The translations under genes were made by a program, and so were the position numbers. A stretch of DNA of 64,000 nt from Modestobacter lapidis (lineage in GTDB: Bacteria; Actinomycetota; Actinomycetes; Mycobacteriales; Geodermatophilaceae), in assembly GCA_019779905.1 (NCBI GenBank), contig JABAKE010000002.1, positions 1 through 64,000 of the forward strand. The letters are read 5' to 3'. The notes under the pieces were generated by a model, which searched no databases, was not told the DNA's origin, and saw only the letters and a list, made by a program, of their open reading frames with translations. Shown here in pieces: positions 1 to 64,000 of this stretch. Positions within the stretch are counted from its first letter, which is position 1. The number at the start of each line of letters is the position of its first letter.

Positions 1-32
1 ACCACCGGGCTGCGGCAACCGCCACAGCGTGA

Positions 33-626
33 TCAACCCGAGGACCTGTCCACGATCCTTGACACAGCCCAGTTGTTGTAGGTGGAGTGCCGGGCGGTGC
101 AGGCGACGCCGTTGGTGGTGTCGCGGACCTGGGTGAGTCGCTTGAGCCGGTCGTAGCCGTAGGTCTTGCTCGAGGCCGGGGTGGTGAGGCTGATCCACTG
201 CCCGGCGCTGTTCTGTACCCCGTCGGAGGCCGCGACGGTGACTCCGTCGCTGGTGCGGGTGTAGGTGCGGTTGATTGGTGTTCGGTTGGCGTCGTAGTCG
301 ATGGCCAGGGCGACCCCGCCGGGCAGGGTCTGGTTGGTGACCTGGCCGTCGGGGCCGTAGACGGCGGAGATGGTGCCGGCGACGGAGTCGGTGACCGAGG
401 TGACGTAGCCCCGCGGCTCGGCGGTGCGGTCGTAGGTGAACGTCGTGGAAGAGCCGAGACTGTCGGTGACGGTGGTGGGCTTGCCGTGGGCGTCGAAGAC
501 GCTGGAGGTCCAGCCGCCGGCGGCGTCGGTGTACTTGGTCATCCGGCCCAGGGCGTCGAACTCGGGACTCCAAGCGCATAGGCGCAGGCGTCCGCCGAAA
601 AGATGGCAGAATCGCTCAGTAATCAC
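33..626 (-). pseudogene. RHS/YD-repeat protein fragment
   Basis: The reading frame carries several degenerate YD repeats (for example YDRTAEPRGY, YGPDGQ, YDANRT and YGYDRLKRLTQV), the signature of RHS/YD-repeat wall-associated or polymorphic-toxin proteins. Full-length members are well over 1,000 residues; this is about 180 residues of repeat. The first ~20 residues (up to ...RLCAWSP) do not look like RHS sequence, and the C-terminus breaks off after a repeat with unrelated residues, so both ends are truncated. It is therefore best read as a relic left by recombination, or an internal cassette, not as a functional gene. No associated immunity gene or toxin tip is visible to its left because the window begins there. 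Confidence 0.7.
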
Positions 627-983
627 AACGACACACGCAGTAGGACACAGCAGCGTGTCCCCTGCACAACACCGGCCTCAATCCCCCGACATGCATGGCC
701 GCTTCCGCGGTCACCTCCTGGGCCGACGACCGCGCCAAGCTGGATTTCACGGGGATGACGATGCATCGGCAATCCCCGGGGTGGGGGGGCGCGCAGGCGT
801 CGGTGCGGCTGTCCGCGACGCCCCCCGACATGAAGCGCCCCAGGACCCGGGCCTGCTCCGCGCGCTGTGATCCGTGTGGCATCGCGGACGGTGGGACGCT
901 CCCCGCCGACCCTCTATGCCGGCACTAGGCTGGACCGAGTCGACGGACCCCGGCCCGGGGTCCGGGGAGCGGGAGGCTCAGCC
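627..983. other. intergenic stretch without recognisable gene
   Basis: Short open frames exist on both strands but none has family-like composition. The right part holds a candidate -10 hexamer TAGGCT at 926-931 and a purine-rich GGGAGG at 971-976 that serve the next gene. The left part is probably debris next to the RHS remnant. Confidence 0.4.
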
Positions 984-1394
984 CTGATCTTCAAGGCGGT
1001 CCGGAGCGGGCGACCGTATCCCGACCACAACTTCTCCACCCGCGACTGGGCACTGATCCCGCCGCGGCAGATCCGGCTCGACACGCTGGTCACCACCAAG
1101 CGCGAGCTGGCCCTCGACGCGTTGCTCGCCGACGACTCGACCTTCTACGGCGACCTGTTCCCGCACGCCGTCCAGTGGCAGGGCGAGCTCTACCTCGAGG
1201 ACGGGCTGCACCGGGCGCTGCGCGCCGCCCTGCAGCAGCGCAACGTGATCCACGTGCGCGTGCTCGAGCTCGACGCGCTCATCCGGTCCGGCGGCGCCGA
1301 CGCCGCCGAGCCGGCGCCCCAGCCGGCCGGTGAGCTCCCCGACACCCACGCCCCCTGGGGCACCGGCCCCTGGGGCGCGGCCAACCGCGGCTGA
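984..1394 (+). CDS. ParB-like small conserved actinobacterial protein
   Basis: A 136-residue protein whose conserved core starts LIFKAVRSGRPYPDH and includes a pattern LYLEDGLHRALRAAL that resembles the DGxHR motif of ParB/Srx-type nuclease folds. The C-terminal ~35 residues are Pro/Ala/Gly-rich and probably disordered. The function is not established; I only recognise it as a conserved actinobacterial family. Start choice: the frame is open back to GTG 867, but a TAGGCT -10 at 926-931 would start transcription near 938. The best ribosome site, GGGAGG at 971-976, lies seven bases before a CTG codon at 984, exactly where family similarity begins. I therefore prefer a CTG start. GTG 867 is the conventional alternative. 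Nothing ties it functionally to the neighbouring two-component genes on the other strand. Confidence 0.6.
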   Translation: MIFKAVRSGRPYPDHNFSTRDWALIPPRQIRLDTLVTTKRELALDALLADDSTFYGDLFPHAVQWQGELYLEDGLHRALRAALQQRNVIHVRVLELDALIRSGGADAAEPAPQPAGELPDTHAPWGTGPWGAANRG

Positions 1395-1399
1395 CCCGC

Positions 1400-2017
1400 T
1401 CAGAGCCAGCCCTTCTCCTCGGCCACCCGGGCGGCCTCGACCCGGGTGCGGGCGCCGGTCTTGCCGATCGCCGAGGACAGGTAGTTGCGCACCGTCCCCT
1501 CGGACAGGAACAGCTGCGCGGCGATGTCCGCGACGGTCGCCCCGGTGGCCGCGGACCGGAGCACGTCGGCCTCCCGTCCGGACAGCGGCGTCGCGCCCAG
1601 GGCCAGCGCCGCCGCCGCCAGGTCCCGGTCGATCACCCGCTCCCCGCCCATCACCGCGCGGATCGACCGGGCCAGCTCGGCGACCGGGGAGTCCTTCACC
1701 AGGAAGCCGGCCGCTCCCACCTCCATCGCGCGGCGCAGGAAACCCGGGCGGCCGAACGTGGTGAGCACCACCGCCCGCACCCCGGGCAGCTCCGCCGCCA
1801 GCTCCCGGGCGGCCTCGATGCCGTCCTGGCCGGGCATCTCGATGTCCAGCAGCGCCACGTCCGGCGCCGCCGCCCGGGCCGCCGCCAGCACCTCGTCGCC
1901 GCGGCCGACCTCGGCGACGACCTCGATGTCCTCCTCCAGGTCCAGCAGCGCCCGCAGCGCGCCGCGGACCAGCGTCTGGTCCTCGGCGAGCAGCACCCGG
2001 ATCACAGGCTCGGTCAC
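1400..2017 (-). CDS. NarL/DesR-type response regulator
   Basis: A 205-residue two-domain regulator. The receiver domain spans about residues 6-122, with the acidic pair at EDQ (12-14), phospho-acceptor Asp58 in LLDIEMPG and the conserved Lys108 in FLVKDS. A LuxR-type HTH follows (about 143-205; LSGREADVL...SEGTVRNYLSSAI). It is expected to bind DNA as a phosphorylated dimer and control genes nearby, plausibly the ABC-2 exporter encoded just upstream, which is the usual target of DesK/DesR-like pairs. Start GTG 2017 is chosen because GAGGGGGG lies five bases upstream; longer GTG/ATG options would add a non-family stretch. It follows its histidine kinase after about 73 bases. Confidence 0.9.
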   Translation of the reverse strand: MTEPVIRVLLAEDQTLVRGALRALLDLEEDIEVVAEVGRGDEVLAAARAAAPDVALLDIEMPGQDGIEAARELAAELPGVRAVVLTTFGRPGFLRRAMEVGAAGFLVKDSPVAELARSIRAVMGGERVIDRDLAAAALALGATPLSGREADVLRSAATGATVADIAAQLFLSEGTVRNYLSSAIGKTGARTRVEAARVAEEKGWL

Positions 2018-2090
2018 GTGCCCCCCTCGCTGGCGCTCGTCGGCCACGTGCCCCTGGATGCTCTGCCCCTGCGTGACCTCGCAAGTTCGG

Positions 2091-3203
2091 TCACGTGCTC
2101 ACCGACGCCGGGACCACGGGGACCGAGGCGCGCACCCGGTAGCCCCCGCCGTCGACCGGCCCCGCGTCCAGCTCGCCACCGAGGGCGGCGACCCGTTCGC
2201 GGAGCCCAGCCAGGCCCGCCCCCGGCGCGCGCCCCAGCACGGTCATCCGGTCGCCGGCGCCGGCCCCGTCGTCGGTCACGGTCAGCTCGGCCCGGACGCC
2301 GTCCTCGGCGAGCCCCACGGTCACCGAGCGGGCGCCGCTGTGCCGCAGCACGTTCGTGGTGGCCTCCCGCACCACCCAGCCGAGGGCGGCGTCGACGGCC
2401 CCGGGAAGCGCCGCCACCCGGTCGGGCTGGCGCAGGGTGATGCCCGCCCCGGCCAGCGCGGCCCGCGCCTCCGCCAGCGCCTGCGCGCAGCTCACCTGCC
2501 GGTAGCCACTCACCGCCTCCCGCACCTCCGCCAGCGCCCGGCGGGCGGCCTCCTCGACGTCGGTCATCTCCGCACTCGCGCGGCGGGGGTCGACCTCGGC
2601 GAGCCGGCGGGCCAGCTCGCTCTTCAGCGCGATCAGCGACAGCGAGTGGCCGAGCAGGTCGTGCAGGTCGCGGGCGAAGCGGAGCCGCTCCTCGGCGACC
2701 GCGTTGCGGGCCAGCTCCTCGCGGGCCTCCTGCAGCTCCCGGTTCACGGTCATCAGGTAGCCGGTGCCCTGGATGGCGAAGGCGGTGAGCAGGCAGATGG
2801 GCGGCAGGAACAACAGCCCGGAGGCCCCGTCGACGAGGATCACGGCACCGCAGAGCACCGCCGCGGCGACCACGGCGGGCCATACCCAGCGCCCGGGCAG
2901 CGTGGCGGCGGCCGCCGCCGAGACGTAGATCATCAGGCCGGACCAGCTGGCCCCGTAGCCGACCGCCAGCGCGACGGCGAGCAGCACCATCACCACGAAC
3001 TCCGGCCGCAGCGCCCGCGGCCGGCCGAGCTGACCGATCACCCGCAGGTAGACCGCCGTGAAGGCCAGCAGCCCGGCCCCGGCGACCCAGCGCGCCAACA
3101 CCGGGCGGTCGGTGGTGACGATGTCGGTGATCGGGAAGACCTGGAACAGCAGCCAGGGCGCGGCCCACATCGCCTGACCCCACCAGCTGCTCGATCGGTT
3201 CAC
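2091..3203 (-). CDS. DesK-type sensor histidine kinase
   Basis: A 370-residue membrane kinase. The N-terminal ~155 residues contain five or six hydrophobic segments. A HisKA_3 dimerisation/phosphoacceptor helix follows, with His181 in FARDLHDLLGHSLSLI, and then a HATPase_c domain (N-box VVREATTNVLRHS, G-box DDGAGAG). It phosphorylates the response regulator encoded directly downstream. The GTG at 3203 is preferred: upstream codons in the same frame overlap the permease gene and encode Arg/Gly-rich shadow sequence. The gene order kinase-regulator behind an ABC-2 permease and ATPase is the classic arrangement for lipid- or antibiotic-stress exporters in Gram-positives; the signal sensed cannot be read from sequence. 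Confidence 0.88.
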   Translation of the reverse strand: MNRSSSWWGQAMWAAPWLLFQVFPITDIVTTDRPVLARWVAGAGLLAFTAVYLRVIGQLGRPRALRPEFVVMVLLAVALAVGYGASWSGLMIYVSAAAAATLPGRWVWPAVVAAAVLCGAVILVDGASGLLFLPPICLLTAFAIQGTGYLMTVNRELQEAREELARNAVAEERLRFARDLHDLLGHSLSLIALKSELARRLAEVDPRRASAEMTDVEEAARRALAEVREAVSGYRQVSCAQALAEARAALAGAGITLRQPDRVAALPGAVDAALGWVVREATTNVLRHSGARSVTVGLAEDGVRAELTVTDDGAGAGDRMTVLGRAPGAGLAGLRERVAALGGELDAGPVDGGGYRVRASVPVVPASVST

Positions 3204-3238
3204 CGGACGGACGCTAGCGCTCGGTGCCCGGCCACGGC

Positions 3239-3985
3239 TCAACCCGCGACCGCGTGCAGCGGGCGCCGCCGCGCGACGGCCACGGCGGCCACCGAGAACA
3301 GCGCGGTGAACCCGGCCACGGCCAGCACCGCCCCTCCCGACGGCGTGCCGCCGGCCGCGACGTCCCGGCCCAGCTCGGCGTACCAGTACGAGGGCATCAC
3401 GCGGGCCAGCGCCGCCATCCCGGACGGGAACCACTCGACGGAGACCCACAGCCCGCCGAGCGCGGCGAGCACCGTGCCGAGGATGCCGATGGCCGCGCCG
3501 GCGGCCTGGCTGTCCAGCGCCAGCCCGATCGCCAGGCCCAGCGCGACGAAGGCGACCGAGCCGGCCCAGAGCACCGCGATCAGGGCCGCCCAGGTGGCCG
3601 GCCGCAGCTCGATGCCGTTGACGAATCGGCCGACGAGCGCCACGACGACCAGGCTGGGCAGCACCAGCAGGGCACCCACCAGCACGTCAACGGTGAAGGC
3701 GGTGCCGGTGGGCACCGGGGTGACGCGGAGCTGGCGCAGCCAGCCGGACGCGCGGTCGAAGGCCAGCCGGATGGTCGCACCCAGCGCGGCACCGAGGGCG
3801 CCGTAGGCCATCATCGACACCATGTAGGGGCGCGCGTTCGCCTGGTACTCGGCCGGGTCGGCCGCCAGGTTGCCGAAGATCTTGGTGAAGAAGACCGTGA
3901 ACAGCGCGGGGAGCAGCACCGTGAAGAAGAGGTACTGGCGGTTGCGGCCCACCCGACGGAGCTGGAACAGCAGCAGACCGCTCAT
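3239..3985 (-). CDS. ABC-2 type transporter permease
   Basis: A 248-residue membrane protein with about six hydrophobic helices, the typical size and layout of an ABC2_membrane subunit (first helix YLFFTVLLPALFTVFF, last helix AVLAVAGFTALFSVAAVAVA). It begins with ATG overlapping the stop of the ATPase gene by four bases (ATGA), so the two are translationally coupled. It probably exports a drug, lipid or lipopeptide together with that ATPase. The adjacent histidine kinase/response regulator pair is the likely regulatory system. The substrate is unknown. Confidence 0.85.
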   Translation of the reverse strand: MSGLLLFQLRRVGRNRQYLFFTVLLPALFTVFFTKIFGNLAADPAEYQANARPYMVSMMAYGALGAALGATIRLAFDRASGWLRQLRVTPVPTGTAFTVDVLVGALLVLPSLVVVALVGRFVNGIELRPATWAALIAVLWAGSVAFVALGLAIGLALDSQAAGAAIGILGTVLAALGGLWVSVEWFPSGMAALARVMPSYWYAELGRDVAAGGTPSGGAVLAVAGFTALFSVAAVAVARRRPLHAVAG

Positions 3986-4875
3986 CGCGTTCCTCCGGCG
4001 GTGAGCCGCAGGAACGCCTGTTCAAGGGTGGCGCCGCGGACCTCGAGGTCGGGCAGCCGGTCGTGGCGGGCGAGCAGCGCCCGCAGCGTGGCCTCGGCGT
4101 CGGAGGTGGCCAGCTCGACCAGCTCCCCGGCCGCACTGACCGAGGTGACGCCGGGCAGGCCGGCCAGCTCGCCGCGCTCCCCCGGCGCGGTGAACCGGAT
4201 GGTGCGCCCGGCGACCGCGGCCTTCACCGCGGTGGCGGAGCCGTCGGCCACGATCCGGCCGCCGGCGACCACGACCACCCGGTCGGCGACCGCGTCGGCC
4301 TCGTCGAGGTGGTGGGTGGCGAACACGACGGTGTGCCCGCGGCCGGCCAGCGCGCGCATCGTCGTCCAGAAGGCCTGGCGCGCCGCGACGTCCATGGCCG
4401 AGGTCGGCTCGTCGAGCACCAGCAGCGGTGGGGCGCCGGCCAGCGCCAGGGCCAGCAGGACCCGCTGACGCTGGCCGCCGGACAGCGCGTCCACCTTCCG
4501 GGTGAGCAGCCCGTCGATGCCCGCGGTGACGGAGAGGTCCCCGACCGGCCACGGGGTGTCGTACTGCCGCCGGACCAGCTCGAGGACCTCGCCCACCCGG
4601 GTCTCGCTGGGCAGGCCGCCGTGCTGCAGCATCGCGCCGACCCCACCGGCCCGGATAGCCTCGAGCGGCCCGCGGCCCAGCAGCCGGACGCGGCCTGCGG
4701 TGGGGCGGAACAGGCCGAGGGCGGCGTTGAGGACCGAGGACTTGCCGGCGCCGTTGGCGCCCAGCAGCGCGACCGTCTCCCCGGCGGCGATGCGCAGATC
4801 GAGCCGGTCGACGGCGAGCGTCTCGCCGTAGCGGACGGTCAGTTCCTCGATGTCGAGGACGGATGTCGGAGGCAT
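3982..4875 (-). CDS. ABC transporter ATP-binding protein (ABC-2 exporter)
   Basis: A 297-residue nucleotide-binding subunit. Walker A is GANGAGKSS (residues 39-47), the signature LSGGQRQR and Walker B LLVLDEPT follow, and the switch histidine is in ATHHLDEAD. About 75 residues past the core form a C-terminal extension typical of CcmA/DrrA-like ABC-2 ATPases. It pairs with the permease downstream (four-base overlap). The gene is first of the exporter-kinase-regulator cluster; upstream, CAGGCT six bases before the ATG could be a weak -10 for a leaderless transcript. Confidence 0.92.
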   Translation of the reverse strand: MPPTSVLDIEELTVRYGETLAVDRLDLRIAAGETVALLGANGAGKSSVLNAALGLFRPTAGRVRLLGRGPLEAIRAGGVGAMLQHGGLPSETRVGEVLELVRRQYDTPWPVGDLSVTAGIDGLLTRKVDALSGGQRQRVLLALALAGAPPLLVLDEPTSAMDVAARQAFWTTMRALAGRGHTVVFATHHLDEADAVADRVVVVAGGRIVADGSATAVKAAVAGRTIRFTAPGERGELAGLPGVTSVSAAGELVELATSDAEATLRALLARHDRLPDLEVRGATLEQAFLRLTAGGTR

Positions 4876-4975
4876 GCTCCCAGCCTGGCCGGGGACCCGG
4901 TGGACGCGGCAGTGCAGAACGTCGTCGAGTCACTCTGACATCCGTCAGGTCGGGCTGAGTTCCCGACCTCAACGC

Positions 4976-5023
4976 AGGCGGGGAACGGTACCTGGCAGCG
5001 GGGTGGTCCGAAGGATCACGATG
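4976..5023 (-). repeat. dispersed structured repeat, copy A (GGTACC / C-GAA-G hairpin)
   Basis: This segment lies directly after the hemW stop codon. It shares GCGGGGA, CGGTACCTGG and GTCCGAAGGA in the same order and spacing with copy B at 15613-15661. The right part folds as GTGGTCC-GAA-GGATCAC, with one G-U pair where copy B has C-G. Its role is unknown; it could be a terminator, a protein-binding palindrome or a small dispersed repeat. Confidence 0.55.
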
Positions 5024-5026
5024 TGC

Positions 5027-6256
5027 TCAGCTGAGGTCCCGGATGACGGCGTCGGCGAGCAGCCGGCCGCGGTCGGTGAGGACGGCGCGGCCCCCGGCGT
5101 GCGGCGCCGGCTCCAGCAGCCCGCGGACGACGGACTCCGCCGCCCGCGCCCGCCCGGCGTCGGACAGGGCCTCCAGGGGTAGCCCGTCACGCAGGCGCAG
5201 CCCGAGCATGACCCGCTCGAGGGCCTGGTCGTCCGGGGTGAGCAGCTCCGCGTCGGCGGCCGGGTGCAGCCCGCCGGCCAGCCGGTCGGCGTACGCGGCC
5301 GGGTGCTTCACGTTCCACCAGCGCAACCCGCCGACGTGCGAGTGCGCGCCGGGCCCCACCCCCCACCAGTTCGCGTTGGCCCAGTACAGCTCGTTGTGCC
5401 GGCACCGGGCGGCCCGGTCGCGCGCCCAGTTGGACACCTCGTACCAGCCCAGCCCGGCACCACCGAGCACCCGGTCCGCCTGCTCGTAGCGGTCGGCCAG
5501 GACGTCGTCGTCGGGCATCGGCAGCTCGCCGCGGGCCACCCGCCGGGCCAGCCGGGTGCCCTGCTCGACGATCAGCGCGTACGCGCTGACGTGGTCGACC
5601 GGCGCGGCGAGGACGGCGTCCAGCGAGGCTGCCCAGTCGGCGCCGGTCTCCCCCGGTGCGCCGTAGATGAGGTCCAGGTTCACGTGCTCGAAGCCGGCGG
5701 CCCGCGCCTCGCGCGCCGCCTGCACCGCCCGGCCGGGGGTGTGCCGGCGGTCCAGCACGGCGAGCACGTGCTCGGCGGCGGACTGCATGCCCAGGCTGAT
5801 CCGGGTGAAGCCGCCGGCGCGCAGGGTCGCCAGCGACTCCGGCGTCACCGACTCGGGGTTGGCCTCGGTGGTGACCTCCACATCGGGCGCGACCGGGAAC
5901 AGCTCGCGGACGGCGTCCATCACCGCCACCAGATCCGCGGCCGGCAGCAGCGTCGGGGTGCCACCGCCGACGAACACCGTCTGCACCGCGGGGCGGTCGG
6001 GCCCGAGCACCTCGGCGGCCAGCCGGAGCTCGGCGATCGCGGTGCCGGCGTACTCGGTGCGGTTGGCACCGGGGCCGAGCTCGTCGGAGGTGTAGGTGTT
6101 GAAGTCGCAGTAGCCGCAGCGGGTGGCGCAGAACGGCACGTGCACGTAGAGCCCGAAGGGGGTCCTCGCCAGCCCGGCGCGGGCGCTCTCGGGGAGCATC
6201 TCCGGGCCGGCCGGGAGGGCCGGGGTCTGGCCGAGCAGCGGCAGGGTCGTCGTCAT
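5027..6256 (-). CDS. hemW: HemW-type radical SAM heme chaperone
   Basis: A 409-residue radical-SAM protein with the [4Fe-4S] motif CATRCGYC (Cys43, Cys47, Cys50) shortly after FGLYVHVPF, the GGGTPTLL segment, and the HemN/HemW C-terminal part (HNELYWANANWWGVGPGAHSH). HemW family members were long called oxygen-independent coproporphyrinogen III oxidases but act as heme chaperones; they lack the extra N-terminal cysteine of true HemN. The CxxxCxxC pattern followed by GYCDF fits HemW. Start ATG 6256 has GGAGG six bases upstream. In Gram-positive genomes hemW often sits close to lepA/hrcA; here lepA is about 10 kb away, so the sel and ugp genes appear inserted between them. Confidence 0.9.
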   Translation of the reverse strand: MTTTLPLLGQTPALPAGPEMLPESARAGLARTPFGLYVHVPFCATRCGYCDFNTYTSDELGPGANRTEYAGTAIAELRLAAEVLGPDRPAVQTVFVGGGTPTLLPAADLVAVMDAVRELFPVAPDVEVTTEANPESVTPESLATLRAGGFTRISLGMQSAAEHVLAVLDRRHTPGRAVQAAREARAAGFEHVNLDLIYGAPGETGADWAASLDAVLAAPVDHVSAYALIVEQGTRLARRVARGELPMPDDDVLADRYEQADRVLGGAGLGWYEVSNWARDRAARCRHNELYWANANWWGVGPGAHSHVGGLRWWNVKHPAAYADRLAGGLHPAADAELLTPDDQALERVMLGLRLRDGLPLEALSDAGRARAAESVVRGLLEPAPHAGGRAVLTDRGRLLADAVIRDLS

Positions 6257-6294
6257 CTGGCCTCCAGTGTGCGCCAGTCGGGCAGGCTGCCCAG

Positions 6295-8040
6295 TCAGCG
6301 CAGCCGGCGGGTGTTGTCCGGCAGCCGCACGGTCACGCCACGGGCGTCCAGCCACTCGGCCAACGGGACGGCGACCCGGCGGCTGGTCCCCCACGTCTGC
6401 CGGGCCTGGCTGAGGGTGAACGGCTGCGGGATGGCGGCCAGCCGGGCCCGCGCCACCTCCGCCACCCCAGGAGCCAGGTAGATGCCGTCGGTGATCCGCA
6501 CCAGCTGCTCGTCCCGCACGGCGGCGGCGAGCTCGCGCGGTCCCAGCCCGGCGGCGGCCAGGTCCCCGGCCTCGGGGGCGGCGAACGGCTCGTCGGTCAG
6601 CCGCGCGCGGATGGCCTCCACCGCCCGCTGGACCGCCGGCGGCAGGCCCACCCCACCGACGACCACCCGGCCGCCGCGCAGCGCCAGCGGCGGCCGCAAC
6701 AATCCGCCGACCAGGTCGGCGTCCGGCAGGTCCAGCTCCTGCCGGACCCACTCGACCGGCGGCCCGGGCTCCAGCGGCAGCCGGGCGCGGTAGGACGCCA
6801 CGAGGGGCAGCACCCGGCCGGCCAACTGGTCGACCAGCCCGGGCGCCAGCAGCCACGGCCCGTGCGCCGTCGCCTCGGCCGGCACCGGCCAGCCCATCGC
6901 GACGAAGTCGGCACGCCGCACCACCCGGCGGCGGGTCAGGTCGGCCAGCGCCCCCGCCTCGCCGGGCGGCTGCTCCGCCAGCTCGGCGGCCCGGGTGCGG
7001 GCCGCGCCGCGGCGGCGCAGCTCCGGCGGGTCGACGTCGCGGACGTCGGCGCCCAGTACCCGCCGGCTGCCGGGGTCGCGGAGCAGCAGCCGGTCGCCCA
7101 CCCGCAGCGGCAACGCCTCGGCCAGCCGGAGCCGCAGCGCCGTCCCGTCCAGGGGCCGCACCCGGGCCGCCACCGTCGCCGACCCGATGTGGACGACCAT
7201 CTCGGCGGGCAGTCGGTCCTCCTCGGCGGCCAGCAGGGTGACGTCGAGGTCCGCGGTGCGCCGGAACGCGTCCGGGGTGAGCAGCGCGTCGCCGCGGACG
7301 ACCTCCTCGACAGCGACCCCGCGCAGGTTCAGCGCGACCCGGGCGGTGGCCGACGCGGTCTGCACCGGCTCGCCCAGCGAGTGCAGCCCGCGCACGGTCG
7401 CCGCCCGCCCGCCCAGGTCCAGCCGGTCCCCGACCGCGACCGACCCGGCCGCGAGAGTGCCGGTGACCACCGTCCCGGCGCCGCGGATGGTGAAGGCCCG
7501 GTCGACCCACAGCCGCACCGGCGCGGTCGTGGCGGGCGCCGGCAGGCCGGCCAGCACCGTCTCCAGCACCGCGGCCACCTCCGGCACGCCCGCGCCGGTG
7601 CGGGCGCTCGCGGCCACCGCCAGCAGTCGCCCCAGCGACGTGCCGGCCAGCCGTTCGGCGGCGTCGGCGAGCACCGGCCCGGGGTCGGCGGCGTCGGCCT
7701 TGGTCACCACGAGCAGCCCGTGCCGCACGCCCAGGGCGTCGAGGACGGCGACGTGCTCGCCGGTCTGCGCCGACCAGCCGTCGTCGGCCGCGACCACGAC
7801 CAGCGCGGCCGGCACTGACCCGACGCCGGCCAGCATGTTCCCGATGAAGCGCTCGTGACCGGGGACGTCGACCATGGCCAGCCGGCGCCCCGAGGGCAGC
7901 GTCGTCCAGGCGAAGCCCAGGTCGATGGTCAGGCCGCGGCGGCGCTCCTCCTCCCACCGGTCGGGCTCCATACCGGTGAGCGCGCGGACCAGGGTGGACT
8001 TGCCGTGGTCGACGTGGCCGGCGGTGGCGATGACGTCCAT
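6295..8040 (-). CDS. selB: selenocysteine-specific elongation factor SelB
   Basis: A 581-residue GTPase. The N-terminus carries the translation-factor G1 motif GHVDHGKST (residues 8-16), DVPGHERF (G3) and VVTKAD (G4). EF-Tu-like domains II/III follow, and the C-terminal ~200 residues form the winged-helix region (ending around VRLPDNTRRL) that in characterised SelB binds the SECIS hairpin of selenoprotein mRNAs. It delivers Sec-tRNA-Sec to the ribosome. The ATG overlaps the selA stop by one base (TGATG), so selA-selB are co-transcribed and coupled. Because the local tRNA-Sec has a CUA anticodon, this SelB should promote Sec insertion at UAG. No selenoprotein gene is visible within the window. 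Confidence 0.95.
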   Translation of the reverse strand: MDVIATAGHVDHGKSTLVRALTGMEPDRWEEERRRGLTIDLGFAWTTLPSGRRLAMVDVPGHERFIGNMLAGVGSVPAALVVVAADDGWSAQTGEHVAVLDALGVRHGLLVVTKADAADPGPVLADAAERLAGTSLGRLLAVAASARTGAGVPEVAAVLETVLAGLPAPATTAPVRLWVDRAFTIRGAGTVVTGTLAAGSVAVGDRLDLGGRAATVRGLHSLGEPVQTASATARVALNLRGVAVEEVVRGDALLTPDAFRRTADLDVTLLAAEEDRLPAEMVVHIGSATVAARVRPLDGTALRLRLAEALPLRVGDRLLLRDPGSRRVLGADVRDVDPPELRRRGAARTRAAELAEQPPGEAGALADLTRRRVVRRADFVAMGWPVPAEATAHGPWLLAPGLVDQLAGRVLPLVASYRARLPLEPGPPVEWVRQELDLPDADLVGGLLRPPLALRGGRVVVGGVGLPPAVQRAVEAIRARLTDEPFAAPEAGDLAAAGLGPRELAAAVRDEQLVRITDGIYLAPGVAEVARARLAAIPQPFTLSQARQTWGTSRRVAVPLAEWLDARGVTVRLPDNTRRLR

Positions 8041-9347
8041 CAGGCCCGCACCGCCAGCACCGCGTCGCCGAGCTCGGCGTCCTGCTCGGGCAGCACGCTG
8101 CGCAGGTCCAGCACCGTGCGGCCGCCCGCCAGGTGGCCGACCACCGGGCGCGCCGCCCGGCGCAGCGGCTCGGCGTAGCCGGCCGGCAGCGAGACCGCGG
8201 CGCTGGGCAGCTCGAGCTCGGGGGCTCCCCCACCGCCGATCCGTGCGGTCGACCCGACCGCGACCGCGTCCAGCCCCGCGGCGGCCAGCCGGGCGGCCAG
8301 CGCGCCGGCCCGCCGGCGGAGGTCGGCCGGAGCGGTGTCGAGCATCCGCTGCACCGGTGGCTGCGGCCCGCGCAGCGTCGCCTCCAGCGCCGCCAGGGTC
8401 GTCTTGTCGACCCGCAGCGCACGGTAGAGCGGGTGCCGGCGCAGCCGCTGGACCAGCTCGGTGCGACCGAGGACCAGCCCGGCCTGCGGGCCGCCGAGCA
8501 GCTTGTCGCCGCTGGCCAGCACCAGGTCGGCCCCCGCCGCGAGGGTGCTCTGCAGGTCGGGTTCGTCGGGCAGCAAGGGGTGCGGGCGCAGCAGCCCCGA
8601 CCCGACGTCGGCGACCAGCGGCACGCCTGTCCCGGCGAGCGCGGGAGCGAGTTCGGCCACGTCCGCGGCGCGGGTGAACCCCCGGACGACGAAGTTCGAG
8701 GGGTGCACCTTGAGCACGACGGCGGTGTCGGGGCCCAGCGCGCCGGTGTAGTCGGCCAGCGACACCCGGTTGGTCGTTCCCACCTCGCGCAGCCGGGCAC
8801 CGGTCGCGGCCAGCAGCTCGGGGATGCGGAAGCCGTCCCCGATCTCGACCAGCTCACCCCGGGAGACCACCAGCTCCCGCCCCTGCGCGAGCGCGGTGGC
8901 GACGAGTGCCAGCGCGGCCGCGCAGTTGTTCACGACCAGCGCCGCCTCGGCCGCGGGTACCGCGGCGAGCAGGGCCCCCAGCGCGCCCTCGCCCCGGGGC
9001 CCGCGCCGGCCGGTGGCCAGGTCCAGCTCGACGTCGGTCGTGCCGCTGGCCGCGGCCACCGCCTCGACCGCGGCCGCCGACAGCGGGGCCCGGCCCAGGT
9101 TGGTGTGCACCAGGACGCCGGTGGCGTTGAGCACCGGCCGGAGACCGCCGGCGGTGCCCGGAAGCGCGGCGAGTGCCGCCCCGGCCGCGTCGGCGGGCGG
9201 CAGCTCACCCGACCGGACCCGCTGCTGGACGGTCTGCACGGCGTCCTTCACCAGCTCGCGGCCCAGCCGCGCGGCGGCGGCGGCCAGCCGGGGCTCGGCG
9301 AGGAGCGTGTCGGTGCGCGGCACCTGCCGGCGCGGATCGGCGGTCAT
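8040..9347 (-). CDS. selA: L-seryl-tRNA(Sec) selenium transferase SelA
   Basis: A 435-residue PLP enzyme of the bacterial SelA family, which converts Ser-tRNA-Sec to Sec-tRNA-Sec with selenophosphate. It has the family N-terminal segment NATGVLVHTNLGRAPL (about 74-89) and the PLP-lysine motif SGDKLLGGPQAG with Lys282. Length is close to the usual 440-470. It is read away from the tRNA-Sec gene, which lies about 90 bases upstream on the same strand, and continues into selB. A TACCCT hexamer eight bases before the ATG may be its -10, giving a leaderless or nearly leaderless mRNA. Confidence 0.95.
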   Translation of the reverse strand: MTADPRRQVPRTDTLLAEPRLAAAAARLGRELVKDAVQTVQQRVRSGELPPADAAGAALAALPGTAGGLRPVLNATGVLVHTNLGRAPLSAAAVEAVAAASGTTDVELDLATGRRGPRGEGALGALLAAVPAAEAALVVNNCAAALALVATALAQGRELVVSRGELVEIGDGFRIPELLAATGARLREVGTTNRVSLADYTGALGPDTAVVLKVHPSNFVVRGFTRAADVAELAPALAGTGVPLVADVGSGLLRPHPLLPDEPDLQSTLAAGADLVLASGDKLLGGPQAGLVLGRTELVQRLRRHPLYRALRVDKTTLAALEATLRGPQPPVQRMLDTAPADLRRRAGALAARLAAAGLDAVAVGSTARIGGGGAPELELPSAAVSLPAGYAEPLRRAARPVVGHLAGGRTVLDLRSVLPEQDAELGDAVLAVRA

Positions 9348-9434
9348 CGCCGCCGAGGGTAGGGGGCCGCGCCGACCATCCGGGGAGAGGCACCGGGCGC
9401 GGAGCCGGCCGTGGGGCCGGCCCCGCGCGACGGG

Positions 9435-9530
9435 TGGCGGAGGCGGACGGGAATCGAACCCGCCTGGCCGAGATGCTCGGCCACGTCGGCTTTAGAGGCC
9501 GCGGGGGCCACCAGACACCCTGACGCCTCC
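9435..9530 (-). tRNA. selC: tRNA-Sec with anticodon CUA (UAG-decoding)
   Basis: A 96-nt tRNA with encoded CCA (plus-strand tgg at 9435-9437) and discriminator G. The acceptor stem GGAGGCG/CGCCTCC continues into the T-stem to give 13 stacked pairs, the tRNA-Sec hallmark. The variable arm is long, TGGCCGAG-CAT-CTCGGCCA (8 bp). The anticodon loop is CTCTAAA closed by CGGC/GCCG, so U33 is followed by C34-U35-A36 and A37: the anticodon is CUA, not UCA. It lies between selA and selD. Sec tRNAs reading UAG have been reported in Geodermatophilaceae; this gene fits that group. The stem above CGGC has a G-A mismatch, which does not alter the loop register. Confidence 0.93.
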
Positions 9531-9587
9531 GCGGCCAGCGTAGGCCGGGCCTCCCCCGGGCGTGGGCATCGGCTCCGCGGCCGGGGC

Positions 9588-9602
9588 TACCGTCGGATCG
9601 TG
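9588..9602 (+). promoter_or_regulatory. leaderless promoter of selD
   Basis: The hexamer TACCGT (9588-9593) is followed by six bases and the GTG start at 9600. This is the spacing at which transcription would begin on or next to the start codon. No ribosome site is visible. It matches the architecture in front of several other genes here. Confidence 0.5.
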
Positions 9603-10613
9603 ACCGCTGCCCCCATCGCCTCCACCGTCCGGCTCACCCAGTACGCGCACGGCGGCGGCTGCGCCTGCAAGATCCCGCCGGGCGAGCTGGAGGCCGTCGT
9701 CGCCGGGCTGGTCCAGACCGGGCCGACCGACCCGGCGGCCGAGCTGGTCGTCGGGCTGGACGACGGGGACGACGCCGCGGTCGTGCGCATCGCCGGCGGG
9801 CAGGGGCTGGTGCTGACCACCGACTTCTTCACCCCCGTGGTCGACGACGCCTACACCTTCGGCCGGATCGCGGCGGCCAACGCGCTCTCCGACGTCTACG
9901 CGATGGGCGGGACGCCGGTGGTCGCGGTGAACCTGCTCGGCTGGCCCCGCGACGTCCTGCCGGCCGAGCTGGCCGCCGAGGTGCTGCGCGGCGGGCTGGA
10001 GGTCGCGCACGAGGCCGGCTGCCACGTCGGCGGCGGGCACTCGATCGACGACCCCGAGCCGAAGTACGGCATGGCGGTCACCGGGCTGGTCGACCTGGAC
10101 CGGCTGATCCGCAACGACACGGCGGTGGCCGGGACGCCGGTGTCGCTGACCAAGCCGCTGGGGGTGGGCGTGCTGAACAGCCGGATGAAGGCGACCGGAG
10201 AGGTGTCGGAGGAGGCCGTCGCCGCGATGACCTCGCTGAACCGGGACGCCGCCGCGGCCGCGGTGGCCGCCGGCATCCGGGCCGGTACCGACGTCACCGG
10301 CTTCGGCCTGCTGGGGCACCTCTACAAGATGGCCCGGGCCAGCGGGGTCACCGCCGTGGTCGACGCCGCCGCCGTTCCGTACCTGGCCGGCGCCCGGCAG
10401 GCGCTGGCCGACGGCTGGGTGTCCGGTGGAACCCGCCGCAACCTCGACTGGGTGCGCCCGCACGCCGATCTGTCCGCCGTCGGCGAGGACGAGGCGCTGC
10501 TGCTGGCCGACGCGCAGACCTCCGGGGGGCTGCTGCTCGGCGGCGAGGTGCCCGGCGCCCCGGTGATCGGCGAGTTCGTGCCCCGGCAGGAGTTCGTGGT
10601 CGTCGTCCGCTGA
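9600..10613 (+). CDS. selD: selenide, water dikinase SelD
   Basis: A 337-residue selenophosphate synthetase that makes the selenium donor for SelA. The N-terminal catalytic motif is HGGGCACKIPP with Cys21, Cys23 and Lys24, so the residue that is Sec in some homologues is Cys here and no recoding is needed. The AIRS-type ATP-binding region follows (VGLDDGDDAAV, TTDFFTPVVDD, AAANALSDVYAMGG, GGHSIDDPEPKYG). The GTG at 9600 begins where family similarity begins and sits on a leaderless promoter. It is divergent from the tRNA-Sec/selA/selB group, completing the Sec biosynthesis set. The last codons (cgtcgtccgctga) are the first bases of a tandem 82-bp repeat. Confidence 0.95.
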   Translation: MTAAPIASTVRLTQYAHGGGCACKIPPGELEAVVAGLVQTGPTDPAAELVVGLDDGDDAAVVRIAGGQGLVLTTDFFTPVVDDAYTFGRIAAANALSDVYAMGGTPVVAVNLLGWPRDVLPAELAAEVLRGGLEVAHEAGCHVGGGHSIDDPEPKYGMAVTGLVDLDRLIRNDTAVAGTPVSLTKPLGVGVLNSRMKATGEVSEEAVAAMTSLNRDAAAAAVAAGIRAGTDVTGFGLLGHLYKMARASGVTAVVDAAAVPYLAGARQALADGWVSGGTRRNLDWVRPHADLSAVGEDEALLLADAQTSGGLLLGGEVPGAPVIGEFVPRQEFVVVVR

Positions 10614-10872
10614 CGGCATCGGGAGCATCGCAGCGAGCGCCAGCGAGCGAGGAGCGGACCGGGGCCGGAAGCGGACCAGTGCCGTCGTCCGCTGACGGCA
10701 TCGGGAGCATCGCAGCGAGCGCCAGCGAGCGAGGAGCGGACCGGGGCCGGAAGCGGACCAGTGCCGTCGTCCGCTGACGGCATCGGGAGCATCGCAGCGA
10801 GCGCCAGCGAGCGAGGAGCGGACCGGGGCCGGAAGCGGACCAGTGCCGTCGTCCGCTGACCGCATCGGGAGC
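10601..10872. repeat. 82-bp tandem repeat (3 full copies plus partial) at the 3' end of selD
   Basis: Copies start at 10601, 10683 and 10765, with a partial fourth at 10847-10872. They are essentially identical until a C for G change in the fourth. The first 13 bases of the unit are the last codons and TGA of selD, so duplication began inside the gene. Each unit contains an internally repetitive GCAGCGAGCGCCAGCGAGC stretch followed by GAGGAGCGGACC. Confidence 0.95.
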
Positions 10873-10972
10873 CCACCGGCGGGCGCCTAACGGGCCGTCG
10901 CAGGGCTGCGGGGCCGGCGACCGGTTCCGGTTTCCGTTACCGAGGCGTGTCCCCGGCGGGCCTGCTGGCAGT

Positions 10973-10987
10973 TATCTTCTCGCCGTG
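10973..10987 (+). promoter_or_regulatory. leaderless promoter of the ugp-like operon
   Basis: TATCTT (10973-10978) is followed by six bases and a GTG at 10985. By the local rule this places the transcription start on that GTG, the first codon of a small ORF that overlaps the first permease gene. Confidence 0.5.
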
Positions 10988-11107
10988 AGGACGACGTCGT
11001 CGGTCATCCCGGCAGGCACCGGACACCGTGTTCACCCGCCGGTGCCGCCGCTGGCGCCCGTCCGCCACGTCCCGTTCACCCGGCCCGGACAGGGTCCCCC
11101 GCTGTGA
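10985..11107 (+). CDS. possible leaderless 40-codon upstream ORF
   Basis: The frame runs GTG AGG ACG ACG ... CCG CTG TGA and encodes 40 residues rich in Pro, Val and His (MRTTSSVIPAGTGHRVHP at the start). Its stop overlaps the GTG start of the permease gene by four bases (GTGA, 11104-11107). A TATCTT -10 sits six bases before it, so it would be the 5' end of the operon mRNA. It has no homologue I recognise. It could be a leader peptide that couples translation to the permease, which itself has no good ribosome site; or the permease may start differently and this frame be incidental. Its existence is an inference from promoter spacing and overlap. Confidence 0.45.
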   Translation: MRTTSSVIPAGTGHRVHPPVPPLAPVRHVPFTRPGQGPPL

Positions 11108-12084
11108 GTGCCCAGCCGATCGCTGCTACCCGGGGAACGTCCTCGGCATCGGCTCCCCCGGCCGGCACCCCGGCCCGGCCCGCCGCCAAGGCCGGCGCGA
11201 ACCCGCCCGGCCACCGGCGGCGCGACATCCTGCTCGCGGCCGCCTTCCTGCTGCCCAACCTGGTGCTGCTGGTCGCCTTCACGTACCGCCCGCTGGTGGA
11301 CAACATCCGGTTGTCGTTCACCGACTGGAACATCTCCGCACCCATGGCGTCGTTCATCGGCGTCGACAACTACGTGGAGTGGTTCACCAGCGACGACAGC
11401 CAGCTGGTGCTCTGGAACACCGTCGTCTTCACCGGCGCGGCCGTGCTGGGGTCGATGGTGATCGGGCTGGCGCTGGCACTGCTGCTGGACCAGAAGCTCT
11501 TCGGTCGCAACGCCGTGCGCTCGCTGGTCTTCGCGCCGTTCGTGCTGGCGGGCGCCGCGGTCGGCGTGGCCTTCCAGTTCGTGTTCGACCCGACGTTCGG
11601 CCTGGTGCAGGACCTGCTCGGCCGGGTCGGCGTCGAGGCCCCGGCGTTCTACCAGGACCCGGAGTGGGCCCTGTTCATGGTCACCGTCACCTACATCTGG
11701 AAGAACCTCGGCTACACCTTCGTCATCTACCTGGCCGCCCTGCAGGGGCGGCGGGCCGAGCTGGACGAGGCGGCCGAGATCGACGCCGCCTCGACCTGGA
11801 CGAAGTTCCGCCGGGTCACCTGGCCGCAGCTGCGCCCGGCGACGTTCTTCCTGCTCATCACCGTGCTGCTCAACAGCTTCCAGGTCTTCGACGTGATCGA
11901 CACGATGACCCGCGGTGGTCCGCTCGGCAACGGAACGACGACGATGGTCTACCAGGTCTACCAGGAGACGTTCGTGAACCAGCGGGCCGGTTTCGGCGCC
12001 ACCGTGGCCACCATCATGTTCCTGGCCCTGCTGGTCATCACCCTGGTACAGGTCCGCGTCATGGAGCGGGGGCGGGAGGCGTGA
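11104..12084 (+). CDS. CUT1-family sugar ABC transporter permease (UgpA/MalF-like)
   Basis: A 326-residue inner-membrane permease with six predicted helices after a ~37-residue Ala/Pro-rich cytoplasmic N-terminus. The EAA loop is present in the family form (LDEAAEIDAASTWTKFRRVTWPQLRP), which docks on the ATPase. It begins with GTG 11104 inside the stop of the upstream small ORF and ends overlapping the next permease by four bases (GTGA). Order permease-permease-binding protein-ATPase is that of glycerol-3-phosphate (Ugp) and related sugar importers. Confidence 0.88.
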   Translation: MSAQPIAATRGTSSASAPPAGTPARPAAKAGANPPGHRRRDILLAAAFLLPNLVLLVAFTYRPLVDNIRLSFTDWNISAPMASFIGVDNYVEWFTSDDSQLVLWNTVVFTGAAVLGSMVIGLALALLLDQKLFGRNAVRSLVFAPFVLAGAAVGVAFQFVFDPTFGLVQDLLGRVGVEAPAFYQDPEWALFMVTVTYIWKNLGYTFVIYLAALQGRRAELDEAAEIDAASTWTKFRRVTWPQLRPATFFLLITVLLNSFQVFDVIDTMTRGGPLGNGTTTMVYQVYQETFVNQRAGFGATVATIMFLALLVITLVQVRVMERGREA

Positions 12085-12992
12085 CCGCGCTCGCCCCGCA
12101 GGACCGCCCGGAGAGCCGGACGAGCGACTCCCCGTCGCCGGCCCCGCCGAGCGCCGCACCGCACGAGCGGTCCAGCCCGCTGAGCCGGGTCGGCGGCTAC
12201 CTCGGCCTGCTGCTGGTGATCCTCGTCGTCGCCCTGCCCCTCTACTGGATCCTGATCTCGTCGCTGAAGGAACGGCCGGACATCTACACCGTGCCGGTCA
12301 CCTGGGTGCCGGATCCGTTCACGGCCGCGAACTACTCCCGGGTCGGCACCGGCGTCGCGTTCACCGACTACCTGCGCAACTCGATCATCATCACCACGGT
12401 GCTCACGGTCGTGGAGGTCACGCTCGGGGTGCTGTCGGCCTTCGCCCTGGCCTTCCTGCGATTCCCGGGGCGCAGCCTGGTCCTGCTGTTCGTGATCGCC
12501 AGCCTGATGGTCCCCAACCAGGTGACCGTGATCAGCAACTACGCGCTGGTCGCCCAGCTCGGCTGGCGGAACACCTTCGCCGGGATCATCGTCCCGCTGG
12601 CCGGCGTCGCGTTCGGCACCTTCCTCCTGCGCAACCACTTCCTGTCGCTGCCGAAGGAGATCATCGAGGCGGCCGAGATGGACGCGGCCGGGCCGCTGAA
12701 GATGCTGTGGCGGGTCGTGCTGCCGATGTCCTGGCCCACTCTGATCGCGTTCGTCCTCATCACCATCGTGACCGAGTGGAACCAGTACCTCTGGCCACTG
12801 CTGATGGCGGACGACTCGTCCACCGCCCCCCTCCCGGTCGGGCTCGCCCAGCTCCAGGACACCGCGGGGCTCACCAACTGGGGTCCGGTCATGGCCGGGA
12901 CGGTCCTGACCATGCTGCCCATCCTGGTGATCTTCCTGCTGCTCCAGCGGCACATGATCAAGGGCCTGACCGCCGGGGCGGTCAAGGGTTGA
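12081..12992 (+). CDS. CUT1-family sugar ABC transporter permease (UgpE/MalG-like)
   Basis: A 303-residue second permease with six helices and the EAA motif IIEAAEMDAAGPLKMLWRVV. The N-terminal ~35 residues are Ser/Pro-rich and cytoplasmic. The GTG start at 12081 overlaps the stop of the first permease, showing a coupled operon. Together with the first permease it forms the heterodimeric channel. A 91-base gap separates it from the binding-protein gene, where a separate ribosome site allows higher expression of the lipoprotein. Confidence 0.9.
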   Translation: MTALAPQDRPESRTSDSPSPAPPSAAPHERSSPLSRVGGYLGLLLVILVVALPLYWILISSLKERPDIYTVPVTWVPDPFTAANYSRVGTGVAFTDYLRNSIIITTVLTVVEVTLGVLSAFALAFLRFPGRSLVLLFVIASLMVPNQVTVISNYALVAQLGWRNTFAGIIVPLAGVAFGTFLLRNHFLSLPKEIIEAAEMDAAGPLKMLWRVVLPMSWPTLIAFVLITIVTEWNQYLWPLLMADDSSTAPLPVGLAQLQDTAGLTNWGPVMAGTVLTMLPILVIFLLLQRHMIKGLTAGAVKG

Positions 12993-13083
12993 CCGGGCCC
13001 CTCGCACACACCCCGGACCTGCTCCGACCGCAGTACGTCCCACCGAGCCACGCCATGCAGTCGACGACGACGGGAGCACGACC

Positions 13084-14379
13084 ATGAACCCTCTGGACCG
13101 CCGCAGGTTCCTCCAGCTGAGCGGGCTCACCCTCGGCGCGGTCGGGCTGTCCGCCTGCGCGGGTACCGGCTCGACCGAGCAGTCCGGCGACGGCGGCCCG
13201 GTCGAGACGCTGACCATGTGGTCCAACCACCCCGGCGAGTCCAAGCCGGTCGAGTCGCAGCTGCTCGACGCCTTCACCGAGGAGACCGGCATCGCGGTCA
13301 ACCTGGTGACCGCCGGCGCGTCCTACGAGGAAGCCGCCCAGCGGTTCAACGCGGCACTCTCCGGCGGGGAACTGCCCGACGTCGTCATCGCCTCCGACGT
13401 CACCTGGTTCAACTTCGCGCTCAACGACGCGATCACCCCGATGGACGACCTGTGGCAGGCCGTCGGGGTGGACACCGCCGGGTACGTCGACTCGCTGCGG
13501 GAGGACTACGAGTTCGAGGGCGCCCACTACGCGCTGCCGTACGCCCGGTCGACGCCGCTCTACTACTACAACAAGCCGATGTGGGCGGCCGCCGGTCTCC
13601 CCGACCGCGGCCCGGAGACGTGGGCGGAGTTCGCCGAGTGGGCACCCCGGCTGGCCGCCGCCAATCCCGCGGTAGCCCCCATGGTGGTGCCCGACGGGAG
13701 CAACTACCTCGACTGGTACTTCCAGGGCATGATCTGGACCTTCGGCGGGGCGTACTCCGACGAGTGGGAGCCGACGTTCACCTCCCCGGAGTCCCTGGAG
13801 GCCGGGCGCTTCCTGCAGGACATGTACCGGCAGAACTTCATCGCCATCTCCAACGACGCGAACAACCAGTTCGGCGCAGCCCAGGCCGCCTCGCTGCTGC
13901 AGTCGACGGGGTCGCTCGGCGGGCTCAAGGAGACCGCCCAGTTCGAGTTCGGCACCGCGTTCCTGCCCGGTCCGCCGCCCGGCACCCCGACCGGTGGGGC
14001 CGGCCTCACGATCCCGGCGAACATCTCCGACGAGCGCAAGGAGGCCGCGATGCAGCTCATCGCGTTCCTCACCAACACCGACAACACGGTGACCTTCAGC
14101 CAGGCGACCGGGTACATGCCGGTGCGCCAGGACGCCATCGACGACCCGGAGATGGTCGCGTACCTGGAGGAGAACCCGAACGCGCGGACCGCCCTGGAGC
14201 AGCTCGCGGTGACCGCGCCGCAGGACTACGCCCGGGTGTTCCTGCCCGGCGGCGGCGCCCGGATCGGTGCCGGCCTGGACCGGATCACCATCGGCGGGGA
14301 GGACGTGGAGACCGTCTTCCGGCAGCTGGGCGAGGAGAGCCAGCAGGTCTACGAGCGGGACATCGAGCCGAAGCTGTGA
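13084..14379 (+). CDS. sugar/glycerol-3-phosphate ABC transporter substrate-binding lipoprotein (UgpB-like)
   Basis: A 431-residue SBP_bac_1 protein. The N-terminus DRRRFLQLSG is a Tat-like signal and LSAC ends in the lipobox cysteine Cys25, so it should be exported and lipid-anchored. The mature protein has the CUT1 pattern TMWSNHPGES...DAFTEETGI and YEEAAQRFNAALSGGELPDVV, which resembles UgpB-like binding proteins of actinobacteria. The ligand is therefore probably glycerol-3-phosphate or a related phosphodiester or sugar; this is not proven by sequence. The encoding ATG has GGAGCACGACC just upstream. The gene is third in the operon. Confidence 0.85.
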   Translation: MNPLDRRRFLQLSGLTLGAVGLSACAGTGSTEQSGDGGPVETLTMWSNHPGESKPVESQLLDAFTEETGIAVNLVTAGASYEEAAQRFNAALSGGELPDVVIASDVTWFNFALNDAITPMDDLWQAVGVDTAGYVDSLREDYEFEGAHYALPYARSTPLYYYNKPMWAAAGLPDRGPETWAEFAEWAPRLAAANPAVAPMVVPDGSNYLDWYFQGMIWTFGGAYSDEWEPTFTSPESLEAGRFLQDMYRQNFIAISNDANNQFGAAQAASLLQSTGSLGGLKETAQFEFGTAFLPGPPPGTPTGGAGLTIPANISDERKEAAMQLIAFLTNTDNTVTFSQATGYMPVRQDAIDDPEMVAYLEENPNARTALEQLAVTAPQDYARVFLPGGGARIGAGLDRITIGGEDVETVFRQLGEESQQVYERDIEPKL

Positions 14380-14410
14380 CGGCGCGGGCGGCGACGAGCG
14401 GGAGCCGGCC

Positions 14411-15523
14411 ATGGCGTCGGTGACGTTCCAGGAGGTCACCCGGTCCTTCGCGCCGGGCGAGCGCCCGGCGGTGGACCGGCTGGACCTGGAGGTCCAGGAC
14501 GGCGAGTTCCTGGTCGTCGTGGGCCCGTCGGGGTGCGGGAAGTCGACGAGCCTGCGGATGCTCGCCGGCCTGGAACCGGTCACCTCGGGGCGGGTGCTGA
14601 TCGACGGTGTCGACGTCACCGGCCGCCGGGCCCGTGATCGGGACGTCGCGATGGTCTTCCAGAGCTACGCGCTGTACCCGAACATGACCGCCGGGGAGAA
14701 CATGGCGTTCGCCCTGAAGAACCTCGGCGTCAGCAAGGCCGACATCAGCACGCGGGTGGCCGAGGCCGCCCGCGTGCTCCAGCTGGAGGACCTGCTGGAC
14801 CGCAAGCCGGCCAAGATGTCCGGCGGGCAGCGGCAGCGGGTCGCGATGGGCCGGGCCATCGTCCGGGACCCGAAGGTCTTCTGCATGGACGAGCCGCTGT
14901 CGAACCTGGACGCGAAGCTGCGGGTCTCCACCCGCGCCGAGATCGCGAACCTGCAGAAGCGGCTGGGCACGACGACCGTCTACGTGACCCACGACCAGAC
15001 CGAGGCGATGACCATGGGCGACCGGGTCGCCGTCCTGCGTGCGGGCCAGCTGCAGCAGATCGGGAGTCCCACCGAGCTCTACGAGCGGCCGGTCAACACG
15101 TTCGTCGCCGGCTTCATCGGCTCCCCGTCGATCAACCTGATCGACTCGGTGCCCGTCCGCGACGGTCGCGCGGTGCTCACGGACTCGTTGCAGATCCCGG
15201 TGCCCGGGGCCGCCGGCCGCGCCGCCGACCGGGTGACCGTCGGCATCCGGCCGGAGGGCGCCGACGTGGTGGGCGCCGGCGCCGGCAACCCCGGGGACGC
15301 CGGCCGGCTGCCCGTCCGGGTGGCCCGCGTCGAGCGCCTGGGCTCGGAGACCTTCGCGTTCGTCGACCCGGTCGGGCTGGTGGCGGGCTCCACCGGCCGG
15401 GCCGATCATCTGGTGTTCCGCCTGGACAAGCGGCTGGACGTCCGGGAGGGATCGGAGCTGGTCCTGACCGTCCACTCGGCCGAGGTGCTGGTCTTCGACG
15501 CCGCGGGTTCCGCCCTCAGTTAG
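14411..15523 (+). CDS. UgpC/MsmK-type ABC transporter ATPase
   Basis: A 370-residue ATPase with Walker A GPSGCGKST (38-46), Q-loop MVFQSYALYP, signature MSGGQRQR, Walker B VFCMDEPLSNLD and switch THDQTEAM. The C-terminal ~130 residues form the MalK/UgpC-type regulatory OB (TOBE) domain. It energises the two permeases upstream. It ends in TAG, the only intact gene in the window that does, which is notable next to a tRNA that reads UAG. The protein is already full length for its family, so the TAG is almost certainly a genuine stop. Confidence 0.92.
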   Translation: MASVTFQEVTRSFAPGERPAVDRLDLEVQDGEFLVVVGPSGCGKSTSLRMLAGLEPVTSGRVLIDGVDVTGRRARDRDVAMVFQSYALYPNMTAGENMAFALKNLGVSKADISTRVAEAARVLQLEDLLDRKPAKMSGGQRQRVAMGRAIVRDPKVFCMDEPLSNLDAKLRVSTRAEIANLQKRLGTTTVYVTHDQTEAMTMGDRVAVLRAGQLQQIGSPTELYERPVNTFVAGFIGSPSINLIDSVPVRDGRAVLTDSLQIPVPGAAGRAADRVTVGIRPEGADVVGAGAGNPGDAGRLPVRVARVERLGSETFAFVDPVGLVAGSTGRADHLVFRLDKRLDVREGSELVLTVHSAEVLVFDAAGSALS

Positions 15524-15552
15524 GCACCGGGGACGACCGCCGACGCCAGTCG

Positions 15553-15580
15553 GCTCCGGCGGCCGGGCGCGGGGCCGGAG
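15553..15580 (+). terminator. possible terminator after the ugp-like operon
   Basis: CTCCGGC (15553-15559) and GCCGGAG (15574-15580) form a GC-rich hairpin 30 bases after the ATPase stop. There is no U-tract, as is usual in this genome. Confidence 0.35.
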
Positions 15581-15612
15581 GCTCCCGCCCGGACTCCGGG
15601 CAACGGCTCTAC

Positions 15613-15661
15613 GCGTGCGGGGACGGTACCTGGTCGCGGTGTCGTCCGAAGGACGACCATG
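15613..15661 (+). repeat. dispersed structured repeat, copy B
   Basis: This segment matches the element after hemW in about 38 of 45 positions. It contains CGGTACCTGG and a perfect hairpin GTCGTCC-GAA-GGACGAC, where the hemW copy has GTGGTCC and GGATCAC. The paired differences keep the stem intact. It lies between the ugp-like operon and the MDR gene, immediately before that gene's -10. Confidence 0.55.
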
Positions 15662-15664
15662 CAA

Positions 15665-15679
15665 TAGCGTCGGGCCATG
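15665..15679 (+). promoter_or_regulatory. leaderless promoter of the MDR oxidoreductase
   Basis: TAGCGT (15665-15670) lies six bases before ATG 15677. No ribosome site is present, and the structured repeat ends just upstream. Confidence 0.5.
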
Positions 15680-16642
15680 CTCGCAGCTTTCGTGTCGACG
15701 CCCGCTCCCGACGACCCGCTCTCCGTCCTGGAGGTCGGCGACCGCCCGGCCCCCGAGGCGCCCGACGACTGGACGACGATCGACGTCAAGGCCGTCTCGC
15801 TCAACCACCACGACCTGTTCAGCCTCCAGGGCATCGGCCTGCCGCAGGAGCGGATGCCGATGATCCTGGGCACCGACGCGGCCGGGCTCGACCAGGACGG
15901 CAACGGGGTCGTGGTGCACGGCGTCGTCGCCAGCCCGGGCTGGAGCGGTGACGAGACGATGGACCCCAAGCGGTCGCTGTTCTCCGAGCTGCACCAGGGG
16001 ACGATGGCCGAGCAGGTCGTCGTCCCCGAGCGGAACGTCGTCCCCAAGCCGGCCGAGCTGTCCTTCGCCGAGGCGGCCTGTCTGCCCACCGCATGGCTGA
16101 CCGCCTACCGGATGCTCTTCGTGCGGTCCGGCCTCCGCCCCGGCTCCACCGTGCTCGTGCAGGGCGCCAGCGGCGGCGTCGCGACGGCGCTGATCAAGCT
16201 GGGCAGCGCGGCCGGCTACCGGATGTGGGTGACCGGCCGCAGCGAGGAGAAGCGGGCGGCCGCCCTCGCGCTCGGCGCGGACCAGGCCTTCGAGACCGGT
16301 GCCCGGCTGCCCGCCCGGGTGGACGGCGTGATGGAGACCGTCGGCGAGGCGACCTGGTCGCACAGCATCAAGTCGCTGCGGCCCGGCGGCGTGGTCGTCA
16401 CCTGCGGCGCCACGACGGGCTTCAACCCGGGAGCCGAGCTGAACCGCGTCTTCTTCACCCAGCTGTCGGTGGTCGGCTCGACCATGGGTACCCGCGACGA
16501 GCTCGAGTCGCTCATCCAGATGTGCCGGATCACCGGCGTCCGGCCGCAGATCGACGTCGAGCTGCCGCTGACGCAGGCGGCGGAGGGCTTCGCCCGCATG
16601 CACGAGGGCCGCACCGCCGGGAAGATCGTCTTCACCGTCTGA
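15677..16642 (+). CDS. zinc-binding/MDR family alcohol dehydrogenase or quinone reductase
   Basis: A 321-residue medium-chain dehydrogenase. The N-terminal GroES-like fold (VKAVSLNHHDLFSLQG, ILGTDAAG) is followed by a Rossmann domain with VLVQGASGGVATALIKLG as the NAD(P)-binding loop. The structural zinc cysteines of classical ADHs are absent, so it is closer to the quinone-oxidoreductase-like or 'zinc-binding dehydrogenase' MDR group. Substrate unknown. It is a single gene convergent with lepA. Confidence 0.85.
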   Translation: MLAAFVSTPAPDDPLSVLEVGDRPAPEAPDDWTTIDVKAVSLNHHDLFSLQGIGLPQERMPMILGTDAAGLDQDGNGVVVHGVVASPGWSGDETMDPKRSLFSELHQGTMAEQVVVPERNVVPKPAELSFAEAACLPTAWLTAYRMLFVRSGLRPGSTVLVQGASGGVATALIKLGSAAGYRMWVTGRSEEKRAAALALGADQAFETGARLPARVDGVMETVGEATWSHSIKSLRPGGVVVTCGATTGFNPGAELNRVFFTQLSVVGSTMGTRDELESLIQMCRITGVRPQIDVELPLTQAAEGFARMHEGRTAGKIVFTV

Positions 16643-16655
16643 CGGCGGCCGCCGT

Positions 16656-16676
16656 CCCGCGCCGCACCGGCGCGGG
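16656..16676. terminator. bidirectional hairpin between MDR gene and lepA
   Basis: CCCGCGCCG-CAC-CGGCGCGGG is a perfect 9-bp stem with a three-base loop, placed between two convergent genes. A second perfect palindrome, GACGGCGGCCGCCGTC, spans the MDR stop region (16641-16656). Confidence 0.6.
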
Positions 16677-16746
16677 GCGGCGTCCCCCGGCACCGTTCAG
16701 CGCGCCGCGGCGAGCCGCCGTTCGATCTCCGGGGCGACCCGGTCCC

Positions 16747-18585
16747 TCACTTCTTGGTGGGCTCCGCGTTGGAGAGCGCGGCCACGAAGGCCTCCTGGGG
16801 GACCTCGACGCGGCCGACCATCTTCATCCGCTTCTTGCCCTCCTTCTGCTTCTCCAGCAGCTTGCGCTTGCGGGTGATGTCACCGCCGTAGCACTTGGCC
16901 AGCACGTCCTTGCGGATGGCGCGGACCGTCTCCCGGGCGATGACCCGGGAGCCGACAGCCGCCTGGATCGGCACCTCGAACTGCTGGCGCGGGATCAGCT
17001 CGCGCAGCTTGCCGGCCATCATCACGCCGTAGCTGTAGGCCTTGTCCTTGTGCACGATCGCGCTGAACGCGTCGACGGCCTCGCCCTGCAGCAGGATGTC
17101 CACCTTGACCAGCTGCGACTCCTGCTCGCCGGCCTCGGCGTAGTCGAGGGAGGCGTAGCCGCGGGTGCGGGACTTCAGGGCGTCGAAGAAGTCGAAGATG
17201 ATCTCACCGAGCGGCAGGGTGTAGCGGAGCTCGACCCGGGACTCCGACAGGTAGTCCATGCCGGTCAACGAGCCCCGGCGGCCCTGGCAGAGCTCCATGA
17301 TCGCGCCGGTGTAGTCGCTGGGGGCGATCAGCGTGGCGTTCACGATCGGTTCGAACACCTTGTCGATCTTGCCCTCGGGCCAGTCGCTGGGGTTGGTGAC
17401 GGTGTGCTCGGTGCCGTCCTCCATCACCACCCGGTAGACGACGTTGGGCGCGGTGGAGATGAGGCTGAGCCCGCCCTCGCGCTCCAGCCGCTCGCGCACG
17501 ATCTCCAGGTGCAGCAGCCCCAGGAAGCCGACCCGGAAGCCGAAGCCGAGGGCCGCGGAGGTCTCCGGCTCGTACACCAGGGCCGCGTCGTTGAGCAGCA
17601 GCTTGTCCAGCGACTCCCGGAGCAGCTGGTACTCGCTGCCGTCGATCGGGTAGAGGCCGGAGTAGACCATCGGCCTCGGGTCGCGGTAGCCGCCGAGGGA
17701 CTCCGCGGCCGGCCGGTGCTGGAGCGTGACGGTATCGCCGACCCGCGACTGGCGGACGTCCTTGACCCCGGTGATGAAGTAGCCCACCTCGCCGACGCCC
17801 AGGCTCTCGACCGGCTTGGGCTCCGGGGAGATGACGCCGATCTCCAGCAGCTCGTGGGTCACGTTGTTCGACATCATCTTGATCCGCTCGCGGCCGGAGA
17901 TCCGACCGTCGACGACGCGCACGTAGGTGATCACGCCCCGGTAGATGTCGTAGACGGAGTCGAAGATCAACGCGCGGGCGGGGCCGTCCGCGTCGCCGGT
18001 GGGAGCCGGGATCGTCGCCACGATGGCGTCGAGCAGCTCGGGCACGCCCTCGCCGGTCTTGCCGCTGACCCGCAGCACGTCACCGGGCTCGCAGCCGATG
18101 ATGTGCGCGAGCTCGGCGGCGAACTTCTCCGGCTGGGCGGCCGGCAGGTCGATCTTGTTGAGCACCGGGATGATCGTCAGGTCGTTCTCGATCGCCAGGT
18201 ACAGGTTGGCCAGCGTCTGGGCCTCGATGCCCTGGGCGGCGTCGACGAGCAGCACCGCGCCCTCGCAGGCCGCCAGCGACCGGGACACCTCGTAGGTGAA
18301 GTCGACGTGCCCAGGGGTGTCGATCATGTCCAGGACGTGCTCGGTGCCGGTGAGCTCGCCGGTGCGCGGGGTCCAGGGCAGCCGCACGTTCTGCGACTTG
18401 ATGGTGATGCCGCGCTCGCGCTCGATGTCCATCCGGTCGAGGTACTGGGCACGCATCTGGCGGCCCTCGACGATGCCGGTCACCTCCAGCATCCGATCGG
18501 CCAGCGTCGACTTGCCGTGGTCGATGTGGGCGATGATGCAGAAGTTCCGGATGCGGGCCGGGTCGGTGTTGGCGGGAGCAGTCAC
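16747..18585 (-). CDS. lepA: elongation factor 4 (LepA)
   Basis: A 612-residue translational GTPase, standard for the family. G1 is HIDHGKST, G3 DTPGHVDF and G4 LNKIDLP; the switch I segment RGITIKSQ is present, and the C-terminus has the LepA-specific [15 protein letters not shown] stretch that contacts the P-site tRNA. It back-translocates or remodels ribosomes under ionic stress. The GTG at 18585 (GTG ACT GCT CCC) with GGGAG nine bases before it fits the family start; the frame is open further upstream but encodes non-conserved sequence. It is divergent from rpsT, as in many bacteria. Confidence 0.95.
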
Positions 18586-18691
18586 AGTGCTCCCATCGTC
18601 CCACGGACTCCGCCCCGGCAGAGCGCTCGGCTCGCATCCGCGCCGGTATCCCGGCGACCCGGCCGTCCCGGTGCCTGCGCCCGGTCGCCGA

Positions 18692-18721
18692 TTGGGGGCC
18701 GCTGAGTGCGGCTGGTATCTT
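18692..18721 (+). promoter_or_regulatory. promoter of rpsT
   Basis: TTGGGG (18692-18697) and TATCTT (18716-18721) are separated by 18 bases, a sigma-70-like pair. The leader to the GTG start would be about 90 bases, long enough for translational control of ribosomal protein S20. Confidence 0.45.
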
Positions 18722-18818
18722 GTGAGGCCGGTCCGCTGATGCTCTGGCGTCGGGGACGCACGATCATCTGCAGCACTGTCAGAAGAACACCTTCCAGCGA
18801 GACATCCGAGGCTCACGC

Positions 18819-19079
18819 GTGGCGAACATCAAGTCCCAGCTCAAGCGGATCAAGACCAACGAGAAGGCGCGTCAGCGCAACGTCGCGGTCAAGTCCGCCC
18901 TCAAGACGCAGGTCCGGCGCTTCCGCTCGGCCGCCGACGCCGGGGACAAGGACGCCGCGACGGTCGCCCTCGTGACCGCCGGCAAGGCGCTCGACAAGGC
19001 CGCCAGCAAGGGCATCATCCACAAGAACCAGGCCGCCAACCGCAAGTCGGCGCTGGCCAAGAAGGTCGCGAGCCTCTGA
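18819..19079 (+). CDS. rpsT: 30S ribosomal protein S20
   Basis: An 86-residue basic protein that matches S20 throughout ([20 protein letters not shown] at the start; [19 protein letters not shown] at the end). It binds 16S rRNA early in 30S assembly. The start is GTG 18819 with GAGGCTCACGC before it. The gene is monocistronic and divergent from lepA, and is followed by a strong hairpin. Confidence 0.97.
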
Positions 19080-19124
19080 GCTCCGGGCGTCGCCGACGGT
19101 CCAGCGACCGGCGCCGCCCCCACC

Positions 19125-19160
19125 GACGAGCCCCCCTCCCGCACGGGACGGGGGCTCGTC
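19125..19160. terminator. rpsT/holA bidirectional terminator
   Basis: GACGAGCCCCC...GGGGGCTCGTC forms a stem of more than 11 pairs with an inner TCCC/GGGA, between the convergent rpsT and holA genes. Confidence 0.8.
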
Positions 19161-19203
19161 GCGTTCGCCGGCCCAGGAGACACCCGCCGGCGCACTGCCC
19201 GGC

Positions 19204-20214
19204 TCAGCGGCCGGGACGCACCCGGGCATCGCGGCCGCGGGCGGACTCGGCACGGATCGCCACGATCCGCCGCACCGCCCGTTCCAGCGCGTAGTCCGCG
19301 CTGGCCGCGACCCCCTTCACGTCGGCGTTGAGCTCGGCGGCGACCCCCATGGCCTGCTGCAGGGCGTCGATCGTCCACCCCCGCGCCTGGGCCTGGGCCT
19401 TCCGCACCTTCCACGGCGGCAGCTTCAGCGTCCGGGCGAGGTCGCCGACGTCGTTGGTGTTCAGCGAGGCCACCCGGGCCGCCGTCCGTACCCCGTCGGC
19501 CAGCGCGTCGGCGATGAGCACGTGGGCCACCCCGCGCTGCAGCGCCCAGCGCAGCATCTCCACCGACCCCGCGGTGTCACCCATCAGGACCCGCTCGGCC
19601 ACGGTGAACCCGGTGACCTCGGCCTGCCCCCGGTGGAAGCGGGCCACCGCCTCCGCGTCGATGGAGCCACCGAAGTCCGAGACCAGCTGGCCGGCCGCCG
19701 AGGACAGCTGGCGCAGGTCGTTGCCGACCGCCTCGAGCAGGGCGGTGGCCGCATCCGGGCTGATCCGCCCACCCAGCCGGCGCACCTCGTTGCGGACGAA
19801 GGCCATCCGCTCCCCCGCCGAGCTGATCTTCGGGCACTCGTCGACGGCGGCCCCCGCGGCCCTGAACGCCTTGAGCAGCGCCTCGTTCCGCTTGCCACCG
19901 GAGTGGACCACCACCAGCGTGAGGTCGGGGTCGGGCTGCGTGGCGTAGCCGACGAGCGCCTCGGCCAGCGCGGCCGCCGCCTCGTGCACCCCGAGCACGA
20001 CGACGAGCCGGTGCCCGCCGAACAGCGAGGGGGTCAGGGCGTCGGCCAGCGTGCCCAGCGCCAGGCCGGCGGCGACCAGCTCGTGCTCCTCCGAGTCAGC
20101 GTGCCGCGCGCGGATGGCGGCCCGGACGGCGGAGACCGCGCGGGCGCGCAGCAGCTCCTCCTCCCCCACCACGACCCGCAGGTGGGACGTCGGTTCCGGG
20201 GGTGCCGCTGCCAC
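19204..20214 (-). CDS. holA: DNA polymerase III subunit delta
   Basis: A 336-residue clamp-loader delta subunit. It has the family N-terminal LRVVVGEEELLRARAV and the PSLFGGHRLVVV segment. The mid-region holds LVVVHSGGKRNEALL and ISPDAATALLEAVGNDLRQLSSA, and the C-terminal bundle WKVRKAQAQARGW is present. It opens the beta clamp during replication. It starts with GTG 20214, well inside the 3' end of comEC, which runs to 20034 in another frame, so the two overlap by 181 bases. The hexamer CACCAT six bases before the GTG could give a leaderless internal transcript. Confidence 0.9.
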   Translation of the reverse strand: MAAAPPEPTSHLRVVVGEEELLRARAVSAVRAAIRARHADSEEHELVAAGLALGTLADALTPSLFGGHRLVVVLGVHEAAAALAEALVGYATQPDPDLTLVVVHSGGKRNEALLKAFRAAGAAVDECPKISSAGERMAFVRNEVRRLGGRISPDAATALLEAVGNDLRQLSSAAGQLVSDFGGSIDAEAVARFHRGQAEVTGFTVAERVLMGDTAGSVEMLRWALQRGVAHVLIADALADGVRTAARVASLNTNDVGDLARTLKLPPWKVRKAQAQARGWTIDALQQAMGVAAELNADVKGVAASADYALERAVRRIVAIRAESARGRDARVRPGR

Positions 20215-22784
20215 GTGCCCATGGTGTCACGCGGAACCGACCGTCCCGGCTCCCTCCGCGGGCCGGCGGGGCCTCGCGCCACCACCCCGGGGAGGAGTTC
20301 CGCGCTCGCGGTGGCGCGGAGGACGGCGTCGACGCCACGGACGGCCACACCCCAGTTGCCGGCGCTCCCGACGACGGCGAGGTCGCCCTGGCGGTCGGTG
20401 CGGTGCACCCGCATGCCGTCCGCGGCCAGCCAGTCCAGGAGCCGGTCGGTGGGATGGCCGTAGGTGTTGTCGGCGCCCACCGAGACCAGGGCGACGCGGG
20501 CGCCGGTGGCGGCCAGGAACTCCCGGTCGGCGTCGGCGCTCCCGTGGTGGGGCACCTTGAGCACGTCGGCGCGCAGGTCGGCCCCCGACGCGATGATCCG
20601 GCGCTCGGCCTCCGCCCCGAGGTCACCGGTGAGCAGCACCCGCACGCCGCGCTGGCTGGCCCGCACGACCAGCGACAGGTCGTTGGACTCGGCGGACACC
20701 GTGGCCGCGGCCGGCTGCGGCGCGATCACCTCGAGGTGCAGCCCGCCGACCGTGCGGTGCTCCCCGGGCCGGAGCACCACGTGCCGGCTGCCGACGGCGT
20801 GCACCGTCCGGGTGAACGCGGCGGCCCGCTCGTCGGCCGGTGACAGCGTGCCGGTGGCGATGTCACCGATCTCGCGGCCGGCGAGCGCACCGGTCAGGCC
20901 GCCGGCGTGGTCGGCGTCGAGGTGGGACAGCAACACCAGCGGCAGCCGCTCGATCCCCAGCCGGGTCAGGCACCCGTCGACCAGACCGGGATCCGGGCCG
21001 GCGTCCACCAGCACCGCCTCCCCCGGCGCGGTCGGCAGGACCAGGGCGTCGCCCTGGCCCACGTCGCAGGCGACGAGCAGCGTGGCGCCGGGCGGCCAGC
21101 CCCGGGTGGCCTGGCGCAGCGGCCAGCCGAGCAGCACGGCGCCGAGCAGGGCGGCCAGGGCCAGCGGGCGCAGCCGGGGCCAGCGCACCAGTGCCGTGAC
21201 GACGGCGGCCAGCACGACGGTGAGCAGGGCCGCCCCCGGCAGGCCCGCCGGCCAGCCGGTGGCTCCGTCGGGCACCGCCGCCGCCCGCTCGGCGACCAGC
21301 ACCAGCCAGCGCACCGGCCAGCCCGCCAGCCAGGCGAGTGCGGTGGCCAGCGGGGGTGCCACCGGGGAGACCACCGCGGCCAGCAGCCCCAGCACGGTGG
21401 CCGGGGCGACGGCCGGGGCCGCGAGCAGGTTGGCCGGGAGTGACACCAGGCTGACCACCCCGGAGAGAGCGGCCACCAACGGGGCGGTGGCCAGTCCGGC
21501 CGCGGCACTCACCGCCAGGGCGTCGGCGGCCGGCCGGGGCACGCCCCGCTGCCGCAACGCCCGTGACCAGGGCCGGGCGACCAGCACGATCGCCGCCGTC
21601 GCCGCCACCGAGAGGACGAAGCCGCCCTCGCGCGCCAGGTCCGGCTCGACGAGCAGCAGCACGCAGACCGCGGCGGCCAACGCCGGCACCGCCGCCCGGC
21701 TGCGCCCCCACGCCAGCGCCACCAGGACCACCACGGCCATCGCGCCGGCCCGCAGCACGCTGGCCCCCGGCCGGGCCAGCACGACGAAGCCGGCCAGCGC
21801 GAGCAACCCCACCGCGGCCTGCACCCGCCGGTCCACGCCGTACCGGCGCAGCGGCCAGAGGACCAGGGCGATCGCGATGGCCACGTTGGCACCGGAGACG
21901 GCAGTCAGGTGGGCGAGCCCGGCCCGGCGGAACTCCGCGGTGAGCACCGGGTCCATGGCGCGGGTGTCGCCGACCACCAGACCGGGCAGCAGCCCGGCCG
22001 GCCGCGGCTCGAGCGCACGGTCGGCGGCCCCCACCAGGCCGGCGCGCAGCGTTCCGGCCGCCTCCTGCACCGGCCCGGGCCCGGCGACCGGGATCGGCGG
22101 GGAGCGGGCCGACAGGACGGCCAGCAGGGTGTCGCCGTCCTCGGCCGGGCGGACCGCGGCCCGCAGCCACACCGACTGACCCGGGAGCAGACCCACCCAC
22201 TCCTCCGCGGGGCCGAAGACCAGCACCGAGCCGGCCGGCACCTCCGCGCCGGACACCTCCCGGACGTCGGCGGCCACCAGGACCCGGGGCCCGCCGGCTC
22301 CGGCCAGCGGGCGGGGGTCGTCGGCGAGCTCCACGACGACGGGCACGACCGCGCCCAGCTCGGCCAGCTCGGGCAGTGGGGAGGTGGCCCGGTCGGCGGC
22401 CCGCACGGCCGCGGCCGCCGACACCGCGATCGCGGCGGCCAGGCACCCGACGGCGATCGCCCGGCGGCCCGACCAGCGCGGCGACCGCCCCGCGCCTCCC
22501 CGGAGCAGGAACGCCGCCGCACCGGCGCAGCCGACCGCACACCCGCCCAGTACCCCGACGGGCAGCGACGGGGCGGCCAGGGTCAGCGCCCACACCGTAG
22601 CGGCGGCCGGCACCAGCCTGAGGTCCACCCAGGACCACCGGTCCGCCGCCCGCCGCCGCACCGGCACCTGCACCCGGGCGACGCCAGGAGCCGGCCGGGG
22701 CCGTCCGGTCCTGCTCGGCCGGGCTGTGGCGCCACCCCACCGGTGGGGACGACGGGCAGCGCGCCACCGGTGGCCGGCCGGCAT
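20034..22784 (-). CDS. comEC: ComEC/Rec2 competence membrane protein with MBL domain
   Basis: A 916-residue polytopic protein. It comprises an N-terminal hydrophobic and OB-like region, the ComEC channel core (HLTAVSGANVAIAIALVLWP onward), and a C-terminal metallo-beta-lactamase domain with HLDADHAGG (about residue 618) and VPHHGSADADREFL. It is predicted to form the DNA uptake channel. ATG 22784 overlaps the comEA stop by one base. The frame has no stop where ComEC should end; it continues about 60 residues as Arg/Trp/Pro-rich sequence through the start of holA. That tail looks like an out-of-frame shadow of holA, so the natural stop has been lost, a frameshift is present, or the long overlap is real. 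Confidence 0.88.
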   Translation of the reverse strand: MPAGHRWRAARRPHRWGGATARPSRTGRPRPAPGVARVQVPVRRRAADRWSWVDLRLVPAAATVWALTLAAPSLPVGVLGGCAVGCAGAAAFLLRGGAGRSPRWSGRRAIAVGCLAAAIAVSAAAAVRAADRATSPLPELAELGAVVPVVVELADDPRPLAGAGGPRVLVAADVREVSGAEVPAGSVLVFGPAEEWVGLLPGQSVWLRAAVRPAEDGDTLLAVLSARSPPIPVAGPGPVQEAAGTLRAGLVGAADRALEPRPAGLLPGLVVGDTRAMDPVLTAEFRRAGLAHLTAVSGANVAIAIALVLWPLRRYGVDRRVQAAVGLLALAGFVVLARPGASVLRAGAMAVVVLVALAWGRSRAAVPALAAAVCVLLLVEPDLAREGGFVLSVAATAAIVLVARPWSRALRQRGVPRPAADALAVSAAAGLATAPLVAALSGVVSLVSLPANLLAAPAVAPATVLGLLAAVVSPVAPPLATALAWLAGWPVRWLVLVAERAAAVPDGATGWPAGLPGAALLTVVLAAVVTALVRWPRLRPLALAALLGAVLLGWPLRQATRGWPPGATLLVACDVGQGDALVLPTAPGEAVLVDAGPDPGLVDGCLTRLGIERLPLVLLSHLDADHAGGLTGALAGREIGDIATGTLSPADERAAAFTRTVHAVGSRHVVLRPGEHRTVGGLHLEVIAPQPAAATVSAESNDLSLVVRASQRGVRVLLTGDLGAEAERRIIASGADLRADVLKVPHHGSADADREFLAATGARVALVSVGADNTYGHPTDRLLDWLAADGMRVHRTDRQGDLAVVGSAGNWGVAVRGVDAVLRATASAELLPGVVARGPAGPRREPGRSVPRDTMGTWQRHPRNRRPTCGSWWGRRSCCAPARSPPSGPPSARGTLTRRSTSWSPPAWRWARWPTP

Positions 22785-23743
22785 CAGACGGTGACCCGCC
22801 CGGCCAGCTCGGCGTAGATGGTCGGACCGATGCCGGGGACGTCGTCCAGCTGCGCGACGTTGGTGAAGACGCCGTGCACCGACCGGTGGTCGACGATCCG
22901 CTGGGCCAGCACCGGGCCGATGCCGGGGAGTGCGTCGAGATCGCTGACGGTCGCGGTGTTCAGGTGCAGCGGGCCGGTGGCCTCGGCACCGCCGGCCGTT
23001 CCCGCGCCGCCGGGCGCGGCGGGCACACCGACGGCGATCTGCTGCCCGTCGCTGAGCACGGCGGCACCGTTCACCCACGCCGGGTCCGCGTCCGGCAGGA
23101 GCCCGCCGGCGGCGGCCAGGGCGTCGGCGACCCGGGAGCCGGCGGGAAGGGTCACGAGGCCCGGGCGGGCGACCTGCCCCACCACCGAGACCACGAGCTC
23201 GCCGACGGTCGGTGGAGCCGGGCTGGGCGTGGGCACGGCGGACGTGCCGGCCGGCGGCGACGACGTCGCCGGGGCCATCGCGTCGACGGCGACCGGCTCG
23301 ACCTCCGGCCGGTCCGCCCAGGTCCAGCCGACGACGAGCAGCGCGGCGAGCACCCCGGCCAGCAACAGCGCCCGGGCGCCCGGCCGACCCGGGTCGAGCC
23401 GGGCCGCCCCGCCGGGGGCCCGGTGCCGGCCCAGCCCGGCGGGCAACCCGTCGTCGGGGTCGACCGGCAGCCGGCGGGCGGCCGGGCCCGGCCTCCGGTG
23501 CTCGCCCTCCCGCTCGGCGCCCGGCACGTCGGCGAGGTCGTCCGCCGCCCCGTCACCGGCGTCACGACGACCGGAGCGGTTGTCCCCGTCGCCCCCGTCC
23601 TTCGAGTCGTCCGCGTCGTCCGCGTCGCTCAGCAGGTCGTCGGGCGGGACCCAGCCGGGCGCCTGGTCGAGCTCGGCGAGCACCACCCGCAGCCGGGCCC
23701 GGATCAGGTCGGCGTCGTCGCTGCGTCGGGCGGAGGAGCGCAC
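22784..23743 (-). CDS. comEA: ComEA-like helix-hairpin-helix DNA-binding protein
   Basis: A 319-residue protein. It has a charged Asp-rich N-terminal cytoplasmic region, one membrane helix (ALLLAGVLAALLVVGW, about 124-141), a Pro/Ser/Thr linker, an SLBB domain (VSVVGQVARPGLVTLPAG) and a C-terminal tandem HhH (LNTATVSDLDALPGIGPVLAQ and TNVAQLDDVPGIG). ComEA binds incoming double-stranded DNA at the cell surface and hands it to ComEC, encoded next with a one-base overlap. The GTG at 23743 is preferred; the upstream extension is Pro/Arg-rich and unlike the family. TAACGT lies eight bases before it. Confidence 0.85.
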   Translation of the reverse strand: MRSSARRSDDADLIRARLRVVLAELDQAPGWVPPDDLLSDADDADDSKDGGDGDNRSGRRDAGDGAADDLADVPGAEREGEHRRPGPAARRLPVDPDDGLPAGLGRHRAPGGAARLDPGRPGARALLLAGVLAALLVVGWTWADRPEVEPVAVDAMAPATSSPPAGTSAVPTPSPAPPTVGELVVSVVGQVARPGLVTLPAGSRVADALAAAGGLLPDADPAWVNGAAVLSDGQQIAVGVPAAPGGAGTAGGAEATGPLHLNTATVSDLDALPGIGPVLAQRIVDHRSVHGVFTNVAQLDDVPGIGPTIYAELAGRVTV

Positions 23744-23877
23744 GCCACCGGACGTTAGGAGCGCGCCCCGGCATCCCGGCCCCACGGGCGTCGGCTGTGG
23801 ACGGGGACGCCCGTTGTGGACGGGGGGACACCACACCACGGATGCCGGGCGGGGCGGCGGCGGTGCGCCCGCCCGGC

Positions 23878-24759
23878 TCAGTCCTCCGGCCGCCCGGCGG
23901 CCTCCCCCCACCGCGGCGAGGGGTCGATGACCACCCCGACCGCGCCCGGCCCGACATGGGCGCCGATCGCCGCCCCGATCTCGCTGACGTGCAGGTCCCG
24001 GATGCCGGGCAGCCGTGCGATGAGCTGGTCGGTCAGCCGCTGCGCCCGTTCGGGAGCGGCGAGGTGGTGCACGGCGACATCGACCCGGCCCCCGTCGGCG
24101 ACGTCGACGGCGCGCTGCACGATCCGGTTGAGTGCCCGGCTGGAGGTGCGCACCTTCTCCAGGGCGACGACCTGCCCGCCGGTCACGTGCAGCACGGGCT
24201 TGACGGCGAGGGCGGTGCCCAGCAGGGCGGCCGCCGATCCGATCCGCCCGCCCCGCCGCAGGTGGTCGAGGGTGTCGACGACGAAGAACACCCGGGTGCC
24301 GGCCGCGGTGTCGCGGGCGGCCGCCGCGACCTCCTCCGCGCCGGCCCCGCCCGCCGCCGCCCGGGCGGCGGCGAGCACCGCGAACCCGCTGCCCATCGCC
24401 GCCGAGCGGGAGTCCAGCACGGTCACCAGGTGCTCCCCGACCTGGGCGGCTGCCAGCCGGGCGGCGTCCCAGGTACCGGAGAGCTCACCGGAGAGGTGGA
24501 CGGACACGATCCGGCCGGCCCCGGCCGCCAGCCGGCGCCGGTAGGCGGCCACGAAGTCACCCGGCGTCGGCCGCGAGGTCGAGACCTGCCCGCCCCGGAC
24601 GCCGAGGGCCCGGGCCACCTCGCCGGGGGTGACGTCGGTGCCCTCCCGGCCCGACCGGCCGGCCAGCACCACGTAGAGCGGCACGACCTCGACGTCGAAC
24701 TCCTCGACGAGCGCAGCCGGCAGGTAGGCCGTGGAGTCGGTGACCACGGCGACGGACAT
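23878..24759 (-). CDS. DegV family fatty-acid-binding protein
   Basis: A 293-residue DegV/FakB-type protein. The N-terminus AVVTDSTAYLP contains the conserved TDST loop, followed by TSRPTPGDF, VHLSGELSGTWDAA and DSRSAAMGSGF, the residues that hold the fatty acid carboxylate. In Firmicutes such proteins present fatty acids to FakA kinase; no fakA is near, so its role here is presumed lipid binding only. ATG 24759 follows TAGCCT by six bases, a leaderless start. The gene ends about 130 bases before comEA. Confidence 0.88.
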   Translation of the reverse strand: MSVAVVTDSTAYLPAALVEEFDVEVVPLYVVLAGRSGREGTDVTPGEVARALGVRGGQVSTSRPTPGDFVAAYRRRLAAGAGRIVSVHLSGELSGTWDAARLAAAQVGEHLVTVLDSRSAAMGSGFAVLAAARAAAGGAGAEEVAAAARDTAAGTRVFFVVDTLDHLRRGGRIGSAAALLGTALAVKPVLHVTGGQVVALEKVRTSSRALNRIVQRAVDVADGGRVDVAVHHLAAPERAQRLTDQLIARLPGIRDLHVSEIGAAIGAHVGPGAVGVVIDPSPRWGEAAGRPED

Positions 24760-24784
24760 GGCGGCAGGCTAACCGCGCGCCGTC

Positions 24785-25555
24785 TCAGGTCGTGGCGTCA
24801 GCATCCTGCGGAACCGCCGGCGGAGCCTCTTCCGGGCTGGCGCCCGCGGGTGCCACGGCGTCGCCGGAGTCGGCGCCCGACCGCCCGTACGTACCGTCGG
24901 GGCGCGGCACGCCGCCCTCCCCGGCCGGCAGCGCCACCGTGCCGTTGTGCCGCATCAGCCGCCAGCGGGACGCCTGGAACGACAGCTCGCTCCAGTTGCA
25001 GTTCCCCAGCGGCCCGAACACGCGGCGCTGGTCGACACCGAGACCCAGCAGCGCCTCCACCAGCCGGCCGGCCGTGCCGCCATGGGTCACCAGCACCGCC
25101 GCCCCGGCCGGCGGGAGATCGGCGACCGCGGCCATCACCCGGTGCGCCACCGCCTCGGCCGGCTCGCCACCGCGACCCCGCACCGGGCGCCCGGCGAGCC
25201 AGTCGGCGTACTGCTCGGGGTGGCGCGCGGCGACCTCGTCCCGGGTCAGGCCCTCCCAGGAGCCCAGGCCGTGCTCGCGCAGTCGTTCGTCGACCTGCAC
25301 CGGGACACCCAGCAGCGGGGCGAGGGCCTCGGCGGTGTCCCGGGCGCGCACCAGGTCACTGGACACCAGCACGGCGTCCTCACCGGCGAGCGCGGCTGCC
25401 AGGTACGGAGCGGTGCGGGCCGCCTGGGCGCGTCCGACGGCGTCCAGCGGCGGGTCGAGCTGCCCCTGGAAGCGGCCGCCGGCGTTCCACTCGGTGCGAC
25501 CGTGCCGCCAGACCACCAACCGGGCGACCGGCGGCGGGGCAGCGGCGTCACTCAC
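24785..25555 (-). CDS. histidine phosphatase (phosphoglycerate mutase-like)
   Basis: A 256-residue branch-1 histidine phosphatase. The RHG motif is in VVWRHGRTEWN, the second catalytic patch is REHGLGSWEG, and VLVTHGGTAGRL holds the second histidine. The C-terminal ~45 residues are low complexity. Its gene overlaps rsfS by four bases (GTGA) and so belongs to the nadD-rsfS operon, a conserved actinobacterial arrangement. Related enzymes include glucosyl-3-phosphoglycerate phosphatase of mycobacteria, one plausible role. Family membership is firm, substrate is not. Confidence 0.85.
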   Translation of the reverse strand: MSDAAAPPPVARLVVWRHGRTEWNAGGRFQGQLDPPLDAVGRAQAARTAPYLAAALAGEDAVLVSSDLVRARDTAEALAPLLGVPVQVDERLREHGLGSWEGLTRDEVAARHPEQYADWLAGRPVRGRGGEPAEAVAHRVMAAVADLPPAGAAVLVTHGGTAGRLVEALLGLGVDQRRVFGPLGNCNWSELSFQASRWRLMRHNGTVALPAGEGGVPRPDGTYGRSGADSGDAVAPAGASPEEAPPAVPQDADATT

Positions 25556-25986
25556 CGGCCGGTCTGCCCCGGCTCGTCGCCGTCGGCGTCCACCGGCTCG
25601 CCGGCCGGCGCGGTGCCGGCCGGAGCCGCCTTGTCGGTGAACGGGATGACCGGGCAGTCCTTCCACAGCCGCTCGAGCGCGTAGTACGCCCGCTCCTCGG
25701 CGTGCTGGACGTGGACGACGATGTCGACGAAGTCCAGCAGCACCCAGCGCCCTTCGGTGACGCCCTCCCGGCGCACCGGCTTCACGCCGTGGGCACGCAA
25801 CTGCTCCTCGACGCTGTCGACGATCGCCTGGACCTGACGTTCGTTGGGTGCCGCCGCCAGGACGAAGGCGTCGGTGATGGCCAACCGGTCGCTCACGTCG
25901 ACGATGGACACGTCGGTGGCGAGCTTGTCGGCGGCGGCCTGCGCTGCGATCAGCGCGGTCTCGCGGGCCTCGGCCGAGGCGGTCAT
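25552..25986 (-). CDS. rsfS: ribosome silencing factor RsfS
   Basis: A 144-residue protein with the RsfS/Iojap core ([51 protein letters not shown]) and a short acidic C-terminal tail. It binds ribosomal protein L14 and blocks subunit joining when nutrients are scarce. ATG 25986 overlaps the nadD stop (ATGA), and AGGAGACCCCCCG provides a ribosome site inside nadD. The operon order nadD-rsfS-phosphatase is typical. Confidence 0.93.
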
Positions 25987-26687
25987 CGGGGGGTCTCCTG
26001 CAGATCGGGGGACGGGGCGTCCTCGGTGGGGTGGTCGGTGCGGGTCGGGCGCGGCCGGCCGGCCGGAAGCGTTCCGTCGAACTCGGATCCCGGCTCGGGG
26101 TCCCGGTACAGGCCCCGCTTCTCGATGTACTGCACCACGCCGTCGGGCACGAGGTACCAGACCGGTGAGCCACGCCGTACCCGGTCGCGGCAGTCGGTCG
26201 AGCTGATGGCCAGGGCCGGCACCTCGACCAGGCTGACCGCGCCCTCGGGCAGATGGGAGTCGGCGAGGTGGTACCCGGGGCGGGTGACACCGACGAAGTG
26301 CGCCAGGCCGAACAACCGCTCGTTGTCCCGCCAGCCCACGATTTGGGCCAGCGCGTCCGCGCCGGTGATGAAGAACAGTTCTGCCTCGGGGTGCTGGCGG
26401 TGCAGGTCGGTCAGGGTGTCGACGGTGTAGGTCGGCCCGCCGCGGTCGACGTCCACCCGGCTCACCGAGAAGCGCGGGTTGGACGCGGTGGCGATGACCG
26501 TCATCAGGTAGCGGTCCTCCGCCGGGCTGACCTCCCGCTCGGACTTCTGCCAGGGCTGACCGGTTGGCACGAACACCACCTCGTCGAGGCCGAACCGGCC
26601 TGCCACCTCGCTGGCTGCCACCAGGTGACCGTGGTGGACGGGGTCGAACGTCCCGCCCATCACCCCGAGTCGTCGTCCCGCTGCCAC
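25983..26687 (-). CDS. nadD: nicotinate-nucleotide adenylyltransferase
   Basis: A 234-residue NadD. The nucleotidyltransferase motif [12 protein letters not shown] (11-22) and the [13 protein letters not shown] motif are intact, with PTGQPWQK and FFITGADAL between them. It makes nicotinate adenine dinucleotide from NaMN in NAD synthesis. The C-terminal ~35 residues beyond GLYRDPEPG are a low-complexity extension. GTG 26687 follows TAGGCT by six bases, so the operon mRNA is probably leaderless. Confidence 0.93.
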
Positions 26688-26699
26688 CGATCGAGCCTA
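26688..26699 (-). promoter_or_regulatory. leaderless promoter of the nadD operon
   Basis: On the minus strand, TAGGCT (26699-26694) is followed by CGATCG and GTG. The spacing is identical to that before selD, proA and ndk. Confidence 0.5.
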
Positions 26700-26932
26700 G
26701 CCCGGCCGCGCCGGAGCCGGGGTCCCGACCACCGGCTCCGGCCGGCGGGGCCGCTCGGCGGGTGCCGGGCGGACCGCTGCACGACCGACCGGCTCCCCCG
26801 TGCAGCCGGTCGCCGCCCAGCCGGACGACGCTGTCGGACCGGTGGGCGCCGGGGTGGCGACGGAGCCTCCCCACCCCGACCAACGCGGCTCAGTAGCTGC
26901 GGTTACGGCACCCGGCGCGCCCGGGTCCGTTC

Positions 26933-28374
26933 TCAGAGGGTGGTGACGAAGTCGGCCAGCTGCGCAGCGGTGCGCACCTCGACCATGGGCACCACCTCGC
27001 GGTACCGGTCGGCCGCGGAGTCACCGCTGCCCCACAGCCGGCGCGGCTCGGGGTTGAGCCAGTGGGCGGAGCGGGCCCGGCGCACCAGGTCGGCCAGCGC
27101 GGGCAGGCCAGGCCGGCGGTAGTTCGTGCGCCCGTCGCCCAGCACGAGCAGCGACGTCCTCGGGCCCACCGCGGCCGGCCACCGCTCGGCGAACACCTCG
27201 AAGGCGTTGCCGTAGTCGCTGTGCCCGTCGAAGGCGACCACGTCGGCCTCCCGGCCGATCCGGGCGATCGCGTCCACGACGTCGGCACCCGGCCGGAAGA
27301 ACCGGGTCACCTCGTCGGTGGAGTCGACGAACGCGAACGCCCGCACGCCCGAGAAGTGCTCGCGCAGCGCCTGGGTGAGCATCAGCGTGAAGTGGCTGAA
27401 CCCGGCCACCGAACCGCTGACGTCGCAGAGCACCACCAGCTCCGGCTTGTGCACCGCCCGCGGCCGGTGGTGGGTGACCAGCGGCATCCCACCGGTGGCC
27501 AGCGACGCCCGCACGGTGCGCCGGACGTCCAGCCGCCCCTCCCGGCCCAGCCGGCGGCGGGCGGACAGCCGCGCGGCCAGCCGCCGGGCCAGCGGCCCCA
27601 CGGTCCGGCGCAGCTCGGCGAGGTCGGCCTGCTGCGCGCGCAGGAAGTCGACCTGGTCGGCCAGCGGGCGCACCGCCGACCGCACCACCCGGTCCCGGCC
27701 CTTCTCCGCCGCCGTCCGCCGCCGCACCTCGGCCTCGACGGCCGCCCGGAAGGCGTCGACGCGTTCCCTGCCGGTGTGCCGGGCGACCTGCTCGGCCAGC
27801 CCGCCGCGCTCGTCGCCGGCCAGCAGGCCCTGCACCAGCGCGGCCGTCAGGGTGTCCGGGGACAGCGCCCGCAGCACCCGGTAGCTGAAGAACGACTGCC
27901 CCGCCGACGTCGGCTGCCCCTGCCCGAACGCGTCGACGGCGGTCCGGGCGAAGCGGCGCAACGACTCGTCGTCCCCGGCCAGCAGCCGGCGCAGCAGCTC
28001 GGCCCGCAGCGTCTCGGCCAGCTCCCCGGGGTCGCCGCCGGCCAGCGGCAGGAGCTCGCCGTCCGCGGGGCCGTCGTCCTGGCCGCCCTCGCCCTCTGCA
28101 CCGCCGGCCCGGTGCGCCGCCGGCCGATCGGTCAGCGGCCACCACAGGTCGAACAGGACGTCGAACGCCGGCCGCTGGGCGGCCCGCTGGAGCAGCACCG
28201 CGCCCAGCCCGTGCCGCAGCTGCTCACGGTCGAGCAGCTCCACGACGGTGAGCACCTCGGCGGCGTCCACCGCCTGGCTGATGCCCACCGGGATCCCGGC
28301 CTCCCGCACCGCACGGACGAAGCCGTCCAGGTGACCGGCGAGCCCCCCGGGCCCGGCGGGCGGGGCGCCGGACA

Positions 28375-28375
<1 letters not shown>
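26933..28375 (-). CDS. VWA-domain protein (CoxE-like)
   Basis: A 480-residue protein with a C-terminal von Willebrand A domain whose MIDAS motif is DVSGSVAG (about residue 317) and a CoxE-type N-terminal helical region (GIPVGISQAVDAAEVL). It is coupled to the MoxR ATPase gene upstream by a one-base overlap. MoxR-VWA pairs act as chaperones that insert cofactors or remodel complexes; the client here is not visible. The middle (residues 85-115) is Gly/Glu/Asp-rich and probably flexible. Confidence 0.85.
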
Positions 28376-29268
<893 letters not shown>

Positions 29269-29329
29269 GCGGCTCCTGACGGGGCGGTGGGGCGGGTGGT
29301 TGCCCAGCGGTGCGGGTCGGGGCGGCGCC

Positions 29330-30580
29330 TCAGCGCACGTGGCCGCTGCCGGTCACCACGAACGTCGTCGACGTCAGCTCCGGCAGGCCCAGTGGCCCCC
29401 GGGCGTGCAGCTTCTGGGTGGAGATGCCGATCTCGGCACCGAACCCGAACTCGCCGCCGTCGGTGAACCGCGTCGAGGCGTTGACCAGGACGGCGGCGGC
29501 GTCGACCCCGGCGGTGAAGTCGGCGATCGCCCGGGCGGACTCGGCCACGATCGCCTCGCTGTGCCCGCTCCCCCACCGGTCGATGTGGTCGAGGGCCTGG
29601 GGCAGGTCGTCGACGACGCGGACGGCCATGTCCATCGACAGGTACTCGGTGGCCCAGTCCTCGTCGGTGGCCGGCCGCACGGCGTCGGAGATGGCGCAGG
29701 CCCGCTCGTCGCCGTGCAGCGTGACCCCGGCCCCGGTCAGCGCGGTGATGAGCCGGGACAGCACCGGGGCGTCCCGGTGGACCAGCAGCGTCTCGGCGGA
29801 GTTGCACACGCTGACCCGGGACGTCTTGGCGTTCAGGACGATCGCCTCGGCCATCGCGGCGTCGGCCGAGGCGTCGACGTACACGTGGCAGTTGCCGACG
29901 CCGGTCTCGATCACCGGCACCGTCGCCTCGCGCACCACGCGCTGGATGAGCGAGGCCCCGCCACGCGGGATGACCACGTCGACCAGGCCACGGGCGTTGA
30001 GCAGTTCCCCCACGGACGCGCGCTCGGCCGGCAGCAGGGCGATCGAGCCGGCCGGCAGGCCGGCCTTCTCGGCGGCCTCGGTGAGCACGGCGACCAGCGC
30101 GGTGTTGGTGCGGTGCGCCGACCCGGAGCCGCGCAGCAGGGCGGCGTTGCCGCTCTTCACGCACAGGCCAGCGGCGTCGACGGTGACGTTGGGCCGCGCC
30201 TCGTAGACGATGCCGACCACGCCGAGGGGCACCCGCACCTGGCGCAGCTGCAGGCCGTTGGCCAGGGTGGAGCCGCGGACGACGTCGCCCACCGGGTCGG
30301 GGAGGGCGATCAGCTGCCGCAGCGCGTCGGCCACCCCGGCGACCCGGGCGGCGTCCAGCCGCAGCCGGTCGAGCACCGGGTCCGGGGTGCCGTCGGCCGC
30401 GGCGGCCTCGACGTCGGCGGCGTTGGCGGCGAGCACCTCGTCAGTGCGCTCGAGCAGCGCGTCGGCCATGGCGGCCAGGGCGGCGTCCTTGGTCGCGGTG
30501 GGCAGGGTGCGCAGCACGCGGGCGGCCTCACGGGCACGCGCCGCGGCGGCCCCGATCAGGGGAAAATCGGCAGCGGACAC
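29330..30580 (-). CDS. proA: gamma-glutamyl phosphate reductase
   Basis: A 416-residue ProA, which reduces gamma-glutamyl phosphate to the semialdehyde for proline synthesis. The NADPH-binding region [29 protein letters not shown] and the catalytic cysteine (about residue 260) in [15 protein letters not shown] are present. GTG 30580 follows TAACCT by six bases on the minus strand, so it has its own leaderless promoter and does not depend on proB readthrough. A peptide-deformylase gene separates it from proB. Confidence 0.95.
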
Positions 30581-30598
30581 GCCCCGAGGTTACGCGCG

Positions 30599-30660
30599 GC
30601 CCCCGTGCAGGGTCCCGCCGCGAGCCTGCGAGTGGTGGGGGGCACGGAGGGCCTTCCTCA
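30599..30660 (-). repeat. stop-abutting nested hairpin repeat, copy 1 (after def)
   Basis: On the minus strand the element begins with the TGA of the deformylase gene, then GGAAGGCCCTCC..., and closes with GCACGGGGGCC. GCCCCCGTGC pairs with GCACGGAGGGC around an inner GC-rich stem. Four other copies are found after rpmA, rne, ndk and clpX. Confidence 0.6.
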
Positions 30661-31137
30661 ACTGCGCAGCGCGCGGAGCACCCGCTTGCGGGCGTCACCG
30701 GTCAGCCGGTCGACGAACAGCTTCCCGTCGAGGTGATCGACCTCGTGCTGCAGGCAGCGGGCCAGCAGGCCGGACCCCGCCAGCCGAAGGGCCGCCCCAC
30801 GCACGTCGAAGCCCTCGGCGACGCAGTGCATCGCCCGGACCGTGGGGGCGTAGAGGCCCGGGATGGACAGGCAGCCCTCGTCGTCGCCCTGGGTCTCCTC
30901 GGACAGCTCGGTGATCACCGGGTTGACCATGTGCCCGATGACGCCGTCGACGTTGTAGGAGAACGCCCGCACCCCCACCCCGATCTGCGGCGCTGCCACA
31001 CCGGCGCGGCCGGGGTGGTCGACGGTCTCCTCCAGGTCGCGGACGAGGGCGGCCAGATCACGGTCGAAGGCGCGGACCGGGTCGGCGGGCGTGCGCAGCA
31101 CGGGATCCCCGAGCTCACGGATGGGGCGAATGGTCAC
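30658..31137 (-). CDS. def: peptide deformylase family protein
   Basis: A 159-residue protein with all three deformylase motifs: GVAAPQIG (46-53; canonical GxGLAAxQ), EGCLS (87-91) and QHEVDH (130-135), giving the Cys and two His metal ligands and the catalytic Glu. It removes the formyl group from nascent N-termini. Bacteria often have more than one; the Val for Leu in motif 1 suggests a secondary paralogue. GAGGAG lies before GTG 31137. The gene sits between proB and proA, splitting an otherwise conserved pair. Confidence 0.9.
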   Translation of the reverse strand: MTIRPIRELGDPVLRTPADPVRAFDRDLAALVRDLEETVDHPGRAGVAAPQIGVGVRAFSYNVDGVIGHMVNPVITELSEETQGDDEGCLSIPGLYAPTVRAMHCVAEGFDVRGAALRLAGSGLLARCLQHEVDHLDGKLFVDRLTGDARKRVLRALRS

Positions 31138-31179
31138 GCGTTCTCCTCGCTGCGCTCGTCGTCCACGTGCCCCAGTCTC

Positions 31180-32301
31180 TCAGCCGCGGGGGCGGCGCCC
31201 GATCAGGACCATCTCGTCGCGGTGCACGACCTCCCGGCGGTGCTCGGGGTCGAGGTCGCCGGTCTTCCGGCCGAGCAGGTCGGGCATCTCCCGGGCGTCG
31301 TAGGCGACCAGCCCGCGGGCGACGACGACGCCGTCCGGGCCGACCAGCTCCACCGGGTCGTCGGCGAGGAACTCCCCGGTCACCCCGGTGATCCCCGCTG
31401 CCAGCAGCGAGGCGTGCCGCTCGCGGACGGCGCGCACCGCGCCGTCGTCCAGCAGCAGCCGGCCACGCGGCCGGCTGGCGTACCGCAGCCAGAACTGCCG
31501 GCCCGAGGGCCGGCGGCCGGCGGCGGCGAACAGCGTGCCCACCCGCTCACCGGCCAGCGCGGCGGCAGCCTGTGGCGTGGACGTGACGACGACGGGCACC
31601 CCCGCGGAGGATGCGATGAACGCGGCCTCCACCTTGGTGGCCATCCCTCCGGTGCCCACGCCGTTGCGGCTGGCCGAGCCGAGGGTGACCGCAGCCAGGT
31701 CGCTGCGGCTGCGCACGGTGTCGATCAGCTGGGCGGGGCCGCTCCGCGGGTCACCGTCGTAGACGCCGTCGACGTCGGACAACAGGACGAGCGCGTCGGC
31801 GACGGCCACGTGGGCGACCAGCGCGGCCAGCCGGTCGTTGTCGCCGAACCGGATCTCCTCGGTCGCGACCGTGTCGTTCTCGTTCACGATCGGCAGCACG
31901 CCCAGCGCGAGCAGCCGCTCGACGGTCTGCCGGGCGTTGCGGTAGTGGCTGCGCCGGGTGAGGTCGTCGGCGGTGAGCAGCACCTGCCCGACGGTCACGT
32001 CGTGCGCGGCGAACGCATCGGCGTAGGTCTGCACCAGCCGCAACTGGCCGACGCTGGCGGCGGCCTGGGCCGTGGCCAGGTCGCGGGGTCGGCCGCCCAG
32101 GCCCAGCGGCGCCAGCCCGGCGGCGATCGCGCCGGAGGAGACGAGCACGACCTCCCGGCCGGCGGCGCGCAGCGCACCGAGGACGTCGACGAGCGCCCGC
32201 AACCGCTCGGTGTCCAGCCCCCCGGGCACGGTGGTCAAGGATGAGGAACCGACCTTGACCACGACCCGGCGGGCGCCGCCGATCTCCGGTCGGGTGCTCA
32301 C
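31180..32301 (-). CDS. proB: glutamate 5-kinase
   Basis: A 373-residue ProB. It has the amino-acid kinase domain ([60 protein letters not shown]) and a C-terminal PUA domain, and is feedback-inhibited by proline in characterised enzymes. It starts GTG 32301 with a four-base overlap with the obgE stop, so it is translationally coupled to obgE, a common actinobacterial arrangement. Confidence 0.95.
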
Positions 32302-33791
32302 CGGTCGTCGGCGTCCGGGTCGGGCTCGTCGTCCAGCGGGGTGAGCTCGTAGGGCGTGCGGCGGGCCTTCTTGGCTGCCAGCCGCTCGTTGGCGCGCATC
32401 CGGCTGTCGCTCTCCAGCCGGGTGTCGGTGCCCCGGCCGCCGAGGCCGGCGATCTCCTCGACGCTGAGCGTGCCGGCCGGCAGGGTCGGTTCCCAGTCGA
32501 AGGTGACGTCGCCGACGGTGATCGCGTCGCCGGGGGCGGCGCCGGCCTTCGCGAGCGCCTCCTCGACACCCAGCCGATTGAGCCGGTCGGCGAGGAAGCC
32601 GACCGCCTCGTCGTTGCTGAAGTCGGTCTGCCGGACCCAGCGCTCGGGGCGGATACCGAGAACCACCCAGCCATCGGTGCGCGGGTCGGGCTCGACGGTG
32701 AACCCACCGTCACCGACCGCCTTCGGGACGATGGTGATCGGCGCGGCCGGGACGGCGGGCAGCGAGGCGCGGTGCTCCTCGACCGCCCGGGCGAGGGCGA
32801 AACCGAGCTCCGTGAGGCCCTCGCCGGTGGCCGCGCTGATGGCGAACACCTGCAGGCCGCGGGCCTCCAGGGGCTCGCGGACCAGGTCCACGAGCTCCCG
32901 GGCGTCCGGGACGTCGATCTTGTTGAGCACGGCGATCCGCAGCCGGCCGACCAGGTCGAGCTCGTCGCCGCCGGTCGCGCCCTCCGAGTACGTGCGCAGC
33001 TCGTGCTCCAGGGCGACGATGTCGGTCTCCGGGTCGCGGCCGGGCTCCATGGTCGCCATGTCGATGACGTGCACGAGCACGGCGCACCGCTCCACGTGCC
33101 GGAGGAACTCCAGGCCGAGGCCCTTGCCGACCGAGGCACCGGGGATGAGGCCGGGGACGTCGGCCATCGTGTACGTGGTGTCGCCGGAGCGGATGACGCC
33201 CAGCTGCGGCACCAGGGTCGTGAAGGGGTAGTCGGCGATCTTGGGCCGGGCCGCCGACATGGCCGCGACCAGCGAGGACTTGCCCGCCGACGGGTAACCC
33301 ACCAGGCCCACGTCGGCGATGCTCTTGAGCTCGAGGACGGCGTCGACGGTGTCGCCGGGCTCACCGAGCAGGGCGAAGCCGGGGGCCTTGCGGCGGGCGT
33401 TGGCCAGTGCCGCGTTACCCAGTCCGCCCTTCCCGCCGCGCGCCAGGACCACCCGGGCCCCGATGCCGACGAGGTCCGCGACCTGCTCGCCGTCGACGGT
33501 GACCACGGTGCCGGAGGGGACGCGCAGGACGAGGTCCTCGCCACGGCCGCCGTTGCGGTAGTTCCCGGCGGCCTGCCTGCCGTTGCCGGCGCGCTGGTGG
33601 GGGCGGTGGTGGAAGTCCAGCAGGGTGTGCACGCTGCCGTCGACCTCGAGGACGACGTCGCCGCCGTCGCCCCCGTCGCCGCCGTCGGGGCCACCGAGGG
33701 GCTTGAACTTCTCGCGGTGCACGGAGCTGACCCCGTTGGCACCCTTGCCGGCTGCCACGTGCACGGTCACGCGGTCGATGAAAGCGGCCAT
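32298..33791 (-). CDS. obgE: GTPase Obg/CgtA
   Basis: A 497-residue Obg. The glycine-rich N-terminal Obg fold ([15 protein letters not shown]) is followed by a G domain with G1 GYPSAGKSS, switch [12 protein letters not shown]3 DVPGLIPGA and G4 NKIDVPD. A C-terminal OCT domain follows, with an acidic tail. It is a ribosome-associated GTPase in 50S assembly and stringent response. It follows rplU-rpmA in the usual order but is separated from rpmA by a hairpin and repeat, suggesting its own promoter. Confidence 0.95.
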
Positions 33792-33840
33792 GATCGCCGC
33801 CTCTCTGCGTTACGGCCGTACGGGTTCAGGGGACTTGCTG

Positions 33841-33878
33841 CACCGCCCAGCGCCGACCGGGGCCGGCGCTGGGTGGTG
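33841..33878 (-). terminator. terminator hairpin after rpmA
   Basis: CACCGCCCAGCGCCG and CGGCGCTGGGTGGTG pair over 15 positions with one mismatch. It follows the stop-abutting repeat and lies before obgE, so it should end the rplU-rpmA transcript. Confidence 0.6.
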
Positions 33879-33893
33879 ACGAGCAGGTGGTTC

Positions 33894-33954
33894 GGCCCCG
33901 TCCAGAGGCTCACCCCGAGCTTGCGAGGGGTGCGGAGGACGGGGTCCTCCTTCA
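33894..33954 (-). repeat. stop-abutting nested hairpin repeat, copy 2 (after rpmA)
   Basis: On the minus strand it reads TGAAGGAGGACCCCGTCC, then CCCCTCGCAAGCTCGGGG as an inner hairpin, and ends GGACGGGGCC. The outer arms GACCCCGTCC and GGACGGGGCC pair. It is nearly identical to the copy after clpX. Confidence 0.75.
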
Positions 33955-34227
33955 GACGGCGACCGGGGTCTTCGCCTCGACGGCGGAGATGGCGACCTCG
34001 CGACGGCCACGGCGGAAGCCGAAGGTCACCGAGCCGGGGACCAGGGCGAACAGCGTGTCGTCCTTGCCGCGGCCGACGCCGAGACCCGGGTGGAAGTGGG
34101 TGCCGCGCTGGCGGACGATGATCTCGCCGGCCTTGACGACCTGGCCACCGAACCGCTTGACGCCGAGGCGCTGGGCGTTCGAGTCGCGGCCGTTACGGGA
34201 GGACGATGCGCCCTTCTTGTGTGCCAT
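33952..34227 (-). CDS. rpmA: 50S ribosomal protein L27
   Basis: A 91-residue L27 ([54 protein letters not shown]). There is no N-terminal leader to be cleaved, unlike Firmicutes. It follows rplU by seven bases in the conserved L21-L27 operon. Its stop codon forms the first bases of a repeat element. Confidence 0.97.
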
Positions 34228-34234
34228 GTCGTCG

Positions 34235-34558
34235 TCAGCCCTTCGTGATGTCCGTGTCGATGGCCCTGACCACGACGTCGGTCAGGGGCTGACGGTGCCC
34301 CTGCCGCTTGTGGTAACCGGTCTTGTTCTTGAACTTGTGGATGTGGATCTTCGGGCCCTTGGCGTGGGCGACGATCTCACCGGTGACGGTGACCCCGGCG
34401 AGCCCCTGGGCGTCGGCGGTGACGTTCTCCCCGTCGACCAGGAGCACCGCCGGAAGGGTGAGGGTGTCACCGGCCTCCCCGACCAGGCGGTTCACGGTGA
34501 AGGTGTCACCGACACCTACCTTGTGCTGCTTGCCACCGGCCTTGACGACTGCGTACAC
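34235..34558 (-). CDS. rplU: 50S ribosomal protein L21
   Basis: A 107-residue L21 ([39 protein letters not shown]). GTG 34558 is chosen because GAGGAG lies six bases upstream; an adjacent GTG three bases earlier would be too close. It is the first gene of the rplU-rpmA operon. About 180 bases of leader separate it from the element following rne. Confidence 0.97.
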
Positions 34559-34736
34559 CACTGACTCCTCGATCGGTTCCCTCAAAATGCAGCACTGTGT
34601 CCTGCGCGCACAGCCGGTACGGGGCCGGGTGCTGGACGGGTCGCGGACGCCGACCGGGCACGCCGAACGCGCAGCCCGTGGCGATGCAACCCGGCCAGCG
34701 TACCCGAGCCGCGCGGCCCGGGTCGAACCGGCCCGA

Positions 34737-34812
34737 GGCCCCCGTGCAGAGCCTCGGGCCGGTCCCCGCCCACCGGCCTGCGAGCGGGTAGGGGCACGGG
34801 GATCCTTCGTCA
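34737..34812 (-). repeat. stop-abutting nested hairpin repeat, copy 3 (after rne)
   Basis: On the minus strand it starts TGACGAAGGATCCCCGTGCC at the stop codon of the RNase gene and ends GCACGGGGGCC. It is longer than the others through an extra GC-rich inner hairpin. Confidence 0.6.
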
Positions 34813-37800
34813 GGACGGCGGACCGGCCGGCCGGGAGGCCGCCCGCCGGCGCCGCGGGCGCGGCGCAGCGACCGGCTCCGCCTCGACGACCGGCTCCGTC
34901 TCGACGACCGGCTCCGTCTCGACGACCGGCTCCGCCTCGACGACCGGCTCCACCTCGACGACCGGCTCCGTCTCGACGACCGGCTCCGTCTCGACGACCG
35001 GCTGCGCCTCGACGACCGGCTCCGTCTCGACGACCGGCTCGTCGGTCACCGCAGGCTTGATCTCGACCTCCGGCTCGTCGTCGACGACCGGCTCGGCGGC
35101 CTCCGGGACCGCGCCCTCGACCGGGCCGGTGGAGTTCCCGGCCGGCTCGGGCCGGGCGTCGCCCGGGGTGGCCAGCTCCTCGCCCACGGACTCGTGGACC
35201 ACCTCGGCGAGCGGCCCGCCGGTGGCCGGCTCGGTATCGGCCGGCTCGTCACCGACCGGCTCGGTATCGGCCGACTCGGCACCGGGCTCGCGGGCTCCGG
35301 CGAGCACGGCGGCGTCCTCGGCCGCGCGCGCCTCACCCGACTGGCCACGACCACGCCGGCCACGGCTGCGCCGCCCGCCGCGTCCCTCGACCGGGGCCTC
35401 CGCCGCGGCCGCCCCGGCCGCCTCGCCGGAGTCCTCCACCTGGGCCACGACCGCGTCCGGCTGCTCGGCGGCGTCGGGGCCCGTCCGCTCACCGGCGTCC
35501 CGGCCGGATCGGTCGCGGTTGCGGCCGCCGCCGTTCCCGGCGCCACCGCCGGCGCCGCTCGCGTTCCCGGGGCCACCGTTGCCACCGGACCGGCGCTTCT
35601 CGTCGACCGGGTCGAGCTGCACGACGACGCCCCGGCCGCGGCAGTGCTCGCACGGCTCGGAGAACACCTCGAGCAGGCCCTGGCCGACGCGCTTGCGGGT
35701 CATCTGCACCAGGCCCAGCGAGGTCACCTCGGCGACCTGGTGCTTCGTCCGGTCGCGGCCCAGGCACTCGGTGAGCCGCCGCAGCACGAGGTCGCGGTTG
35801 CTCTCCAGCACCATGTCGATGAAGTCGATGACGATCATGCCGCCGATGTCACGCAGCCGGAGCTGGCGGACGATCTCCTCGGCCGCCTCGATGTTGTTCC
35901 GGGTGACCGTCTGCTCCAGGTTGCCGCCGGAGCCGACGAACTTCCCGGTGTTGACGTCGACGACGGTCATCGCCTCGGTGCGGTCGATGACCAGCGAACC
36001 ACCCGAGGGCAGCCAGACCTTGCGGTCCAGCGCCTTCATCAGCTGTTCGTCGATCCGCAGATCGCGGAAGACGTCACCGGTGCCGGTGTAGCGCTGCAGC
36101 CGCTCGGACAGCTCCGGGGAGACGTGCGCGACGTAGGCCTCGACGGTGTCCCAGGCGTCGTCGCCCTGCACGACGAGCCGCTTGAAATCCTCGTTGAAGA
36201 CGTCGCGGATGACCCGGATGGCCAGATCGGGCTCGCCGTAGAGCAACGTCGGCGCGTTGCTGGTCGAGGCGGCCTTGGTCTGGATGACCTCCCACTGCGC
36301 CTGCAGGCGGGCCACGTCGCGGGTGAGCTCCTCCTCCGAGGCGCCTTCCGCGGCGGTCCGGATGATCACGCCGGCGTCCTCGGGAACGATCTTCTTCAGG
36401 ATGTCCTTGAGCCGGGTGCGCTCCTTGTCCGGGAGCTTGCGGCTGATGCCCGTCATCGAGCCGCCGGGCACGTAGACCAGGAAGCGGCCGGGCAGGTTGA
36501 CCTGCTGGGTCAGCCGGGCGCCCTTGTGGCCGATCGGGTCCTTGGTCACCTGGCACAGGACCTTGTCGCCGGACTTCAGCGCCTGCTCGATGGAGCGTGA
36601 CTTGCCGGTCAGGCCGGCGGCGTCCCAGTTGACCTCACCGGCGTACAGGACGGCGTTGCGCCCCTTGCCGATGTCGATGAACGCCGCCTCCATGCTGGGC
36701 AGCACGTTCTGCACCCGGCCGAGGTAGACGTTGCCGGCGAAGGACGTCGCCTGCGCCTGGGTGACGTAGTGCTCGACCAGGACGTCGTCCTCCAGGACGG
36801 CGATCTGGGTGCGCTCGCCCTGCTGCCGGATGACCATGGCGCGGTCGACGGCCTCCCGGCGCGCCAGGAACTCGGACTCGCTGAGGATCGGCGCGCGGTG
36901 GCGCCCACCGTCGCGACCCTCCCGGCGGCGCTGCCGCTTGGCCTCCAGCCGGGTGGACCCGGCCACCCCGCGGACGTCGTCGTCGCTGGAGGTGCGGCCG
37001 TTGCGACCGGCCCGCTCGGGGCGGTCGTCGGGCTCGTCCGTGGCGTCCTCGGCGCTGCTGCCGCTGCTCTCGCCGCGGCGCCGGCGCCGGCGGCGGCGGC
37101 GGGTGGTGGAGCCGCCGGCGGTGTCGCCGTCGTCGGTGTCGTCCTCGTCGTCGCCGTCGTCCTGCGTCGTGGAGTCCTCGCGGACGGTGTCACCGGCGGG
37201 GGTGTCGGTGTCGTCGTCGGGGGAGTCGTCGGACGTGGCGTCGGTGCCGTCCTCGTCGCCGTCGGCACCGTCGTCGCCGGTCCGGCCGCGGCCGCGGCCA
37301 CGGCGTCCGCGGCGCCGGCGGCGGCTGCTGCTGGAGCCGGAGCCCTCGGCGTCGCCGTCCTCGCCGTCCTCGGTGTCCTCGGTGTCGCGCTCCTCGGCGA
37401 CCTCGTCGGGCTCGGGGTCCGCCTGCGCGGCGCCCCTGCCACGCCGGCGGCTCCGCGCGGGGGTGTCGCCGTCCTCGGTGGCGGTGGGCTCGGTGGCGGT
37501 GGCCTTGCCGGCGGTGGGCTCGGTGGCGGTGGGCTCGGTGGCGGTGGGCTCGGTGGCGGCGGCCTTGCCGGCGGTGGCCTCGGTCCCGGCGGGCTCGGCG
37601 ACGGCCCGGCGGCGGCTGCGGCCGCGGCGCGGTGCGGGTGCCTCGGTGTCGCCGGCGCCCTCGTCGGCGGCCGGCGCATCGGCGCCGGGGTCGGCGGGGG
37701 GCGTGGCCGGGGCGTCGGCCGGCGACTCGGCCTGTGCCCGGCGGCCGCGGCGGCGGGGTGCCGGGACATCGGACTCCGCCGGGGCGACGAAGGAGACGAA

Positions 37801-38211
37801 CGCCGGGATGACCGGGGCGACCTGCGCCGGCGCCGGGGCGACGGAGTCCGGGTCGGCGGAGAGCGCCGGTCGGGTGGCGCGGCGACGCGGGCGGGCAGTG
37901 ACGGTGGTGGGCTCGGGGCTGCTGAACTGCGCGCCGAAGCGCGGACCCGCCGGCTCGTCGACCGGCTCCGGGTCAGCGGCGGCAGGCTCCGGCTTCGCGG
38001 CGGGCTCGGGCTTCGCGGCGGGCTCGGGCTCGGGCTCGGCAGCGGCGACCTCGGGCTCCGCGGCCGGGTCGTCGTCGGCCGGGTCGTCGTCGGGCTCCGC
38101 GGGCAGCGGCTGATCCGCGGCCTGGGGGATGGCGGGCGACTCGTCGGGCTGCTCGGCCGGAGCCGCCGCCCCATCGGTCGCGGGGGTGTTCTCGTCGATG
38201 TGGTCGGCCAC
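34810..38211 (-). CDS. rne: ribonuclease E/G family protein
   Basis: A 1,133-residue endoribonuclease. Residues 1-450 are low complexity, with Ala/Glu/Pro/Asp tracts and Arg clusters such as [13 protein letters not shown]. The catalytic core (~457-880) has an S1 domain ([20 protein letters not shown]) and the DNase I-like fold, with metal aspartates in [10 protein letters not shown] and IVIDFIDM and the zinc-link CEHC. The C-terminus is again disordered and ends with about nine copies of a six-residue repeat (PVVETE and variants). A long N-terminal arm is typical of actinobacterial RNase E. GTG 38211 has GGAGG upstream and begins a family-like MADHIDEN start. Confidence 0.93.
34877..35045 (-). 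repeat. 18-bp coding repeat in the RNase E tail
   Basis: About nine 18-base units related to CGACGACCGGCTCCGTCT encode the hexapeptide [18 protein letters not shown] or PVVEVE. Similarity at DNA level suggests recent expansion by slippage. Confidence 0.85.
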
Positions 38212-38496
38212 GAAGGGCTCGCCTCCTGTGCGCTCCCGGGCGCTGATCGGAGGCTCTCCGACTGGCGGCCGCGCAGGAGCACGGGTTGGGCGGGACGGGC
38301 TCACCGCATCGAGTGCGGTGGGTGTGCCCGGCCCGCGAAGTCTGGTGTCGGGCCCCGGCCGGTGCGGCTGGAACCCGGTGGTGCTGCGTGCTGATCCCGG
38401 TGGTGCTGATCGCGGTCGTGCGGTGGTGAGAGGCAACGTGGCCCACGGCTGGCAGACGTGGCGCGCAGGACGGCGTCCGGCTCCCGGCTCCGCAGG

Positions 38497-39264
38497 TCAG
38501 ACCGGCGCGCGCTCCTCCTGGCAGTAGGAGCGCACCGCGCGATCGGGCTCGAGCGGATCAGCGACGTCACCACTGTCGTCGAGCCGGCCCTGCGCCTCAC
38601 GCACGGCCCGTACGGGCAACGGCGGGTGCAGGTCGGCGACGACAGCCAGGGCGGCCATCACGTCGTCCGGTCGTACGGTCGGCGTGAGCTGACGTACGAC
38701 CATGTGCAGTATGGCACAACCCGCCTCGTGGGCCACCGTCGCGCTGACCACCGCGGCCCGCGCGTCGACGTCCCGCGTGCCGTCCTTGGTGCGCTTGGTC
38801 ACCGTCACGACGTCGCGCTCCAGCATCGCCGCGACGGCGGCCGCGAGCTCCTCGACGGGCACCCCCGGCAGGTCGATCCGCCAGCGGGTGGCGTCCAGCC
38901 GGTCGGCCAGCGCCCCGGTCCCCTCCCCCGCCTCCACGCACTCCAGGACGTCGATCCCCGGGGGCAACGAGGCGTCCAGCGCGGCCCGGACCTGCTCGGG
39001 GTCGCACCGCCGGGACAGCCCGATCTCGACGTACTCCGCCTCCGACGCCGCACCCGTCGGGGCGGCACCCATGTAGGAGATCTTCGGGTGCGGGCTGAAA
39101 CCGGCGGAGAACGCCATCGGCACCTGCGCCCTCCGCAGGGCGCGCTCGAGCGCCCGGGCGAGGTCGCGATGGGAGGCGAAGCGCAGCGGACCGCGCTTGG
39201 TGTAGCGCAGCCGCAGCTTCTGCACCGTGGGCGGCGGGGGCGGCCCCGAGGGCTGGCGGGCCAT
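38497..39264 (-). CDS. TIGR03936 family radical SAM-associated protein (DUF2344)
   Basis: A 255-residue protein with the DUF2344 core (KLRLRYTKRGPLRFASHRDLARALERALRRA, FSAGFSPHPKISYM, EYVEIGLSRRCDP). It is always found with, or fused to, the TIGR03960 radical-SAM enzyme encoded just upstream; the ATG overlaps that stop by one base. In actinobacteria the pair lies next to rne, as here. The biochemical reaction is unknown. The 285 bases between it and rne show no further gene. Confidence 0.88.
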   Translation of the reverse strand: MARQPSGPPPPPTVQKLRLRYTKRGPLRFASHRDLARALERALRRAQVPMAFSAGFSPHPKISYMGAAPTGAASEAEYVEIGLSRRCDPEQVRAALDASLPPGIDVLECVEAGEGTGALADRLDATRWRIDLPGVPVEELAAAVAAMLERDVVTVTKRTKDGTRDVDARAAVVSATVAHEAGCAILHMVVRQLTPTVRPDDVMAALAVVADLHPPLPVRAVREAQGRLDDSGDVADPLEPDRAVRSYCQEERAPV

Positions 39265-41201
39265 CAGCGGGTGCTGGCCGGGACCGGGGTCAGCGGGATC
39301 AGGCTGCGGCCGGTGGGGCCGATCTGGATCTCCGTGCCCATGGTCGGGCAGACGCCGCAGTCGTAGCACGGGGTCCACCGGCAGTCGGCGACCTCTTCCT
39401 CGGAGAGGGACTCCTGCCAGTCGTCCCAGAGCCACTCCTTGTCCAGCCCGGAGTCCAGGTGGTCCCAGGGCAGCACCTCGTCCTGGGTGCGCTCCCGGGT
39501 GGTGTACCAGTCCAGGTCCACCCCGAACGGGGCGAGCTCCTCGGCGGCCGCCGTCGTCCAGCGGTCGTAGGAGAAGTGCTCGCTCCAGCCGTCGAAGCGA
39601 CCGCCCTCGCGCCACACCCGCTCGATGACCCGGCCGACCCGGCGATCGCCGCGGGACAGCAGCCCCTCGATGACCCCGGGCTTGCCGTCGTGGTAGCGCA
39701 GCCCGATGGACCGGCCGATCCGGCGGTCGCTGTTGATGGCCTCCCGGAGCAGCTTCAGCCGGGAGTCGATGGTCTCGGCGCTCGCCTGGGCCGCCCACTG
39801 GAACGGCGTGTGCGGCTTGGGCACGAAGCCACCGATGGAAACCGTGCAGCGGATGTCCTTGCTGCCGCTGGCCTCCCGGCCGGCGCGGATCACCTCGACC
39901 GCGAGCTCGGCGATCTCCAGCACGTCCTCGTCGGTCTCGGTGGGCAGCCCGCACATGAAGTAGAGCTTCACCTGGCGCCAGCCGTTGGCGTAGGCGGTGG
40001 TGACCGTGCGGACCAGGTCCTCCTTGGACACGGTCTTGTTGATCACCCGCCGGATCCGCTCGCTGCCGCCCTCGGGGGCGAAGGTCAGCCCGGACCGGCG
40101 GCCGTTGCGGGACAGCTCGTTGGCCAGGGTCACGTTGAACGCGTCGACCCGGGTACTCGGGAGGGAGAGGCCGGTGTTGGTGCCCTCGTAGCGGTCGGCC
40201 AGCTCCTTGGCCAGCTGACCGATCTCGGAGTGGTCGGCGCTGGACAGCGACAGCAGGCCGACCTCCTCGTAGCCGGTCGCCTTGAGCCCGGCATCCACCA
40301 TCGAGCCGATGCCGGTGATGGTGCGCTCGCGCACCGGGCGGGTGATCATCCCCGCCTGGCAGAACCGGCAGCCGCGGGTGCAGCCGCGGAAGATCTCCAC
40401 GCTCATCCGCTCGTGCACGCTCTCCGCCAGCGGGACCAGTGGCTGCTTGGGGTAGGGCCACTCGTCGAGGTCCAGCACGGTGCGCTTGCCGACCCTGGCC
40501 GGCACGTCGCCCCGGGTGGGTGACACGTCCGCGATCGTGCCGTCGCCGGCGTAGGACACCGCGAAGAAGCGCGGCACGTAGACGCCGTCGATCCGGGCCA
40601 GCCGGGCGAGCAGCTCGACCCGGCCGCCGGGGCGGCCGTGCGCCTTCCACGCCTTGACCACGTCGGTGATGTCACCGACGACCTGCTCGCCGTCGCCGAG
40701 GACGGCGCAGTCGACGAAGTCGCTGACCGGCTCGGGGTTGAAGGCGGCGTGCCCGCCGGCGACGACGACCGGGTGGCTCTCGTCCCGGTCGACCGCGCGC
40801 AGCGGCACCCCGGCGAGGTCGAGGGCCTCGAGCAGGTTGGTGTATCCGAGCTCGGTGGCGAAGCTGACGCCGAGCACGTCGAAGGCGGCGACCGGACGGT
40901 GGTTGTCGACGGTGAACTGGCCGACCCCGGCCTCGCGCATGAGGGCGGCGAGGTCGGGCCAGACCGCGTAGGTGCGCTCGGCCAGGGCGTCGGGGCGCTC
41001 GTTGAGCACCTCGTAGAGGATCATCAACCCCTGGTTGGGCAGCCCGACCTCGTACGCGTCGGGGTACATCAGCGCCCAGTGCACGGGGACGTCGTCCCAC
41101 GGCTTGGTCTGGGCGTTGAGTTCACCGCCGACGTACTGGATCGGCTTCTGCACCTGGGCGAGCAACGGCTCGAGGCGAGGGTAGAGCGAGTCCACAGTCA
41201 T
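39264..41201 (-). CDS. TIGR03960 family B12-binding radical SAM protein
   Basis: A 645-residue protein. It has an N-terminal cobalamin-binding-like domain (about 35-200; ALMYPDAYEVGLPNQG, GHAAFNPEP), a radical-SAM core with CTRGCRFC (272-279), and a C-terminal part with more cysteines (CYDCGVCP near residue 620) that may bind a second cluster. It is the partner of the DUF2344 protein. TACCCT lies nine bases before ATG 41201. Function unproven; a tRNA or small-molecule methylation has been guessed for the family. Confidence 0.88.
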   Translation of the reverse strand: MTVDSLYPRLEPLLAQVQKPIQYVGGELNAQTKPWDDVPVHWALMYPDAYEVGLPNQGLMILYEVLNERPDALAERTYAVWPDLAALMREAGVGQFTVDNHRPVAAFDVLGVSFATELGYTNLLEALDLAGVPLRAVDRDESHPVVVAGGHAAFNPEPVSDFVDCAVLGDGEQVVGDITDVVKAWKAHGRPGGRVELLARLARIDGVYVPRFFAVSYAGDGTIADVSPTRGDVPARVGKRTVLDLDEWPYPKQPLVPLAESVHERMSVEIFRGCTRGCRFCQAGMITRPVRERTITGIGSMVDAGLKATGYEEVGLLSLSSADHSEIGQLAKELADRYEGTNTGLSLPSTRVDAFNVTLANELSRNGRRSGLTFAPEGGSERIRRVINKTVSKEDLVRTVTTAYANGWRQVKLYFMCGLPTETDEDVLEIAELAVEVIRAGREASGSKDIRCTVSIGGFVPKPHTPFQWAAQASAETIDSRLKLLREAINSDRRIGRSIGLRYHDGKPGVIEGLLSRGDRRVGRVIERVWREGGRFDGWSEHFSYDRWTTAAAEELAPFGVDLDWYTTRERTQDEVLPWDHLDSGLDKEWLWDDWQESLSEEEVADCRWTPCYDCGVCPTMGTEIQIGPTGRSLIPLTPVPASTR

Positions 41202-41229
41202 GACCCGCCCAGGGTAGCCGCTGCCCGGA

Positions 41230-41251
41230 GGGCCAAAGTCGCGACTTCGGC
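41230..41251. promoter_or_regulatory. 22-bp inverted repeat upstream of the radical SAM pair
   Basis: GGCCAAAGTCGCGACTTCGGCC is symmetric except for one position and includes the perfect 12-bp palindrome AAGTCGCGACTT. It lies about 30 bases before ATG 41201 and could be an operator or part of the ndk terminator. Confidence 0.4.
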
Positions 41252-41261
41252 CCAGACAGAC

Positions 41262-41324
41262 GGCCCCCTCGCAGGGTCCCGCCGCGAGCGTGCGAGCGGT
41301 GGGGGGCGAGGGGGTCCTTCCTCA
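41262..41324 (-). repeat. stop-abutting nested hairpin repeat, copy 4 (after ndk)
   Basis: On the minus strand it begins TGAGGAAGGACCCCCTCGCC at the ndk stop and ends GCGAGGGGGCC; the two ends pair. The inner part GCTCGCACGCTCGCGGC resembles the def copy. Confidence 0.65.
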
Positions 41325-41744
41325 GGCGAGGCCGGGGAAGAAGAGCGCGATCTCGCGGGCGGCGGACTCGGGCGAGTCGGAGCCGTGCACGATGTTCGAC
41401 TGCACCTCGAGGGCGAAGTCGCCGCGGATGGTGCCGGGGGCGGCCTTGACCGGATCGGTCGCGCCGGCCAGCGCACGGAACGCCTCGATGGCGCGCGGGC
41501 CCTCGACGACCAGGGCCAGCAGCGGCGCGCTGGTGATGAACTCGACGAGCGAGCCGAAGAAGGGGCGCTCCCGGTGCTCGCCGTAGTGCTCCTCGGCGAC
41601 GTCGGCGGTCAGCGTCCGGAGCTCGGCGGCGACCAGGCGCAGGCCCTTGGCCTCGAGCCGGGCGACGACCTGACCGGCCAGGCCACGGGCCACGCCATCG
41701 GGCTTGACGAGGACGAGGGTGCGTTCAGTGGTGGGTGCAGACAC
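41322..41744 (-). CDS. ndk: nucleoside diphosphate kinase
   Basis: A 140-residue Ndk with [10 protein letters not shown] near the N-terminus and the active-site histidine His120 in NIVHGSDS. It balances NTP pools by phosphate exchange. GTG 41744 is preferred over an upstream GTG because TACGCT lies exactly six bases before it (leaderless promoter) and the family begins at [11 protein letters not shown]. It is divergent from the HTH gene. Confidence 0.95.
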
Positions 41745-41773
41745 GGCGGGAGCGTACGACACGCCACCGGGGC

Positions 41774-41820
41774 GTCAATCTGGGTTGACACGCTCGGCTG
41801 CGTCAACCATAGTTGACGAC
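41774..41820 (+). promoter_or_regulatory. promoter with two GTCAA-N6-TTGAC operators
   Basis: TTGACA (41785-41790) and CATAGT (41808-41813) are 17 bases apart and seven bases before ATG 41821, so the mRNA is probably leaderless. Two 16-bp inverted repeats overlap the elements: GTCAATCTGGGTTGAC (41774-41789, over -35) and GTCAACCATAGTTGAC (41802-41817, over -10). Their centres are 28 bases apart. The HTH protein encoded next is the obvious candidate to bind them. Confidence 0.6.
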
Positions 41821-42045
41821 ATGCCCACCTCCACCACCGACGTCACCACCGCAGCCGCGGCGGACGACCCGGCGACCGGGCTGCGCGCCATCCGGGCCCT
41901 GCGCGAACTGGCCGACCGGCTGGAGGCCCGCCAGGTGGCCAACGCCCGCTCCCGCGGCTGGTCCTGGCAGCAGATCGCCGAGGCCCTCGGTGTCACCCGG
42001 CAGGCCGCCCACAAGAAGCACGCCCGCAGCAGGAAGGACGACTGA
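41821..42045 (+). CDS. small HTH regulator
   Basis: A 74-residue protein. The C-terminal part WSWQQIAEALGVTRQAAHKKHARS is a compact helix-turn-helix of the homeodomain-like/sigma-region-4-like kind; the N-terminal half (ATGLRAIRALRELADRLEARQV) is helical and probably dimerises. It is co-transcribed with a Clp-N domain protein two bases downstream, a recurrent actinobacterial pair. The twin operators in its own promoter suggest autoregulation. Confidence 0.75.
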   Translation: MPTSTTDVTTAAAADDPATGLRAIRALRELADRLEARQVANARSRGWSWQQIAEALGVTRQAAHKKHARSRKDD

Positions 42046-42046
42046 G

Positions 42047-42574
42047 GTGTTCGAACGCTTCACCGACGAGGCGCGGCAGGTCGTCGTGCGCGCCCAGGAG
42101 GAGGCCCGCCACCTGCGGGCCGACCAGATCGAGCCGGTCCACCTGCTGCTGGCGATCGCCGGCGGCGACGGGCGCGGGGGCGACACGCTGCGCGCGGCCG
42201 GTATCGACCACGGCCGGCTGCGCTCGACCGTGGCCAGCAGCACCGACGAACTGGACGCCGAGGCCCTGGCCGCGTTCGGTGTCGATCTCGAGCAGGTGCG
42301 GGCGGCCGCCGAGGCGACCTTCGGTCCGGGAGCCCTGGACCCGCCGGGCACCTCCGGTCACCTGCGGTTCGCCGACGGCAGCAAGAGGTCGCTGGAGCAG
42401 GCACTGCGGCACGTCCTCGCCCGCCGCGGCCTGGCGCGCCGGAGCCGGGCCATCGACAGCGGCTGCGTGCTCGTCGGCGTGCTCGCCGTCGAGGATCCCG
42501 TGGTCGTCCGGGTGCTACGGGAGCTGGGCGCCGACCCGGCCGCGCTGCGCGACGAGGCCGGGCACGCCGCCTGA
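42047..42574 (+). CDS. Clp repeat (Clp N-domain) protein
   Basis: A 175-residue protein consisting of two Clp_N-like repeats (FERFTDEARQVVVRAQEEAR...EPVHLLLAI and SLEQALRHVLARRG...SGCVLVGVLAVED) without any AAA+ domain. Such free-standing N-domains resemble ClpC/ClpS substrate-recognition modules and could present substrates to ClpC or compete for adaptors. The GTG start follows the HTH stop by one base with a GAGG site overlapping it. It is transcribed from the operator-bearing promoter. Function not known. Confidence 0.8.
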   Translation: MFERFTDEARQVVVRAQEEARHLRADQIEPVHLLLAIAGGDGRGGDTLRAAGIDHGRLRSTVASSTDELDAEALAAFGVDLEQVRAAAEATFGPGALDPPGTSGHLRFADGSKRSLEQALRHVLARRGLARRSRAIDSGCVLVGVLAVEDPVVVRVLRELGADPAALRDEAGHAA

Positions 42575-42579
42575 GCCGG

Positions 42580-42996
42580 TCAGCCGGCGGCGATCGGTGG
42601 CGCTTCCGGGCCGGGGTCCTCCCGGGCCGGCGGCGCCGGCGGCGGGCCCAACGGAGAGCCCAGCAGCTCCTTGCGGATCTGCAGCAGGTACAGCCAGATG
42701 AGCACGAACACCCCGCCGACCAGCCACATCGCCGAGCCGAGCAGCCCGGTGAGCAGCATCGGCACCTGCAGCACGCTGCCGATCAGCGGCCCCCGCGGCC
42801 GGCGCTGCAGGCCGCTGGCCAGGATCAGCAGCACGGCCAGGACGACGAGGAAGGTCAGCCGGCCGGCGGTCAGGCCCGGCCCGGTCTGCGCGATGCCCCG
42901 TGGCACGAACAGGACCGCGATCCCCTCCAGCAGCAGGATCGCCGCGGCGGCGCCGCCCAGCGCCTTCCCCGCGCGAACCGGGTCCGGCGCGGTCAT
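42580..42996 (-). CDS. DUF4233 membrane protein
   Basis: A 138-residue protein with four hydrophobic helices (AAAAILLLEGIAVLFV, LTFLVVLAVLLILASGL, LIGSVLQVPMLLTGLLGSAMW, VGGVFVLIWLYLLQI) and a Pro-rich tail. It matches DUF4233, almost always found behind folC in actinobacteria; here the ATG overlaps the folC stop (ATGA). No function is known. It ends five bases from the convergent Clp-N gene. Confidence 0.85.
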   Translation of the reverse strand: MTAPDPVRAGKALGGAAAAILLLEGIAVLFVPRGIAQTGPGLTAGRLTFLVVLAVLLILASGLQRRPRGPLIGSVLQVPMLLTGLLGSAMWLVGGVFVLIWLYLLQIRKELLGSPLGPPPAPPAREDPGPEAPPIAAG

Positions 42997-44411
42997 GACC
43001 TGCTGCCGGACATCAGGCTGCGGACCTCCCCCGCGGTGATCACGCTGCCGGTGACCAGCACGCCCGACCCGCCCAGGGCGTCGTCCGGGCCGGCCTCGGC
43101 CAGCTCGATCGCCGCCTCCACGGCATCGAACAACTGCGGGTGCACGCTGACCCGCCTCTGCCCGAAGACCTCGACGGCCAGCGCCCCGAGCTCGTCGGCG
43201 GGCATCGCGCGCGGCGAGCTGTTCTGCGTGACGACCAGCTCGGCGCACAGACCCTCGAGCTCGGCGAGCATCCCGGCGACGTCCTTGCCCTGCACGATGC
43301 CGACCACGCCGACCAGCCGGGTGAAGTCGAAGGACTCCCGGATGGCCGCCACGGTCGCCGTCATGCCGGCCGGGTTGTGCGCGGCGTCCACGAGCACCGC
43401 CGGCGAGCTGCGTACCCGCTCGAGCCGGCCCGGGGAGCGGACGGCGGCGAACGCCGTGCGCACCACCTCGGGGTCGATCGGCCCGCTGCCCGCCCCGGCC
43501 CCGAGGAACGCCTCCACCGCGGCCAGCGCGACGGCGGCGTTCTGCGCCTGGTGCGCGCCGAACAGCGGCAGGAAGATCTCGGGGTACTCCCCGCCCAGCC
43601 CCTGCAGCCGCACCTGCTGCCCACCCACGGCCACCCGCCGCTCGAGCACGCCGAACTCGGTGCCCTCCCGGGCCACCGTGGCGTCGACCTCGATCGCCCG
43701 GCGGACCAGGGCCTCCAGCGCGCCGGCCGGCTGGTGGGCGAGCACCGCGACGACCCCGCCGTCCGGGCGCCCGTCGGGCTGCACGTCGTCCCCGGGGGCC
43801 GGCTTGATGATCCCGGCCTTCTCGGTGGCGATGCTCGCCACGTCCGGGCCCAGGTACTCGGCGTGGTCGAGCGCGACCGGGGTGACGACGGCGATCCGCG
43901 CGTCGGCCACGGTGGTGGCGTCCCAGGTGCCGCCCATGCCCACCTCGATGACGGCGACGTCGACCGGGGCCTCGGCGAAGGCCGCGTAGCCCATGGCCAC
44001 CACGACCTCGAAGAAGGACATCGGCACGTCACTGCCGGCGTCCACCATCTGCACGTAGGGCGCGATGTCGTCGTGGACCTCGACGAAGCGCTCGGCGCTG
44101 ATCGGCTCGCCGTCGAGGACGATCCGCTCGCGCATCGTGGTCAGGTGCGGGCTGGTGAACCGGCCGACCCGCAGCCCGAAGCCGCGCAGCAGTTCGTCGA
44201 CCATCCGGGCCGTCGTCGTCTTGCCGTTGGTGCCGGTGACCTGGATGACCGGCATCGCCCGGTGCGGGGAGCCGAGCAGGTCGACCAGGGCTGCGATGCG
44301 GGTCAGCGACGGTTCCAGGCGGCTCTCGGGCCACCGCGCGAGGAGCGCCTGCTCGACCCGCGCCAGCTCGGGGCCGCCGGCGGTCTGCCCGTGGGAGAGG
44401 GAGGTGCTCAC
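42993..44411 (-). CDS. folC: folylpolyglutamate synthase / dihydrofolate synthase
   Basis: A 472-residue Mur-ligase-like enzyme with the P-loop [12 protein letters not shown] (about 59-70), [11 protein letters not shown] and the C-terminal [12 protein letters not shown]. It adds glutamates to folates. GTG 44411 has AGGAGC a few bases upstream. Its start is only 19 bases from the divergent valS start, so the two share one promoter region centred on CCTAGG. Confidence 0.93.
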
Positions 44412-44430
44412 CGCTCCTAGGATGCCAGTC
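44412..44430. promoter_or_regulatory. 19-bp divergent folC/valS promoter
   Basis: On the plus strand TAGGAT (44418-44423) is seven bases before ATG 44431 of valS. On the minus strand CATCCT (44424-44419) is seven bases before GTG 44411 of folC. The two candidate -10 elements occupy the same bases around the palindrome CCTAGG. Confidence 0.45.
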
Positions 44431-47013
44431 ATGGTTGCCGACATCTCTGCCCCGGACAGCGCTGGCCCGGGAACGGCTGGCGGCGTACCCGAGAAGCCCT
44501 CCCTGGACGGCCTCGAGGACAAGTGGGTCGCCCGCTGGGCCACCGACGACACGTACGCCTTCGACCGGGCCGCGGCGCTGGCGGCCCCCCGCGACCACAC
44601 GTACGCCATCGACACCCCGCCGCCGACCGCGAGCGGGTCGCTGCATGTGGGCCACGTCTTCAGCTACACCCACACCGACATCGTCGCCCGCTACCAGCGG
44701 ATGCGCGGCAGGCACGTCTTCTACCCGATGGGCTGGGACGACAACGGCCTGCCCACCGAGCGCCGGGTGCAGAACTACTACGGCGTGCGCTGCGACCCCT
44801 CGCTCCCCTACGACCAGGGCTTCGAGCCACCGGAGAAGGCGGGCAAGGATCAGCAACCGATCTCGCGGCGCAACTTCGTCGAGCTGTGCGAGCGGCTGAC
44901 CGCGGTCGACGAGGCCGAGTTCGAGAAGCTGTGGCGCCGGGTCGGCCTGTCGGTCGACTGGGCAGGGGTCTACCGCACGATCTCGGAGACCTCGCGGGCC
45001 ACCGCGCAGCGGATGTTCCTGCACAACCTGGCCCGCGGTGAGGCCTACGCGCAGGAGGCACCCACCCTCTGGGACGTCACCTTCCGCACCGCCGTCGCCC
45101 AGGCCGAGCTGGAGGACCGCGAGCGGCCGGGCGCCTACCACCGGGTTGCCTTCGCCGGCCCCGCGGGCCCGGTGCACATCGAGACCACCCGGCCCGAGCT
45201 GCTGCCGGCCTGCGTGGCGCTGGTCGCGCACCCCGACGACGCGCGCTACCAGCCGCTGTTCGGCACGACCGTGACGACGCCGCTGTTCGGCGTCGAGGTG
45301 CCGGTGGTGGCGCACCGCCTCGCCGAGCCGGACAAGGGCTCGGGCATCGCGATGATCTGCACCTTCGGTGACCTCAACGACGTCACCTGGTGGCGGGAGT
45401 TGCAGCTGCCCACGCGCGCGGTCATCGGCTGGGACGGCCGGTTCGTCGCCGACCCGCCGCCCGGCGTGCCCGCCGGGCCCTACGCCGAGCTGGCCGGCAA
45501 GACGTCGTTCAGCGCGCAGCAGCGGATCGTGGAGCTGCTCCGCGAGTCCGGCGACCTGGAGGGCGACCCCAGGCCGATCACCCACCCGGTGAAGTTCTTC
45601 GAAAAGGGCGAGCGCCCGCTGGAGATCGTCACCACCCGCCAGTGGTACATCCGCAACGGCGGCCGGGACGCCGACCTCCGGGAAGCGCTGCTGGCCCGCG
45701 GCCGGGAGATCCAGTGGGTGCCCGATCACATGCGGCACCGCTACGAGAACTGGGTGGAGGGCCTCAACGGCGACTGGCTGATCAGCCGCCAGCGGTTCTT
45801 CGGCGTCCCGTTCCCGGTCTGGTACCGCTTGGACGGCGAGGGCGAGCCCGACTACGGCTCGCCGATCCTGGCGCCGGAGTCGGCGCTTCCGGTCGACCCC
45901 TCCTCCGACGTCCCCGAGGGGTACACCGCCGACCAGCGCGGCGTGCCGGGCGGGTTTCTGGCCGACCCCGACGTGATGGACACCTGGGCGACGTCGTCGC
46001 TGTCGCCCCAGGTCGCGTCGGGCTGGGACACCGACCCGGAGCTGTTCGCGCACGTCTTCCCGATGGACCTGCGCCCGCAGGCGCACGACATCATCCGGAC
46101 CTGGCTGTTCTCCACCGTGGTGCGGGCCCACTACGAGCACGGGCAGGTGCCGTGGTCGCACGCGGCGATCTCGGGCTTCGTGGTCGACCCCGACCGCAAG
46201 AAGATGTCGAAGTCCAAGGGCAACGCGACCACGCCGATCGACGTGCTGGAGCGCTACGGGACCGACGCCGTGCGCTGGCGGGCCGCCGGCGCCCGCCCCG
46301 GTGCCGACAGCCCGTTCGACGAGGCGCAGATGAAGGTCGGCCGCCGGCTGGCCATGAAGGTCCTCAACGTCGGCAAGTTCGTGCTGGGGCTCGGCGCCTC
46401 GACCGCGCTCACCGCGGCGGACGTGACCGAGCCGCTGGACCGGGCCCTGCTGACCCGGCTGGCCGGGGTGGTCGACGAGGCGACGGCGGCGCTGGAGGCC
46501 TACAACTACACCCGCGCCCTCGAGGTCGCCGAGACGTTCTTCTGGTCGTTCTGCGACGACTACGTGGAGCTGGTGAAGACCCGCGCCTACGGCTCGGACG
46601 CCGCCGCGGTCTCCGCGCAGGCGGCGCTGGCGCTGGCGCTGTCGGTGCAGCTGCGGCTGTTCGCCCCGGTGCTGCCCTTCGTCACCGAGGAGGTCTGGTC
46701 GTGGTGGCAGACCGGCTCGGTGCACCGGGCGCCGTGGCCGGCCGCCGGTGAGCTGCCGGTCGGCGGTGACCCGGTGATCCTGACCGTGGCCGCCGAGGCG
46801 CTGAGCGCCATCCGCAAGGCGAAGTCGGAGGCCAAGCAGTCGATGCGGGCCGACGTCGCCTCGGCGGTGGTCACCGCCCCGGAGGCGCACGTCGTCCTGG
46901 TCGAGGCCGCGCGCACCGACCTCACCCACGCCGGCCGGATCGCCGAGCTCAGCGTGGTGGCCGGCGACGGGCCGCTGCGGGTGGACGTCGTCCTGGCGGA
47001 TCCCACCGGCTGA
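44431..47013 (+). CDS. valS: valyl-tRNA synthetase
   Basis: An 860-residue class I synthetase. The HIGH-type motif is in [17 protein letters not shown] (about residue 72), and KMSKS is intact in KKMSKSKGN (about 592). The CP1 editing domain ([20 protein letters not shown]) and the anticodon-binding domain follow. It is of the type found in actinobacteria that lacks a long C-terminal coiled coil. ATG 44431 fits the leaderless promoter; an in-frame ATG lies nine bases upstream. Confidence 0.95.
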
Positions 47014-47031
47014 TCCCTCCGCCGCTCGGGC

Positions 47032-47084
47032 GTTGTCCCCCAGCCGGCCACTTCCCTCGGCCATGTGGCCGACTGAGGGACAAC
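47032..47084. repeat. left hairpin flanking the AbiEi/DUF559 gene
   Basis: GTTGTCCCCCAGCCGGCCAC and GTGGCCGACTGAGGGACAAC pair over 20 positions with two mismatches and a 13-base loop. A partial further copy (GTTGTCCACAGGTGGCCGGC) follows at 47094-47113. The same GTTGTCC and CGGCCAC blocks form the hairpin at the other end of the gene. Confidence 0.8.
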
Positions 47085-47155
47085 AGTTCGCCGGTTGTCC
47101 ACAGGTGGCCGGCTGATCGCCGCACCGCTGGCGGCGCACCGCCCAGGCTGGCCCG

Positions 47156-48070
47156 GTGCACGAGCTCCTTCCTCTGCTGGGTCCGAACCGCACTGCCGCG
47201 ACCGCTGACCTCGCTGCCCGGGCCAGCCCGCGCAGCGTGGGCCGCTGGATCGCGTCGGGGGGACTGGTCCGGCTGCACCCGGGCTGGGTCACCGTCCCGG
47301 AGCTGGCCGACGACTGGATGGTGCGCGCCCACGCAGCGGCCGGCTACGCGGGCGGGCCGCTGAGTCACATGAGCGCCCTGGCCGCGCACCGGGCGGTCGA
47401 CGTGGAGGTCACCCGGCTGGACGTCACGGTCCCCGGTGACCGGCGGGTCCGATCGTCGCGCTGGCTCCGGGTACACCGCACCCGGGCGGCGGTCGCGACG
47501 GTCCGGGCGCGCGGCCTGCCGGCCACTCCCCTCCCCCTCGCGCTGGTCGACACCTGGGGTGACGCACACCGGACCGGGGCGCTGCGTGGCTACGACGGCG
47601 TCGCGCGCGGGGCGCTGCTCCGCGCCGTCCGGGAGCGACGGACGACCACGGCCGCAGTCTCCGCGGAGCTCGGGCACCGGCCCGAGCTCCCGGGCCGGGC
47701 GGCACTGGCCGGGCTGCTGGAGCTGGTCGCGGGCGGCTGCCAGAGCGAGCTGGAGGTCTTCGGCGTGCTGCACGTCCTGACGGTGCCCGGGTTGCCCCGG
47801 TGCACCCAGCAGCACCGCGTGGTGCTCCCGGACGGGCCGATCCTGCTGGATGCCGCCTGGCTGGAGGTGAAGCTGGCCGTCGAACTGGACGGCGCTGCGT
47901 TCCACGGCAGCCAGGAGGCACGCGAGCGCGACCTGCGCCGGGACGCCGCGCTGGCCGCGCTCGGCTGGGTGGTGCTGCGGTTCAGCTACCGGCGCCTCAC
48001 CCGGCAACCCGAGGCCTGCCAGGCCCAGATCGCGGCGGTGTACCGCCGACGAGTCGGCGTTGTCCGCTGA
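47156..48070 (+). CDS. AbiEi-like/DUF559 (Vsr-fold) endonuclease-domain protein
   Basis: A 304-residue protein. The N-terminal ~100 residues resemble the winged-helix and AbiEi_4-like region (ATADLAARASPRSVGRWIASG, LSHMSALAAHR). The C-terminus has the DUF559 pattern typical of Vsr-like endonucleases: VELDGAAFHGSQEARERD and AALAALGWVVLRFSYRRL. Such genes are common and multicopy in Geodermatophilaceae; substrate and biological role are unknown, with phage-defence antitoxin and nuclease both possible. CAGGCT lies six bases before GTG 47156. The last five codons and stop lie in one arm of a hairpin. Confidence 0.75.
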   Translation: MHELLPLLGPNRTAATADLAARASPRSVGRWIASGGLVRLHPGWVTVPELADDWMVRAHAAAGYAGGPLSHMSALAAHRAVDVEVTRLDVTVPGDRRVRSSRWLRVHRTRAAVATVRARGLPATPLPLALVDTWGDAHRTGALRGYDGVARGALLRAVRERRTTTAAVSAELGHRPELPGRAALAGLLELVAGGCQSELEVFGVLHVLTVPGLPRCTQQHRVVLPDGPILLDAAWLEVKLAVELDGAAFHGSQEARERDLRRDAALAALGWVVLRFSYRRLTRQPEACQAQIAAVYRRRVGVVR

Positions 48071-48114
48071 CCGGCCACTCCCGGTGCCGAGCCGGCCGGT
48101 GGCGGGACAACGCC
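48056..48114. repeat. right hairpin flanking the AbiEi/DUF559 gene
   Basis: GGCGTTGTCC (48056-48065) pairs perfectly with GGACAACGCC, and ACCGGCC (48070-48076) with GGCCGGT (48094-48100). It shares GTTGTCC...CGGCCAC with the left hairpin and includes the stop codon of the gene. Confidence 0.8.
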
Positions 48115-48135
48115 CACCCGGGCCGGGAACAACGC

Positions 48136-48174
48136 AGAACGGCCCGCCTCCCCAGCGGGGAGACGGGCCGTTCT
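48136..48174. terminator. strong hairpin terminator
   Basis: AGAACGGCCCGCCTCCCC and GGGGAGACGGGCCGTTCT pair over 18 positions with one mismatch and a three-base loop, between the convergent AbiEi-like gene and clpX. Confidence 0.8.
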
Positions 48175-48176
48175 CA

Positions 48177-48237
48177 GGCCCCGTCCAGAGGCTCGCCCCG
48201 AGCTTGCGAGGGGTGAGGGGGACGGGGTCCTCTTTCA
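48177..48237 (-). repeat. stop-abutting nested hairpin repeat, copy 5 (after clpX)
   Basis: On the minus strand it starts TGAAAGAGGACCCCGTCC at the clpX stop, has the inner hairpin CCCCTCGCAAGCTCGGGG and ends GGACGGGGCC. It is almost the same sequence as the copy after rpmA, 14 kb away. Confidence 0.75.
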
Positions 48238-49509
48238 GGCGGACTTCTCCCGGTTCACCCGGGAGGGCTTGCGGGGCACGATCGTCGGGTTCACCCGCTC
48301 GAGGACGACGTCCTTGGTGATGACGACGGTCGCGACGTCCTCGCGGCTCGGGACGTCGTACATCACCGACTGGAGGACCTCCTCCATGATCGCCCGCAGC
48401 CCACGGGCACCGGTGCCGCGCAGGATGGCCTGGTCGGCGATCGCCTCGAGCGCGTCGTCGGTGAACTCGAGCTCCACCCCGTCAAGCTCGAACAGCTTCC
48501 GGTACTGGCGCACCAGGGCGTTCTTCGGCTCGGTGAGGATGTTGATCAGCGCCTCGCGGTCCAGCTTCTGCACGCTGGTGATCACCGGGAGCCGGCCGAT
48601 GAACTCGGGGATCATGCCGAACTTCAGCAGGTCCTCGGGCATCACCTCGGCGAAGGCGTTGGCCTCCTCGATCTCGGCCTTGCCGCGCACCTCGGCGCCG
48701 AAGCCGATGCCCTGCTTCCCGACCCGCTGCTCGATCACCTGGTCCAGCCCGGCGAAGGCCCCGCCCACGATGAACAGCACGTTGGTGGTGTCGATCTGGA
48801 TGAACTCCTGGTGCGGGTGCTTCCGGCCGCCCTGCGGGGGCACCGACGCCGTCGTCCCCTCGAGGATCTTCAGCAGCGCCTGCTGCACACCCTCGCCGGA
48901 GACGTCCCGGGTGATCGACGGGTTCTCGCTCTTGCGGGCGATCTTGTCGACCTCGTCGATGTAGATGATGCCGGTCTCGGCGCGCTTGACGTCGTAGTCG
49001 GCGGCCTGGATCAGCTTGAGCAGGATGTTCTCGACGTCCTCGCCGACGTACCCGGCCTCGGTCAGCGCCGTAGCGTCGGCGATCGCGAAGGGGACGTTGA
49101 GCATCCGCGCGAGGGTCTGCGCCAGGTGCGTCTTGCCGCAGCCGGTCGGGCCCATCAGCAGGATGTTGGACTTGGCCAGCTCGACGGAGTCGTCGCGGCC
49201 GCCGCGCTCCCCACCGGCCTGGATGCGCTTGTAGTGGTTGTAGACCGCGACCGAGAGCGTGCGCTTGGCCTTCTCCTGGCCGATCACGTACTGCTCGAGG
49301 AAGTCGTGGATCTCCTTGGGCTTCGGGAGCTCGTCGAACTTCAGGTCCGAGGACTCGGAGAGCTCTTCCTCGATGATCTCGTTGCAGAGGTCGATGCACT
49401 CATCGCAGATGTAGACCCCGGGGCCAGCGATGAGCTTCTTGACCTGCTTCTGGCTCTTCCCGCAGAACGAGCACTTGAGCAGGTCGCCGCTCTCACCGAT
49501 ACGTGCCAC
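48235..49509 (-). CDS. clpX: ATP-dependent Clp protease ATP-binding subunit ClpX
   Basis: A 424-residue ClpX. The N-terminal zinc finger has Cys13, Cys16, Cys35 and Cys38 (CSFC, CDEC), Walker A is GPTGCGKTH, Walker [12 protein letters not shown], and the GYVGEDVEN, ClpP-docking IGFGAEV (IGF loop) and sensor segments are present. It unfolds substrates for ClpP. GTG 49509 starts the family sequence [16 protein letters not shown]. About 285 bases separate it from clpP2, enough for its own promoter; I see no clear one. Confidence 0.96.
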
Positions 49510-49793
49510 CTGGCTGACCTCCACCTCGGATGGGCGCCGCGCTCGCGGCCCCGGTTGTGTTCTCGGCCCCTGTATCGACACCCTCTCGGGGCATCCTCGT
49601 CCCTGCCGGCACTGACCGGGGGAATCGGGCTCTCCGCCGACCGTACCGGCCACCTACGACCTTCCCGGGCACAAACGCACCCGGCCGTACCGCTCCCGGC
49701 CCCCCTGTTCCCAGGTGCCCCAGGGAGCTGGGAGTTCCCCGCACGGTACGGGCCGGGAACGCGACACGCGCGACCCCGGCCCGCACCGAGGAA

Positions 49794-50426
49794 TCACACC
49801 GGGGGCAGGGCGTTGAGCTTCCGGCTGGGGATCACCTGGTCGACGATCCCGTACTCCTTGGCCTCCTCGGCGGTGAGGATCTTGTCCCGGTCGATGTCCT
49901 TGCGGACCTGCTCCTGGGCCTGGCCGGTGTGCCGGGCCAGGATCTGCTCCATCTGGACGCGCACCCGCTCGATCTCGCGGGCGTGGATCTCCAGGTCGGT
50001 GACCTGGCCGCCGGCCTCGCCGGAGGGCTGGTGGATCAGCACCCGGGAGTAGGGCAGCGCCAGCCGCTTGCCCTTGGTCCCGGCCGCGAGCAGGACGGCG
50101 GCCGCGGAGGCGGCCTGGCCCATGCAGACGGTCTGGATGTCGGGACGGACGAACATCATCGTGTCGTAGATGGCCGTCAGCGCGGTGAACGAGCCACCGG
50201 GGCTGTTGATGTACATGGTGATGTCGCGGTCGGGGTCGTTGGACTCCAGCGTGATCAGCTGGGCCATGACGTCGTTGGCCGAGGCATCGTCGACCTGGAC
50301 CCCGAGGAAGATGATGCGTTCCTCGAAGAGCTTGTTGTAGGGGTTGGACTCCTTCATGCCGTAGCTCGTGCGCTCCACGAAGGAGGGCAGGATGTACCGG
50401 CTGGAGGGCAGCTGGAAGTCGCTCAT
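49794..50426 (-). CDS. clpP2: ATP-dependent Clp protease proteolytic subunit ClpP2
   Basis: A 210-residue ClpP with catalytic Ser107 (GQAASAAAV) and His132 (VLIHQPSG), and the N-terminal [20 protein letters not shown] typical of the actinobacterial ClpP2 type. Active protease needs ClpP1 and ClpP2 heterotetradecamers. ATG 50426 has GGAGAA six bases upstream; a GTG six bases earlier overlaps the clpP1 stop and is less likely. It is second in the clpP1-clpP2 operon. Confidence 0.94.
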
Positions 50427-50428
50427 CG

Positions 50429-51079
50429 TCACTTCTCCGGTCCGTCGGTGACCGGGTTGTCGGTCGCGGTCATGGCGTCGGCGCGGGTCACCACGTGGTC
50501 GACGAAGCCGTACTCCAGCGCCTCCTGGGCGGTGAACCAGCGGTCGCGGTCGGAGTCCTTCTCGATCTGCTCCACCGTCTGCCCGGTGAACTGCGCCTGC
50601 AGCTCGTTGAGCTGGTGCTTGGTGCTGCGGAACAGCTCGGCCTGGATGGCGATGTCCGACGCCGTGCCGCCGACGCCCGCGGAGGGCTGGTGCATCAGGA
50701 TCCGGGTGTGCGGCAGGGAGTAGCGCTTGCCCTTGGTGCCGGCGGTGAGCAGGAACTGGCCCATGGAGGCGGCCAGGCCCATGGCGTAGGTGGCGACGTC
50801 GCAGTCGATGAACTGCATCGTGTCGAAGATGGCCATGCCCGCGGTGACCGAGCCACCGGGCGAGTTGATGTAGAGGTGGATGTCGCGCTTGGGGTCCTCG
50901 GCCGACAGCAGCAGCATCTGGGCGGCCAGCTGATTGGCGATGACGTCGTCGACCTGGCTGCCGAGGAAGATGATCCGCTCGCGCAGCAGGCGCTCGTAGA
51001 CCGAGTCGTTGAGGTTCATCATCGACCCGCCGGCGCGCATCAGCGGCGCGCTCGGCGTGGTCAGGTGTGTGTTGCTCAC
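50429..51079 (-). CDS. clpP1: ATP-dependent Clp protease proteolytic subunit ClpP1
   Basis: A 216-residue ClpP with Ser105 (GLAASMGQF) and His130 (ILMHQPSAG); the segment [16 protein letters not shown] fits ClpP1. The start GTG 51079 gives about 20 residues of N-terminal propeptide. It lies downstream of tig, separated by a very stable hairpin, so it is likely to have its own promoter. It pairs with ClpP2. Confidence 0.93.
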
Positions 51080-51272
51080 GGGTGCGGTGACCTCCGTAGG
51101 ACTGCCGGGCAGTCGGTCTCGTGGAACGGGTGGGTCGGTCCGAGGACGGTCGGCGGGAGTGCTGCCGGGGGCCGTCCTGGTGTCACGTCGACCCTAACGC
51201 GCACCCCCTGGCCGTTCCTCCCCGTGCGGGTCGGTGTTCGCCGTGGGCGCAGCGCCGGGTCGCCCGGGAACG

Positions 51273-51311
51273 ACGACGCCGCCCGCACCCGGGGGGTGCG
51301 GGCGGCGTCGT
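51273..51311 (-). terminator. tig terminator
   Basis: ACGACGCCGCCCGCACC and GGTGCGGGCGGCGTCGT form a perfect 17-bp stem with a five-base loop, 15 bases after the tig stop. Confidence 0.85.
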
Positions 51312-51325
51312 GGGGCCGGGTCGGA

Positions 51326-52822
51326 TCAGGCCTTGCCGGCCGCCTCCGCGGCGTCGGCCTCGGTGGCCACGGCCTCGTCCACCGTCGCCTCGCCCTCGGT
51401 GACGACGGCGTCATCGTCGGCGCCCTGCGCGTCGGCGGCCTCGGGCGCCTCGGCGTCGGCGTCGGCGTCCGGGGCGGCGGGCTCGCCGGCGGCCCGGACG
51501 GTCTGCGGGCGCAGCGCCTCCAGGTCGACGACGTCGCCCGAGGCATCGGTGATCGTCGTCTGCTCCAGCAGCTGGGCCAGCGCCTTGGTCCGGCGGACGT
51601 CGGCGACGAAGTCGGCGATGTTGCCCTGCTCCTGCAGCTGCTGCGCGTACTGCTCCGGGCTCATCCGGCTGCGCTGGGCCTGGGCCATGATCTGTGCGGA
51701 GAGGTCCTCGTTGTCGACGGTGACCTCACGGGAGTCGGCGATGGAGTCCAGCACGAATTGCGTGCGGATCGCCTTCTCCACGTTGTCGCGCAGCTCGGCC
51801 TCGTAGGCCTCCTTGTTCTCGACGTCGGCGGCCGCGAAGTAGGCGTCCCAGTCCATGCCGGCCTGCGCCAGCTCGCGCTCCATCGAGCGGGTGCGCCACT
51901 CGATCTCCCGCTCGACGAGGTTCTCGGGCACCGGGACCTCGGTGACCTCGAGCAGGTGCTCGACCAGCTTGTCGCGGGCCTGCGCGCCCTGCTGCAGCGT
52001 CTTCACCCGGGACAGCCGGGTGCGGACGTCGGCGCGGAGCTCCTCCAGAGTGTCGAACTCGCTCGCCGTGGAGGCGAACTCGTCGTCGAGCTCCGGGAGC
52101 TCCTTGGTCTTCACCGAGCGGACGGTGACCGTCACGTCGGCCATCTCGCCGGCGTGCTCGCCGTTCAGCAGGGCGGTGGCGAAGGTGGTGCTCTCGTCGG
52201 CGGACAGGCCGCGCACGGCCTCGTCCAGGCCGTCCATCAGCTGGCCGGAGCCGACCTCGTAGGACATGCCGGTGGTGGTGCCGTCCTCCAGCACCTCCCC
52301 GCCCAGGGTCGCCTCGAGGTCCAGGGACACGTAGTCGCCGTCGGCCGCGGCCCGCTCGACGCCGGTGAGCATCGCGAAGCGCTCCCGCATGGTGTCGATC
52401 TGCTCGGCGATCTCCTCGTCGGTGACCTCGACGTCCTCGACGGTGACCGCGAGGGCGTCCAGGGCGGGCAGCTCCAGGTCGGGGGCGACGTCGACCTCGG
52501 CGGTGAACGCCAGGGCCTCGCCGTCGTCGAGGCGGGTGACCTCGACGTCGGGCTGGCTCAGCACCCGCACCTGGTTCTCGCGGACGGCCTCGGAGTAGAC
52601 CTCCGGGACGGCGTGCTGGACGACCTGCTCGAGGACGACGGGGCGGCCGATCCGCTGGTCGAGGATCCGGTTGGGCACCTTGCCGGGGCGGAAGCCAGGC
52701 ACGCGGACCTGCTTGCCCAGCTCCTTGTAGACCTCACCGAAGGCGTGGTCCAGGTCGCCCCACGGCACCTCGATCGCGAGCCGGACCCGGGTCGGGCCCA
52801 GGTTCTCGATGGTGCTCTTCAC
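51326..52822 (-). CDS. tig: trigger factor
   Basis: A 498-residue ribosome-associated chaperone. The N-terminal ribosome-binding signature is in VPGFRPGKVPNRIL, the FKBP-type PPIase domain spans about 155-240 (DGDYVSLDLEATLGG, VRGLSADESTTF), and a helical C-terminal domain follows. A tail of ~55 acidic residues (Asp/Glu/Ala) extends beyond the core. GTG 52822 is the family start (MKSTIENLGPTRVRL). It precedes the clpP genes in the usual order. Confidence 0.95.
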   Translation of the reverse strand: MKSTIENLGPTRVRLAIEVPWGDLDHAFGEVYKELGKQVRVPGFRPGKVPNRILDQRIGRPVVLEQVVQHAVPEVYSEAVRENQVRVLSQPDVEVTRLDDGEALAFTAEVDVAPDLELPALDALAVTVEDVEVTDEEIAEQIDTMRERFAMLTGVERAAADGDYVSLDLEATLGGEVLEDGTTTGMSYEVGSGQLMDGLDEAVRGLSADESTTFATALLNGEHAGEMADVTVTVRSVKTKELPELDDEFASTASEFDTLEELRADVRTRLSRVKTLQQGAQARDKLVEHLLEVTEVPVPENLVEREIEWRTRSMERELAQAGMDWDAYFAAADVENKEAYEAELRDNVEKAIRTQFVLDSIADSREVTVDNEDLSAQIMAQAQRSRMSPEQYAQQLQEQGNIADFVADVRRTKALAQLLEQTTITDASGDVVDLEALRPQTVRAAGEPAAPDADADAEAPEAADAQGADDDAVVTEGEATVDEAVATEADAAEAAGKA

Positions 52823-52934
52823 AGCGCAGCGCTCCTCTTGGGGAAAGACGGTGGGACGTGACGCCGGTGGCGCCAGGTCGCCCCCGAGTCTAGAGACGTC
52901 TCCGACGGCGCCGGAGCCGGACGTTCGTGCACGG

Positions 52935-53008
52935 TCGGGGTGGCGGGATTCGAACCCACGGCCCCCCGCTCCCAAAGCGGGTGCGCTACCAAGCTGCGCT
53001 ACACCCCG
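52935..53008 (-). tRNA. tRNA-Pro (TGG)
   Basis: A 74-nt cloverleaf: acceptor CGGGGTG/CACCCCG, D-arm with GCGCAGCTTGGTAGCGC, anticodon loop TTTGGGA between CCCGC and GCGGG giving TGG, and T-loop TTCGAAT. Discriminator A; CCA is not encoded. Confidence 0.95.
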
Positions 53009-53085
53009 TGGCCCAGGGGCGAGTCTAGGGGTTGCCCGGCCGGCAGGGCTCGGCCCGGCCACCAGCTAGGCTGTGCGGGCACCTC

Positions 53086-53156
53086 GCGGGTGTAGCTCAA
53101 TGGTAGAGCCCCAGCCTTCCAAGCTGGCCATGCCGGTTCGATCCCGGTCACCCGCT
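53086..53156 (+). tRNA. tRNA-Gly (TCC)
   Basis: A 71-nt cloverleaf: acceptor GCGGGTG/CACCCGC, anticodon loop CTTCCAA between CCAGC and GCTGG giving TCC, and T-loop TTCGATC. Its 3' half is imperfectly repeated at 54200-54247, marking it as an integration site. Confidence 0.95.
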
Positions 53157-53307
53157 CCCACGTCCTGACCAGCCCGGATGCCCGCTTGTGCAGCTCAGCC
53201 GGGCAGCGCCGCTCCTTCCGTGCCTTAACGGTGCTGACCTCTGTTGAGCGCTGACCACTGGATTTAGCCGGTGCTCGAGGCACGGATAAGGCACGCCCTC
53301 AACGCTC

Positions 53308-53356
53308 GGGACTCCCAGGGTCTGGTTGAGGAGTCAACCGAACCCTGGGTAGTCCC
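53308..53356. repeat. long imperfect palindrome
   Basis: GGGACTCCCAGGGTCTGGTTGA and TCAACCGAACCCTGGGTAGTCCC pair over about 20 positions, with the central four bases GGAG as loop. It lies just before the ATP-binding-protein relic, inside the tRNA-bounded segment. Confidence 0.7.
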
Positions 53357-53365
53357 TACCACCTG

Positions 53366-53914
53366 ATGAGCAGCGAGCGTGGCCTGACACAGCTTCTCCG
53401 CACCCACTTGAAGCTGGAGGGGCTACCGACCAAGGACGCCAGCCCCGTGAAGCGCTGGGACGGCAAGACTGGGCGCATTGACCTTCATCTGGCCGAGAGG
53501 TACCAAGAGCATGACCGCGTTCGCCATCTGGTGGTCGAACTGAAAGCACCCGACATCACGATCGGTCGGCATGAGTTGGACCAGGTCGAAGACTAAGGCA
53601 ACGCCATCTTCTCCGGGCCGCAGTTCAGCAGCAGCACCGCGCACTGGGACCTCATCCCCGTTGGCACGGCGCTCGACGACGTAGCCGAGAACCGGATCTT
53701 CAAGGAGGACTTCGAACTCGGACAGTTTTGGGAGCCGTCGCCCAAGGCCGGCCGGACCCGCGTCACCGCCTACGTCCGTCGCTGGCGGTACTTGATCGAC
53801 GAGAACCGCTGGCGATTGGACTTCGTCACGCGGACTCTCGAACACGACCCTTCTATTCCGGAAGGGCTCGGGTATGTACGGGAGCAGTACGAGGACTTCC
53901 TTCCGCGCAGGTGA
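53366..53914 (+). pseudogene. C-terminal part of an ATP-binding (GHKL-like) protein with a nonsense codon
   Basis: Translation of the frame gives LRTHLKLEGLPTKDASPVKRW...LDQVED, a TAA at 53594-53596, and then continues in the same frame through GNAIFSGPQFSS...REQYEDFLPRR to TGA. Removal of the single stop would give one 182-residue piece resembling the C-terminal region of large bacterial ATP-binding proteins of the HSP90-like/GHKL type. The N-terminal ATPase is missing. ATG 53366 is internal to the original gene. It is a relic within the region bounded by tRNA-Gly and its duplicate. Confidence 0.65.
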
Positions 53915-54199
53915 GGGACATGATCTGGTGAAGGTCGCAGCTTCGGGCTGAAAGGCCGCGCAGAAGTGAGCACGCGCCCTCTCGGCCACCAACTCGGCAC
54001 AACGCGCCGGTGAGCTGCCCCAGGCGGAGAGGGGGAGGCATCCGGGAATCCCTCCTCCGCGGCCGGCGTCATTGGAGTGGCGCACACCATGGTCCGGCGA
54101 CGACGTGGAGGAGTTCGCTCATCGGTTCGCGCGTGAGGCGCGCGGAAGGCACGACGTCCACTCGTGAGGCTTTCACCAGCGGCTTTACGGCTGGAGTCA
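53915..54199. other. remnant DNA within the tRNA-Gly bounded segment
   Basis: There is no family-like frame on either strand. GC content is lower than in the housekeeping genes, and composition is patchy, consistent with decayed mobile DNA. No integrase could be recognised. Confidence 0.4.
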
Positions 54200-54247
54200 C
54201 CCAGCCTTTCAAGCTGACTGGGCGGGTTCGATTCCGTCACCCGCTCC
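54200..54247 (+). repeat. degraded duplicate of the tRNA-Gly 3' half (att-like)
   Basis: CCCAGCCTTTCAAGCTG, GGTTCGATTCC and GTCACCCGCTCC match the anticodon arm, T-arm and acceptor of the tRNA-Gly at 53086-53156, in order, with a few changes. It is the expected right end of an element that integrated at the tRNA. Confidence 0.75.
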
Positions 54248-54382
54248 ATGCGATGTCACGGGACACCGTTCACAGGTGTCCCGCCACACCGGCTGCGTTC
54301 GGGCCGTTCGCGGTGCCGCCACGACTCTCAACCCTCCGGCGGATGAGAGCTTCCATCACACCCGGCGCGGGACACTTGCCGA

Positions 54383-54633
54383 GACAAGACGAAGGTCGAG
54401 GCCGAACTGGCGCGCACGAAGGCCGCGCTGGGCGTCGTGGGAAAAGCACACGCGCTCGTGGAACTGCTCTCCGAGAGCGCGGACACCGAGCAGCGGTCGA
54501 AGAAGTTTTCGCCCCGGCGGCGGCCGAGCTGGCCACCAACACCTCCACCGCCGCCGCGTGCGCGCTGCTGGGCTGGCCGCGGGCCACCCATTACCGGGCC
54601 CAGCAGCCGCCCGTCCAGCGTGTGGGCCGGTGA
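54383..54633 (+). pseudogene. IS3-family transposase remnant
   Basis: One frame encodes KVEAELARTKAALGVVGKAH and LVELLSESADTEQRSKK, the usual end of an IS3-type OrfA. After a frame change at about 54505 (AAGAAGTTTTC) another encodes FAPAAAELATNTSTAAACAL and LGWPRATHYRA, the usual start of OrfB. The sequence stops at residue ~40 of OrfB, and the catalytic DDE domain and inverted repeats are missing. The frame change could be the normal IS3 programmed -1 frameshift. Confidence 0.7.
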
Positions 54634-54772
54634 TGGTTGTACGGGTGCAGCCAGGCCGGCAGGGCCTTTCGGGGGGCTGGCGCGGCAGATGACCGCGGGG
54701 CGTAGGTGCACGGAGCGTGGGGGCAGGATCTGGTAGGCATCCTGGACGTAGCCCCTGCGCGAGGAGAACACA

Positions 54773-55678
54773 GTGTCTGGCAGAGCGACCGTCGGTCTCG
54801 CCCTGGAGTGGTTCGTCAACGTGGACCACGCCCCGATCGTCGTGGCCCTCGAGCGCGGCCTGTTCGACGAGCGTGGGCTCGACGTTCACGTCGTCGAGCC
54901 CGTGGACCACGAGGCGGGCATGGCGCTCGTCGCGGCCGGGAAGCTGGACCTCGCGATCACCGAGCCGATCCACATGCCCGGTGAGCGACTGGAGGGCTAT
55001 CCGATCGTTGCGATCGGCAAGTACTTCGAGACCGGCTTCGGACTAATGCTGAAGGAGGGGGTCGGACTCGGTGACCTGGCGGGGACCACGATCGCCGCGC
55101 CGCTCGGTACCTACGCGCCGGCGATGGTGCAGGCGATGGCCGAGTACCGGGGCATCGCGCTGGAGCGCGACGCAATTCACTACGCGGACGTGAGCTACTA
55201 CCTCGTTGACGCGCTGCGCCGCAACGAGGCGGTCGGCGCGTTTGCGGCCTTCGAGAACGTCGAGGTGCTCGAGGCGCGCGCGGCCGGGATCGAGGTGGAA
55301 CTCCTGCGCTTCCTCGACCACGATGTGCCATCGCCTGGGCACCTCGTCTTCTGCGCGCACGAAGACGCCGTTGATGATCCGGAGCGGCGCGACGTACTCG
55401 AGCGCTTCCTCGGCGGCGTGGTCGCCGGGGTCCACGCGGTCCGCGAGGACCCCGATGGGGCGCTGGAGACGTTCCTCCACGTCGCGCCGCATCTGCGCGG
55501 CGAACTGACACAGCAGCAATGGGCGGACACGGTGGGCCGCTTCACCGACGATCTGTCGCTGGACCCAGAGCTGTGGACGCGGCTCGCCCGGTTCGTCCAC
55601 GAGCGTGGGCTGGTCGAACGCGAAGTGTCCGTCAAGGAGCTGCTCCGGCCGCTCAGGGTGACCGAGCAGGGCGGGTGA
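54773..55678 (+). CDS. NMT1/THI5-like substrate-binding protein without signal peptide
   Basis: A 301-residue protein with the NMT1/SsuA-like fold pattern: ALEWFVNVDHAPIVVALERG near the N-terminus, then GLDVHVVEP, LDLAITEPIHM and GTTIAAPLGTYA. ABC binding proteins of this fold (ThiY, SsuA) normally carry a signal peptide; this one starts directly with the first strand, so it should be cytosolic. GAGGAG lies seven bases before the GTG at 54773. Possible roles are a cytosolic pyrimidine-precursor or cofactor-binding enzyme (THI5-like) or a displaced binding protein. No permease or ATPase is adjacent, and the fungal THI5 CCCFC motif is not seen. Confidence 0.7.
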   Translation: MSGRATVGLALEWFVNVDHAPIVVALERGLFDERGLDVHVVEPVDHEAGMALVAAGKLDLAITEPIHMPGERLEGYPIVAIGKYFETGFGLMLKEGVGLGDLAGTTIAAPLGTYAPAMVQAMAEYRGIALERDAIHYADVSYYLVDALRRNEAVGAFAAFENVEVLEARAAGIEVELLRFLDHDVPSPGHLVFCAHEDAVDDPERRDVLERFLGGVVAGVHAVREDPDGALETFLHVAPHLRGELTQQQWADTVGRFTDDLSLDPELWTRLARFVHERGLVEREVSVKELLRPLRVTEQGG

Positions 55679-55840
55679 TCGTGGCGCGTGGGGGGCCCTT
55701 GAGGGAATGGTGGCCGCCGCGATTTCGTTCGATCTCCCTGCTCCCGACAGCCTCCGACCTCTTGGCGGAGCTGGCTGGGGTAAATGCGTGCCGCAGGCCC
55801 ATCCCCTTGCGAAACGTCGCAGACTGCCGCTCGGACGCAT

Positions 55841-56250
55841 TCAGCACTCGCCGTGCAACGTCCCCTTACCGGAAGACTGCTCAAAGGTTGCGTAACGCGA
55901 GCCGTCTACCGCGGCGGTACCCGCGGGCATGAGCCGCTTGATGCCGAGCCCGAGAGCGTCGCTCTCGGGCAGGTTGTGGGTCACGACGCTCTGCAGCGTC
56001 GCGCCGTCAATCAGAGCCGTCACCGCTGCCGCGGTGACAGGATCCGCATGCGACGCGAGTACCGCAGCGAATCCGTCGAGCCACTGCTTCGCGAGGGCCC
56101 CGAGGTCAGGATCGCGGCGGGCGCCGAGGTAGAGCTCGGTCTCAAACCGTTGGGTGGGTCTGGTCCTGTAGGTACTCGTGAATGAGCCCGGCAAGCGCGG
56201 ACGGCACGTCGCCTGCGTCGCGCAGGACACCCGACACCCCGGAGCACGGC
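55841..56250 (-). pseudogene. TetR-family regulator remnant
   Basis: The C-terminal ligand-binding part is readable as RFETELYLGARRDPDLG...DGFAAVLASHADPVTAAAVTALIDGA...LGIKRLMPAG. Upstream pieces (AGLIHEYLQDQTHPT) lie in another frame, with a shift near 56150, and no N-terminal HTH is intact. It is a decayed regulator, perhaps once of the adjacent bioY. Just upstream on the same strand, LARHFGRTVEEMFDVDTE followed by TAG (56278-56280) is the end of another, XRE-like, broken frame. Confidence 0.6.
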
Positions 56251-56527
56251 GATTGCGGTCGAGACGGCGGCCGGCTCCTACTCGGTGTCGACATCGAACA
56301 TCTCCTCCACTGTGCGGCCGAAGTGCCGCGCCAGGCACAGCGAACCGCAGCGACTCCCCCTGCACGCTCGCGGTGGAACCCCGCAGGAGCACTCGGGAGA
56401 GCGGCGAGCTGGCCGACGCCTGGCCGGCCGCCGCCGTCGCTGCTCCGGGCGGTAGTGCAGACTCACCGGTGATCAGCGGCGCCTCCCGTCGATCGGGCGG
56501 GTGCCGATCAGCCGTTCAGGAGGTTCT

Positions 56528-57124
56528 GTGGCCACCGCTTCCATGCCCGCCCTACCGTCGCGCCCGCTCGTCCTTGCCGACCTCGTCCCCGCCGTCCGTG
56601 CCCGCAACGTCGTCCTCGTGGCGCTCGGCGTGCTATTCACGGCGCTGCTCGCGCAGGTGGCGGTACCGGTGCCGGGCTCGCCCGTGCCGATCACCGGTCA
56701 GACACTGGCCGTGGTGCTCACTGCCTCCGCGCTCGGGCCGGTCCGGGGTGTCGCCGTGCAGGCGTTCTACATCCTGGCCGCGCTCGTCGGCTTGCCGTTC
56801 TACTCGGAGGCCAGCGGCGGCTTCGAGGTCGTTGTCGGGGCCACCGGCGGATACGTCGTGGGCTTCATTCCGGCCGCGTTCCTGATCGGCCTGGCCGCCA
56901 AGCACGGTGCCGACCGCAACCCCCTGAAGTCCGTGCCGCTGTTCGTCGGTGGCCAGGCGGTCATTTTCGCCGTGGGTGTGCCTTGGCTGGCCGTGAGCGC
57001 CGGACTGACGGCGAACCAGGCGCTGGACGCCGGCTTCTACCCGTTCATCCTGGGCGGCATCGTCAAGGCCGCCGTTGCGGCCGCGGTGCTGGGGACGGCC
57101 TGGAAGCTCACCCGCCGCGCCTGA
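56528..57124 (+). CDS. bioY: biotin transporter BioY
   Basis: A 198-residue membrane protein with six hydrophobic segments. The BioY signature VPVPGSPVPITGQTLAVVL is present near the N-terminus, and YVVGFIPAAFLIGLAA and PFILGGIVKAAVAAAVL follow. It is the S component of an ECF transporter; no ecfA/ecfT genes are adjacent, so it may act alone or use a shared module. GTG 56528 is chosen because AGGAGG (56518-56523) lies four bases upstream; an ATG at 56543 is too far from it. A strong terminator follows. Confidence 0.93.
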   Translation: MATASMPALPSRPLVLADLVPAVRARNVVLVALGVLFTALLAQVAVPVPGSPVPITGQTLAVVLTASALGPVRGVAVQAFYILAALVGLPFYSEASGGFEVVVGATGGYVVGFIPAAFLIGLAAKHGADRNPLKSVPLFVGGQAVIFAVGVPWLAVSAGLTANQALDAGFYPFILGGIVKAAVAAAVLGTAWKLTRRA

Positions 57125-57138
57125 TCAGCTCAGCTCCT

Positions 57139-57170
57139 CGACCCCCTGGCGCTCCTGCGTCAGGGGGTCG
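57139..57170 (+). terminator. bioY terminator
   Basis: CGACCCCCTG and CAGGGGGTCG form a perfect 10-bp stem 15 bases after the bioY stop. Confidence 0.8.
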
Positions 57171-57380
57171 TCGCGTTCCCGGGTCCCCGGGCGGCGCGGC
57201 CCTCCCTCGGTCCATGCGCGGCCGGAGAAGGGGGCGGTTTCGGCGTGATCTTGGTTGTCGCGCGTGCCCGATGGAGCCTTTCAGGGGTCGCGGTCAAGCA
57301 TCCCTTACAGGGCTGCCTCGAACTGCCCCTGAAGACAAGGAGGACGTCGCGACAGGCGCTTCCCCCGGCAGTCTGGGCCG

Positions 57381-57592
57381 ATGCCAAAACTGCCGCAGCC
57401 CATCATCGAAGTCGCGTGGCGCCAGGCCGGCGAGGAAAACAAGATCCACTACCGGGCGCGGCGACCTGATGGGTCCCGCGCCGGCTGCTCGCGCGGCAGG
57501 GTGATGGGCTCTATGACCTGCTTGAGCAGCATCTTGCGGCGATCGGTTGCACAGACCCCAAGAGCACTGGAGATGCCGTCGAGGAGCCCTGA
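57381..57592 (+). pseudogene. frameshifted short ORF of unknown family
   Basis: One frame begins PKLPQPIIEVAWRQAGEENK and RARRPDG, and continues after a one-base shift near 57480 as LLARQGDGLYDLLEQHLAAI, ending in VEEP and TGA at 57590. Codon use in both pieces is coding-like. I do not recognise the protein. The surrounding 57171-57997 holds nothing else that can be supported. Confidence 0.35.
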
Positions 57593-57997
57593 CCCGTCCG
57601 CTCACGGCTGTCCTGCCCGGGATCGGTGATCCTGATGTCACCGTTTCCGGGGATTCGCTTGCGGCGCACCCGTCTCGGTGAATCTGCGGCGCCGGGCGAC
57701 GACCTTCACTGCGTGGCTGTCGGGGTAGAACCGCCTCGCGACTGCGCCCGAGCATCGAGTCTTATTGATCAAGGTGACGCAGGACCTCGGCGCGCAGCCC
57801 GCTCTCCCCCCATCGGTTGCACTTCCCCACACGACAACGACAGCAGCGACTGGATGCTTGAGACGCCGACGGCTGCGAGTTCCCGCGCCCGGGTGAGGCC
57901 AGGTTCCGCCCCGTTACTCCGAAGGCAGCGGACTTTGAGCATCGGTGGGCAGATGGCACCGTGCCGGGTCCCTCAACGCACCGAAGACACCCCGCTT

Positions 57998-58020
57998 CCC
58001 GCCCGGGCGGCCCGGGCGGG
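57998..58020. terminator. GC-rich hairpin
   Basis: CCCGCCCGGG-CGG-CCCGGGCGGG is a perfect 10-bp stem with a three-base loop followed by CTTCT, in the gap before the GGDEF-EAL gene. Confidence 0.55.
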
Positions 58021-58201
58021 CTTCTAGCCGAAAGGCATCGGCAGCCGCATCGCCGGTAGAGGGGCGCCCTGGAACCGCTCCCCCGGTTCCGCTGAAGCCG
58101 GCCCCGCGGCTCCGCGTGGCTGGGTACGCACGGTCGTTCGCTGGTCACTCGGACGGGGGTGTGGTGTCCAGCTAAGCCGGCCGTATGACGACATTGTTCG
58201 C

Positions 58202-60331
58202 ATGGTGAACAAGACGCCACGTCTGCCGGTGTATGAGTCGATGTTTGTGCACGGCATCGACGGGCTTCTCCTGACCTCCCCGGACGGGCGGATCCTTCGC
58301 GCCAACCCGCGGGCCTGTGAGCTCCTGGGCCGGTCGGCGGCGGAGTTGCCCGGGCTTGGCCGCGACGACGTCATTGATCCGCACGATGACCGATGGGCCG
58401 AGGCGATCGAAGCGCGGCGTGAGTCCGGCTCCTACCGCGGTGTGCTGCGCGTGCGCCGAGCCAACGGGTCGACCTTCCCGGTCGAGATCAGCACTGCGTT
58501 GCTGTCGTCCGGCGACACGGCCTACGTCAGCTTCCGGGACATGACCGCTGCCGAAGCGGAGGCCTTCCGCCTCGTGGAAAACCGTCGAGCCGCGGCCGAA
58601 GTCATCGACAGCCTGGAGTCCTTCAGCGACGGGTACATCGGGGTGGATCCCGACTGGCAAATCACCTACATCAACGGCCGGGCCGCCGACGCGCTGGGCG
58701 TCTCGCCCGATGAGGTCGTGAGCCGGAACCTGTGGGAGCAATTCCCGGATCTGCTGGGCACGCCGATCGAGCGGGCCTACCGCCAGGTCGCGGCCACCGG
58801 CGAGCCGGTCACGATGGAGACGCCCTACGGCGACGCCGGACGCTGGTATGAGGGCCGAGTGACCGGGCTGCGCCGCGGCGGCATCGGCATCTACTTCCGC
58901 GACATCACCGAGCGGCGGGCCATGGAAGAGGAGCGGCAACAACTCCTCGCCTCCGAGCGGGCCGCCCGAGCGGCCGCCGAGCAGGCGCATGTGGACCTCG
59001 CCTACCAGGCCACGCGTGATGAGCTGACCGGCCTGCTCAACCAGGCCGGTCTGGCGCAACAGGTCAACGCCTACCTCACCGCGTGGCCGAACACCCCGAT
59101 GACGGTCCTGGTTGTCGATCTCGACCGATTCAAGCTGGTCAACGACAGCTTCGGCCACCGGGTCGGCAACGACCTCCTGACCGTCTTCGGGCAGCGCCTG
59201 GCCGAACTGCCCGAACCGGCCGACCTGTTTGGCCGGCTGGGCGGGGACGAGTTCGTCATGGTGCTGTTCGATGTCCCCACCTCGGCGGCCGACCGGATGG
59301 CCGAAGCGGTACTGGCCGCCAGCCGTGAACCAGTCAACGTTGGCACGGCCCTGCTGGTCACCGCCAGCGTCGGCCTGGCGGCGGTCGCCAAGCCCACCGG
59401 CCTGGACACGGCGCTGCGGGAGGCCGACGCGGCGATGTACCGCGCGAAAGCCGCCGGGCGCGACCAGGCCGCCTGGTTCGACCAGCAGATGCACGTCGAC
59501 GCAGTGCACCGGGCGCAGACCGAGTACGACCTGCGGCAGGCCCTGGATCGCGACGAGCTCTACCTGGACTACCAGCCGGCGTTCGATCTGCGCTGCGAGC
59601 GGCTCAACCACGTCGAGGCACTCGTCCGCTGGCGGCACCCCACCCGCGGCGTCGTGCCGCCGCTGCAGTTCATCCCGATCGCCGAGGACTCCGGCCTCAT
59701 CCGCCGGCTCGGCGAGTGGGTGTTGGCTCGCGCCGTCGAGCAGGCCGCCCGCTGGGCGCACATCCCTGGCCTGCGGGTCTGGATCAACGTCTCCCCGCAG
59801 CAGCTGGCCCAGCCCGGCCTGCCCGAGCTGATCGCCACACACCTCAACCGCGTCGGCCTGCCGGCGTTCCACCTCGGCATCGAGGTCACCGAGTCCGCGC
59901 TGGCCGACCAGACTCGCATCACCCGAGTGCTGGAGGAGATCCGCGAGCTCGGGGTGGCCGTCGCCATCGACGACTTCGGCACCGGGTACAGCTCCCTGGC
60001 CCGGCTCAGCAACTTCCCCGTCGACGTCATCAAGATCGATCGATCGTTCGTCAACGACGTCGAGACCACGCGAGGCGAAGCCGTGCTCGCCGGCATCGTC
60101 ACCCTCGCCCACGCCATCGGAGCGCACGTCATCGCCGAGGGCGTCGAAACCAACGCGCAACTGGCCGCCCTCAGCGCCCTGGGAGTCGACTCAGCCAGCG
60201 GCTACCTACTCGCCAAGCCCACGGCGCCCGAGCATCTCCCCCTGCCACGAACCACTGACCCGGCGACCTCGGGTGGCGCCCGCCTGCACCCGACCCTCCA
60301 GAACCTGCTGCGCCAACTGTCAACGGCCTGA
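58202..60331 (+). CDS. PAS-PAS-GGDEF-EAL cyclic-di-GMP enzyme
   Basis: A 709-residue cytoplasmic protein. Two PAS domains (about 10-120 and 135-240; FVHGIDGLLLTSPDGRI, GYIGVDPDWQITYINGRAAD) precede a short coiled helix (ERAARAAAEQAH), a GGDEF domain with intact GGDEF (about residue 347) and an EAL domain with intact EAL (about 470), NVSPQQ, DDFGTGYSSL and KIDRSFV. Both diguanylate cyclase and phosphodiesterase sites look competent. The RxxD inhibitory site five residues before GGDEF is not present (EPAD). The signal is probably a ligand, redox or light cue on PAS. It is a single gene. Confidence 0.92.
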   Translation: MVNKTPRLPVYESMFVHGIDGLLLTSPDGRILRANPRACELLGRSAAELPGLGRDDVIDPHDDRWAEAIEARRESGSYRGVLRVRRANGSTFPVEISTALLSSGDTAYVSFRDMTAAEAEAFRLVENRRAAAEVIDSLESFSDGYIGVDPDWQITYINGRAADALGVSPDEVVSRNLWEQFPDLLGTPIERAYRQVAATGEPVTMETPYGDAGRWYEGRVTGLRRGGIGIYFRDITERRAMEEERQQLLASERAARAAAEQAHVDLAYQATRDELTGLLNQAGLAQQVNAYLTAWPNTPMTVLVVDLDRFKLVNDSFGHRVGNDLLTVFGQRLAELPEPADLFGRLGGDEFVMVLFDVPTSAADRMAEAVLAASREPVNVGTALLVTASVGLAAVAKPTGLDTALREADAAMYRAKAAGRDQAAWFDQQMHVDAVHRAQTEYDLRQALDRDELYLDYQPAFDLRCERLNHVEALVRWRHPTRGVVPPLQFIPIAEDSGLIRRLGEWVLARAVEQAARWAHIPGLRVWINVSPQQLAQPGLPELIATHLNRVGLPAFHLGIEVTESALADQTRITRVLEEIRELGVAVAIDDFGTGYSSLARLSNFPVDVIKIDRSFVNDVETTRGEAVLAGIVTLAHAIGAHVIAEGVETNAQLAALSALGVDSASGYLLAKPTAPEHLPLPRTTDPATSGGARLHPTLQNLLRQLSTA

Positions 60332-60518
60332 CGCGGACCGCGAGGGTGCTGCCAGTACCTGTCCGGTGCCGGGTCACGCCCTGGATAGGAAAATCCTCGA
60401 CGTCGCTGGAGACTGCTGATCCCTCTGTGGGCTCGTGCTGTCCTGGCCGCGGGGACGACCGGCACCTCGCACTTTCGGCTGAGGCGTCACCGCTGTGGCC
60501 TCGGGGCTTGCGAGCGGA

Positions 60519-61175
60519 TCAGGTGTCGACGCGGCGCGTCTCGTAGGCCCACATGACGATCTCGACGCGGTTGCGGGCGTTCAGCTTGCGCATCAGAGCG
60601 GCGACGTGGGTCTTGACGGTGCTGAGGCTGATCGACAGCTCATTGCCGATCTCGCTGTTGGTCCTCCCGCGAGCGGCAGCGAGCAGGACCTGTTCCTCGC
60701 GAGAGGTCAGCGGCTCGACGGGCTCGGGTGGCATCGGACGCGAGCGGTTGTCGGCGAAGGAGGACAGGAGCCTCGCGGTGATGTTCGGTGCGATCAGGGC
60801 GTCACCGCGGGCGGCGGCATGCACGGCCTGGGTGAGCAGTTCGGCACCGGCGTCCTTGAGCAGGAACCCGCGGGCCCCTGCCTTCAGCGCGCCGTAGACG
60901 TACTCGTCGAGGTCGAAGGTGGTGATGACGACGACGGCCAGAGGATCGGCGATGTCGGCTCCGGCGAGCTGCCGGGTGGCCTCGATCCCGTCGACCTCGG
61001 GCATGCGGATGTCCAGCAGGCACACATCGGGACGCAGCGAACGGGCCATCGAGATGGCCCGACGGCCATCGGCGGCCTCGCCGACGACGGTGATGCCCGG
61101 TTGGGCGTTGAGGATCATGCACAGCCCCGCCCTGACGATGTCCTGGTCGTCGGCGACGAGCACGCGGATGGTCAT
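60519..61175 (-). CDS. NarL-type response regulator
   Basis: A 218-residue protein. The receiver has the acidic pair at ADDQD, Asp55 in LLDIRMPE, and Lys107 in FLLKDAG; a LuxR HTH (LTSREEQVLLAAARGRTNSEI...LSTVKTHVAALMRK) follows. It is coupled to the kinase gene by a four-base overlap (ATGA). A small membrane protein gene lies on the other side of the kinase and may be its target. Unlike the pair at 1.4-3.2 kb, no ABC exporter is present. Confidence 0.92.
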   Translation of the reverse strand: MTIRVLVADDQDIVRAGLCMILNAQPGITVVGEAADGRRAISMARSLRPDVCLLDIRMPEVDGIEATRQLAGADIADPLAVVVITTFDLDEYVYGALKAGARGFLLKDAGAELLTQAVHAAARGDALIAPNITARLLSSFADNRSRPMPPEPVEPLTSREEQVLLAAARGRTNSEIGNELSISLSTVKTHVAALMRKLNARNRVEIVMWAYETRRVDT

Positions 61176-62305
61176 GACGCACGCACCGTGTGAGGCAGCG
61201 AGGCATCGACGCTCCAGCCGCTGTCCGGGTCAGGTCCCGCCCGCAGGGTGCCGCCGAGCAGGCTCGCCCGCTCGGCCATGCCGCGCAGCCCGTAGCCGGC
61301 GGGCGTAGGGCTGGCCGTACTTGCCGCGCCGTCATCGTGAACTCGCAGGTGCACCTGACGGCGGGATGCGGTGACGTCGACGGTGACGTGGGTGGCGCCG
61401 GAGGCGTGGCGGGTCGCGTTGGTGACCGCCTCGGCGGCGATCAGGTAGAGGGCGGTGCTGACTGCTGGGTCGACGGCCTCGACGTCACCGGAGACCTGCA
61501 CGCGGACGCCCAGCACCTCGCCTCCGGGGCGAGCGAGCCGCTCGATGTCCGCCACGCCCCGCCGGGGGGCGAGATCGGCGTCCGTTCCGTCGCGCAGCAC
61601 ACCCACCAGCGCCCGCATCTCCTTGAGCGTCCGGGACGCCTCTTCCTCGATGGTGACCAGGGTGGCCAGCGCGCGCTCAGGATCTGCCGCCGACAGCGCG
61701 CGACCTGCCTGTGCCTGGACGGCGATCGCTGAGACGCGATGTCCGACCGTGTCATGCAGCTCGCGGGCCAGCTCGTTGCGCTGGCGCAACCGCACCTGCT
61801 CGATCTCGCGGTCGTGGCTGCTGGTGCGGTAGCGCACCGCCGCGCCCAGCGCGGCCGAGAACAGGAAGAAGCCGTAGCCGGCGACCCTCTCCGCAGGTGA
61901 GGTCGGGTCCACTACGAGGGTGACGGGCAGCCAGATGAGGATGATGCCGAGTCCGAGGGCAGCCTCGCGACCTGCCCCCCAGCGCAGGAGGGCGTAGGGC
62001 AGCACGAGCACCCCGGCGATGCTCTGCAGGCCGGTGGCATCGACGGCCACGATCCTCGCGACGTCGAAGGCAAGGAGGGCTCCGAAGGCGACGGCGACCG
62101 CGGCCAGCGGGCTCGTGCGCCGCCACAGCAGGCACGCTGCCACGACGAGGCTGACGCTGAGGACCAAGGGCGCCCATGCCTTGTCCTCGCGCAGCAGCAT
62201 CTCGACGAACGAGCTCGTGACGAGAACCGCCACGACAGCCCAGTCTCGCCAGACCCGCGCAGGCGGGCGATCCGGGCGCGGCTCGGCCCACAACGCAGCC
62301 AGCAT
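61172..62305 (-). CDS. sensor histidine kinase
   Basis: A 377-residue kinase with five or six N-terminal membrane helices (about 22-160). The phosphoacceptor histidine lies in ELARELHDTVGHRVSAI, followed by a HATPase_c domain (AAEAVTNATRHA, VHDDGAAS, GYGLRGMAERA). It is the HisKA_3 type. GGGGAGGGGGAAGC is an unusually strong ribosome site before ATG 62305. A TACGTT hexamer lies further upstream. It is divergent from the DUF6326-like gene. Confidence 0.9.
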   Translation of the reverse strand: MLAALWAEPRPDRPPARVWRDWAVVAVLVTSSFVEMLLREDKAWAPLVLSVSLVVAACLLWRRTSPLAAVAVAFGALLAFDVARIVAVDATGLQSIAGVLVLPYALLRWGAGREAALGLGIILIWLPVTLVVDPTSPAERVAGYGFFLFSAALGAAVRYRTSSHDREIEQVRLRQRNELARELHDTVGHRVSAIAVQAQAGRALSAADPERALATLVTIEEEASRTLKEMRALVGVLRDGTDADLAPRRGVADIERLARPGGEVLGVRVQVSGDVEAVDPAVSTALYLIAAEAVTNATRHASGATHVTVDVTASRRQVHLRVHDDGAASTASPTPAGYGLRGMAERASLLGGTLRAGPDPDSGWSVDASLPHTVRAS

Positions 62306-62495
62306 GCTTCCCCCTCCCCGCCAACGTAGAGGGGCCGCCGCGCGGGCGGATCAGCCGAAAGTACTGCGGATGCCCTGTACCTGCGGCCAGGACAGCTGGA
62401 GCCCGCAGGCGGATGTGCCGCCTGTCAACGCTCGTCATGGTGACGACATCGACTGAGCCGACCTGGCCAGCTCGTCAGCACACACAGGAGAAGTG

Positions 62496-62975
62496 ATGAC
62501 CAGAAGCAGCACGACCGCCGGCGCATTCCAGGAAGCGCAACTCCCGGTTCGAACGAAGCTCGCAGCGGCCTGGACCAGCTTCATGTTCCTCTACATCTAC
62601 GTCGACTACCTCGCCCTGTACAAGCCCGGCCTCATCGACGAGATCCTGGTCGGCGTCGTCCATGAGTTCGACACCGGCCCGACCTTCGTCGCCAGTGCGC
62701 TCACACTCATGGCCATCCCGATCCTCATGATCCTGCTCTCCACGACACTGCCCGCCCGTGTCAACCGCGCCACCAACCTCGTCGTGGCAACGCTCTACAT
62801 CCCCATCTCGATGTACAACGTGGCCGGCGAGGAGTCCTGGAACTACTCCTACTTCTACGGCCTCTCCATCGGACTCGAGGTGCTGCTCCTGGCCTTCATC
62901 CTGCGCGCCGCCTGGACCTGGCCCCGGACCACTCGAGCCACCGCCGGCCGCGACCTCGCCCAGGCCCGGGTGTGA
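62496..62975 (+). CDS. DUF6326-like membrane protein
   Basis: A 159-residue protein with four predicted helices (AAWTSFMFLYIYVDYLALY, FVASALTLMAIPILMILLS, ATNLVVATLYIPISMYNV, FYGLSIGLEVLLLAFILRAA). The pattern resembles DUF6326. ATG 62496 has AGGAG five bases upstream. It is divergent from the kinase-regulator pair, a position typical for a regulated target. The function is unknown. Confidence 0.7.
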   Translation: MTRSSTTAGAFQEAQLPVRTKLAAAWTSFMFLYIYVDYLALYKPGLIDEILVGVVHEFDTGPTFVASALTLMAIPILMILLSTTLPARVNRATNLVVATLYIPISMYNVAGEESWNYSYFYGLSIGLEVLLLAFILRAAWTWPRTTRATAGRDLAQARV

Positions 62976-63089
62976 CGCTCGAGGCAGGCGCCCGGTGCCC
63001 GTGGTCGGTGACCTGAGCTCTGGTGAGCAGCGACTGATCTCATCGCCTCCGCCGAGGGCGCCGGGCTAGGGCAGGTTGCGGGGTGTTGG

Positions 63090-63401
63090 TCACAGGCCGA
63101 GGACCAGGCGCAGCGCGGCGTCAACCTGGCGCAATGCATCGAAGCTGAGGTGCCCGGCCGACTCACCTAGGCGCTGCGGGTCCACCGCACTCGTCTGTTC
63201 GGCCAGCACCCGGGTTGGTCGGCCGTCGATGGACACCTCAGGACGGAACGTGGCCGCTCGGGCCGAGGTGGACGTCGGCGCGACCAGCCAGGTCGACAGC
63301 GGCAGCAGGTCGGACTGGACGACGACGGCATAGCGGGTGCCGGCCTGCTCATGGCCCTGGGCGCCGCGGGGAGAGCGCAGGCGGTAGACCTCACCACGCA
63401 C
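63090..63401 (-). CDS. MazF/PemK family toxin
   Basis: A 103-residue protein with the PemK/MazF pattern: RGEVYRLRSPRG at the start, then GTRYAVVVQSDLLPLSTWLVAP and VLAEQTSAVDPQRL. The family are ribosome-independent mRNA endonucleases. GTG 63401 has GGAGACGCTGC upstream and overlaps the partner reading frame by 11 bases, the usual antitoxin-toxin coupling. Confidence 0.85.
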   Translation of the reverse strand: MRGEVYRLRSPRGAQGHEQAGTRYAVVVQSDLLPLSTWLVAPTSTSARAATFRPEVSIDGRPTRVLAEQTSAVDPQRLGESAGHLSFDALRQVDAALRLVLGL

Positions 63402-63558
63402 GCAGCGTCTCCATGTCCCGGAGGACCTGAGCGCTCTCGGCACGGTCGGTGTCATCGGCTGCCAGCGCAGTGGCCTCGGCGCGCAGCCTGTCCTGCGCCG
63501 CTCTCCTGGCGGCATCGATCAAGGCCGCTCGAACGGCTGTAGAGATTGCGCGGATAGG
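63391..63558 (-). pseudogene. truncated antitoxin partner of the MazF-like toxin
   Basis: The frame upstream of the toxin reads AVRAALIDAARRAAQDRLRA, then LAADDTDRAESAQVLRDMETL, ending RAW and TGA. This is the acidic C-terminal toxin-neutralising half expected of a MazE-type ribbon-helix-helix antitoxin. It is closed on its N-terminal side by TGA (63561-63559), and no DNA-binding strand or ATG/GTG start is present; TTG 63522 is the only internal candidate. Either the antitoxin lost its N-terminus or translation begins at TTG and gives a 43-residue peptide that still neutralises. Confidence 0.55.
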
Positions 63559-63787
63559 TCATGGGCGGCGAGCGGGTCGGGCGTCCCAGCGGTGGGTGGC
63601 CCAGGCGGTCCGCAGTAGCCGACGGACGATGATGACTGTCCCGGGCCGGCTTCAGTGGATGCTCCCAACCGACGCACCGACGGTGTCCGGGCGGTGGTCC
63701 GATCGTGCTCGCCCCTGCCGGTGAGCCCGAGCTCGCCGCACGGCAGCCCCGCGCGGCGCTGATGCAGATGTCGTCGTAGTGCTGGGG
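63559..63787. other. short intergenic stretch without recognisable gene
   Basis: The frames are short and have no family-like features. Position and composition suggest decayed sequence between two toxin-antitoxin loci. Confidence 0.35.
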
Positions 63788-63812
63788 ACGACAGTCGTGG
63801 CATGATTGTGGC
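63788..63812 (+). promoter_or_regulatory. promoter/operator of the RHH antitoxin
   Basis: The palindrome ACGACAGTCGT (63788-63798) is followed by CATGAT (63801-63806), six bases before ATG 63813. GTGGCATGA occurs twice, 11 bases apart. This suits an autoregulated leaderless antitoxin promoter. Confidence 0.45.
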
Positions 63813-64000
63813 ATGAGTAGAACACGACTCAGCACCACCGTCGACGAGGATCTCCTTCAGGCCGCTCGACGTCTGCGATCCGGTGACACCGACGCCGCCA
63901 TGATCGATGAGGCGCTGCGCGCGCTGGTGGCGCGCCACCGTTCAGCCGAAGTCGAGGCGAGCTACACCGTCTACGACGAACACCCGCTCGACGAACCGGA
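63813..64000 (+). CDS. ribbon-helix-helix antitoxin (VapB-like), partial at window end
   Basis: The first 62 residues are visible: [40 protein letters not shown] and then [22 protein letters not shown] beta strand followed by two helices is the RHH_1/VapB-type DNA-binding fold, and the acidic tail would bind a toxin. The gene continues past 64000; a VapC or MazF-like toxin is expected next. The ATG follows a CATGAT -10 by six bases. Confidence 0.75.

Follow-up and report, generated by a model that had tools for sequence, protein, structure and literature searches.

The selenocysteine (Sec) locus of the soil actinobacterium Modestobacter lapidis raises the question of which codon specifies Sec in this organism. 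In the stretch of 64,000 nucleotides analyzed here (positions 1 to 64,000 of contig JABAKE010000002.1, hereafter the window), a tRNA gene with the anticodon CUA is located between selA-selB and selD. A preliminary description of the locus regarded this gene as tRNA-Sec and its neighbors as intact, and proposed that Sec is probably encoded by UAG. The three neighboring genes indeed score above the respective TIGRFAM equivalog cut-offs: selA, encoding L-seryl-tRNA(Sec) selenium transferase (8040..9347, minus strand; TIGR00474, 426.4 bits, cut-off 267.9; PF03841), selB, encoding the Sec-specific elongation factor with its C-terminal winged-helix domain (6295..8040, minus strand; TIGR00475, 278.1 bits, cut-off 242.25; PF09107), and selD, encoding selenide water dikinase (9600..10613, plus strand; TIGR00476, 385.7 bits on ORF 9411-10613, cut-off 125). 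The sequence places the selD start at a GTG codon (position 9600), and the gene encodes what we take to be the Cys form of the protein, with the motif HGGGCACK. An 82-bp tandem repeat (10601-10872; 3.3 copies, 99% match) begins at the very end of selD, the stop codon of which is at 10613, and extends beyond it. At the window edge, the translation of an ORF at 33-626 on the minus strand resembles, by eye, YD/Rhs-type repeats.

The tRNA gene occupies positions 9435..9530 of the minus strand, with the anticodon at 9493..9495 on the same strand. A covariance-model search and a check of the anticodon, both suggested in the preliminary description, agree with its assignment: RF01852 (tRNA-Sec) is the sole Rfam match of this region at the cut-offs (67.7 bits, cut-off 47, E 1.2e-11), and ARAGORN reads the anticodon as cta, at tRNA position 36. 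The anticodon loop C-U-C-U-A-A-A, the 8-bp variable arm and the encoded CCA are also as claimed. Of the 13 stacked acceptor/T pairs postulated there, 12 positions are paired, one of them as G-U, and the eighth (U8 versus C) is a mismatch. By score, by the acceptor and T stack and by the long variable arm, the gene belongs to RF01852. The idea that it encodes tRNA-Pyl or some other amber suppressor tRNA, which would agree with the CUA anticodon and with the tRNA-Pyl label given by ARAGORN, has a negligible probability, considering the exclusive Rfam match to tRNA-Sec, the long variable arm that departs from the tRNA-Pyl architecture, the location of the gene between selA and selD, the CUA tRNA-Sec found in the selA locus of 39 named relatives (among the best 80 of 466 SelA loci), and the resemblance to UCA tRNA-Secs of six genomes of the same family, which coincide with the window tRNA at 79-84 of 92 positions. 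Of the 112 analyzed genomes of Geodermatophilaceae, 101, including that of the window, contain the exact 15-base CUA anticodon arm, and none contains a reversed control sequence, which excludes a chance match. With the same exact arm in 100 other genomes, it is untenable to attribute the CUA anticodon to missequencing.

The remainder of the genome, a draft assembly of 383 contigs (4.78 Mb) with a stated completeness of 100%, was searched for other components of the system. Of the three counter-indications named in the preliminary description, two were looked for here, a second tRNA-Sec with the anticodon UCA and selenoprotein genes with in-frame TGA. RF01852 has six hits in the genome, including the window gene; the other five were rejected as candidates, being identified by ARAGORN as three tRNA-Ser, one tRNA-Tyr and one tRNA-Leu (one of them, tRNA-Ser(tga), scores 48.2 bits, just above the cut-off of 47). 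No second tRNA-Sec, UCA or other, was detected in the 383-contig draft by RF01852 and ARAGORN, and no in-frame TGA was found in members of the molybdopterin, AhpC-TSA and UGSC families of this genome. What we did find is the formate dehydrogenase gene with in-frame TAG and a downstream SECIS hairpin that the same description had suggested looking for. Among six matches of the molybdopterin family, four have no stop codon, and two fall within one gene on contig C372 with a single in-frame TAG. With TAG read as Sec, a 1,115-residue stretch of this gene is formate dehydrogenase, FdhA (NF041513, 1956 bits, cut-off 1400). The TAG is at the Sec site, residue 185, in the context ENQARI-U-HSATV, and the reading frame past it is open to the end of the gene. 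Two other possible UAG targets were discarded, as the UGSC family has no match in the genome and none of its four AhpC-TSA matches contains an in-frame stop; fdhA is thereby the one UAG selenoprotein gene identified in the three families searched.

The sequence around the fdhA Sec codon, AUA-UAG-CAC, is followed by a hairpin, GGUCCCC-GGUCU-GGGGACC. A GGUCU-type apical loop is characteristic of the SECIS elements of E. coli. The stability of the hairpin in M. lapidis is modest compared with shuffled sequences (z -2.09; 6 of 200 shuffles were as good). In the alignment of 34 distinct sequences from the family, 98.7% of the cells are paired and three of the seven pairs have changed on both sides; the covariation score of 0.337, compared with 0.125 for shuffled alignments, was reached by none of 500 shuffles. 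Both the fold and the covariation over these 34 sequences identify the element as a SECIS.

The genome also contains prfA, encoding release factor RF1, with a score above the cut-off, which suggests that UAG is recoded case by case, at chosen codons, and is not reassigned everywhere. The earlier notion of a natural codon reassignment of Sec thus holds for the Sec system, with its tRNA and the fdhA TAG with a SECIS, and does not extend to the genome as a whole. Given the CUA tRNA-Sec, the in-frame UAG at the fdhA Sec site, the SECIS and the lack of a detected UCA tRNA-Sec, the Sec-insertion system of this bacterium almost certainly uses the codon UAG. In the proposed mechanism, tRNA-Sec(CUA) would be charged with serine, which SelA would convert to Sec with the selenophosphate supplied by SelD; SelB would then carry Sec-tRNA and bind the SECIS hairpin located just downstream of UAG in the mRNA. 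The predicted site of insertion in M. lapidis is the Sec codon of fdhA, and UAG codons without a SECIS would still terminate translation via RF1. This Sec codon avoids the main stop codon: among 41 window ORFs chosen for their third-position GC, the terminal codon is TGA in 38 and TAG in three, and two of the latter are doubtful as genes by their GC pattern. Such avoidance may have been a motive for the choice of UAG.

The same codon is found at the Sec site of fdhA genes elsewhere in the family. Matches to FdhA (query P0001) were detected in 100 of the 112 genomes, and all 68 family loci read at the Sec site (from the set L099-L128, L167-L186 and L190-L208) have TAG. The counts omit an fdhA copy on contig C4 of genome G080, for which the tblastn pieces do not include the Sec site, and locus L199; the apparent combination of one TGA and one TAG in the fdhA genes of G052 and G062 is explained by TGA being the gene's own terminal stop. 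Among 20 outgroup loci that were fetched, 19 have TGA and one has TGC at this site. Similarly, among the matches listed in the order-wide fdhA search, 38 from outside the family cover this site; 35 of these contain a single TGA, three no stop and none TAG. A second family with TAG is UGSC, with 95 matches in 54 of the 112 genomes: 72 contain one TAG, 23 contain no stop, and none contains TGA. In 30 loci fetched for this family, the motif codon is TAG (22) or TGC (8), and the TAG is at the motif in all 22 TAG loci. We see practically no room for the explanation that the fdhA TAG arose by nonsense mutation or serves as a true stop, with the anticodon being a product of error or drift, as nothing in the sequence was found to favor it and it is at odds with the invariant TAG at one fdhA site in the 68 family loci, the frame open to the end of the gene, the covarying SECIS, the widespread CUA arm and the presence of TAG in UGSC genes. 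For genome annotation, these data mean that TAG codons inside fdhA or UGSC genes are read as stops under the standard bacterial code, and that ARAGORN names such CUA tRNA-Sec genes tRNA-Pyl.

The distribution of the two anticodons was analyzed in the SelA loci of named genomes, of which the best 80 of 466 were taken. ARAGORN found a CUA tRNA-Sec in 39 of these 80 loci, a UCA tRNA-Sec in 28 and none in 13, and Rfam detected no tRNA-Sec in these 13 either. A 94-nt 'tRNA-Asp' predicted beside the selA gene of Actinomadura (L085) was not confirmed by Rfam. All CUA loci among these best 80 belong to Geodermatophilaceae by title, with the exception of Bacillus sp. AZ43 (SPQJ01000003.1). This record, marked as unverified, is probably mislabelled, given its CUA tRNA-Sec and the position of its SelA within the Geodermatophilaceae clade. 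A tRNA-Sec was found in 108 of the 112 whole genomes of the family. The 11 genomes without the exact CUA arm comprise two incomplete ones (G097 and G098) and nine from three genera, g6, g7 and g8 (G067-G075); seven of these nine genomes have a tRNA-Sec, in every case with UCA. The nine genomes have no fdhA match at E 1e-100, and the UGSC matches of two of them, G067 and G073, contain no stop. Identity to the window tRNA is 79-84 of 92 positions for six UCA tRNAs of the family and 65-78 for five outgroup tRNAs, which does no more than suggest a kinship of the family UCA tRNA-Secs with the window tRNA.

In the SelA tree, the window protein groups with those from 20 of the 39 named CUA loci; these 21 CUA proteins make up a single clade (SH-aLRT support of 100), which requires one anticodon change. 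Four proteins from the UCA genera of the family are placed away from this clade; a single clade uniting them with the CUA proteins was not recovered and is not rejected (p-AU 0.226). The window protein is not placed beside the Modestobacter rows, and the window belongs to Modestobacter in the GTDB sense. The distribution is most simply explained by a switch from UCA/UGA to CUA/UAG within Geodermatophilaceae, with fdhA genes acquired later then switched to UAG as well, and we infer this direction. A separate observation concerns a predicted viral contig, IMGVR_UViG_3300033168_000020, which has a UCA tRNA-Sec near its end (L187:10858-10951); its 26-base T-arm/acceptor end is identical to that of the window tRNA.

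One member of the family, Geodermatophilus sp. LHW52908 (G059), is possibly bilingual for Sec, using both UAG and UGA. It has a CUA tRNA-Sec gene and TAG in its fdhA and UGSC genes, together with a second tRNA-Sec, with the anticodon UCA (81.8 bits), on contig C17 (L158:1169-1263, minus strand). The latter is divergent to an AhpD-like (CMD) ORF (L158:1579-2157, plus strand) with an in-frame TGA at a CFYU motif. This TGA occupies the second Cys of CxxC (NRCFY-TGA-MESH; a relative has NKCYYC), and the ORF is a probable UGA selenoprotein gene. Its product shares the CFYU motif and an AhpD-like domain with the AhpD-related CFYU (seleno)protein family NF041238, but the match to that family is weak (51.8 bits, below the cut-off of 175), and the protein instead passes the cut-off of TIGR01926 (112.6 bits, cut-off 81.8). 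As no selA, selB or selD was found by tblastn in the 20-kb stretch that contains the UCA tRNA, the gene would depend on the sel genes of the host. Searches for relatives of the CMD gene gave two matches at E 1e-20 in 394 genomes of the class, both without an in-frame stop, 333 plasmid records, all with less than 60% identity, and no confirmed case in viral contigs.

A different explanation is that the UCA contig is a contamination, or that its TGA is a plain nonsense mutation, so that the genome is not bilingual. The patch with the UCA tRNA has a lower GC content (0.59-0.65) and transposases at its flanks, its tRNA-Sec coincides with the window tRNA at only 60 of 93 positions, and the stretch after the TGA, which includes a hairpin about 17 nt downstream, is no more stable in its fold than shuffled sequences (z 0.27); all of this speaks for such an explanation. 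Contamination is opposed by the adjoining bases 5300-20000 of the same contig, segments of which are 92-99% identical to other contigs of this genome and up to 92% identical to other genomes of the genus, some of them perhaps being insertion elements. Nonsense mutation is opposed by the frame and the family match, which run on through the TGA, and by its position in place of the second Cys of CxxC. On balance, we regard contamination or nonsense as unlikely. If the genome of G059 is indeed bilingual, both Sec codons can be compared in one cell.

The codon of fdhA has apparently changed more than once. A quick FdhA tree included 56 rows out of the 88 in which the site was readable, the 32 rows left out all being TAG rows of the family. 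It needs five changes from TAG to another codon or the reverse, a number that the starred branches also force; their direction is not evident from the tree itself. TAG is found separately in the main family clade, in G039 with G058, in G104, in G001, and in G097 with G053, G098, G033 and G092. As all hosts belong to Geodermatophilaceae, we infer that fdhA genes were acquired horizontally and then changed from TGA to TAG, and incoming genes seem to have been made to use UAG on several occasions. In addition, the codon preceding TAG is ATA in all 68 loci, whereas TGA in 19 outgroup loci is preceded by ATT in 18 cases and by ATA in one (L213). At other positions of these TAG genes, 42 of the 2,629 codons for Ile are ATA; including the site, the count is 110 of 2,697. 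We read this as possible selection on the codon preceding the fdhA UAG. It is no general rule of UAG-Sec, since the TAG codons of UGSC genes are preceded by GAT or GAC.

A competing explanation, which we consider a serious one with close to an even chance, is that AUA before the fdhA UAG is functionless and arose fortuitously, by descent or through conversion of a short tract by a resident gene. The two fdhA copies of G058, one acquired and one resident, do not differ at any position in more than 30 nt surrounding the Sec codon, so that a short converted tract could have brought in AUA along with UAG; the UGSC contexts and the ATA of the TGA locus L213 also fit an accident. However, acquired fdhA copies retain their own SECIS, the acquired copy in G001 has CGT-ATA-TAG versus CGG-ATA-TAG in the resident one, so that any converted tract must have been very short, and G104, with a single, outgroup-like fdhA match, still has ATA-TAG. 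Repeated re-spelling of acquired genes, if true, would provide natural replicates for studying the requirements of SelB and the ribosome as to the sequence surrounding the codon.

Taken jointly, these data lead us to a tentative reading, to which we give slightly less than an even chance. The fdhA UAG-Sec signal would include the preceding codon, and AUU-UGA would have been rewritten to AUA-UAG about five times, also in horizontally acquired genes, so that selection re-spells incoming selenoprotein genes to the Sec dialect of the host. At least one member of the family, G059, would be bilingual: its own CUA tRNA would decode UAG as Sec in the fdhA and UGSC genes, and an additional, mobile tRNA-Sec with UCA, relying on SelA and SelB of the host, would decode UGA as Sec in the AhpD-like CFYU protein.

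UAG-encoded selenocysteine of Geodermatophilaceae was reportedly described by Mukai et al. in 2016 (Angew. Chem.). We found no paper on Modestobacter and selenocysteine, and no published account of the family-wide CUA/UCA distribution, the fdhA codon counts, the repeated fdhA changes, the AUA context or a bilingual genome; the literature search mostly did not cover subscription journals, and some of this may be partly in print. According to one paper, which cites Mukai 2016, three Geodermatophilaceae genomes encode a CUA tRNA-Sec, and UAG occurs in genes for formate dehydrogenase, UGSC and AhpC (PMC5330540). Another states that Blastococcus likewise specifies Sec by UAG (PMC5133445). The preliminary description was therefore right that UAG-decoding tRNA-Sec had been described in this family, and M. 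lapidis is a further case of a published phenomenon. Its genome shares with the system of PMC5330540 tRNA-Sec(CUA), UAG at the formate dehydrogenase Sec site and the family affiliation, and UGSC genes with UAG occur both in that system and in the family genomes analyzed here. In contrast to the three such tRNAs in the genome set of that paper, the present analysis finds the CUA arm in 101 of 112 family genomes, three genera with UCA, repeated changes in fdhA and the AUA context.

Pyrrolysine insertion at UAG has in common with the system considered here the CUA anticodon of its tRNA, but the window gene is a tRNA-Sec by Rfam and is surrounded by sel genes, and UAG here would be read in a SECIS-dependent manner as Sec. 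That Sec has moved naturally, across a family, to UAG in place of UGA suggests that a recoded codon is exchangeable while the system stays functional. The canonical bacterial UGA-Sec system is that of E. coli, composed of SelABCD and acting on fdhF and fdnG. It shares with M. lapidis selA, selB, tRNA-Sec, selD, the GGUCU-type SECIS loop and formate dehydrogenase as the target. The system described here differs from it in the anticodon CUA and the codon UAG, at which it would compete with release factor RF1 and not with RF2.
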